From positions 1-43,094 of the forward strand of contig SKNO01000184.1 of NCBI GenBank assembly GCA_007120465.1: DNA of 43,094 nt, written 5' to 3'. Both the position numbers and the translations under genes were made by a program. The DNA comes from Nitriliruptoraceae bacterium. Its GTDB lineage: Bacteria; Actinomycetota; Nitriliruptoria; Nitriliruptorales; Nitriliruptoraceae. The notes under the pieces were generated by a model, which did no database searches, was not told where the DNA came from, and saw nothing but the letters and a program-made list of their open reading frames with translations. Each line of letters opens with the position of its first letter. The first letter of the stretch is position 1. Shown here in pieces: positions 1 to 43,094 of this stretch.

Positions 1-135
1 CGGCGCCGGCCAACCACCGCGAAGCAACACAAGGGCAGGACGGGCCGGCGCGATCAGGAGTCGACCGAAGCCGCCCCGGCAGCCGACCCGTCCCACTCCA
101 AGACTACGCAACACAAGGACCGCGTTCATGCTTGA
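1..135 (+). CDS. Possible C-terminal tail of a CDS truncated by the window start (…EAAPAADPSHSKTTQHKDRVHA*)
   Basis: Frame 1 is open from base 1 to TGA at 133-135, with mostly G/C third positions. No family recognised. Confidence 0.2.
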   Translation, partial: RRRPTTAKQHKGRTGRRDQESTEAAPAADPSHSKTTQHKDRVHA

Positions 136-195
136 CATCGGTTAGGAACTCACGGATGCTGGAGCGGGTCCGCTGGGTCCGTCCGCGTCGACGGG

Positions 196-981
196 TCAGT
201 GGCGGCGGGGGCCTGCGCGCAGCACGTCGAGCCCGACCCTGCGCAGCAGGGCCACCGTCTCGGCGAGGGGCAGCCCGATTACGTTGGTGTCCGATCCCTC
301 GAGCCGCTGCACCAGCACCGCCCCGGCGCCCTGCAGCGCGTAGGCGCCGGCCTTGCCGTCGGGCTCACCGGTGGCGACGTACCAGGCGATCTCGTCGGCG
401 GACAGCGTGCGGAAGGTCACGCTGGTCGTCACCCGGCCGGTGCGGTGTGTGTCGCCCCGGACGACCGCCAGCCCCGTGATCACCTCGTGGGTCCGGCCGG
501 ACAGGGCGTCGAGCATCGCCACGGCCTCCGCGTCGTCGCGGGGCTTGCCCAGGACCTGCCCGGCGAGGACCACCTCGGTGTCCGCTGCCAGCACCACCTC
601 GTCGTCGTGGGGGTGTTCGGGTTCGCGGGCCGGGGGTCCCGAGACGTCGTGCGTCGGGAGCGCGTGCCCGCGGTCGTGCCGGCCTGCCGCCGCGCTGGCG
701 ACGGCCTTCGTCAGGGCGAGCCGAACGACGAGGTCGGCGGCGGACTCGCCGGGATGGACGGACTCGTCGACGTCGGCGGGTCGGATCGCGGGGTGCAGGC
801 CCAGGCGGGCGAGGAGCTCACGACGTCGGGGGCTCGCCGACGCGAGCACCAGCCGTGGGGCATCCTCGTCGCCGGTGGCGCCGGCGCCGCCGGTGGCCCC
901 GTCCTCGTCGGCCGCCGGGCGGATGGGGCCGCCCGCGACCGGGTCCTGGTCAGCCACCGGAGATCGCGACGGCCGCACCAT
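196..981 (-). CDS. maf: Maf-family nucleotide pyrophosphatase
   Basis: [19 protein letters not shown]-terminal motif, [10 protein letters not shown] and [14 protein letters not shown]. Start uncertain because of an N-terminal extension overlapping dusB. Confidence 0.9.
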
Positions 982-2149
982 CCCGGAGCGGCGTGTCGTG
1001 GGTGCGCGAGTCGAGCCAGCCGTGGGGCAGCGCCACCCGCTTGGGTCGGGTGGTGTGACCGCGGGGCTGGCGGCGCATCGCCTCGTCGAAGGGCACGTCG
1101 CGGTCCAGGTCGGCGAGCAGGGTGTGGACCTCGTCGAGGGACGCCACCTGGTTCAGCCCACGGCGCAGCGCCCGCCCGACCGGGAAGCCCTGCAGGTACC
1201 AGGAGGTGTGCTTGCGCAGTTCGCGAAGCCCGGTATGGGTACCGGAGCTGGCGACGAGCAGCTCGGCGTGCTCGGTGAGCAGGTCGGCGACGTGGCCGAG
1301 GGTGGGCGGCGGCGGGATCGGGTCGCCGTCGAAGCCGGCCTGCAGGTCGCGGAACAGCCACGGCCGGCCGAGGCAGCCGCGCCCGACGACGACACCGGCA
1401 CAGCCGGTCTCGGCGACCATCCGCAGGGCGTCGGCAGCCTCCCAGATGTCGCCGTTGCCGAGCACGGGCAGCTCCACCGCCTCGACCAGCCGGCGGATCG
1501 CGGACCAGTCGGCCGGCGGGCCGTAGCGGTCCTCCGCCGTGCGGGCGTGCAACGCCACCGCCGCGCCTCCGAGGTCCCGGGCGATCCGGGCTGCCTCGAG
1601 GTAGGTGAGGTGTCGGTCGTCGATGCCGAGCCGCAGCTTCACCGTGACGGGGACGCCGGTGGCACGGCGGACCACGGCGTCCACGATCGCCGCGTACAGG
1701 TCGGTGCGCCACGGCAGCGCGGCACCGCCGCCGTGGCGGGTCACCTTCGGGGCGGGGCAGCCGAAGTTGAGGTCGATGTGGTCGACGCGCTCCGCGCCGA
1801 CGAGCAGCTCGGTGGCGGCGGCCGCGTCGTCGGGATCGACGGCGTACAGCTGGATCGACCGGGGGTGCTCGTCGGGCGCGAAGGAGGCCTTGAGCTGTGA
1901 GGTGGCGTTCCCCTCGACGAGGCCGCGGGCCCCGACCATCTCGGAGACGAACAGCCCGCCGCCGTCACGGCGGCACAGGGTCCGGAACGCGACGTTGGTC
2001 ACCCCGGCCATGGGCGCGAGCACGACCGGCGGCCACACCTCGAGCTCGCCGAGGTGCAGCGGGGTGGCCGTGGGTGCCGTCGCGGACGCGGCCGTCGCGG
2101 CCCGCGGCGCGTGGGTGGGCGCTGCGGAGGCGGGTGCGGAGGCAGACAT
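950..2149 (-). CDS. dusB: tRNA-dihydrouridine synthase (DusB-like)
   Basis: [56 protein letters not shown] and [12 protein letters not shown] motifs. Confidence 0.92.
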
Positions 2150-2266
2150 GGCCGCGAACCGTACCGGGAGGTCGGCGGCCCTCCGCGGTCCGACAGCGCC
2201 AGCGGACGCACCACCCTTGTGCCCGAACAGGTGTTCGCTACGCTCGGCGGGTCACGGGAGGACGGC

Positions 2267-3334
2267 ATGGCGGACACGGCGGCACAGCGACTGCGCTGGT
2301 CCACGCTGGAGGAGGAGCGCGAGCTCGCGCTGCCCGGGATGGGCGACCGCGTCACCCACCCCGGGTTCGCCGGGATCGAGTTCGTCCACGTCCGCGCCAA
2401 GAGCCTGCTCAACCACGTCCCCGCCGCCGCGGGCCTGCCCTTCGAGTGGACGATCAACGTCTACCGCGGCTGCACGCACGCGTGCCGCTACTGCTTCGCC
2501 CGACCGTCGCACACCTGGCTGGAACTCGACGCCGGCCGCGACTTCGAGTCGGTGATCGTCGTCAAGGTCAACGCCGTCGAGCGGCTGCGGGCCGAGCTGC
2601 GCTCACCGCGCTGGCGTGGCGAGCACGTCGCGCTCGGCACCAACACCGATCCCTACCAGCGGTGCGAGGGCCGCTACCGGCTCACCCGCGGCGTCGTCGC
2701 CACCCTCGCGGAGGCGGGCAACCCGTTCTCGGTGCTGACCAAGGGCACGCTGGTCGCCCGGGACCTCGACCTCTACGTCGAGGCAGCCCGTCGCGGGGTG
2801 TGCACCGGCGTGTCGATGTCGATCCCGACGGTGGACGAGCAGGTGTGGCGCACGACCGAGCCGGGCACCCCGCACCCTCGGGCCCGGCTCGAGACGATCG
2901 CTCGGCTGGCCGAGGCCGGGATCCCGACGGGGGTGATGATCGCGCCGATCATCCCGGGCATGTCCGACGCGCCCGACCAGCTCGATGCCGTCGTGGGTGC
3001 GGCGGTCGAGGCTGGTGCCGGCTCGATCACCCCGATCGTCCTGCACCTGCGTCCGGGGGTGCGCGAGGTGTTCGAGCCGTGGCTCGCGGACGTGCGCCCC
3101 GACCTCCTCGAGCGTTACCGGCACCTGTACCGGGGCACCTACGCGCCGGAGGCTGAACGCCGGCGGATCAGCCAGCAGGTGCACGACCTGGTGGCCGCCT
3201 ACGGAGGGACGCGGCGTCCACCGCAACGACGTGGGCCGCTCCGGCGCTCACCCGCGCCACCGCCCGCGCACCACCCGGACCGGGGCGATCACGTGCGGGA
3301 CGAGGTGATCGGGGAGCAGCTCACCCTGCTGTGA
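2267..3334 (+). CDS. Rv2578c-type radical SAM protein (spore-photoproduct-lyase-like)
   Basis: NVYRGCTHACRYCFAR cluster motif, GTNTDPYQRCEGRYRLTRGV and ITPIVLHLRPGVRE. ORF starts upstream; ATG 2267 chosen. Confidence 0.88.
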   Translation: MADTAAQRLRWSTLEEERELALPGMGDRVTHPGFAGIEFVHVRAKSLLNHVPAAAGLPFEWTINVYRGCTHACRYCFARPSHTWLELDAGRDFESVIVVKVNAVERLRAELRSPRWRGEHVALGTNTDPYQRCEGRYRLTRGVVATLAEAGNPFSVLTKGTLVARDLDLYVEAARRGVCTGVSMSIPTVDEQVWRTTEPGTPHPRARLETIARLAEAGIPTGVMIAPIIPGMSDAPDQLDAVVGAAVEAGAGSITPIVLHLRPGVREVFEPWLADVRPDLLERYRHLYRGTYAPEAERRRISQQVHDLVAAYGGTRRPPQRRGPLRRSPAPPPAHHPDRGDHVRDEVIGEQLTLL

Positions 3335-3398
3335 GGCGCTCGGCCGGTAGCGTCGCGGGCGATCGTCGGCCGCTCCGGGTCGGCGCAGGAGGGCGCGC

Positions 3399-3890
3399 GT
3401 GCCCCGGGCCACCACCCACCACAGCCGCTTCGAGCTGGCTGCGCCTGCGGAGCCGCTCCGCGCGGCGCTGCTGCGGCCCGAGGACTGGGTGGTGTCGTGG
3501 CCCCACGTCCGTGAACTGGTGCTGCTCGCCGAGGGCGACGCCACCGGGCGCGGTCGCCGCTACCGCACGACCGTCGAGGCCGCAGCCCCCTACGCCCTCA
3601 CCTGGCAGATGGAGCTCGTCGAGGTGGCCGCAACCGGGCTGGTCTGGCACGCCGACGGCGACCTCGCGGGACGGGCCCGCGTCGTCCTGCATGGTCGCGA
3701 CGCGAGCACCGAGGTGGTGGTGGCCTGGACGGTGCGTCCGACGCCACGGTGGATGCGGCTGTCGTGGCCCGTCGCGCGCCCGCTGTTCGTGCGCAACCAC
3801 GACACGGTGATGCGGCGCGGCGCCGGGCACCTGGCCGACCACCTCGACGTCGCCCTCCTGCGCTGTGAGGTGGGCGAGCGGCGCACCTGA
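3399..3890 (+). CDS. SRPBCC/START-like protein
   Basis: About 160 aa with polyketide-cyclase-like pattern (FELAAPAEPLRAALLRPEDWVVSWPHV…). Confidence 0.6.
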   Translation: MPRATTHHSRFELAAPAEPLRAALLRPEDWVVSWPHVRELVLLAEGDATGRGRRYRTTVEAAAPYALTWQMELVEVAATGLVWHADGDLAGRARVVLHGRDASTEVVVAWTVRPTPRWMRLSWPVARPLFVRNHDTVMRRGAGHLADHLDVALLRCEVGERRT

Positions 3891-4081
3891 CGGCGTGGCG
3901 GACATCCACCGGGACCGACCGGCGTCCCCGGTCGTGACCATCGATGCGCGACCGGCGACGGCATCCGGGCATGACGCGCCGGTGGAGCGGCTCGCCTGAC
4001 GCGGGGGCACCGCCGCGGACCGCGTCGTAGGCTCGCGCCTGATCCCGCTGTGGACGTCGACGTCGATCGATGGAGGAGCCG

Positions 4082-4633
4082 ATGGCACGGGTTGCGATCG
4101 TGGGGGACGGGCCGGCCGGGCTGAGCGCCGCGCTGCTGCTCGCCAAGAACGACGTGGAGACCGTGGTGTTCGCCCAGGACGGCACGGCGATGCACCACGC
4201 CCACCTGTTCAACTACCTCGGCATCGAGGAGATCGGCGGCTCCGAGTTCCAGGCGACCGCCCGCCGACAGGTCACCGCCCAGGGCGCCGAGCTGCGCGAC
4301 GCCGAGGTGACCACGATCGACCCCGCCGACGGCGACGGGTTCGTGGTGCGCACCGCCGACGGTGAGCTGCACGCCGACTACGTGATCCTCGCGGGGAGCA
4401 AGCAGGCGCGGGAGCTGGCGGCGGCGCTGGGCGTCGAACGGGACGGACGTGTCCCCGTCGACACCGAGAACCGCACCGAGGTGGACCGGCTCTACGCGGT
4501 GGGGCGCGTCGTCCGGCCCGAGCGCAGCCAGGCGATCATCTCCGCGGGCGCCGGTGCGGTCGCGGCGCTGGACATCCTCTCGCGGGAGGCCGGCAAGGAC
4601 GTCCACGACTGGGACACCCCGCCGAAGGAGTGA
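4082..4633 (+). CDS. Short NAD(P)/FAD-dependent oxidoreductase (thioredoxin-reductase-like, single nucleotide-binding domain)
   Basis: MARVAIVGDGPAGLSAALLLAKN Rossmann GxGxxG and C-terminal LYAVGRVVRP…AIISAGAGAVAALDIL; only about 184 aa. Confidence 0.8.
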   Translation: MARVAIVGDGPAGLSAALLLAKNDVETVVFAQDGTAMHHAHLFNYLGIEEIGGSEFQATARRQVTAQGAELRDAEVTTIDPADGDGFVVRTADGELHADYVILAGSKQARELAAALGVERDGRVPVDTENRTEVDRLYAVGRVVRPERSQAIISAGAGAVAALDILSREAGKDVHDWDTPPKE

Positions 4634-4670
4634 CCGCCGGCTGCTCCGGAGCCGCACGCCCGGGCGATGC

Positions 4671-4796
4671 GTGTAGCGGGGCGACCCGTCGCAGGCCGTC
4701 CGCCTACACAGGCCACGAGCGGCGGGGCGAGGTGTGTAGTGTGGCGACCCGTCGCAGGCCGTCCGGCTACACAGGCCACGAGCGGCGGGGCGGCGG
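4671..4796 (+). repeat. Two tandem copies of a 63-bp unit, each with a GTGTAG…CTACAC inverted repeat and an inner GCGAC-CC-GTCGC hairpin
   Basis: Units 4671-4733 and 4734-4796 share about 56 of the first 59 bases by eye. Confidence 0.9.
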
Positions 4797-4806
4797 GGCG
4801 GCGGGG
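4783..4806 (+). repeat. CGGCGGGG x3 microsatellite-like repeat
   Basis: Three contiguous exact 8-bp copies at 4783, 4791 and 4799. Confidence 0.85.
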
Positions 4807-5016
4807 CGACGGTGCGGTCCCGGGACGGTCGGCTCGCAGGCGCCCGCTGGAGGGCACGCCGGGCCGGGGCCTTCGTCTCTAGTCGGCGGTGCGTGGAACC
4901 GGTCTGCTCGGGGTGCGGTCGGCGGCACACGCCGCCTCGGTGCCGTGCCCCGATCCCCCGTGCCCCCGACCATCGCGCACCCCACGCGTGGTCGCCGCGA
5001 CAGGAAGGCCCGCGAG

Positions 5017-5370
5017 ATGCCCGACCACGAGACGACGCTGAAGGAGCTCCGGCCCGCGCTCCGCGAGGTGCGCAAGCACATCCCCGACGCCTGGGACGGG
5101 TTCGTCAAGCTCGCGCAGCACGCAGAGGAGGACGGGGCCATCCCCGGGCGCATCAAGGAGGCGTTCACGGTCGCGATCGCCGTGGCGCAGAACTGCGAGC
5201 CCTGCATCGCCCACCACGCTAAGGCCGCGGTCAAGGCGGGCACGACCGAGGAGGAGATGGCCGAGGCGCTGGCCGTCGCCCTGCTGATGGGCGGCGGACC
5301 GTCGTCGATGTACGCCGGGGTGGCCTGGGAGGCCTTCCAGGAGTTCCGCGAGGCCGCCGGGGCCGGGTGA
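5017..5370 (+). CDS. AhpD-like carboxymuconolactone decarboxylase family protein
   Basis: VAQNCEPCIAHHAKAAVKAGTTEEEMAEAL: the CxxC…H motif of AhpD/CMD proteins. Confidence 0.88.
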   Translation: MPDHETTLKELRPALREVRKHIPDAWDGFVKLAQHAEEDGAIPGRIKEAFTVAIAVAQNCEPCIAHHAKAAVKAGTTEEEMAEALAVALLMGGGPSSMYAGVAWEAFQEFREAAGAG

Positions 5371-5379
5371 CCCGGTCCC

Positions 5380-6909
5380 ATGACCGCCGGCACCGACGCC
5401 CCGACCGAGCTGCACCCGGTCTCGCCGCTGCGGCGGCGGGTGCAGTGGGCGGGCCTGCTGCTCGGGCCCGTGCTGGCAGCCGTGGCGTACCACCTGCTCG
5501 ATGACGCGGGGGCCGAGCCGCTCTCCCCGGAGGGACGCGCGGTGGCGGCGATCGCCGTGTGGATGGCGGTGTGGTGGCTGAGCGAAGCGGTCCACGTCTC
5601 GATCACCGCGCTGCTGCCCATCGGGCTGATGCCGCTCGCGGGCGCGCAGACGACGGCGGAGACAACGGCACCGTACGCCAGCCCCTTGATCTTCCTGTTC
5701 CTCGGCGGGTTCGTCCTGGCACTGTCCATGCAGCGCTGGAACCTCGACGAGCGGATCGCGTTGCTGACGATCCGGCTCGTGGGGGAGCGGCCCGCCCAGC
5801 TCGTCGGCGGGTTCATGATCGCCACCGCGGTGATGAGCATGTGGGTGTCCAACACCGCCACCGTGGCGATGATGCTGCCGATCGCGCTCAGCGTCGCCGC
5901 GCTGGTCAAGCGGCTGGACGCCGAGAACGCCGGGCAGCTGTCGGCCTCCGGCGTGAGCTTCGGGGTGTGCCTGATGCTCGGCATCGCCTACTCGGCGTCG
6001 ATCGGCGGGCTCGGCACGATCATCGGCACGCCCCCGAACCTGTTCGTCGCGTCGTACCTGCGCGACACGATCGGGGTCGAGATCTCCTTCGTGCGGTGGA
6101 TGCTGTTCGGGGTCCCGCTCGTGATCGTGTTCCTCCCCATCACCTGGCTGCTGCTCACGCGCGTGCTGTACCGGCTGCCGCGCGACCCGGTCGAGGGTGC
6201 GCAGGAGCTGGCCGAGGAGCGCTACCGCAACCTCGGCCCGCCCTCCCGTGGCGAGTGGTCCACCTTCATCGTGTTCGTCCTGACGGCGACGGCGTGGATC
6301 CTGCGTCCGGTGCTCGTCGAGGTGGAGATCGCGGGCCTGCGTCCGCTCGCCGGGCTCGACGACACCGGCATCGCGATCGTCGCGGCGCTGGCGCTGTTCG
6401 TGATCCCCGTGAACCTACGGGAGCGCGAGTTCGTGATGCGGTGGCAGTCCGCCGAGGAGCTGCCGTGGGGCGTGCTCCTGCTGTTCGGCGGGGGGCTGAG
6501 CCTGGCCAACGCGATCGAGACCACCGGGGTGGGACAGTGGATCGGCCAGGGGGTCGCGGCGGTCGGGCCGCTGCCGGTGATCGTGATGGTCGCGCTCGTC
6601 GCGCTGGTGGTGGTCGCCCTGACCGAGCTGACCAGCAACACCGCTACCACCGCCGCCTTCGTCCCGGTGGTGGCGGGGATCGCACCGGCGGTGGGGCTCG
6701 ACCCGATCGTGCTGGTCGTCCCGGTGGCGCTGGCGGCGAGCGCCGCCTTCATGATGCCGGTCGCCACCCCGCCCAACGCGATCGTGTTCGGCTCGGGGTA
6801 CGTGACGATCCCCCAGATGATCCGCGCCGGCGTGTGGCTGAACCTGATCACCGTGATCCTGGTGACCACCGCCTCGATCCTGCTGGTCCCCAGGGTCCTG
6901 GGGATGTAG
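5380..6909 (+). CDS. SLC13/DASS family anion (dicarboxylate/sulfate) symporter
   Basis: About 12 hydrophobic helices; SNTATVAMMLPIALS, GTIIGTPPNLF, TELTSNTATTAAFVPV and MPVATPPNAIVFGSGYV motifs. Confidence 0.92.
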   Translation: MTAGTDAPTELHPVSPLRRRVQWAGLLLGPVLAAVAYHLLDDAGAEPLSPEGRAVAAIAVWMAVWWLSEAVHVSITALLPIGLMPLAGAQTTAETTAPYASPLIFLFLGGFVLALSMQRWNLDERIALLTIRLVGERPAQLVGGFMIATAVMSMWVSNTATVAMMLPIALSVAALVKRLDAENAGQLSASGVSFGVCLMLGIAYSASIGGLGTIIGTPPNLFVASYLRDTIGVEISFVRWMLFGVPLVIVFLPITWLLLTRVLYRLPRDPVEGAQELAEERYRNLGPPSRGEWSTFIVFVLTATAWILRPVLVEVEIAGLRPLAGLDDTGIAIVAALALFVIPVNLREREFVMRWQSAEELPWGVLLLFGGGLSLANAIETTGVGQWIGQGVAAVGPLPVIVMVALVALVVVALTELTSNTATTAAFVPVVAGIAPAVGLDPIVLVVPVALAASAAFMMPVATPPNAIVFGSGYVTIPQMIRAGVWLNLITVILVTTASILLVPRVLGM

Positions 6910-6987
6910 GCCGCCGCCCACGACCGGGGTGCCTGCGGGGGAGTGGCCGGCGATGAGGGCGGCGTGGGCGGGTCGTATGCTCGGAGC

Positions 6988-7710
6988 ATGCCGCTGCGTT
7001 CGCTGTACCGCCGCCTCCGGGACCGCCTGGTCCTCGGCCACGTGCGGCCGCTGCTGCACGCCGACGAGCCGGTGCTCGACTGGGCCCACGTCCACGACCC
7101 GGTCGACGACCGTCCCGGTGTGGCGGCGGTCACCCCGCAGCGGGTGTTCGTGCAGTGGAGCGACGCGCGGTCGCCGGACGCGGTGCTCCGCTGGGACGAG
7201 GTGGCGGCATGGGACGTGCGGCGGTCGACCGACACGGCGCCGGTGTTGACCCTCGAGGCCGCCGAGCAGCGCGTGGTGGTGTGCCTGCCGGTGTCGTCAC
7301 GGGTCCGGGCGCGCGCGGCGACCCGGCTCTTGCGACGGGTGATGGACCTCGCTCCACCCGACGCCGACGGCCCGCCGGGGTTCGTGCGCGGCGGCGATCA
7401 GCAGGTCGAGGCGGCCCGACGCGGGTTCCGCGGGCACGTCCGGCGCGTCGTGCTGACGGTCGTCGGGATGCTGCTGATCCTGCTCGGCGGGCTGTTCGCC
7501 ACCCCTTTCGTGCCCGGACCGGGCGCGCTCACGGTGCTGGCGGGGCTCGCGATCCTCGCGCGGGAGTACGAGTGGGCGAAGGACATCTACCTGTGGTTCC
7601 GTCGCATGGTGGACCGGGTCATCGGCTGGTACCGACGCAGCCGCGCGCAGCGCCGCGCGAGGCGGCACCGCGACCGGGGCGCGGACGAGCCGGCGGTGCC
7701 GGGGGCCTGA
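6988..7710 (+). CDS. PGPGW/TIGR02611-type transmembrane protein
   Basis: GLFATPFVPGPGALTVLAGLAILAREYEWAKDIYLWF near the C-terminus. Confidence 0.8.
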   Translation: MPLRSLYRRLRDRLVLGHVRPLLHADEPVLDWAHVHDPVDDRPGVAAVTPQRVFVQWSDARSPDAVLRWDEVAAWDVRRSTDTAPVLTLEAAEQRVVVCLPVSSRVRARAATRLLRRVMDLAPPDADGPPGFVRGGDQQVEAARRGFRGHVRRVVLTVVGMLLILLGGLFATPFVPGPGALTVLAGLAILAREYEWAKDIYLWFRRMVDRVIGWYRRSRAQRRARRHRDRGADEPAVPGA

Positions 7711-7713
7711 GCG

Positions 7714-8928
7714 TCACTCCCAGCGGCGCTCGTCCGCGATCGGCCCACCCTCCGGGATCGTCTCGACCAGCTCGACCGTCGCGTTGAACCGCAGGCGGTG
7801 CTGGATCCGCTCGTGGGCCACCGCCGCGAGGGCGTCGGTGTCCGCGCCGTCGGTCGGCACCACCTCGCAGCGCAGCACGTCGCGGTGGTCGGCGCGGTCG
7901 ATCACGAACCGGTAGGCGGCCACGCCCTCGATCGGGTCCATGGCCGCGGCGATCTGCCGGGGGTGGAGGAACATCCCCCGCACCTTGACGGCGTCACCGA
8001 CCCGTCCGAGCCAGCCGCGGATCCGGGGCGTCGGGCCAGCGCCTTCGTCGGTCGCCCACGCGGACAGGTCCCCGGTGCCGAAGCGCACGACGGGAGCGGC
8101 GCCATCGAACACGGTCACCACCACCTGCCCCTCGCGGCCGTCGTCGACCGCCTCCCCGGTGGTCAGATCACAGATCTGCACCAGCGCGTCGGTCGGGACG
8201 TGCAGCCCGTCCAGCGCCTCGCCCTCGTAGCCGAGGTTGCCCGTCTCGGCGGTGCCGTAGCCCTGTCGGACGACGGGCACGCGCTCGGTCAGCCACGCAC
8301 GCAGGCTCGGCGGCAGCGGCTCGGCGGTCACGAAGGCGCGGGCGATCGCCAGGGTGACCCCCTGCTCCTCCGCCTTCTCGAGCAGCGCCTTCAGGTAGCT
8401 CGGCAGCCCGACGTAGGCGGTCACCTCGAGGTCGCGGCAGGCCTGCACCTGCAGGTCGAGGTTGCCCACCCCGCCCGGGACGACCCGTGCCCCCACGGCG
8501 AGGGCGGCCTGCTCGAACATCGCGCCGGCGGGGGAGAGGTGGTAGCCGAAGGCGTTGAGCACGAGGTCGTCGGGACCGAACCCGGCGGCCTCCAGCGCCG
8601 GAGCCCAGCGCCACGGGTCGTCGACGTCGAGCTCCGCCTCGTACAACGGCCCCGGGGACTGGAACACCCGTCGTACCGGCGCGTCGTCGGCGACCATCCC
8701 CGCGAAGGGCGGATCGGCCTGCTGGCGCTCCAGCAGCTCGTCCTTGGTCAGCACCGGGAGCCGGTCCAGCGCGGCCACGTCGACGAGGTCGTCGGGGGTC
8801 AGCCCTGCGGCCTCGAGCCGGCGCGCGAAGCCGGCGCAGCGGCGCGCCGCCTCGGGCAGGGTCTCGCGCACCTGCGCATCGAAGGAGCGGGCGTACTCAG
8901 CTGGGCTCGGGGCACCCATCACAGCCAC
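7714..8928 (-). CDS. PaaK-like adenylate-forming enzyme homologue with degenerate P-loop
   Basis: LPVLTKDELLERQ, QGYGTAETGNLGYE, FGTGDLSAW and GRVGDAVKVRGMFLHPRQI (A5/A7/A8-like); VFQSPGPLYE where SSGTTG is expected. Confidence 0.85.
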   Translation of the reverse strand: MAVMGAPSPAEYARSFDAQVRETLPEAARRCAGFARRLEAAGLTPDDLVDVAALDRLPVLTKDELLERQQADPPFAGMVADDAPVRRVFQSPGPLYEAELDVDDPWRWAPALEAAGFGPDDLVLNAFGYHLSPAGAMFEQAALAVGARVVPGGVGNLDLQVQACRDLEVTAYVGLPSYLKALLEKAEEQGVTLAIARAFVTAEPLPPSLRAWLTERVPVVRQGYGTAETGNLGYEGEALDGLHVPTDALVQICDLTTGEAVDDGREGQVVVTVFDGAAPVVRFGTGDLSAWATDEGAGPTPRIRGWLGRVGDAVKVRGMFLHPRQIAAAMDPIEGVAAYRFVIDRADHRDVLRCEVVPTDGADTDALAAVAHERIQHRLRFNATVELVETIPEGGPIADERRWE

Positions 8929-9785
8929 CGCTTACGTCGCCGGTAGTGCTTGATGTCCCGGTAGCTGCGTCGCTGGCCCTCCTCACCGAGGCCGAGGTAG
9001 AACTCCTTGACGTCCGGGTTCTCGGACAGCTCCCGCGCCTCGCCCTCCAGCACGATGCGACCCTGCTCCATGATGTAGCCGTAGTCGGCGATCGAGAGGG
9101 CCCGCTGGGCGTTCTGCTCGACCAGCAGCACGGTGGTGCCGAGCTCGCGGTTGAACCGCTCCACGATCCCGAAGATCTCGGACACCAGCATCGGGGCCAG
9201 CCCGAGGGAGGGTTCGTCGAGCATGATCAGGCGGGGGCGGGCCATCAGGGCACGCCCGATCGCGAGCATCTGCTGCTCGCCGCCCGACAGGTACCCGGCG
9301 GTGCGGTTGCGCAGCTCGGTCAGTTGGGGGAAGTAGCCGTAGACGAGGTCGAGGTCCTCATCCCACGTGTCCCGGCGGGTGTGCGCGCCGGCCACGAGGT
9401 TCTCGTGCACCGAGAGGTGTTCGAACACCCGCCGGCCCTCCATGACCTGGGAGATCCCCTCGCGGACGATGTCGGCCGCGTCGGTCGTGGTGATCTCGTC
9501 CCCGTCGAAGGTGATGTCGCCGTCGGTGACCTCGCCGTGCTCGCTCGGCAACAGGCCACTGATCGCCTTCAGCGTCGTCGACTTCCCGGCGCCGTTGGAG
9601 CCGAGGAGGGCCACGACCTTGCCCTTGGGGACCTGCATCGACAGGCCCCGCAGGACGAGGATGACCTCCTCGTAGATCACCTCGACGTTGTTGAGCTCGA
9701 GGAGAACCGCGTCGTCAGCGGGGGCCCCGGGGGCCGGCTGCGTCGCAGCCTGGCCCCCGGCCCCGCCATCACGGACAGTGCTCAT
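8919..9785 (-). CDS. livF: Branched-chain amino-acid-type ABC transporter ATP-binding protein
   Basis: LLGSNGAGKSTTLKAISGLL Walker A, LSGGEQQMLAIGRALMARPRLIMLDEPSLGLAP. Confidence 0.95.
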   Translation of the reverse strand: MSTVRDGGAGGQAATQPAPGAPADDAVLLELNNVEVIYEEVILVLRGLSMQVPKGKVVALLGSNGAGKSTTLKAISGLLPSEHGEVTDGDITFDGDEITTTDAADIVREGISQVMEGRRVFEHLSVHENLVAGAHTRRDTWDEDLDLVYGYFPQLTELRNRTAGYLSGGEQQMLAIGRALMARPRLIMLDEPSLGLAPMLVSEIFGIVERFNRELGTTVLLVEQNAQRALSIADYGYIMEQGRIVLEGEARELSENPDVKEFYLGLGEEGQRRSYRDIKHYRRRKRWL

Positions 9786-11004
9786 CGGCCATCAGCGTCC
9801 ACTCGCCACCTTCGACCACCCACAGGGGCGAGCACACCATCCCCGTGCGGCGGCCGTCGTCACGCGGCGTGAGCGTGATCGGCAGCGAGACACCCTGGGT
9901 GTCGAAGTTCTCGACCTGTGCGAGCGCATCCGCGATCGCCGGCCCGGTCACCTCGCCACCAGCCTGGATGACCGACTCGATGGCCTCAGCCATCAGGGCC
10001 ATCTTCCACCAGCCCTGGGTGTACTGGAGGTTGGTCAGGTCATCGCCCTGGCTCTGGAGGAACTCCCGGGCGTCCGCCTGCCCCGGCGTCTCGTGCGCGA
10101 CGGGTGCCCACGGCTGGACCGCGATCGCGCCCTCGGCGTTGTCGCCGGCGAGGTTGATGAAGGTCTCGCCTCCCGCCCAGTTGAGCAGGTAGAGCTGGAT
10201 GTCCAGCCCCTGGTCGCCGATGTCGTTGGCCAGCAGCGCGGCCGGGCTCTCGACGTTCTGGACGACGATGTAGCGCACGCCGTCGTTGGCGACCCGCCGC
10301 AGCTCGCCGATGTAGTCGGTGACGCCGCCCGGCATCGGGTGCACCTGGTAGCCGAGGTTGAGCCCCTGATCCTCGATGTAGGCCTGACCGTCCGCGACGG
10401 GCGAGGTCCCGAACGGGCTGTCGTGGTGGAACACGGCAACCTCGGCGTCCGGATCCTGCGACGCGATGTGGTTCAGCGCGATCCGCAGCTGGTCCGAGTA
10501 GCTGGTCGCGACGACGAAGTTGTAGGGCGTGTCCTCGAAGTGCGTGAGCTCCTCCGAGTAGGAGGCGGACATGAACGGCACCTCGTCGGCGTTGATCTGC
10601 GTGCGCAGCGCCTCGGTGTCGGCGGTGCCCCAGCCCTGGATCGCGACCACACCGGAGGCGATGTAGTCGGTGTAGAGCCGCTCGGCGACGGCGACGTCGT
10701 ACTGGTAGTCCTCCCACAGCAGGTCGATGGGCCGGCCCTCGATCCCGCCTTGGGCGTTGCGCCACTCGACGTAGCCGCGGATGCCTTCGGAGTAGGGGGT
10801 GCCGACGTCGCCGGTCGGTCCGGACAGGTCGGCGATGTTGCCGATCACGATCGGTTCACCGTCTGCTTCGTCCGGCTCCTCCGCGGCGTCCCCGTCCGGG
10901 GCCTCCTCGGTCGTGTCCGGATCGGGGGTCGTTTCGGGTTCGTCCTCCCCACACGCCACCAGCACCAGGGCCAGTGTCGCCAGGATGGCCAGTACTCGTC
11001 TCAT
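9769..11004 (-). CDS. Liv-type substrate-binding lipoprotein
   Basis: Lipobox LALVLVAC, acidic linker, then IVIGNIADLSGPTGDVGTPYSEGIRGYVEWRNAQGGIEGRPIDLL. Confidence 0.93.
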   Translation of the reverse strand: MRRVLAILATLALVLVACGEDEPETTPDPDTTEEAPDGDAAEEPDEADGEPIVIGNIADLSGPTGDVGTPYSEGIRGYVEWRNAQGGIEGRPIDLLWEDYQYDVAVAERLYTDYIASGVVAIQGWGTADTEALRTQINADEVPFMSASYSEELTHFEDTPYNFVVATSYSDQLRIALNHIASQDPDAEVAVFHHDSPFGTSPVADGQAYIEDQGLNLGYQVHPMPGGVTDYIGELRRVANDGVRYIVVQNVESPAALLANDIGDQGLDIQLYLLNWAGGETFINLAGDNAEGAIAVQPWAPVAHETPGQADAREFLQSQGDDLTNLQYTQGWWKMALMAEAIESVIQAGGEVTGPAIADALAQVENFDTQGVSLPITLTPRDDGRRTGMVCSPLWVVEGGEWTLMADEHCP

Positions 11005-11161
11005 CGGTTCGCCTCTCCCTTCGCCGTGTCGCCACGGCAGTCCGTGATCATCCCCGTGCTCTTTCCGTGGTCTTCCAGCGCTTCGTCGTCTCGGGGGTTG
11101 CTCGTATCCGGATCCGCTGTCCCGGAGGGGCAGGGGATCCGGTGGTGCCGGGTGGCACCGG

Positions 11162-12211
11162 TCAGTAACGGAACGGCCACAATCGGAAGTAGTCCTTGAT
11201 GCGTTGCCAGGTTCGATCGAGCCCGCGGGGCTCGAACAGCAGGAACAGCACGATCACCGCGCCGAAGACGATCAGCTGGATCGCCGGCATCTCGCGGGCC
11301 AGTGTCGGGATCGTCTCGCGGACGTTGCGGGCGAACTGCTGGATCGCAGCGGGGACCACCGTCATGAAGGTCGCCCCGTACACCGACCCCGCGACACTGC
11401 CGAGCCCCCCGACGATGATCATCGCGAGGTAGAGCACCGACACGTCCAACGTGAACCGCTCCCAGGTCACGATCGTGCGGTAGTGCGCGGTCATCGCGCC
11501 GGCGAGCCCGACCAGCGCCGAGGAGATCGCGAAGGACAGCAGCTTGTAGCGTCCGACGTCGATGCCCATCACCGCCGCGGCGATGTCCTGGTCACGGATC
11601 GCGTGGAACGCGCGACCGATCCCGCTGCGGAACAGGTTGCGCGCGCCGAGCACCACCAGGATCGCGACCCCGAAGATCACCCAGTACCAGGCGAAGTCCG
11701 AGCGCAGCATCCAGCCGAAGATCTCCGGGTAGGGGACCACGATCGCTTCGGTCCCTCCGGTGACGACGTCCCAGTTGCGGAAGGCGTACAGCAGGATGAA
11801 CTGCGCGGCGAGGGTCGCCATCGCGAGGTACAGGCCCTTCAGCCGCAGCGACGGCAACCCGAAGAAGGTGCCGATCACGGTCGTGACCGCCACGGCGACG
11901 ACGATCGCGATGAGTGTGGGCACGTCGAAGCGCGAGACGAGGATCGCGGAGGTGTAGGCGCCCACACCCAGGAACGCCCCGTGCCCGAGGCTGATCAGTC
12001 CGGTGTGACCGGTCAGGATGTTGAGCCCGACCGCCCCGATGATCGCGATCCCGATCTGGTTGGCGACCGTGAGCCAGAAGGGGCTCAGCACGAAGGGGGC
12101 GGCCACCACGACCACCGCGATCAGCGTGAGCCGGATCCAGTCCGCGCGGGTCCTGCGCAGCGACAGATCCGCTTCGTAGGTGGTGTGGTAGATACCGGTG
12201 GCTGTGGACAT
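11162..12211 (-). CDS. livM: Branched-chain amino-acid-type ABC transporter permease (LivM)
   Basis: IGAVGLNILTGHTGLISLGHGAFLGVGAYTSAIL and VGGLGSVAGSVYGATFM motifs. Confidence 0.94.
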   Translation of the reverse strand: MSTATGIYHTTYEADLSLRRTRADWIRLTLIAVVVVAAPFVLSPFWLTVANQIGIAIIGAVGLNILTGHTGLISLGHGAFLGVGAYTSAILVSRFDVPTLIAIVVAVAVTTVIGTFFGLPSLRLKGLYLAMATLAAQFILLYAFRNWDVVTGGTEAIVVPYPEIFGWMLRSDFAWYWVIFGVAILVVLGARNLFRSGIGRAFHAIRDQDIAAAVMGIDVGRYKLLSFAISSALVGLAGAMTAHYRTIVTWERFTLDVSVLYLAMIIVGGLGSVAGSVYGATFMTVVPAAIQQFARNVRETIPTLAREMPAIQLIVFGAVIVLFLLFEPRGLDRTWQRIKDYFRLWPFRY

Positions 12212-12223
12212 CGTTCCGCTTCC

Positions 12224-13096
12224 CTAGACGCGCTCGATCCGGACCTCGCCGAACAGCCCGTAGGGCTTGATCAGCAGGATCAGGACCAGCAACATGAACG
12301 GGATGACCTGCTGGAGTCCGCCACCGATGTAGCCGGCGGTGTAGCTCATCAGCAGGCCGATGATCAGCCCGGCCAGGATCGTCCCCGGGACCGAGTCCAG
12401 GCCGCCGAGGATCACCACGGGGAACACCAGCAGCCCGAACAGCGCGATCTCGCCGGAGACCCCGAACAGGTTCGCGACGATGATCCCGGCGAGCACGGCG
12501 CTGATCGCGGCCAGTGCCCAGGCAAGCGCGAACACGCGGCGGACGCTGACGCCGACCGTCATGGCCGCCTGTTGGTCGTCGGCGACGGCGCGCATCGCGA
12601 TGCCGTGCCGCGAGCGCTGGAAGAACAGGGTCAGCGCCCCGAAGGCCGCGCCGGCCACCACGACCGCGATCGCGCGGTTGAGCGAGACGGGCACACCCAG
12701 CAGGTCGATGGTCCCGCGGGGGATGAAGGCCGGCATGGCGCGCGGCTCGGTGCCCCAGAAGAACTGCGTGACACCCTGGAGGACGAACGCCAGACCGATC
12801 GTCACCATGATCACCGAGATGACGTTCTCGCCCACGAGCGGTCTGAGCACGAACCGTTCGGTGGTGACCCCCATCAACGCGGCGACGACCAGTGCCACGA
12901 TCACCGCCATGCTCCAGTGCATGCCGAACTGCACGACCCCGGCCCAGACGAGGTAGGCGCCGACCAGCAGGAAGTACCCCTGGGCGAAGTTGATCACCCC
13001 GGTCGCCTTGAAGATGATCACGAACCCGAGGGCCGACAGGGCCAGGATCGCGCCGTTGGCGAGCCCGGTGACCGTCAGCTGGATGAACGTCTCCAT
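12224..13096 (-). CDS. livH: Branched-chain amino-acid-type ABC transporter permease (LivH)
   Basis: GLANGAILALSALGFVIIFKATGVINFAQGYFLLVGAY motif. Confidence 0.94.
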   Translation of the reverse strand: METFIQLTVTGLANGAILALSALGFVIIFKATGVINFAQGYFLLVGAYLVWAGVVQFGMHWSMAVIVALVVAALMGVTTERFVLRPLVGENVISVIMVTIGLAFVLQGVTQFFWGTEPRAMPAFIPRGTIDLLGVPVSLNRAIAVVVAGAAFGALTLFFQRSRHGIAMRAVADDQQAAMTVGVSVRRVFALAWALAAISAVLAGIIVANLFGVSGEIALFGLLVFPVVILGGLDSVPGTILAGLIIGLLMSYTAGYIGGGLQQVIPFMLLVLILLIKPYGLFGEVRIERV

Positions 13097-13111
13097 GCCG
13101 GTTGCCCTCCC

Positions 13112-15174
13112 CTAGCGCCCGCTCCACGCGAACCGTCGGCGTCCCGGGGTCGGCGTGAAGTCGTCCATGGACCAGATCGCGAGCTCGATCACCCGTTCGG
13201 CGGTCGACCCGTCCTGGTAGGTGATCGTGCTGGTGACCGTCACCCCGTCGTCGTCGCCGTGCAGCGCCTCGATCAGCTCGCCGTAGCGTTCGTTGATCAC
13301 GCCGCGCCGCACCTTGCGGGTCCGCGTGATCTCCTCGTCGTCGGGGTCGAGCTGCTTGTGCAGCAGCAGGAACCGACGGATGCGGATGCTCTCAGGGAGG
13401 TCCTGGTTCGCGCCGTGCACCTCCTCGGCGATCAGCTGGTAGACGGCTGACTTCTGCGCGAGGTCGGTGTAGGTGGTGTACGACAGGTGCTCACGCTCTG
13501 CCCACGCCCCGACGGTCTGCATGTCGATCGTGATCATCGCGGTGATGGCCGGGCGGTCCTCGCCGCCGAACACCACCGCCTCCTCGACGTAGGGGCTGAA
13601 CTTGACCTTGTTCTCGATGAAGGCGGGGGAGAAGCGGGTGCCGTCCACCGCCTCGAGCACGTCCTTCGCCCGGTCGATCACCACGAGGTGGTCGTCCTCG
13701 TCGAGGTAGCCGGCGTCGCCGGTGTGCAGCCAGCCGTCGGCGTCGACCGCCTCCTTGGTCGCCTCCTCGTTGCGGTAGTACCCCTGGAACACCGCCGGGC
13801 TGCGCAGCAGGATCTCGCCGTCGTCGGCGATCCGTGCCTCGGTGGCGGGGATCGGCGTGCCGACGGTGTTGAACCGCACGTCGTCGTCGCGGTGCGCGAC
13901 GGCGATCCCGCAGATCTCGGTCTGCCCGTAGATCTGTTTGAGGTTGACTCCGATCGCGTGGAAGAAGCGGAACACGTCCGGACCGAGCGGCGCGCCACCG
14001 GTGTAACAGTGCTTCACGCGGGTCAGCCCGAGCTGTTCACGCACGGGGCGGAGCGCCCCGAACTCGGCGAGCAGGCCGAGGACGCGCCCGCCCACGCCGG
14101 GCGACTCGCCCCGGACCCGCCGGTCGGCGACACGCTCCCCGATCCGGTAGCCCCAGGCGAACCCGGCACGCTTCAGCCAGCCGGCCTCCCCGACGCGGAC
14201 CTGGACCGAGGAGAGCATGTCCTCCCAGATCCGCGGGGGGCTGAACATGACGTCCGGCCCGATCTCGCGCAGGTCCCCCTTGACGGTGTTGGCCTCCTCC
14301 GGGAAGGACACGGTGAACCCGGCCTGCAGCCCACAGGCGACGGTGAGCATCTGCTCGCCGATCCAGGCGAAGGGCAGGAAGCTGACGTAGCGGCTGTTGG
14401 GGTCGATCGGGTCGATCGCCATCAGGCTGCGGCCCATCGACAGCAGGTTGGCGTGGGAGAGCATCGCCAGCTTCGGGCGCGCGGTCGTGCCCGACGTGGT
14501 GCAGATCACGGCGATGTCGCTGGTCCGCCCCGCGGCGACCTGCTCGTCGAGCCAGCCGGGGTGCTCGGCCTCGTAGGCCCGGCCCCGTGCCTCGACGTCG
14601 GTGAACTCGAGCAGGTGCTCGACGTCGTAATCCTCCAGACCGCGCGGGTCGTAGAAGATGATCGTCTCGACGGTGTCGAGCTGGTCCTGGAGGCGCAGCA
14701 GCTTGTCGACCTGTTCCTGGTCCTCGGCGACGACGATGCGGACCTGGGCGTGGGTGAGGATGTGGACGATCTCCTCGCCCACCGAGGTGGGGTAGATGCC
14801 GACGACCGCCGCGCCGAGCGACTGGGCCGCCAGCTCGCTGATCAGCCACTCGGGCCGGTTGTCACCGAGCACCGCGACCACGTCGCCGGCGCGGACCCCG
14901 AGGTCGGCGAGGCCGTGGGCGAGATCGCGTACCCGCTGCTGGTAGCCGGCCCAGGTGGTCGGCTGCCAGATCCCGTAGCGCTTCTCCTGGAGGGCGATGC
15001 GGTCGTCGCCGTGCGTGGCCGCGAGTCCGCGCAGCAGCTGCGGGAAGGTCATGTCCTCCGGGATCGGGTCCGGGGCCGGCTCGCGGGGACGCACCACCCG
15101 GTCGGTGACGGCGGCGGTCGGTGCGGTGCCTTCGGCGGCACCCGTCACCTGGCCCTCGGTGTGGTCGTCGGGGT

Positions 15175-15178
<4 letters not shown>
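13112..15178 (-). CDS. Long-chain acyl-CoA synthetase, AMP-forming
   Basis: ICTTSGTTARPKLAMLSHANL (A3), YGQTEICG, HTGDAGYLDEDDHLVVIDRAKD, C-terminal EITRTRKVRRGVINERY. GTG start at 15178 overlaps the livG stop. Confidence 0.92.
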
Positions 15179-16008
<830 letters not shown>

Positions 16009-16078
16009 GGCGACGGCTCTCCCTGGTCGCGCGCCGGGCGTCTCCCTACCCGGTCGCGTGTGTCTCCGAGCGGCATCC

Positions 16079-16103
16079 TTGCATTCCGATATGCGGAAGT
16101 CAA
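16079..16103. promoter_or_regulatory. Candidate IclR-type operator TTG-N2-TTCCG-ATATG-CGGAA-N2-CAA
   Basis: Perfect TTCCG/CGGAA dyad (16084-16098) flanked by symmetrical TTG/CAA, in the livG/iclR divergent intergenic region. Confidence 0.65.
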
Positions 16104-16221
16104 TCCCTTTGGACGTAATCACTTTCCTCAGGCGATGAAAGCGCTTATGCTCAGCGGAAGGCGGTTCACCGCCGCCACGTGACGGCGCGGCTGCGCACGC
16201 GGCCACGCATGGAGGGGAGTC

Positions 16222-16965
16222 GTGAACGACGGGGAGGCTCCACGCGGGACGCTGGGGACGATCCACAACGCCTCGGTGCTGCTCGACCTGCTCAGCCGGG
16301 GCCCGGCGTTCCACCAGCTGAGCGACCTGGCCGACCGCTCGGGCCTGTCGCTGCCGACCGTCCACCGGCTGCTCCGCAGTCTGGTCGCGGCCGGGGTCGT
16401 GCAGCAGGACCCGGCCTCGTCGCGGTACGGGTTGGGTCCCGAACTCGTGCGCCTCTCCGAGCGCTACCTCGACCGGCTGCCGCTGCTGCAGAGCCTGCGG
16501 CCGTACCTCGTCGACCTGCGCAACCGCACCGGGGCGACGGTGCAGGTCGCGATCCGCGTGCGTGACACGGTGGTGTACGTCGAACGGATCGACGGCGTCG
16601 ACAGCGTGCAGCTCCAGCGCAGCGGGCGCACCCAGTCCGTCGCTGCGGGTGCCGCCGGCCGGCTCGTCGCCGGTCACGCGGGGCCGACCGCCTGGAAGGA
16701 GCTCGTGACGCTCGATGATCGCCTCTCGATCGAGGACCTCGAGGCGTGGTCACACGCGGAGCACCTGGTCGCTGACCTCGACGGACCGCGTGGCTACACC
16801 GAGGTGGCGGTGCCGTTGCGTTGCACCGAGGGACCCGAGGCGGCCGCGCTCTCGGCCGTCGGTGGGCCACCGAGCTTCACGCGCGAGCAGCTGGTCGCGG
16901 AGGTGCTGCCCGAACTCGAACAGACCGCCGCCGTCGTGGAGAGGATGTCCGGTCGTGTCGGCTGA
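16222..16965 (+). CDS. IclR family transcriptional regulator
   Basis: N-terminal wHTH (HQLSDLADRSGLSLPTVHRLLRSLVAAGVVQQDP) and effector domain (VQVAIRVRDTVVYVERIDG…AAGRLVAGHAG). Confidence 0.93.
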   Translation: MNDGEAPRGTLGTIHNASVLLDLLSRGPAFHQLSDLADRSGLSLPTVHRLLRSLVAAGVVQQDPASSRYGLGPELVRLSERYLDRLPLLQSLRPYLVDLRNRTGATVQVAIRVRDTVVYVERIDGVDSVQLQRSGRTQSVAAGAAGRLVAGHAGPTAWKELVTLDDRLSIEDLEAWSHAEHLVADLDGPRGYTEVAVPLRCTEGPEAAALSAVGGPPSFTREQLVAEVLPELEQTAAVVERMSGRVG

Positions 16966-18766
16966 CCCGCGTGCGGACGCGCTGGCCGCCTGGGCCGCGG
17001 AGGCCGCCACCCTCGACTGGGCGCGGCCGTGGGACGAGCTGTGCGACGAGCATCCTGGCCCGGATGCCCGCTGGTTCGTGGGCGGCGAGCTCGACGTCGC
17101 CGCCAACTGCCTCGAGCGCCACCTGCCGACCCGCGGAGACCAGGTGGCGCTGCACTGGGAAGGGGAGCCCGGCGACCAGCGCAGCCTCACCTACCGGGAG
17201 CTGGCGGCGGAGGTCGCGACCTTCGCGGCGGGGCTGCGCAACCTCGGCGTCGGCCGGGGTGACCGGGTCGCGATCTACCTCGGCCTGCTGCCCGAGACCG
17301 TGGTGGCGATGCTGGCCTGTGCGCGGCTCGGGGCGGTGCACTCGGTGCTGTACAGCGCCTTGCCGCCGGACGCGCTCGCCGACCGGCTGGAGGACCTGCG
17401 CCCGCGGGTGCTGATCACGCAGGACGGGACCTGGCGCCGCGGGGTGGTGCTGCCCCTCAAGTCGCGAGCGGACGAGGCGATGGCCGCGACCAGCGGCGTC
17501 GAGCACACGATCGTGGTGCGCCGGACCGGCATCGACATCGCGTGGTACGAGGGCGACCGCTGGTACCACGACGTCGTGTCCGACGGACGGACGGCGCCGG
17601 TGCCGCCGTCCCCACTGCCGGCGGACCACCCGCTGCTGGTGGTCCACCTGGGGGACCGGCGCGGCCGTCCGACCGGGATCGTGCACCGCGCTGGCGGGTT
17701 GCTCACCTACGCGTCGACGTTGCACCGCCGGGCGCTGACCAGCGGCCCGGAGGACGTGTTCTGGTGCGCGGTGGACATCGGGTGGCTGGCCGGTCAGTCC
17801 CACGGCGTCTACGGGCCACTGGCGGCGGGTGCCACCAGCCTGATCTTCGAGGGCACCCTGGACACGCCGACCCACGGGCGGGCGTGGCAGCTGATCGAGC
17901 GCTACGGCGTGAACGCGCTGGTGACCAGCCCGTCGATCGCGCGCAACCTGCGCCAGTGGGACGACAGCCCGCCCTCCGAGGCGCGCCTGGACTCCCTGCG
18001 GTCGATCGTGCACCTCGGCGAGCCGATCGACGACGACACCCGGGCGTGGCTGTTCGAGGAGGTCGGGGGCGGACGTGCCGTGATCCGTGACGGGTGGGGG
18101 CAGACCGAGCTCGGCGCGATCGTGACCGTCGATCCGGCGCCCGACCCGCCGCTGCCCGACCCGGGTCTGGAGGTGCTGGACGGCTCCGGCGCCCCCGCGG
18201 CCGACGGGGAGCCGGGCGAACTGGTCGTGAACCACCCGTGGCCCGGGATGCTGCTGGGGGTGCGGCACGAGGACCCGGACGTGCCCCGCCGCTACTGGCG
18301 CTGGCCGGACCGGTACGCGACGGGCGACCTCGCGGCCCGTCAGCCGGACGGGCGCATCACGTTCCTGCGCCGGATGGATCCCGTGATCAACGTGTCAGGC
18401 CAGCTGGTGTCCGCGAACGAGGTGCGTGACGTGCTCGAGGAGCACCCGCTGGTCGTGGCTGCCGAGGTGGTGGCACGCCCCGACCGGCGTACGGGGCAGG
18501 CGGTGATCGCGTGCGTCGTGCTCGACGACGCCGACGGTGTCGCCCGCCCGGAGGAGACGGTCAGCCGGGAGCTCACCGGCCACGTCCAGGAGACCCTGGG
18601 CGGTCTGGCGCGACCACGCGGGGTCGTGCTGCTCGACGAGGTGCCTGACGGGGTGTCACGTGCCGAGCTGCGGGCCGCCCTGGCGGTGCTGTGCAGCGCC
18701 CGGCCGGTCGAGGTGCTGCGGGTCACGAGCGACCAGGTCCGCGCCGCCATCGCCGCCAGCGGCTGA
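16955..18766 (+). CDS. Acetyl/propionyl-CoA-synthetase-like protein, probable pseudoenzyme
   Basis: ACS-like CAVDIGWLAGQSHGVYGPLAAGATSLIFEG, GWGQTELGAI, YATGDLAARQPDGRITFLRRMDPVINVSGQ; A3 and A10 motifs degenerate. GTG start overlaps the iclR stop. Confidence 0.85.
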   Translation: MSADPRADALAAWAAEAATLDWARPWDELCDEHPGPDARWFVGGELDVAANCLERHLPTRGDQVALHWEGEPGDQRSLTYRELAAEVATFAAGLRNLGVGRGDRVAIYLGLLPETVVAMLACARLGAVHSVLYSALPPDALADRLEDLRPRVLITQDGTWRRGVVLPLKSRADEAMAATSGVEHTIVVRRTGIDIAWYEGDRWYHDVVSDGRTAPVPPSPLPADHPLLVVHLGDRRGRPTGIVHRAGGLLTYASTLHRRALTSGPEDVFWCAVDIGWLAGQSHGVYGPLAAGATSLIFEGTLDTPTHGRAWQLIERYGVNALVTSPSIARNLRQWDDSPPSEARLDSLRSIVHLGEPIDDDTRAWLFEEVGGGRAVIRDGWGQTELGAIVTVDPAPDPPLPDPGLEVLDGSGAPAADGEPGELVVNHPWPGMLLGVRHEDPDVPRRYWRWPDRYATGDLAARQPDGRITFLRRMDPVINVSGQLVSANEVRDVLEEHPLVVAAEVVARPDRRTGQAVIACVVLDDADGVARPEETVSRELTGHVQETLGGLARPRGVVLLDEVPDGVSRAELRAALAVLCSARPVEVLRVTSDQVRAAIAASG

Positions 18767-18820
18767 GCCCGTCGTTGGCCGAGGGCGCGTGACCCGGTCA
18801 GGTCCCGTCGCGGCCGGTGG

Positions 18821-19174
18821 TCAGGCGCCGTCGACGTAGCCGAGCTGCTTGCCGCCGACCACGTGGAAGTGCAGGTGCGGGATCGCCTGCCCACCACCGC
18901 GACCGATGTTGGTCACGATCCGGTAGCCCTCGGCGATCCCCGACTCGGTGGCGACCTGCTGGGCCAGGGCGAAGCACTCGGCCAGCAGGTCCCGGTGATC
19001 GGCGCGCAGCTCGTGCGCCGAGTCCAGGTGGGCCACCGGCACCACCAACAGGTGGACCGGGGCGCGGGGGAACTTGTCCTTGAACACCACGATGTCGTCC
19101 CGCTGGACGACGAACTCCGCCGGCTCCTCGCCCGCGATGATCCGGCAGAACAGACAGTCCGGGTGCAACGACAC
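18821..19174 (-). CDS. HIT family (histidine triad) protein
   Basis: CLFCRIIAGEEPAEFV and GGGQAIPHLHFHVVGGKQLG. Confidence 0.95.
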   Translation of the reverse strand: MSLHPDCLFCRIIAGEEPAEFVVQRDDIVVFKDKFPRAPVHLLVVPVAHLDSAHELRADHRDLLAECFALAQQVATESGIAEGYRIVTNIGRGGGQAIPHLHFHVVGGKQLGYVDGA

Positions 19175-19470
19175 CTTCGCTCCTCCGATCGAGCTCCACG
19201 GTTGCGGGGCAGGCTGGCCACCTCACCACGGGCGAGGATAGGCACCCCGACTCCCCGGCGTCCGCGGTCGTCGCTCCTGCGGGTCCGAGCTGCGGTGACC
19301 CGGGCCGAGACACGCCGGCCCGTGCCGACCCGCTCGGACCCGCCACGACCCGCAGTGTGAGGTGTGACGGACGCGAGCGTCCGGCAGGCTTCACGCTGCG
19401 GGGCCCGTCGGCCCCGGCGGTGGGCGATCCGTGACGGTGGCGAGTGACCCCGGCCGGGTTCGCCGAGCGG

Positions 19471-21309
19471 TCAGCGGGCGCGGTCGCGCCGCTCGATGAT
19501 CCGCGCACGCGCGGTCGACACGAGGTACCTCGGCGTCCCCAGGCGCATGCCCGGCAGCGCGCGGGGCGGGAGCCCGACCGCCCGCAGCATCGGCTCGGCC
19601 CGCTGCGACACGCTGCCGGACACGCCGAACCAGCCGATCAGATCCCTCGCGGTCAACCCACCGTGGTAGGGGTCGAGGGTGCCGTTGGCCTTGGCGATCA
19701 CCCAGGCGATCGCGGCCGCCGCGGTCTCGTCCTTGCTGCGCCGCCGCAGGATGCGCGGATCGCCGGCGGCGACGTCGGCCAGCAACCGGCGGCAGGCCGT
19801 GCGGTGCTCGACGTCGAGCAGCTCCTCGCAGCATCGGTCCGTCAGCGCGGCGATCGCGGCGGCACGGTCGCGCACGTCCTCCGGCACCGCCGACAGGTCC
19901 AGGGGCTCGTCCGGCAGCGGCGTGGTCGTCAGCGCGTCGAGGGTCTCCTCGCTGCCAACCTCCTCGGCCAGCAGCCGGCGCGTCATGACCGGGAGCGGCA
20001 CCGGGGTGCCGTCCTCGTCGAAGGTGAACCCCAGCCCTTCCTCGGGGAGACCGTGCTCGAGCAGCTGCTCCATGATCCACGCGTTGCGCCCCCGAAGCCC
20101 GGATGCGTCGTCGCGGTCAGCGATGGCGTCGAGGTAGTCCGGGGCGTACTCGTCGATCGCCTCGAGGGTCTGTGCGGTCAACGCGGGGCGCAGCCCCTGC
20201 TCGGCGTGGGCGAACCGCACGAAGGCGCGGAGCACGTCCGGGCCGCGCTGCATCGTCGCGTCCGGCAGGATCGCCTTGTGGGCGAGGAAGTCGGTGAGCA
20301 GGATCTCGCACGACACGGGGCTCCACCGCAGCGGGTCGCCCGGCCCGTAGTCGCACGCGAACCACACGAACACGGCGGCCAGGTCTTCGGCTGCCTCGAC
20401 GTCTCCCGGCGGGAGGTGCTTCGAGTCGAGGAAGCGCTCGATCAGCGCGTCCCGGTCCTCGTCGCTCCACTCGGGACGCACGTAGCCGCTGCCGCCCTCG
20501 GGCAGGTGGCGCACGACCCACTCGACCAGCGGCCGGCAGCCGGGCCACGTGTCGGTCTCGAAGGGTGGGTAGGTGATCGCGCCGAGCGCGATCGCTTCGG
20601 TGATCCGCGCACGGGCGTCGGCCAGGTCCAGATCGACGAAGTGGGTGTCGGGCTCGTCGCCGGTCATCTGTTCGAACTGGCCCTGGAGCGAGGAGAGCGG
20701 GGCGTCGACGACGAAGGCGTCCTTGACCAGGGTGCCCATGTTGTGGTCGATGTAGACCAGGACGGTGAGGGCGTGGTCGGTGCCGGTCGTGACGTCGAGC
20801 ATCACGTTGTCACCGTCACCCAGGATGTGCGTCATCTCCACCGCCCGGCCGACCCGGATCGGCGTCAGCCGGCGCAGCCACCGCGGCGGCTTGTGGGGCC
20901 GGCCCGCGAGCTCGCGGCGGATCCGCTGGGCGGAGGGTTCGTCGTCGAGGAGCTCCGCGATCGCCGTCAGCAGAGCGGTGGTCTCCGCACGGCGGACCTC
21001 CAGGAAGGAGGTGATCAGCTCGTCGCGGTCGGGCCCGGTCGGCGGCTCGCCGCGGGCCTGCGCCAGCGGGTCGGCCTCTCGCGGGTCGGTGACGGCGAGC
21101 AGGCTGCTGGCGAACTGGAGCAGCGTCAACGGGTGCGACTCGCGCATCGCGCGGCGGACATCGCGGAGCAGGTCGGGTTCGTCGGAGGGCGGGGGCGGAC
21201 CACCCGGGCCCCCCGGCCCGCCGGGACCCGGTCCGCCGAGGGAGGGCCCGCCGGGTGGGGATCCGAGGCTGCGGGGGCCACGAGCCGAGCGGTGGGGACG
21301 TCGTGACAT
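19471..21309 (-). CDS. Hypothetical protein, 612 aa, Gly/Pro-rich N-terminus
   Basis: Long ORF with coherent amino-acid composition; no family recognised. Confidence 0.7.
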   Translation of the reverse strand: MSRRPHRSARGPRSLGSPPGGPSLGGPGPGGPGGPGGPPPPSDEPDLLRDVRRAMRESHPLTLLQFASSLLAVTDPREADPLAQARGEPPTGPDRDELITSFLEVRRAETTALLTAIAELLDDEPSAQRIRRELAGRPHKPPRWLRRLTPIRVGRAVEMTHILGDGDNVMLDVTTGTDHALTVLVYIDHNMGTLVKDAFVVDAPLSSLQGQFEQMTGDEPDTHFVDLDLADARARITEAIALGAITYPPFETDTWPGCRPLVEWVVRHLPEGGSGYVRPEWSDEDRDALIERFLDSKHLPPGDVEAAEDLAAVFVWFACDYGPGDPLRWSPVSCEILLTDFLAHKAILPDATMQRGPDVLRAFVRFAHAEQGLRPALTAQTLEAIDEYAPDYLDAIADRDDASGLRGRNAWIMEQLLEHGLPEEGLGFTFDEDGTPVPLPVMTRRLLAEEVGSEETLDALTTTPLPDEPLDLSAVPEDVRDRAAAIAALTDRCCEELLDVEHRTACRRLLADVAAGDPRILRRRSKDETAAAAIAWVIAKANGTLDPYHGGLTARDLIGWFGVSGSVSQRAEPMLRAVGLPPRALPGMRLGTPRYLVSTARARIIERRDRAR

Positions 21310-21399
21310 CGAGGTTGCCGGTCATCGTCGGGGGCGTGACAGTGCGACCGTAGCGGCGATGACACCGCTCCTGGCACGTGGGGGGAGTAGCATCGCGCC

Positions 21400-21615
21400 A
21401 TGCCGATCTACGAGTACCGCTGCCGCGCCTGCGGTGACACCTTCGAGCAGCTGCGTCCGCTGGGCGACGCGGATGCCCCGATCAGCTGTGCCTGCGGTGG
21501 GGCCGACACGACCCGGCTGCCGTCCCTGATCGCGCGCGGAGGCAGCGGGGAGCTGCCCCTGACCAGCGGTGGCGGGGGCGGCGGCTGCTGTGGTGGGGGC
21601 TGCTGCGGCGGCTGA
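21400..21615 (+). CDS. FmdB family zinc-ribbon protein
   Basis: MPIYEYRCRACGDTFEQLRPL…CACGG, with Gly/Cys-rich tail. Confidence 0.9.
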   Translation: MPIYEYRCRACGDTFEQLRPLGDADAPISCACGGADTTRLPSLIARGGSGELPLTSGGGGGGCCGGGCCGG

Positions 21616-21691
21616 CGCCGTGAGGCTGACCCTGCGGCAGCTGATCCCGGGAGGCTGACGCTCTGGCGGCGCGGGGAGCCACGCCGCACGA

Positions 21692-22003
21692 TCACGCGTC
21701 AGGTCGGGGGACACCGCTCTCCTCGACGAGGTGCTCACGGGTGACCTCGAGGAGCTGGCGGACGTGGGGGTCGTCGAGGTGGTAGAGGATCGCGCGGCCC
21801 TCCCGGCGCGCGGCCACCACCTTGGAGGTGCGCAGCAGCCGGAGTGCGTGCGACACGGCGGACTCGCTCACGCCGATCCCCGCGGCGAGCGAGCCCACCC
21901 GCTGCTCGCCGTCGTCAAGCAGGGTGTACAGCAGCCGTACCCGGGTCGGGTCCCCCAGGATCGCGAACATCTCGGCGGTCGCGTGCACCAGTCGATCGTC
22001 CAT
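21692..22003 (-). CDS. ArsR/SmtB family metalloregulator
   Basis: AEMFAILGDPTRVRLLYTLLDDGEQRVGSLAAGIGVSESAVSHALRLLRTSKVVAARREGRAILYHLDDPHVRQLL. Confidence 0.92.
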   Translation of the reverse strand: MDDRLVHATAEMFAILGDPTRVRLLYTLLDDGEQRVGSLAAGIGVSESAVSHALRLLRTSKVVAARREGRAILYHLDDPHVRQLLEVTREHLVEESGVPRPDA

Positions 22004-22011
22004 CGGTGGCC

Positions 22012-22938
22012 TCACCACGTCAGCTCGCGGCAGGGGGTCTCGGCGTCCGCCGGCTCGACCTGCAGGGTCGCGTGGTCCACGTCGTGCTCCTGGGCGAGCA
22101 GCCGGCGCGCGGCCCTCAGCACCACCGCGGCGTCCGCGCCGCCCTCCAGGTCGAGGTGGGCCGAGACGACCTCCATCCCGGACGTGAGGGTCCACACGTG
22201 CAGTTCGTGGACCGCGGCGACACCGGGCAGGGCGGCGAGGTCGGCCTCCAGCCTGTCCGGGGGCAGCTCCTTCGGCGCGGCCTGGAGCAGGATCCGCAGC
22301 GCCTTCGCGCCCAGCCGCAGCGCCCGGGGGAGGATCCACAGCGCGATGCCGATCGCGACGATCGGGTCGACGTAGGGCCAGCCGGTGGCCAGCAGGACGA
22401 TCGCGGCGAGCAGCACACCGACGGAGCTGACCAGGTCGGCGAGGACCTCGAGGAAAGCCCCCTCGAGGTTGAGGCTCTCCTTCGCCCCTGCGCGCAGCAG
22501 CCGCAGCACCACGAGATTGAGGGCGATCGCGCCGAGGGCGACGACCAGCATGGGTGCACCCGCCACGTCCGGCGGGTCACGGAGGCGCTGCACCGCCTCG
22601 GACAGGATGAAGCCGGCCAGGCCGACCAGCAGCACCGCGTTGGCGAGGGCCGCCAGGACCTCCAGCCGGTACAGCCCGAAGGTCCGGCGGGGATGGTGGC
22701 GTGCCCGGGCGGCAGCCTCGATCGCGCCGAGCGCCAGCCCGAGGCCGACCACGTCGGTGAGCAGGTGCCCGGCGTCACCGAGCAGCGCGAGGGACCCGGT
22801 CAGCAGTGCCGCGGTGACCTCGACGGCGAGGAAGCCCACGACCAGCGCGAGCGCCCACCGCAGCCGGGTGCGGTGGCGCCCACCGGCGGAGTTGCCGTCG
22901 GGCTGCAACGAGGCGCTCCCGGACACCTGCATCAGCAC
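22012..22938 (-). CDS. Cation diffusion facilitator (CzcD-like) efflux transporter
   Basis: SLALLGDAGHLLTDVVGLGLAL (HxxxD), YRLEVLAALANAVLL, AVHELHVWTLTSGMEVVSAHL. GTG 22938 or ATG 22932 start. Confidence 0.92.
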   Translation of the reverse strand: MLMQVSGSASLQPDGNSAGGRHRTRLRWALALVVGFLAVEVTAALLTGSLALLGDAGHLLTDVVGLGLALGAIEAAARARHHPRRTFGLYRLEVLAALANAVLLVGLAGFILSEAVQRLRDPPDVAGAPMLVVALGAIALNLVVLRLLRAGAKESLNLEGAFLEVLADLVSSVGVLLAAIVLLATGWPYVDPIVAIGIALWILPRALRLGAKALRILLQAAPKELPPDRLEADLAALPGVAAVHELHVWTLTSGMEVVSAHLDLEGGADAAVVLRAARRLLAQEHDVDHATLQVEPADAETPCRELTW

Positions 22939-22962
22939 ACCTGGATCAAGACACCTGCATCA
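22923..22962. repeat. Three copies of ACACCTGSATCA at 14-bp period across the CDF start region
   Basis: 22923-22934 ACACCTGCATCA, 22937-22948 ACACCTGGATCA, 22951-22962 ACACCTGCATCA. Confidence 0.9.
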
Positions 22963-22984
22963 TGTGAGCATCTGTTCAGATATT
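22963..22984. promoter_or_regulatory. Candidate SmtB/ArsR-type operator TGTGAGCA-TC-TGTTCAGATATT
   Basis: TGAGCA-N2-TGTTCA imperfect dyad followed by GATATT, just upstream of the CDF/ArsR operon. Confidence 0.65.
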
Positions 22985-23250
22985 ACGTCATGATGGCCGC
23001 GGACCGCAACCGGCCGGTGACGGCACCCAGCCGGCCTCTCGCCACAGCGCGAGGCCGGCGCCCTGGTCCACCTCCGGACCCTCCATCACGCCGACGGGCA
23101 GCCCCAGCCGTGCCGTCCCGTCGAGGAACCACTCGTCGACGCGCAACGGTCGCGAGCCAGAGGTCCCCGGATGGCGTGCACAGGTCCCACTCGGCCGCGC
23201 GACCCGGGAGGGGTTGCCGTCCGGGGCGGTCGTCGGCGAGTCTCACGGGT

Positions 23251-24072
23251 ATGACCGTGCTGTTCCGCATCGCGCGCAACCCCGACCCGGACTCGAAGCT
23301 GCCCTACCTGCTGTGGGTACCGGTGTCGGGTGGCCCGTTGGTGCTCAAGGCGCGGGAGACCTGGCCGCGGACCGCGAAGGTGTACTGCCACCGTGCCGAC
23401 GGCTGGCCCGATGACGACGAGGTGGAGATCGTCGAGGAGGTGGCGGTCCGCGAGTGTGCGTGGCGCGGCCGGGCGATCGACCTGGTGCTGGACCGCTACC
23501 GGGAGAACCGGGCGCAGTTCGTGTTCACCCGGCTGAAGGGCGGCCGCGAGGGGATCTTCTGGCAGACCTCCCGCACGGTCGGTGGCGTCCGGCCCGGGCT
23601 GCGGGTGCCGACGCGGCGCGCGTCGGGCGCCGAGGTGCTGACCGTGCTGAAGGACAGCCGCGAACGCTACGGCTACCGGTTCGCCACCCAGCAGGCGGTC
23701 GTCGACACCCAGCCGCTGCCCGTCGGCGACTACGGCATCGCGATCGGCGGCGAGGTGGTGGCCTGCGTGGAGCGCAAGTCGCTGGACGACTTCGCGACCA
23801 GTGCGGTCGACGCGTCGTTGTCGTTCCTGCTCGCGGAGCTCGCCTCGCTGGCGCGGGCGGCGGTGGTGGTGGAGGGGCACTACGCGGACCTGTTCACCCG
23901 CGAGCACGTCCAGGCCGGGTTCCTCGCCGACCTGGTCGCGCAGCTGCAGGTCCGCTACCCGAACGTGCCGATCGTGTTCTGCGGGGAGCGCAAGCTCGCG
24001 GAGGAGTGGACGTTCCGCTTCCTCGGCGCGGCCCGCGCCGAACTCACCGGTGATGCCGCCTCGGACGGGTGA
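23251..24072 (+). CDS. ERCC4 (XPF-type) nuclease-domain protein
   Basis: VGDYGIAIGGEVVACVERKSLDDFATS: GD-X(n)-ERKxxxD nuclease signature; ends FRFLGAARAEL. Confidence 0.8.
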   Translation: MTVLFRIARNPDPDSKLPYLLWVPVSGGPLVLKARETWPRTAKVYCHRADGWPDDDEVEIVEEVAVRECAWRGRAIDLVLDRYRENRAQFVFTRLKGGREGIFWQTSRTVGGVRPGLRVPTRRASGAEVLTVLKDSRERYGYRFATQQAVVDTQPLPVGDYGIAIGGEVVACVERKSLDDFATSAVDASLSFLLAELASLARAAVVVEGHYADLFTREHVQAGFLADLVAQLQVRYPNVPIVFCGERKLAEEWTFRFLGAARAELTGDAASDG

Positions 24073-24101
24073 CCTCCCGGGTGGCCCGTCCGCCGGTCAC
24101 C
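24068..24101. terminator. Candidate bidirectional terminator (GGTGACC…GGTCACC)
   Basis: Perfect 7-bp inverted repeat with 20-nt loop across the convergent stops of the ERCC4 and radical SAM genes. Confidence 0.4.
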
Positions 24102-25088
24102 AGGTCATGCGGCGTCGCCGATCGAAGCGCCACAGGCCGGCGTCGCGTCCGGCCGCGAGCACCGCGTCGACCTCGGCGCGGGTGACGCGCTCGCGCAGCT
24201 CGAGGTAGCGGTCGGTGGACAGGACCTTCCAGTCGGGCCGGTACTGGTCCATCACGTTGACGTAGGTGTCGGGGGACACGGTGGCGAGCCAGCGCAGGAT
24301 CGCCTCGCTCTCGGCGCCGAGGCCCGGCAGCACGAGGTGGCGCACGAGCAGCCCGCGGTGCGCGATCCCGTGCCGGTCCACGACCAGCTCGCCGACCTGG
24401 GCGTGCATCGCGGCCACCGCTTGCCGGGCCACCTCGCCGTAGTCGCGCAGGCCGAGGTAGCGGTGGGTGAGCCGCGGGTCGAACAGCTTGACGTCGGGCA
24501 TGTACACGTCGACGACGCCGTCGAGCAGGGCGAGGCTGTCGAGCGCGTCGTAGGCCGACGTGTTGTAGACCAGCGGCAGGGTCAGGCCGGCCTCGGCGGC
24601 GATCGGCAGGGCCTCGAGGATCTGGGGGACGACGTGCTCGGGGGTGACGAGGTTGATGTTGTGGCAGCCCTCGGCCTGCAGGGTCAGCATGACCGTCGCG
24701 AGCTCGTCGGGGGTGAGCGCGGGACCGGCGGCGCGCTGGCTGATGTCGGCGTTCTGGCAGAACACGCACCGCAGGTTGCAGCCGGAGAAGAACACCGTCC
24801 CGGAGCCGCGCCAGCCACGCAGCACCTCCTCCTCACCGAGGTGCGCGAAGGCGCTGGCGACGTGGGCGTACCGGCCGATGCGGCAGGCGCCGACCTCGTC
24901 GGCGAGCCGGTCCACGTCCCGGCAGGTCCGCGGACACACGCGGCACGGGGTGAGCAGGTTGCGGGCGGCCTCGGCGCGCTCGCGCAGCTCGCCCGTCTCG
25001 TGCAGGCGGAGGTAGCCGGGCGGCGCCGGGTCGACGACGAACCTGCCGTCGCCGCCGACCTCACGGGGCAGCCGTGCCACCGCGGTGT

Positions 25089-25092
<4 letters not shown>
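24097..25092 (-). CDS. Radical SAM protein, PflX/COG1313-like
   Basis: TPCRVCPRTCRDVDRLADEVGACRIG, FFSGCNLRCVFCQNADISQ, MPDVKLFDPRLTHRYLGLRDY. Confidence 0.88.
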
Positions 25093-26240
<1,148 letters not shown>

Positions 26241-26440
26241 CAGCAGGCTCGCAGGTCTCGCAGCTCTGGCAGGTCGCGCAGGCTGGAGGATCTCTCCCTG
26301 GCAAGGGTGGAGCGGGACGCGGTGGACGTCGAGGGTCGGAGGTCACCATCCGGCCGCGGGCACGAGCGCTCGTCGCGGTGTGCGCGACCGCTGCCACCTC
26401 GCGGTCATCGACGCCCGCGAGCCCGGGGGCCGAGATGGCG

Positions 26441-26466
26441 CGAGCCCCGCCGGTTGGCGGGGCTCG
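26441..26466 (-). terminator. Strong hairpin CGAGCCCCGCC-GGTT-GGCGGGGCTCG downstream of csp
   Basis: Perfect 11-bp stem with 4-nt loop between csp and the amrS-like gene. Confidence 0.75.
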
Positions 26467-26528
26467 TCTCGATCTGCTGTCCGTCGGGTTGACACCTGCG
26501 CGAACCACAGGATCGATGCCGCGTCACA

Positions 26529-26732
26529 TCACAGCGGCGTGACCTCGGTGGCCTGCGGGCCCTTCTGACCCTGACCCACCTGGAAGCTCACGCGCTGGCC
26601 TTCCTCGAGGGTCTTGTACCCCTCGGCCTGGATCGCGGAGAAGTGGACGAACAGGTCCTCGCCGCCGTCGGCTGGGGCGATGAACCCGAAGCCCTTGTCG
26701 GCGTTGAACCACTTGACGGTACCTTCTGGCAT
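26529..26732 (-). CDS. Cold-shock protein (CspA family)
   Basis: [50 protein letters not shown]. Confidence 0.97.
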
Positions 26733-26896
26733 GTGCGTGTTCCTATCGTTGCGCGCACCGGCACGGGTCGTTCCATTGGGGATCGTGAGGCCCCGACCGG
26801 GCGCGTGACAGGAACGACGGTACCCGGTCGTGCGCTCCCTGCCCACCGGCATCTCGCTCACCGCCCGTCGCAGGCGGGCCTGCCGCGGCGGTGCGG

Positions 26897-27142
26897 TCAC
26901 GGTGTGTCGCCGTCCCACTCGTCCTCGAACCGGGACATGTCGTCGGTGTCGGGATGCTGGAGCTGGTACGCGAGCGCCTGGTGGATCGCTTCGGCGCAGC
27001 GTCTGGCGACGTAGCGGCCGGAGTGTTGCTCGACGTCGGTGATCGTGGCGAGCGTCGCCCGGACCGCCTCACGGATCTGCGGGTCGTCCGCGTCGATGCC
27101 GTGCGCTCGCAACGCGTTCCAGAGGTCGGGTTGGCGGTCCAC
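26897..27142 (-). CDS. Small hypothetical acidic protein, 81 aa
   Basis: [45 protein letters not shown]… immediately upstream of the csp region. Confidence 0.55.
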
Positions 27143-27151
27143 GATGGCTCC

Positions 27152-29017
27152 TCACGGCCGGGATCGTGCGGGAGGTCCCGCGGTGCCGCGGGCGGGATCG
27201 ACCGTCAACGTATCGATAGCCCGGGTGGCTGCGACGAACAGTCCGGGCGGCCCGTGTTCGGCCAGGATCCGCTCGGGGTCGACGAGCACCACCTCGGACC
27301 ACTCCAACCCGAGCGCGTCGAGCGGGCTCAGCCATCCGTCGCCGCGGTCGACGAGGCTGGCTGGTGCGATCACCTGTGCCTCGGGCGGCGGGGGCTCCGC
27401 CGCCACGCCGTCCACGGTCGGGCCGTCGGCCGCCCGGCTCCGGATCCGGTCGGTCCCGCCGCCGCTCGCACCGTCGAGGGTCCGGACGGTGCCGCCCTCG
27501 GCCGCGCTGACGATCGACGGCGTTGACAGGCCATGCCCCCGCCAGGTGTCGTCGATCCACGTGCCGATCGTGGCCGGTAGGCGCAGACTGGTGGTGAGGG
27601 TGACGGCGGTCGTGGGGGAGGTGCCCTGGACGTCCTCGTCGGTGAAGGCCTGGTGCGGGTCGCCGGACAGCAGGAGCTCGCCGGCCTCGCGCCGCAGGAG
27701 CGCCAGCAGGACACCGGGGAGGCGCTGGTACTCGTCGACGACGACCAGGTCCCACCGTGCTGGCGACTGCCGAGGCGGGGTGTTCAGGAGCGAGCGCGCG
27801 TAGCCCCGGGCGGCATCACGCAACACCGCCGGGAGGTGACGTCGAGGTAGCGCCCGTCCGACGAGCGCGGTGGGCGTGAGGTGCGGACGCAGTTCGGTGG
27901 CCGCTGCCTCGGCGCTGCTACGAGCGACGGCACGCGGGACGATGCGCTCGTACTCGGCGATCAGCGCATCGCGGAGCCCCTGTGCCACCGACCGGTACGG
28001 GGTGCTCGGCTCGCGGGCGCGCCAGGTGCGGACCGCCGCGATCTCGTCCGCCGGGATGCGACCGAGCGGGTGGGGGACCGGGGAGGCGGCGTGGAGCTGT
28101 TGCCGCGCCGCGTCGAAGGCGGCCTCGATCGCACGGGGCACGTCGGCGCCGTCGGCACCGGGGTGCTGCCCGGCGACCGGTGCGGGCCGCGCACCGAGGC
28201 CGAGCACCTGCGGCAGCCGGTCCTGTGGGGTGGGGGTGATGGACGCGACCCCGAGCAGCCGGCCGAGCACCTCGACCCGCTGTGCCAGTCGGGGTGTGCC
28301 GGTCACGAACAGCACGCGCAGCGTGTGCGGGTCCGGGTGGGACAGCACCCGGCGCGCGAGCTCGACCAGCACGATCGCGGACTTGCCACTGCCGGGTGGA
28401 CCGGTCAGCAGTACGTCGCCGTCTGACGCGGCGATCGCCTCCAGCGCCGCGCTCTGCTCGGTCGTCAGCGTCGACAGCGGATCGGACATCTGCTCCCGGC
28501 GGGCGGCGGTGCGCATCCCGTGCCGAATCCGTTCCGCCAGCGCCTCCGGCTCTGCGGTCAGGCGGTGCACCGCCAGGGGTTGGTCGCCCCGCTCGGTGAT
28601 CAGCAGCCGATCGCGGGCCGTGAGGTAGCGCTGCCCTTCGGGCGCGTGCCACGGCACGATCAGCAGGTCGCGCTCGTCGTCGAAGACGCCGACCCTCCCG
28701 ACGACGGTGTCGCCGTCGGTGTCGGCGGCCAGCAGCATCGCCGCCTCCGACCGCTCGACCTCCTCGACCTGCAGCAGGAAGTCCCGGTGCATCCGGGCGA
28801 TCGCCTGATCGACCGGGTCCTTGGAGGTGATCAGTTCGGCGTAGGCACGCTCGCGGCGGGCGACGGTGGCGGCGAGGTTGGCACGGGCGGCATCACGCTG
28901 TGCTTCGATGCGGGCGACGACCGACGCGGGCACGCCCGCACCGGTCGCCGCAGCGCCCAGCGAGGTCATGGCGAGGCCCCGGTCGGATGTGGGAGCGGCA
29001 GCGAGGGAGCCGACCAC
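27152..29017 (-). CDS. HelD/UvrD-like superfamily 1 helicase, short divergent form
   Basis: VLLTGPPGSGKSAIVLVELARR (Walker A), WDLVVVDEYQRLPGVLLALL (motif II), LSGDPHQAF, LGLEWSEVVLVDP, GLFVAATRAIDTL. Confidence 0.82.
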   Translation of the reverse strand: MVGSLAAAPTSDRGLAMTSLGAAATGAGVPASVVARIEAQRDAARANLAATVARRERAYAELITSKDPVDQAIARMHRDFLLQVEEVERSEAAMLLAADTDGDTVVGRVGVFDDERDLLIVPWHAPEGQRYLTARDRLLITERGDQPLAVHRLTAEPEALAERIRHGMRTAARREQMSDPLSTLTTEQSAALEAIAASDGDVLLTGPPGSGKSAIVLVELARRVLSHPDPHTLRVLFVTGTPRLAQRVEVLGRLLGVASITPTPQDRLPQVLGLGARPAPVAGQHPGADGADVPRAIEAAFDAARQQLHAASPVPHPLGRIPADEIAAVRTWRAREPSTPYRSVAQGLRDALIAEYERIVPRAVARSSAEAAATELRPHLTPTALVGRALPRRHLPAVLRDAARGYARSLLNTPPRQSPARWDLVVVDEYQRLPGVLLALLRREAGELLLSGDPHQAFTDEDVQGTSPTTAVTLTTSLRLPATIGTWIDDTWRGHGLSTPSIVSAAEGGTVRTLDGASGGGTDRIRSRAADGPTVDGVAAEPPPPEAQVIAPASLVDRGDGWLSPLDALGLEWSEVVLVDPERILAEHGPPGLFVAATRAIDTLTVDPARGTAGPPARSRP

Positions 29018-29099
29018 CGTAGCGCGAGCGTCCCCGGTACGTCCACGGCTCCCGTCCGGAGGCGGGCGGGTTACCGACGACGGTGGGTGTGTCCGTCGC

Positions 29100-32090
29100 T
29101 CACTCGGGGGTGGCGGTGCCCGTCGCGAGCGTGACGACCTCGTCGAGGGTCAGCCTCGTCCCCGCGGCGTGGTGCGTGGCGAAGGCCTCCCGGCCGAGGG
29201 CGTGCTCGAGCCTGGCGCGCAACTCGGAGAGGTCGGTGAACACACGCCAGCGGTGCGTCGGCGGCCGCGCGTCCGCGGCCCCCAGCAGCATGGCGGCCGC
29301 TTCCGGGTGCTGCGTCGCCGACAGCTCGGCCAGTACCTGTGCCGCACCGCGCAGTGGCCCCGGCCACGCGCACTCGCCGATCAGCCTGACCGCCTCGACG
29401 GCGGCTGGCCGGGCGTCGCCGGGTCGATCGGCGAGGAGCGCGATCTTCGCCGTGGCGACCAGCGCGAGGATCAGCCGGTTGCCCCGCCCGAACGCCCGCC
29501 AGGCGTCGAGCCGCTGGTGGGCCTGCGAGAGCGCGACCTCCGACTCTCCACCCAGTGCGGTCAGGACCACCTCGCTGAAACCGACCCGGGCGGACAGCTC
29601 CCGCATCCCGTGCGCCTCGGCCAGTTCCCGGGCGCGGCTCAGGGCCGCCCCCGCGGCCACGAGGGCATCGTCGTCGGGACCTCCCGCGGCGAGCGAGGCG
29701 GCCACGATCAGCTCGGTCTGCTCGGCTCGGACGTTGGCCTCGACGATCTCCAGCCCGTGGCGGGCCGCCTCGTCCGCGGTGTGCTCGATCTCCCGCAGCG
29801 AAGCCTCGAACTCGCCCATCTCGCCGAGCGTGGCAGCACGCCAGTAGCCCGTCCAGAGGGTGCCCTCGACGCTGCCGACCGCCTCGAACCGCTCGCGTGC
29901 TTCGGACAGCACCTCGAGGGTGCCGTCGAAGCGCTGATCGATGCCCGCCACCGCTCCGGCCATCAAGAGGCCCTGCGCCATGACCCGGTCGTCGACGTCG
30001 ACCTCACGAGCCAGCGCGACGGCCTCGCGGAGCCACTCACGCAGGCGATGGAACCGCCCGATGATGATCGGCGCCCAGCCCGAGCCGGCCGCGATCCGCA
30101 GCGCGGTCTGCGCATCCCGCCGCCGGATCGCCGCGGCGAAGGCGCCCTGCACGTGCAGGAACTCGCCGTCGAGGAGGGCGTACCAGGTCGGGGTGTCGAG
30201 CTGCGCGTTGGCCCCGACGGCTTCGACCAGGCGAGCCACCCACCCGCCGTAGCGCTGGGTCGTCTCCTCGGCGTCGTCGCCGAGCCGGTCGCGTCCGTAC
30301 TCGCGGACGGTCTCCAGCAACCGGTAGCGGGTGTGGCCGTCCACCTCGTGTGCCTCGATGAGCGAGTGGTCCACCAGGTCGGCGAGCAGGCCCGGCACCC
30401 CTCGCCGGTCGAGCGGTGGCCACCCGCAGACCTCCGCGGCGGCGTTCGCATCGACGTCGGCGACGAAGGTGGACAGCCGGCACAGCAGCCGCTGCTGCTC
30501 GGCGGTCAGCAGGTCGTAGCTCCAGTCGGTCGTGGCGAGCAGCGTGCGGTGGCGAGGCAGCGCCGTCCGGTTCCCGGAGGTCAGCAGCTGGAACCGGTCG
30601 TCGAGGCCGGTGGCCAGATCGGATGCCGACATCGTGGCGATGCGCACCGCGGCGAGCTCGATGGCGAGCGGGATGCCGTCGAGCCGTCGGCAGATCTGGT
30701 GGATGGCCGGGGCGGTCGACGCATCGAGGTCGAAGTCGGGCTGGGCGTCCGTGGCGCGATCCACGAAGAGGGCGCCGGATTCGCTCGCCGCGACGGCCTC
30801 CACCTCAGGGCCGTGCGGCACGCTCAGGGCAGGTACCCGCCACCGCTGCTCCCCGGGACAGCGTAGGGGTTGGCGGCTCGTCGCCAGCACGTGCAGTCGC
30901 GGGCAGGCCGTCAACAGCCGGTCGACCAGCCCGGCGACGGCGTCGGCCAGGTGCTCGCAGTTGTCGAGCACCAGAAGCAGGTGGCGATCGGCGATCCAGC
31001 CGCGCAGGGTGTCGTCCGGAGACCGGTCCATCTGATCGATGAGTCCGAGCTCGGTGAGGCAGTGCCCGGCGAGGTGGTCGGGATCGTCCAGCGGCCCGAG
31101 CGCCACCAGCCACGTGCTCTCGAAACCGGTGGCGGCCTTGCCAGCGGCACGCAGCGCCAGGCGCGTCTTGCCGGCACCGCCGGCGCCGACCAGCGTGGTG
31201 AGGCGGTGGCGGCGGACCATCGCCGCGACCGCACGGATCTCGTTCTCGCGTCCGACGAAGCTCGACCGCGGTGGTGGCAGGTTCCCGCCCCCGTGCTGGG
31301 TGCTCGACGGCGACCCTGCTGACCCGGGGGTCGTCGTGACGGCGAGGGCCGGATCGTGCCGCACGACCTGCTCGTGCAGCCGGACGATCGAGGGGCCGGG
31401 ATCGGTGCCGAGCTCCTCGGCGAGGCGGCGCCGCAGCTCGGCGTGGACGTGGAGCGCCTCGGCCTGCTGGCCGCTGCGGTACAGCGCGAGCATGAGCAGT
31501 TCCGCCACCGACTCGTCGAGGGGATGTTCGCCGGCGAGGGCACGCAGCTCGGCCTTCGCCTCGCGGTGACGGCCACGTGCCAGTTCCCCCGCCAGGCAGC
31601 GCGACAGGGCCGAGGCCCTGAGCTGCTCGAGCCGCGCGGCCTCGGTGGCCACGAAGGGCCGGTCGATCCCCGCGTACGGCGCGCCCCGCCACAGTGCGAG
31701 TGCGTCGCGCAACGGGCCGACCGAATCGGCGGGCGGCAGTTCGGACGCGGCCCGGACCGCTGCCTCGAACCGGCTGGCGTCGACGGCATCGGGTCCTGCC
31801 GCAAGCGTGTAGCCCGACGGGTGGGTGACCACCACCTGCCAGTCGCCCCCGCGGTCGGGTTCGAGCGTCCGGCGGAGCTGCGAGACATGGGTCTGCAAGA
31901 CCTTGACCGCCGAGGCCGGAGGCGCGTCGCCCCAGAGCCCATCGACGATCCGGTCGATGGTGACGATGCGTCCGGCGTTGGCCGCCAGGAGTGCCAGCAG
32001 CGCCCGACGCCCAGGGCCCGTGACGCTGATCGGCTGGCCGTCGCGCGCGACGGTCAGCTCACCGAGAACGCCGATGTCGAGGGTACTCAC
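29100..32090 (-). CDS. AfsR/SARP family transcriptional regulator (BTAD + NB-ARC-type ATPase)
   Basis: IGVLGELTVARDGQPISVTGPGRRALLALLAANAGRIVTIDRIVDGLWGD, VKVLQTHVSQLRRTLEP, TLVGAGGAGKTRLALRAAGKA, LLVLDNCEHL. GTG start inferred. Confidence 0.93.
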   Translation of the reverse strand: MSTLDIGVLGELTVARDGQPISVTGPGRRALLALLAANAGRIVTIDRIVDGLWGDAPPASAVKVLQTHVSQLRRTLEPDRGGDWQVVVTHPSGYTLAAGPDAVDASRFEAAVRAASELPPADSVGPLRDALALWRGAPYAGIDRPFVATEAARLEQLRASALSRCLAGELARGRHREAKAELRALAGEHPLDESVAELLMLALYRSGQQAEALHVHAELRRRLAEELGTDPGPSIVRLHEQVVRHDPALAVTTTPGSAGSPSSTQHGGGNLPPPRSSFVGRENEIRAVAAMVRRHRLTTLVGAGGAGKTRLALRAAGKAATGFESTWLVALGPLDDPDHLAGHCLTELGLIDQMDRSPDDTLRGWIADRHLLLVLDNCEHLADAVAGLVDRLLTACPRLHVLATSRQPLRCPGEQRWRVPALSVPHGPEVEAVAASESGALFVDRATDAQPDFDLDASTAPAIHQICRRLDGIPLAIELAAVRIATMSASDLATGLDDRFQLLTSGNRTALPRHRTLLATTDWSYDLLTAEQQRLLCRLSTFVADVDANAAAEVCGWPPLDRRGVPGLLADLVDHSLIEAHEVDGHTRYRLLETVREYGRDRLGDDAEETTQRYGGWVARLVEAVGANAQLDTPTWYALLDGEFLHVQGAFAAAIRRRDAQTALRIAAGSGWAPIIIGRFHRLREWLREAVALAREVDVDDRVMAQGLLMAGAVAGIDQRFDGTLEVLSEARERFEAVGSVEGTLWTGYWRAATLGEMGEFEASLREIEHTADEAARHGLEIVEANVRAEQTELIVAASLAAGGPDDDALVAAGAALSRARELAEAHGMRELSARVGFSEVVLTALGGESEVALSQAHQRLDAWRAFGRGNRLILALVATAKIALLADRPGDARPAAVEAVRLIGECAWPGPLRGAAQVLAELSATQHPEAAAMLLGAADARPPTHRWRVFTDLSELRARLEHALGREAFATHHAAGTRLTLDEVVTLATGTATPE

Positions 32091-32136
32091 CTCGCCCCTC
32101 GTCTCCTGGGCTCCACCTCGCCCGAGTGTACGAGCG

Positions 32137-32165
32137 TCGACCCGGCGTTGACCGCGCATCGACCA
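32137..32165 (+). promoter_or_regulatory. Candidate SARP boxes: TCGACCC, TTGACCG, TCGACCA at 11-bp period
   Basis: Heptamers start at 32137, 32148 and 32159, in the SARP/methyltransferase divergent intergenic region. Confidence 0.65.
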
Positions 32166-32228
32166 TCACCGCCGATGGTGCGCGGGTCGGCCCGAGAGGG
32201 CACCGAACGGAGCGTCGGAGGAGCGCAC

Positions 32229-33278
32229 ATGTCGACACTGGGGAGTTCGAAAGCGACCGGGGCAGGCCCGGAGCTCACGCAGCAGGCGGGGATGCTGCTG
32301 GGGCAGGTCGCCGGCTACGTCGGGACCCGCACGATCCAGCTGGGACTGCGGGCGGGCCTGATCGAGGCGTTCGCCGACACCGACGAGGGACTCACGCCTG
32401 ACGGGTTGGCGGTCGAGGCCGACATCGATCCCTTCTACGCCGAGGTGTGGTGCCGAGCGGCCATCGCCACCGGGCTGCTTGAACGCGACGGCGAGCGGCT
32501 CCGGTTGGCAGAGCACCTCGACGACCTGCTGTTGACCGGCGATCACCCCGCGCACGTCGGCGCCGTGGTCCGCATCTTCGAGCACCCGGAGATCTTCGAC
32601 CGGTTCGGTGAGCGCCTGGCGACCGGCGAACGGACGTGGTGGGACCAGTGCAGCCCGGACTTCATCGGCGGCGTCGCCGCGACCGGGCTGCCGTTCTACG
32701 TGCGACTGATCCCCGGTGGGCTGCGCCAGGTGCCGGGCGTGGCCGACCTGCTCCAGGGGCCGGCGCGTGTCCTCGACACGGCCTGCGGAGCGGGAGCGGG
32801 GCTGGTACGCCTCGCCGAGCTGTACCCGAACGTCACGATCACGGGAGCCGACGGCGACCGCACGTCGCTCGACCGGGCGGCCAAGGCCGTGGCCGAGGCG
32901 GGTTTCGAGGACCGGGTGGAGCTCGTCCACACACCCCTCGAGGAGCTCGACCACCGGGAGGAGTTCGACCTTGTCATCAACAACATCTCGATGCACGAGT
33001 GTCGGGACATCGACCGGGTCACCGCGCGCGTCCATCGGGCACTGGCGCCCGGTGGCTGGTTCGTGATCTCGGACTTCCCGTTCCCGGACACCGACGACGG
33101 CCTGGCCAGCGTGCCCGGTCGGATCATGGCGGCGATCCAGTTCTTCGAGGCACAGATCGACGATCAACTGCTGCCGCGCCACGTCTACGACGACCTGCTC
33201 ACGCGCCACGGGTTCACCGACCTCGGATCCGCCGAGCTCGCCCCGGTGCATGCCCTCACCTGGGGTCGGAAGGAGTGA
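32229..33278 (+). CDS. SAM-dependent methyltransferase with N-terminal dimerisation/wHTH-like domain
   Basis: VLDTACGAGAGLVRLAELYPNVTITGADGDRTSLDRAAK (motif I), EFDLVINNISMHEC, HRALAPGGWFVISDF. Confidence 0.88.
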   Translation: MSTLGSSKATGAGPELTQQAGMLLGQVAGYVGTRTIQLGLRAGLIEAFADTDEGLTPDGLAVEADIDPFYAEVWCRAAIATGLLERDGERLRLAEHLDDLLLTGDHPAHVGAVVRIFEHPEIFDRFGERLATGERTWWDQCSPDFIGGVAATGLPFYVRLIPGGLRQVPGVADLLQGPARVLDTACGAGAGLVRLAELYPNVTITGADGDRTSLDRAAKAVAEAGFEDRVELVHTPLEELDHREEFDLVINNISMHECRDIDRVTARVHRALAPGGWFVISDFPFPDTDDGLASVPGRIMAAIQFFEAQIDDQLLPRHVYDDLLTRHGFTDLGSAELAPVHALTWGRKE

Positions 33279-33351
33279 CACCGCGCACGTTCGGGCTGCT
33301 GCCCCACGTCGCGACGACAGCAAGGGACAACCCGAAGAGGAAGGAGATGCC

Positions 33352-33933
33352 ATGCAGGCGAACACGCCCACGACACCTACCACCCGCATCACGCGCACCG
33401 TTGCCGCTGTGGGCCTGCTGGCCCTCGCAGCCGGCGCGCTGCTCGCCCTGACGACCGGCCCGTCGGGCGCCGACGAGCCGCCGATCACCGCAGAACCCTT
33501 GACGCAACGGCACACGTTCCCCGACGACGTCGCCGTCCAGGTCAGGGACAGGCCCGACCACCGGTCGACGGAGGTCATCAACCTCCGCGACGCCTCGCAC
33601 ATCGCCGTCGTGGAGATCACGATCCAGCCCGGCGCGGCGTTCCCCTGGCACACCCATCCCGGGCCGGTGCTGGCGGCGGTCGCCGAGGGCGATGAGGACG
33701 GCGCGTTCATCTACATCTACGCTGACGACTGCGTGGAGCGCCCCTACGAGGTCGGCGAAGCGTTCGTCGATCCGGGCGGCGACAACGTCCACATGGCCTA
33801 CAACCCGAGCGACACGGAGGAGACCGTCGTCATCGCGACCTTCCTCGGGGTGCCGCCCGAAGGTGGCCTGACCCTGCCGGTGGACGCGGAGCAGGGGGCC
33901 GCACTCGACGAACGGTGCGGCATCGAGCGCTGA
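33352..33933 (+). CDS. Exported cupin-domain protein
   Basis: N-terminal hydrophobic signal (VGLLALAAGALLALTTGPSGADE), then ITIQPGAAFPWHTHPGPVLAAVAEG…; strong SD GAGGAAGGAG. Confidence 0.82.
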   Translation: MQANTPTTPTTRITRTVAAVGLLALAAGALLALTTGPSGADEPPITAEPLTQRHTFPDDVAVQVRDRPDHRSTEVINLRDASHIAVVEITIQPGAAFPWHTHPGPVLAAVAEGDEDGAFIYIYADDCVERPYEVGEAFVDPGGDNVHMAYNPSDTEETVVIATFLGVPPEGGLTLPVDAEQGAALDERCGIER

Positions 33934-33944
33934 CCGTGCCTCGG

Positions 33945-35303
33945 ATGCGCGCAACCACCGAACCGGGCTCAGACGCCCCGGCGGGGACCGGCCATGCCGT
34001 CGTCATGGGCGCCGGCATGGCCGGTCTCGCCGTCGCAAAGGCGTTGACCGCAGGGTTCGAGCGGGTCACGATCGTCGACCGTGACCGGCTCCCCGTCGGA
34101 ACCGACCACCGCCCGGGCGTACCCCAGGACCGGCACCTGCACCTGCTGCTGCCGTCGGGGGTGGAGGCGCTCGAGACGCTGTTCCCGGGCCTGCTGGAGG
34201 AGCTGTGTGCCGGCGGTGCGACGGCCGGCGACACCGACCGCATCCGGATGTGCCTCAACGGGCACCGCCTTGCGCCGGCGCACACCGGTCACCGCGTGGT
34301 CTTCGCCAGCCGTCCCTTCGTGGAGGCACACGTGCGCCGGCGCGTGTGCGAGGAGCGCCGCATCTCGGTGCGTGACAACGTGCGCATCGTCGGTCTCGCC
34401 GTCAGTGACGACCGTGGTCGGGTCGAGGGGGTCGAGCTCGCCGCTTCGAACGGGGGCGATCCCGAGGTGTTGCCGGCCGAGGTCGTCGTGGACTGCACCG
34501 GACGCCGGTCACCCGTGCCGAGCTGGCTGGCGGAGCTGCGCCACCGTCCGCCCGAGGTCGAGGAGCTCGACGTCCAGGTGCGCTACGCCACCCGCCGCTA
34601 CGAGCTCCCCGACGGGGTCCTGGACGGTGACCACCACGTGCTGGTCGGACCGACCCCCGCCGGGCCACGTGGCGGGGCCATGACCTACGTGGAGGATGGC
34701 ACCTGGCTCGTGACGCTGTTCGCGATGGCCGGCGATCGGGCACCGGCCGACGGCGCCAGCTTCGAACGCTTCGCCGAGGAGTTGCCGATCCCGGACATCC
34801 ATGAGGCGATCGGTGCCGGCCGGGCGATCGATGATCCGGCCCCGTACCGGTTCCCGGCCAACCGGCGACTCCGGTACGAACGACTCGACGATCTCCCGGG
34901 CGGCCTGCTGGTCGCCGGCGACGCGGTGTGCTCGTTCAACCCGATCTACGGTCAGGGCATGTCCGTCGCGGCGATGGAGGCACAGCTCCTCCAGGCGCGT
35001 CTTCGTGCCGGGACCTGTCCGTCAGCACGCGCCTGGTTCCGGGACGTCGCCACGGTGATCGACACGGCCTGGCAGCTCGCCATCGGATCCGACCTGGCGG
35101 TGGAGGCCGTCGAGGGCCGCCGCCCCCTCTCCACCCGGATACTCAACCGCTACCTCGCACGGCTCCAGGCCGCGGCGACCGACGATCCACGACTGACGTC
35201 TCGGCTCACCCGTGTGGTCGGACTCGTCGACCCACCGAGCCGCCTCCTGTGGCCAACGACGGTCGCGTCCGTGGTGCGTGGTGCGCCTCGGTCCGGCACC
35301 TGA
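33945..35303 (+). CDS. FAD-dependent monooxygenase/epoxidase-like protein
   Basis: HAVVMGAGMAGLAVAKALTAGFERVTIVDRD, PQDRHLHLLLPSGVEALE, GGLLVAGDAVCSFNPIYGQGMSVAAMEAQLL. Confidence 0.87.
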   Translation: MRATTEPGSDAPAGTGHAVVMGAGMAGLAVAKALTAGFERVTIVDRDRLPVGTDHRPGVPQDRHLHLLLPSGVEALETLFPGLLEELCAGGATAGDTDRIRMCLNGHRLAPAHTGHRVVFASRPFVEAHVRRRVCEERRISVRDNVRIVGLAVSDDRGRVEGVELAASNGGDPEVLPAEVVVDCTGRRSPVPSWLAELRHRPPEVEELDVQVRYATRRYELPDGVLDGDHHVLVGPTPAGPRGGAMTYVEDGTWLVTLFAMAGDRAPADGASFERFAEELPIPDIHEAIGAGRAIDDPAPYRFPANRRLRYERLDDLPGGLLVAGDAVCSFNPIYGQGMSVAAMEAQLLQARLRAGTCPSARAWFRDVATVIDTAWQLAIGSDLAVEAVEGRRPLSTRILNRYLARLQAAATDDPRLTSRLTRVVGLVDPPSRLLWPTTVASVVRGAPRSGT

Positions 35304-35351
35304 GGGGGAGCGGTCCACTACCGTGACCTACCGAGGGGAGGGGGAACGTCG

Positions 35352-36194
35352 ATGCGCCCTGGGGTCAGGTTCCGGTTGCTGATCGCGGTGCTGCTCGCAC
35401 TGGCCCTCGCGGCCTGCGAGTTCACGCTGGACCATGAGCTGACCATCCACGCCGATGGCAGCGGCCGGTTCACGAGCGTGCTGGTGTACGACCGCCAGGC
35501 AGCCGCCATGTTCTCCACACCGGACGAGCTGATCGAGGCCTTCGAGGCCGATGTCGCCGAACTCGACGGTGTCCGCGTGGTGTCGACCTCGGGCGACACC
35601 TCCGATCCCGATGCGCAGCGGGTCGAACTGACCGCGGCAGCATCCGATGTCGATGCGCTCGACCGCCTCCTCGACGACCAGTTCAACGGCGGGTCGTTCA
35701 CCCGCGTCGGGACGGACACCTACGAGTTGTCGCTCGCGTCCATCGACCTCGCCGCGGAGGACGCCCCGCCGGGGATGCTGGACGTCGGCGGAACGATGAC
35801 GGTGCGCCACGAAGGCGAGCGGGAGACGCTCCGTGGTGGTGTCCCCATCGATGATCAGGCTGTCACCTGGGATGTGTTCGCGGGTGAGGACCTCCGCCTG
35901 GTCCTCCGCCTGGAGGATGCATCGACCGCGGGCGTTGTCTGGTGGTTGTGGGGGCTCCTGGCACTGATCCTGGTCGTGCTCGGCGGTGTCGGGGTACTGG
36001 TGCTGCGGCGCCGTCGGGTAGCGCCGGCGCTACCTGCGTCGTCGACGGGGACCCTCTTCTCCGCCACGGCACCGCCACGGGCACCGGACCCACCGAGAGC
36101 GGCCACGGAGCCCACCGCCATCCCTGCTGCCGACGAGCCGTCCCCGATCGATCGGGGCGGCGACCGGTCAGCGCCGGGGTCCGGGCTGTCGTAG
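35352..36194 (+). CDS. LppM-like lipoprotein with C-terminal TM helix
   Basis: Lipobox LALALAAC, FTLDHELTIHADGSGRFTSVLVYD; one C-terminal TM helix then RRRR. Confidence 0.75.
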   Translation: MRPGVRFRLLIAVLLALALAACEFTLDHELTIHADGSGRFTSVLVYDRQAAAMFSTPDELIEAFEADVAELDGVRVVSTSGDTSDPDAQRVELTAAASDVDALDRLLDDQFNGGSFTRVGTDTYELSLASIDLAAEDAPPGMLDVGGTMTVRHEGERETLRGGVPIDDQAVTWDVFAGEDLRLVLRLEDASTAGVVWWLWGLLALILVVLGGVGVLVLRRRRVAPALPASSTGTLFSATAPPRAPDPPRAATEPTAIPAADEPSPIDRGGDRSAPGSGLS

Positions 36195-36495
36195 GCGCCG
36201 GTGCGGTCGGCAAGGTGGCGCTCCCGGTGTCAGCGAGCGGTGTCAGGGCATGTCCCACGGCGGCGTGGGAATCGGTCAACCACGCCGAGCGCGTCGACCG
36301 TGCGGAACCTGGAGGCGTCCAGGCACCGCGCCGCGAACCCGGCGGGTGTTGCGGGTGACTCGAACCCGTCGAGGCGGCGTGTGTGGTGGTCTTCGACAGG
36401 ACCGGTGGGCGGGTGGGTGTCGACCGGGTGGGTCGGAGGTGACGGACGCCCGTCGCTGCGTCCGGCATCTCGGGTATGCGGTGTTGCGTCGGGCC

Positions 36496-36526
36496 TTGAC
36501 CCTCACGTCACGTGAGGCTGCATCCT
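36496..36526 (+). promoter_or_regulatory. Candidate MerR-type promoter: TTGACC with CCTCACGT-C-ACGTGAGG in the spacer
   Basis: 17-bp perfect dyad 36501-36517 adjoining a TTGACC -35-like element; weak -10 (CATCCT). Confidence 0.55.
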
Positions 36527-36558
36527 GCGGTAGTAGCAACCACTGGAGACCACCGGGG

Positions 36559-36960
36559 ATGCTGCTCGCGGTGAGCGCCGGTAGCCGATGTCACCATCAC
36601 GAGGCATCGTCCCATGGCGTCCCTCGTGTGGGTGGGACGAGCCTCCGCGGCGTCCAGCGGCCGTCGCTCCCGCTGATCGCGACGTGACGACGTTCCCCGT
36701 ACCCGCGGCCCGGAACGTGACGCCGTGGCCGGCGGCTTCCTCGAGGTCTGCGCGACCTTCGCGACCGCGATGCACGATCGCGCGCCTCGTGCGGGACAGC
36801 GCCGGACCTGAGGCCACCGTCAACCTGGTGCTGCCGCTGGTCGCCTCCGTCCTGGCCGCGATGCCCGGATGGTGGCTGGTCGTGTACGCAGGCGCGGTGT
36901 CGGCCCTCACGGCGGGTACAACGCGTCCCGGTTCCCGCGTCCGGCGGCACGCCGGCAGGG
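36559..36960 (+). pseudogene. Possible degraded membrane-transporter (MFS-like) remnant
   Basis: No intact CDS from 36195 to 36983; hydrophobic VNLVLPLVASVLAAMPGWWLVVYAGAVSALTAG at 36819-36917 resembles the end of an MFS protein. Confidence 0.25.
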
Positions 36961-36983
36961 AGCGTGGCCCGCTCGAGCGGGGG

Positions 36984-37370
36984 TCACCCGGCGAGGAAGC
37001 GGGCGAAGCCGCCTCCGGGCGTGCCGACCGTCACGGGGATGTGTGGTGCGAACCCACGGATCTGCTCGAGCACGGAGGGGTCGGGCTCGCCGTACACCTG
37101 CGACCGGGTCGTCGAGAAGTCGAGGAAGTCCGCGGCCGCTGACGCGTGGTCGGCGAGCAGCCCCATGTGGAACGCCATCGACTCCGGATCGGGGTGGACC
37201 TGCACGATCGTCTGCTCGGTGCCCTCCTCGTTGACGTAGGTCCCGAAGTGGAGCAGCCGCGGCTCATTCGCCTCGATGAACTCGGCGAACTCGGCGAAGT
37301 ACTTCATCCAGGCCTCGAGCTGCCCCTCCTTGATCCCGGTGGTGTTGAGGTAGATGAACGGTGCATCCAT
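36984..37370 (-). CDS. Hypothetical protein, possibly dimeric alpha/beta-barrel (ABM-like)
   Basis: MDAPFIYLNTTGIKEGQLEAWMKYFAEFAEFIEANEPRLLHFGTYVNEEGTEQTIVQVHPDPESM…. Confidence 0.65.
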   Translation of the reverse strand: MDAPFIYLNTTGIKEGQLEAWMKYFAEFAEFIEANEPRLLHFGTYVNEEGTEQTIVQVHPDPESMAFHMGLLADHASAAADFLDFSTTRSQVYGEPDPSVLEQIRGFAPHIPVTVGTPGGGFARFLAG

Positions 37371-37479
37371 CGCTCGCTCCTCTCGCTCTCTGACGGACGG
37401 TTCCACCCTGCGGGCCGGTCGCGGCCGCTCCAAGGACAAGATGTGAACCCCGAGGTCCACGACGGGCGTGCACGGTCTA

Positions 37480-37498
37480 GGTTCACGAACGGAACTAG
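37480..37498. promoter_or_regulatory. Candidate operator GGTTC-ACGAACG-GAACTAG between the ABM-like gene and the HxlR fusion
   Basis: GTTC/GAAC dyad (37481-84/37492-95), flanked by CTAG/CTAG; second GTGAACC copy at 37443-37449. Confidence 0.4.
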
Positions 37499-37531
37499 TC
37501 AGACGGCACCCGTGGACGAAAGGCTCCTGGC

Positions 37532-39661
37532 ATGCGCAACTACGGCCAGTTCTGCCCGATCGCGCGGGGCTCGGAGATCCTCGCGGAGCGCTGGACGCCC
37601 ATCATCCTGCGCAACCTCCTGCTGGGCTGCCGCACCTTCAACGACATCGCGGCTGGCGCGCCCGGACTGTCTCGCGCGCTGCTCACCCGCAGGCTCCGCG
37701 AGCTCGAGCGCGCCGGCGTCATCGTCATCTCTCCGAAGCCGGGCGGGCGCGGGTCGCTGTACGAGCCGACGCGCGCCGGGCGCGAGCTGTGGGCCGTGCT
37801 CGGCGCCATCGGCACGTGGGCCGAAGACTGGACCGACGTCACCCCCGAGCATGCCGATCCCGAGACCGTGCTGTGGTCGTGGTCCCAGGCGTACCTGCGG
37901 CACGACCTGTTGCCCACACGCCGGGTCGTGGTGCGGTTCGACTTCCAGCGCGATGACCGGCCCGAGCAACTGTGGCTGCACATCGAGCACGCAGGCGCCG
38001 AGATCTGCCGCTTCGACCCGGGGTTCGGCGACGATCTGACCGTGTCCATCGTTGATCCGGTCGTCTTCGCCCGGTGGCACCTCGGCTTGCTCGAGTGGGA
38101 GGTGGCCCTGCGCTCCGGTGGGCTGCAGATCAGCGGTCCCGCCGAGCTGCGGCGGGCGCTGCCGACCTGGAACGCGAGCCCGCAGCGGCATGCCCGCCAG
38201 CGGGACGAGGCACGCCGGATGCCGGGCGCACCCGACGAGCTGCCGCTCGAGGCCGTCCCCCGACCACCACCGCCAGCGAGCCGCGAGCAGCGGCAACCTT
38301 CCCGACCTGCGGCCATCCCGGGCTTCCAGGGCGCGGTGGTTGCCCCCGACGACCCCGGCTACGACCAGGCCCGCGCGGTCTGGAACGGCGGGATCGACCG
38401 TCGGCCACGCTACATCGCCCGGTGCCTGTCCACCGCCGACGTGACGGCCGCGCTGCGCTTCGCTCGTGACGGTGACCTGCCGATCAGCGTGCGTGCCGGC
38501 GGTCACGGCGTCGCCGGTGCGGCGGTATGCGACGATGGGCTGGTGATCGACCTCGCCGCGATGAAGCGGATCGCGGTGGATCCGGCCCGGAGGACCGCGA
38601 CGGTCCAGCCCGGTGTGCTGTGGGGGGAGCTCGACGCGGCAACCCAGGCCCTGGGCCTCGCGACGACGGGCGGCATCGTGTCGCACACGGGCGTCTCGGG
38701 GCTGACCCTCGGCGGGGGCATCGGGTGGCTCATGCGCCGACACGGGCTCGCCGTCGACAACCTGCTGGCGGCGGAGGTCGTCACGGCCGAGGGTGGCACC
38801 CTGACGGCCAGCGCCACCGAGGAAGCCGAGCTGTTCTGGGGGCTGCGCGGGGGTGGGGCCGGGCTCGGCGTGGTCACCTCCTTCACCTTCCGGCTCCACC
38901 CGATCGAGCGCGAGGTGCTCGCCGGGCCGGTGGTGTGGGCGCTCGAGGACGCGCGGGAGATCCTGACGGCCTACCGCGAGTTCGTCGCCACGGCCCCCCG
39001 CGAGGTCGCCACGATCGTGACGCTGCGCCGGGTCCCAGACGACCCGCACCTTCCGGTCGAGCTGCATGGCAGACTCGTCTGCATCGTGGGGATGCTGGCA
39101 CTGGCGCCACCGGGCACCGCCGAGCGGCTGCTGGCCCCGCTCCGCGAGTTCGGTCGTCCGCTGCTCGACCGCGTCCGGTACCGGCCCTACACCAACCTCC
39201 AGTCCAGCATCGACGCGACCGTGCCCCACGGCTGGCACTACTACTGGAAGGCGACCGGCGTCCCCACCCTGTCGGACGCAGCGATCGACGCGCTGGTCGA
39301 CCATCTGCCACGGGCCCACTCCCGGCGCAGCTTCGCGGTGATGTTCCACCTCGGCGGGCAGGTCGGCGACGTCGACCCGCGGTCCACCGCCTACACCCGC
39401 CGGCACTTGGCGCACGAGATCGTGGTCAACGCGGTCTGGTTGCCCGACGAGCCGCTCGCGGAGGACGAGCCCGCCTGGGCACGGGCATGCCTCGACGGTC
39501 TGGCTCCGCACGGACAGGGCGCCTACCTCAACTTCCTCGATCGCGACGACCAGGCGCGGACCCCAGACGCCTTCGACCCGATGGCCTACCAGCGCCTCAC
39601 GGATCTCCGCCGCCGCGTCGATCCGGCGGGAGTCCTCTCGCCCCACCAGGCAGCGGTGTGA
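37532..39661 (+). CDS. HxlR-family wHTH + SCP2-like domain fused to FAD-binding (PCMH/BBE) oxidase, 709 aa
   Basis: HxlR: CPIARGSEILAERWTPIILRNLLLGCRTFNDIAAGAPGLSRALLTRRLRELERAGVI; FAD oxidase from residue 262: IPGFQGAVVAPDDPGYDQARAVWNGGIDRRP…SVRAGGHGVAGAAVCDDGLVIDL…LGGGIGWLMRRHG. Confidence 0.92.
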   Translation: MRNYGQFCPIARGSEILAERWTPIILRNLLLGCRTFNDIAAGAPGLSRALLTRRLRELERAGVIVISPKPGGRGSLYEPTRAGRELWAVLGAIGTWAEDWTDVTPEHADPETVLWSWSQAYLRHDLLPTRRVVVRFDFQRDDRPEQLWLHIEHAGAEICRFDPGFGDDLTVSIVDPVVFARWHLGLLEWEVALRSGGLQISGPAELRRALPTWNASPQRHARQRDEARRMPGAPDELPLEAVPRPPPPASREQRQPSRPAAIPGFQGAVVAPDDPGYDQARAVWNGGIDRRPRYIARCLSTADVTAALRFARDGDLPISVRAGGHGVAGAAVCDDGLVIDLAAMKRIAVDPARRTATVQPGVLWGELDAATQALGLATTGGIVSHTGVSGLTLGGGIGWLMRRHGLAVDNLLAAEVVTAEGGTLTASATEEAELFWGLRGGGAGLGVVTSFTFRLHPIEREVLAGPVVWALEDAREILTAYREFVATAPREVATIVTLRRVPDDPHLPVELHGRLVCIVGMLALAPPGTAERLLAPLREFGRPLLDRVRYRPYTNLQSSIDATVPHGWHYYWKATGVPTLSDAAIDALVDHLPRAHSRRSFAVMFHLGGQVGDVDPRSTAYTRRHLAHEIVVNAVWLPDEPLAEDEPAWARACLDGLAPHGQGAYLNFLDRDDQARTPDAFDPMAYQRLTDLRRRVDPAGVLSPHQAAV

Positions 39662-40040
39662 CCCGGTGCGCGACGACGCCCGAGCCCTTCGGGCGGTGGT
39701 CAAGCCGGGATGGGTACGGCGGCAAGGTGTGATGGTGGGCTCCTCGATCCCGGGGCGCCGGGGGCGCATCGAACTGTCGGCCGTGTGCGTCGTGAACGCA
39801 CCGAGGCACCCTGTTGGTTGCCCGGGAGGCCCGTGTTGATCGCGTTGGGAAGAAGTCGCGCTGCGACCGCTCCAGACCGGCGGTTGCAGCTGCATCGCCG
39901 TGACGATGTGCGGAAGGGCTCAGCCGCCGATGCGCACATGGTTCGACGTGACCGGAGCCGCCGTCTCGGGAGGTGCAGCGGGGCGGCGGTCGCTGTGGAT
40001 CAGCGGCCGGCGCGTCGCCGCCGAGCGGTACGATCGCCCC

Positions 40041-40286
40041 ATGACCGATCACGCGCAGTCGCTGCTTCGCGAGGCTCTCTCGCTCTCCGAGGAAGAGCGT
40101 GCGGGCCTGATCGCCGAGCTGTTGGTAAGCCTTGAGGGACCTGCTGAGGACGACGAAGCGGCCGTCGAGCATGCGTGGGCGGAAGCGCTCGAGCGACGGG
40201 CACGACGGGTCTTGGCCGGCGAAGCGCCGGGGGAGGACTGGGGCCAGGTCCGTGGCCGTGTCGGGCGAGCGCTGACAGACGGGTGA
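40041..40286 (+). CDS. Addiction-module antitoxin (PF09720-like)
   Basis: EALSLSEEERAGLIAELLVSLEG…VEHAWAEALERRARRVLAGEAPGEDW. Confidence 0.85.
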   Translation: MTDHAQSLLREALSLSEEERAGLIAELLVSLEGPAEDDEAAVEHAWAEALERRARRVLAGEAPGEDWGQVRGRVGRALTDG

Positions 40287-40603
40287 GCCGACGGGTCCTC
40301 TTCGAGCCGGAGGCGTCGGCCGAGCTTGAGGAAGCCGCGATCTGGTACGAAGCTCAGCGATCCGGTCTGGGCCGGGCTTTCCTCACGGCAGTAGACCGGG
40401 CCATCGAGCACATTGCGGCCTGGCCGGACGCCCGACTCTCCGTTCCCGGCGTGCCGGCCAGCCTCTCGGTCCGCCAGTTCCCGGTCTCCCGCTTCCCATA
40501 CCGCATCGCGTACCTGGTCACATCCCAGGAGCTGCGGGTCCTCGCGGTGGCTCACGCCCGCCGACGTCCTGGCTACTGGCGATCGCGCACCGAACCGCGA
40601 TGA
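40283..40603 (+). CDS. ParE/RelE family toxin
   Basis: RVLFEPEASAELEEAAIWYEAQRSGLGRAFLTAVDRAIEHIAAWPDA…VRQFPVSRFPYRIAYLV; GTGA overlap with antitoxin. Confidence 0.87.
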   Translation: MSRRVLFEPEASAELEEAAIWYEAQRSGLGRAFLTAVDRAIEHIAAWPDARLSVPGVPASLSVRQFPVSRFPYRIAYLVTSQELRVLAVAHARRRPGYWRSRTEPR

Positions 40604-40614
40604 TGTGCGTGTCT

Positions 40615-40631
40615 GCCGTCTCCCGGACGGC
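40615..40631. terminator. GCCGTC-TCCCG-GACGGC hairpin between convergent TA modules
   Basis: Perfect 6-bp stem, 5-nt loop, in the 67-bp gap between convergent stops. Confidence 0.45.
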
Positions 40632-40670
40632 GCAGAACGCTCCGCACCTTGGGGAGCCCTGCTGCCGCGG

Positions 40671-41033
40671 TCAGGGCTCGGGGCGGCGGACGCGCAGCTC
40701 ACCGTCGCGCCAGACCGCGATGCACCTTCGCAGGTCGTTGAGTTCGACGCTCGTAGCGATGCGTTCGGCGGTTTGTCGGATCGCGCGTGGGGGCTGATGG
40801 TCGAGGCGGATCACCAGCACTCCGGAGTGGGTGCCCGGCGGGTGGGCCCGGATGTCGCCCAGCCCACGGTCGAGTGTGACAAGCAGCCGATCGTGGGCCG
40901 TCGCACCGGCGAGTACCGCCGGGTCCTTCGCCCCTCGAAGGCCTTCGTCCCGGACCGTGTCCACCTCGTGGCCCATACCAGCCAACACGTCGATGGCCCA
41001 GTCCGGCAGGTTCTCGTCGAGCTTGATACTCAC
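40671..41033 (-). CDS. DUF5615 PIN-like toxin
   Basis: MSIKLDENLPDWAIDVLAGMGHEVDTVRDEGLRGAKDPAVLAGATAHDRLLVTLDRGLGD. Confidence 0.88.
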   Translation of the reverse strand: MSIKLDENLPDWAIDVLAGMGHEVDTVRDEGLRGAKDPAVLAGATAHDRLLVTLDRGLGDIRAHPPGTHSGVLVIRLDHQPPRAIRQTAERIATSVELNDLRRCIAVWRDGELRVRRPEP

Positions 41034-41266
41034 GTGGAGGCGACGGCGGGGTACTCGTCTCGTGCCAGCTCAGCGCCGTAGGCCGCGGCCGCCCGGATGC
41101 CTTCGACCGTCAGCGTCGCGTACTCCGCGAGGATCTCGTCTTCGGTCATCCCATCCGCCAGCGCGTCGAGGACGATGCTGACCAGGATGCGGGTGCCGCG
41201 CACGGTCGCCTGACCGTGGCACACCTGGGGGTCACGGACGATCAAGGCGCGTTGCTCGTCGGTCAT
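41030..41266 (-). CDS. DUF433 antitoxin
   Basis: LIVRDPQVCHGQATVRGTRILVSIVLDALADGMTEDEILAEYATLTVEGIRAAAAYGAELA; ATGA overlap with DUF5615 gene. Confidence 0.88.
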   Translation of the reverse strand: MTDEQRALIVRDPQVCHGQATVRGTRILVSIVLDALADGMTEDEILAEYATLTVEGIRAAAAYGAELARDEYPAVAST

Positions 41267-41427
41267 GGTCGTCGGCCTCGCTCGGGTGCCTCCGATCGTA
41301 CGCCGCTGACCGGTGGCCGTCCCCGCTGTCCACAAGAGGTCGCTTGCCGGTCGGAGGCCAGCTCGCTCTGGCGGGGCGAGCGCAGGCTGATGGTGGTGGC
41401 GTCATACCCCGCCGCCAGGGAGCCAGC

Positions 41428-42333
41428 ATGTCCACCGTCACGCTCGACCTTCCTTACCGCCAGGCCGGTACGGCCCAGTGGGCCGCCGTGGCGTTCGTAG
41501 CCGGCTACTCGTCCCCAGGAACCCGGCAGGCGTACGCGACCCAGCTGCGTCTGCGGTTCGACTGGTGCGCCCAGCACCAGCTCGAACCGTTGGCAGACGT
41601 CTGCCGCCCCCACGTGGAGCTCTACGCCCGCGACCTCGAAGCGCTTGGTCTCGCCCCGGCCACCGTTGCCCTCAGGCTGGTCGTGATCACCGGCTTCTAC
41701 CGCTACTGCGTCGAGGAACAGCTCCTCGAGCACTCCCCGGCGGTCCACGTTCGTCGTCCCAAGATCTCCCAGGAGTCCACCCGGCTTGCCCTCGACCGCG
41801 CAGAGCCCGGTGCGTTCCTCGTCCAGGCCGGGCTGTCCGGCGGCAACGACCACGCGCTGGCCTGCCTGCTCGCCCTCAACGCGCTCCGTGTCTCCGAAGC
41901 CTGTGGCGCGGACCTGAGCGATCTCGCGCTCGCGAACGGCCACCGCACCCTGCGCATCGTTGGCAAGGGCAACCAGCCAGCGCTGATCCCGCTCGCTCCG
42001 AGAACGATGCGGGCGATCGACAGCGCCGTCGGGGAACGCACCGACGGGCCGCTGCTTGCTCGCGATGATGGCAGCCGGTTGGATCGGCGCGCTGCTGGAC
42101 GGATCGTGCGTCGGCTCGCGAACCGTGCCGGGATCGACAAGGTGGTCTCCCCGCACTCGCTGCGGCACGCGGCGATCACCGCCGCCGGGTGCAGCCTGCG
42201 TGACGTCCAGGACCTCGCGCGCCACGCCGCCCCTCGCCAGACCCGCCGCTACGACCGGGCCCGCGGCGCGCTCGACCGAAACCCCACCGACATCGTCGCC
42301 ACTTACCTCGCCGGTGCAACTGGGGCCCGTTGA
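41428..42333 (+). CDS. Tyrosine-recombinase-family integrase
   Basis: ALRVSEACGADLSDL (catalytic R), SPHSLRHAAIT (HxxR), ARHAAPRQTRRYDR (H…Y). Confidence 0.9.
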   Translation: MSTVTLDLPYRQAGTAQWAAVAFVAGYSSPGTRQAYATQLRLRFDWCAQHQLEPLADVCRPHVELYARDLEALGLAPATVALRLVVITGFYRYCVEEQLLEHSPAVHVRRPKISQESTRLALDRAEPGAFLVQAGLSGGNDHALACLLALNALRVSEACGADLSDLALANGHRTLRIVGKGNQPALIPLAPRTMRAIDSAVGERTDGPLLARDDGSRLDRRAAGRIVRRLANRAGIDKVVSPHSLRHAAITAAGCSLRDVQDLARHAAPRQTRRYDRARGALDRNPTDIVATYLAGATGAR

Positions 42334-42623
42334 CCACTACGAACCATCACGGCTGCCCGGTCAAGCGCTCGGCAGTCGTGATGATGGGCGGGATGGGCGA
42401 TGCACATCGTCCGCGCATAGATCTTCTAACGGATGTCAAGCGCTAGCGATGCGGCAGCGCACCGCCGCCTCCTCCGGTCGCCCCTCGATCACACTGAGAG
42501 AGTCTTGCCTGATCGATCGGGCGACGCTCAGCCAGCGGCCCCACCACCCGTGGCTGACCGCACCTCGGACGGCGAACGGTGCGTGGCGAAGCTGCTTCAC
42601 TCCGCTCGATCAACGGAGCACAG

Positions 42624-43094
42624 ATGGGATCCCTCGACTCGTATGATCTGACGGCTCGCCTCGTGCGCACCGTGGTCGGCTTCTGGTCGCTGGGCGGGGT
42701 GACGGTCCAGCAGGATCACTTCCAGGAGGTGAGCCATCCGACCGCGCCAGAGCATCCCCTCGGCAACTTCGTCCACCGCGTCAGGCACGACGCTGGCGCG
42801 GCGCTGGAAGCGCTCGTCGGCGAAGAGCGGACACCACCAGCGGCTGCCCACCGTCGCGTCATCATCGATGATGGAGCCCCTGCCGAATCTGAGGCGCTGC
42901 TGACGCTGCACGACTGGCAGCTCGAACGCCAACTCCAACTCGTGTTGCCGTCAACGACACACGTCGGCGCGCCGGAGTCGAGGGTCCGCCCGGCGACCGA
43001 TGTCGCCGACTGGGAGGCGATCAACGACCTGTTCCGTACAGACCACCTCGAGGAGGATGCCCGCCGTGGGGATCCCCCTCGGTCACCGGCCCAA
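42624..43094 (+). CDS. GNAT-like acetyltransferase, 3' truncated by window end
   Basis: ATG 42624 open through 43094 (157 codons): …VRPATDVADWEAINDLFRTDHLEEDARRGDPP. Not in the supplied ORF track because no stop is reached. Confidence 0.55.
   Translation, partial: MGSLDSYDLTARLVRTVVGFWSLGGVTVQQDHFQEVSHPTAPEHPLGNFVHRVRHDAGAALEALVGEERTPPAAAHRRVIIDDGAPAESEALLTLHDWQLERQLQLVLPSTTHVGAPESRVRPATDVADWEAINDLFRTDHLEEDARRGDPPRSPAQ

Follow-up and report, generated by a model that had tools for sequence, protein, structure and literature searches.

An HxlR-SCP2 regulator and an EncM-like FAD oxidase joined in one reading frame of a Nitriliruptoraceae bacterium

The fusion gene, its recurrence, and its surroundings

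The window analyzed here, a 43,094-nucleotide contig of a Nitriliruptoraceae bacterium (SKNO01000184.1, from assembly GCA_007120465.1), contains an open reading frame at 37532-39661 that starts with ATG and continues for 709 codons without interruption. The features of this gene and of the region upstream are as follows.

36984-37370 (-): divergent ABM-like (antibiotic biosynthesis monooxygenase-like) gene, about 128 aa; weak ABM match, E=0.043, under the cut-off
37432-37451 (unstranded): operator-like imperfect palindrome 1, AAGGACAAGATGTGAACCCC; best match in the window to a motif trained without the fusions
37477-37498 (unstranded): operator-like imperfect palindrome 2, CTAGGTTCACGAACGGAACTAG; second-best match in the window
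37518-37523 (+): GAAAGG, likely ribosome binding site of the fusion gene, 8 bases upstream of the ATG
37532-39661 (+): fusion gene, HxlR, SCP2-like, linker, and EncM-like FAD oxidase, 709 aa; from the ORF, Pfam, and homologous fusions
37532-37840 (+): HxlR/DUF24 winged-helix DNA-binding domain, residues 1-103; Pfam PF01638, matches to PA1607 and YodB
37553-37555 (+): Cys8 codon; invariant in 30 aligned HxlR-SCP2 proteins
37841-38179 (+): SCP2-fold domain, residues 104-216; AlphaFold2 model and Foldseek
38180-38314 (+): Pro/Arg-rich linker, residues 217-261; unfused HxlR proteins stop just before it, and selection on it is relaxed
38219-38221 (+): in-frame ATG in the linker, candidate internal start; preceded by GACGAGG
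38315-39658 (+): EncM-like FAD-dependent oxidase domain, residues 262-709; EncM match
38504-38506 (+): His325 codon; aligned with EncM His78 (covalent FAD)

The initial annotation described a single uninterrupted 709-aa frame with a linker at about residues 216-261, and both descriptions were borne out. The codon-position GC bias runs on through the linker, and the same layout was found in two other genomes. In a full-length structure model, both halves were predicted with confidence and residues 233-256 were disordered, and unfused HxlR proteins end at about residue 217. The annotation had also proposed that the ATG at 38219 could yield the oxidase by itself, in which case the gene would make both the fusion and a free enzyme. 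The in-frame ATG is present with GACGAGG upstream, but the linker of the homologue in WHSV01000101.1 (G095) has no in-frame start codon ahead of the oxidase fold. An internal start at 38219 thus appears poorly supported, and we consider a second product from this gene very improbable.

The fusion recurs in other genomes. WHSV01000101.1, from an independent Actinomycetota metagenome-assembled genome (MAG), encodes an intact three-part homologue with 60% identity over residues 1-705, and G058, a genome from the same class as the window, carries a fusion homologue at 66-77% identity with one frameshift near residue 385. This frameshift, at about position 2661 of locus L006, could be a sequencing error or recent decay; the rest of that gene is conserved. 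Fusions are rare, given that the window and G095 alone passed the full-length threshold among 397 sampled genomes of the phylum, and our surveys, which were not exhaustive, found three fusion genomes in total. Together these span two Actinomycetota classes. In codon comparison, dN/dS was about 0.16-0.37 across the HTH, SCP2, and oxidase parts, a sign of purifying selection, and selection on the linker was relaxed.

We considered that an assembly error or frameshift might have joined two genes, or that the gene might be a decaying pseudogene, given that the window comes from a MAG fragmented into 294 contigs and that the G058 copy is frameshifted. An artefact of sequencing or assembly was rejected, since the same fusion is present in an independent MAG and the unfused partners face opposite directions, a layout from which a missed stop cannot yield the fusion. 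Purifying selection on both halves also speaks against a pseudogene, and we regard this whole explanation as extremely unlikely. The expectation that the HxlR and oxidase families normally occur as separate proteins was confirmed by the homologue surveys. Literature searches for HxlR with SCP2, an HxlR-FAD fusion, and HxlR with berberine bridge found no relevant paper; the HxlR-SCP2-EncM-like combination appears not to have been described in the papers searched, whereas an enzyme joined to a regulator is already known as a kind.

Several other genes of the window were noted. Directly downstream of the fusion, 39900-40603 (+) encodes an Unstab_antitox-type antitoxin followed by a RelE/ParE-type toxin-like frame, a probable toxin-antitoxin pair. 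The DUF5615 and DUF433 genes at 40671-41335 (-), which overlap by 4 bases and lie beside a tyrosine recombinase (41344-42333, +), are probably another. A second flavoenzyme near the fusion, a FAD_binding_3-type monooxygenase-like protein, is encoded at 33915-35303 (+). Farther away are a 1019-aa SARP/LAL-like activator (29100-32159, -) with Trans_reg_C, BTAD, and a possible STAND NTPase part, and a 742-aa protein (21844-24072, +) whose only Pfam match is an ERCC4 nuclease domain at the C-terminus.

The regulator half, the oxidase half, and the upstream region

The HxlR-like character ascribed earlier to residues 1 to about 100 was confirmed by Pfam domain search, in which PF01638 matched residues 16-102 far over the cut-off (54.1 versus 20.8 bits), and a search against solved structures matched the N-terminal part to PA1607, YodB, and HypR. 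The HTH is the most conserved region in codon comparison (dN/dS about 0.16-0.29), suggesting that the DNA-binding half has been retained. An AlphaFold2 model of residues 1-262 reached a pLDDT of 88, with most of the SCP2 part at 90-98. When this predicted model was searched with Foldseek, domain one retrieved HxlR structures and domain two retrieved SCP2 structures (8af2, 3bdq, 2cx7, and 1c44; E about 1e-4 to 6e-4), so that the proposal of an SCP2-like domain at about residues 108-215 held at the level of the fold. Given that the fold match came without a Pfam match, the domain is a remote member of the family. SCP2 folds carry hydrophobic molecules, which suggests that a hydrophobic ligand could be common to the sensor and the oxidase.

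The N-terminal Cys-Pro is invariant, with Cys8 kept in 30/30 aligned HxlR-SCP2 proteins. By position, Cys8, a putative sensing residue here, matches the redox-sensing N-terminal Cys of YodB, HypR, CatR, and HxlR; in YodB, HypR, and CatR this residue senses quinones, HOCl, or diamide (PMC6943732). Formaldehyde-type sensing in Bacillus HxlR requires a Lys at Cys+2 (PMC7835342), and we rejected such sensing for the fusion because the Cys-x-Lys pair is missing, with Ile10 at Cys+2.

The upstream regions of the HxlR genes have in common an imperfect palindrome, roughly AG(G/T)TC-N8-GA(A/C)CT, that usually ends about 25-33 bases upstream of the start codon. Its log-likelihood was 119, compared to 36 +/- 3.4 in dinucleotide shuffles, a figure that kinship among the sequences inflates somewhat. 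A version of the motif trained on unfused genes alone, or with even the HxlR clade of the fusion left out, was run across the whole 43-kb window. Of about 43,075 positions, the two that ranked highest both lay within the 161-bp intergenic region that precedes the fusion. As a prediction on held-out sequence, this is the strongest sign that the HxlR half may still act at its own promoter. G058 has weaker motif sites. When only the fusion clade was used for training, at width 22, the motif failed to converge on the palindrome sites, and a sigma-70 consensus scan found no promoter.

The divergent ABM-like gene, which has homologues elsewhere at up to 48% identity, may be co-regulated with the fusion through their common 161-bp intergenic region. 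It was rejected as an obligate fusion partner, being absent beside the other fusions. Divergently upstream of the G095 fusion lie an alpha/beta hydrolase and then a methyltransferase, and upstream of the G058 fusion a methyltransferase and then an alpha/beta hydrolase. Such neighborhoods would be consistent with small operons that degrade or tailor an aromatic or polyketide-like compound. No polyketide synthase was recognized beside the fusion gene among the window proteins scanned.

For the C-terminal half, the initial annotation had proposed a PCMH/BBE flavoprotein at about residues 262-709. The fold superfamily was right, with FAD_binding_4 (PCMH) at residues 292-426 scoring 105.9 bits against a Pfam cut-off of 26.4, but the BBE match (PF08031, residues 664-706) fell under its cut-off (15.5 versus 20.6 bits) and the closest solved relative is EncM. 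In a search against solved PDB structures, this half matched EncM over its whole length (E=1.3e-97), and the modelled oxidase half superposed on EncM with a TM of 0.92 at 40% identity. The FAD-linking histidine is kept, as H325 aligns with EncM H78, the residue that carries covalent FAD in EncM; the oxygen-pocket residues of EncM are also listed (PMC7662398). Among their counterparts in the fusion, L116, H138, T139, and L144 are kept and L117 is replaced by Trp. We rejected the retention of T139 as proof of flavin-N5-oxide chemistry, given that distant oxidases keep T139 too and the residue therefore does not discriminate. From these residues, oxygenase and plain oxidase chemistry are both possible. 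Close EncM-like oxidases (52-53% identity) also occur at seven haloarchaeal loci (L038, L039, L048, L051, L053, L067, and L077) without a neighbor of the HxlR-SCP2 family, which suggests transfer of the oxidase alone to haloarchaea.

Unfused divergent pairs and the origin of the fusion

Among loci with 1 kb or more of sequence upstream, the HxlR-SCP2 gene adjoins an oxidase gene divergently in 34/76, and the divergent pair was found in 29/44 loci with close oxidases. The loci were fetched as relatives of the fusion protein, and these fractions describe that sample rather than all oxidases. No tandem HxlR-SCP2/oxidase pair was found among the unfused loci surveyed. Divergent pairs occur in Streptomyces, Nocardioides, Pseudonocardia, Kribbella, Lysobacter, a betaproteobacterium, and a planctomycete, and an annotated example is NOCA_RS01050/RS01045 on plasmid pNOCA01 of Nocardioides sp. 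JS614. The fusion therefore joins the regulator to a long-standing genomic partner.

Unfused HxlR proteins stop at about residue 217, exactly where the linker starts, and each half of the fusion corresponds to the full length of an unfused relative. Given that the partners are complete genes that diverge when unfused, the fusion joined two complete genes and needed the inversion of one of them. The oxidase tree places the three fusions together in a single clade (SH-aLRT 93), and its sister is a divergent-pair oxidase from the window's own family (SH-aLRT 98). In the HxlR tree, the HxlR halves of the fusions fall within one broader clade that includes unfused genes; a single origin of these halves was neither rejected (p-AU 0.148) nor shown. 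Among the unfused genes in this clade is an HxlR-SCP2 gene, 70% identical to the HxlR half of the window's fusion, that lies divergent to an alpha/beta hydrolase without an oxidase nearby (L019 in G091; 1474-2310, -, and 2335-3234, +). It could represent either the unfused ancestor type or a fusion after oxidase loss.

The two halves might also work independently, with the joining coupling their amounts and passing no signal between them. The linker is long, poorly conserved, and predicted to be disordered; each half retains the full length of its unfused relative; and unfused pairs are far commoner, all of which would be expected of such passive joining. On the other hand, making a regulator at enzyme amounts would be costly and odd, and the fusion has been kept in two classes, with conservation of both halves. 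We consider independence of the halves possible but doubtful.

Proposed working and closest known systems

The initial annotation had offered two explanations, a gene fusion or a DNA-bound flavoenzyme that senses or consumes its own ligand. Both are still good readings, and the second gained support from the divergent pairs and from the operator-like palindromes upstream. Our favored reading, which we hold to be fairly likely, is that of a single-chain self-regulating flavoenzyme in which an HxlR-SCP2 regulator has been joined to its normally divergent EncM-like oxidase neighbor. The HxlR part, as a dimer, would bind both palindromes in the 37432-37498 interval and repress its own gene together with the divergent ABM-like gene. 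The DNA would be released when the SCP2 pocket takes up a hydrophobic or aromatic (polyketide- or phenol-like) ligand or, alternatively, when a reactive oxidized product modifies Cys8. The C-terminal oxidase would then oxidize the ligand and end the signal. In this scheme we infer that the protein binds DNA and that it represses rather than activates, and the ligand and the reaction are likewise inferred.

A bolder form of the idea, which we advance only tentatively, is that the protein is a covalent-flavin oxidase that, through its catalysis or the state of its flavin, resets the DNA-bound regulator fused to it. This would be a one-protein sense-and-destroy loop that arose from a divergent pair by inversion and fusion and is found in at least two Actinomycetota classes.

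PutA and BirA are regulator-enzyme fusions that have DNA-binding and enzyme folds in one chain. The fusion resembles these proteins and MocR in this layout, and they are able to regulate their own pathways, an ability that operator-like sites predict for the fusion; their DNA-binding families and enzyme folds differ from those of the fusion. MocR proteins are described as GntR with an aminotransferase fold (PMC6677901). The best reading of these comparisons appears to be that the fusion is comparable in logic to PutA and built from different parts.

A closer parallel with PutA would be a switch in which the redox state or occupancy of the FAD directly controls DNA binding by the HxlR part, so that the protein is a regulator only without substrate. 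PutA, a flavoenzyme with a DNA-binding domain, has such logic, and the fusion retains the histidine for covalent FAD along with most residues of the EncM oxygen pocket. However, sensing sites are already available in the SCP2 domain and Cys8, both of which also occur in unfused regulators, so a flavin signal is not needed, and the flexible linker speaks against tight mechanical coupling. We therefore judge a direct flavin switch to be unlikely and retain the self-regulating flavoenzyme with sensing in its regulator half as our preferred reading.

The closest known systems each resemble a part of the fusion. EncM, the flavin-N5-oxide oxygenase of Streptomyces enterocin biosynthesis (PDB 3W8W/4XLO), matches the C-terminal part in fold over its full length and has the same FAD-linking His, L116, H138, T139, and L144; unlike the fusion, it has no DNA-binding or SCP2 part, and its L117 is Trp in the fusion. 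The HxlR/DUF24 (MarR-type) regulators YodB, HypR, QsrR, and PA1607 have the winged helix, the invariant N-terminal Cys-Pro, and palindromic upstream sites (predicted in the fusion), whereas they are about 100-170 aa long and lack an enzyme domain. The pNOCA01 pair belongs to the same two families at full length, with about 50-56% identity per half, and differs in being two genes that face apart rather than one gene encoding one protein.

In summary, the fusion is a Rosetta-stone case, indicating that the widespread and apparently unstudied HxlR-SCP2 regulators act with the EncM-like oxidases that adjoin them. It supplies a concrete operator motif and one polypeptide in which ligand sensing, flavin oxidation, and DNA binding could be measured side by side. 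If the proposed working is true, a flavin oxidase would join the small number of enzymes known to control their own genes.
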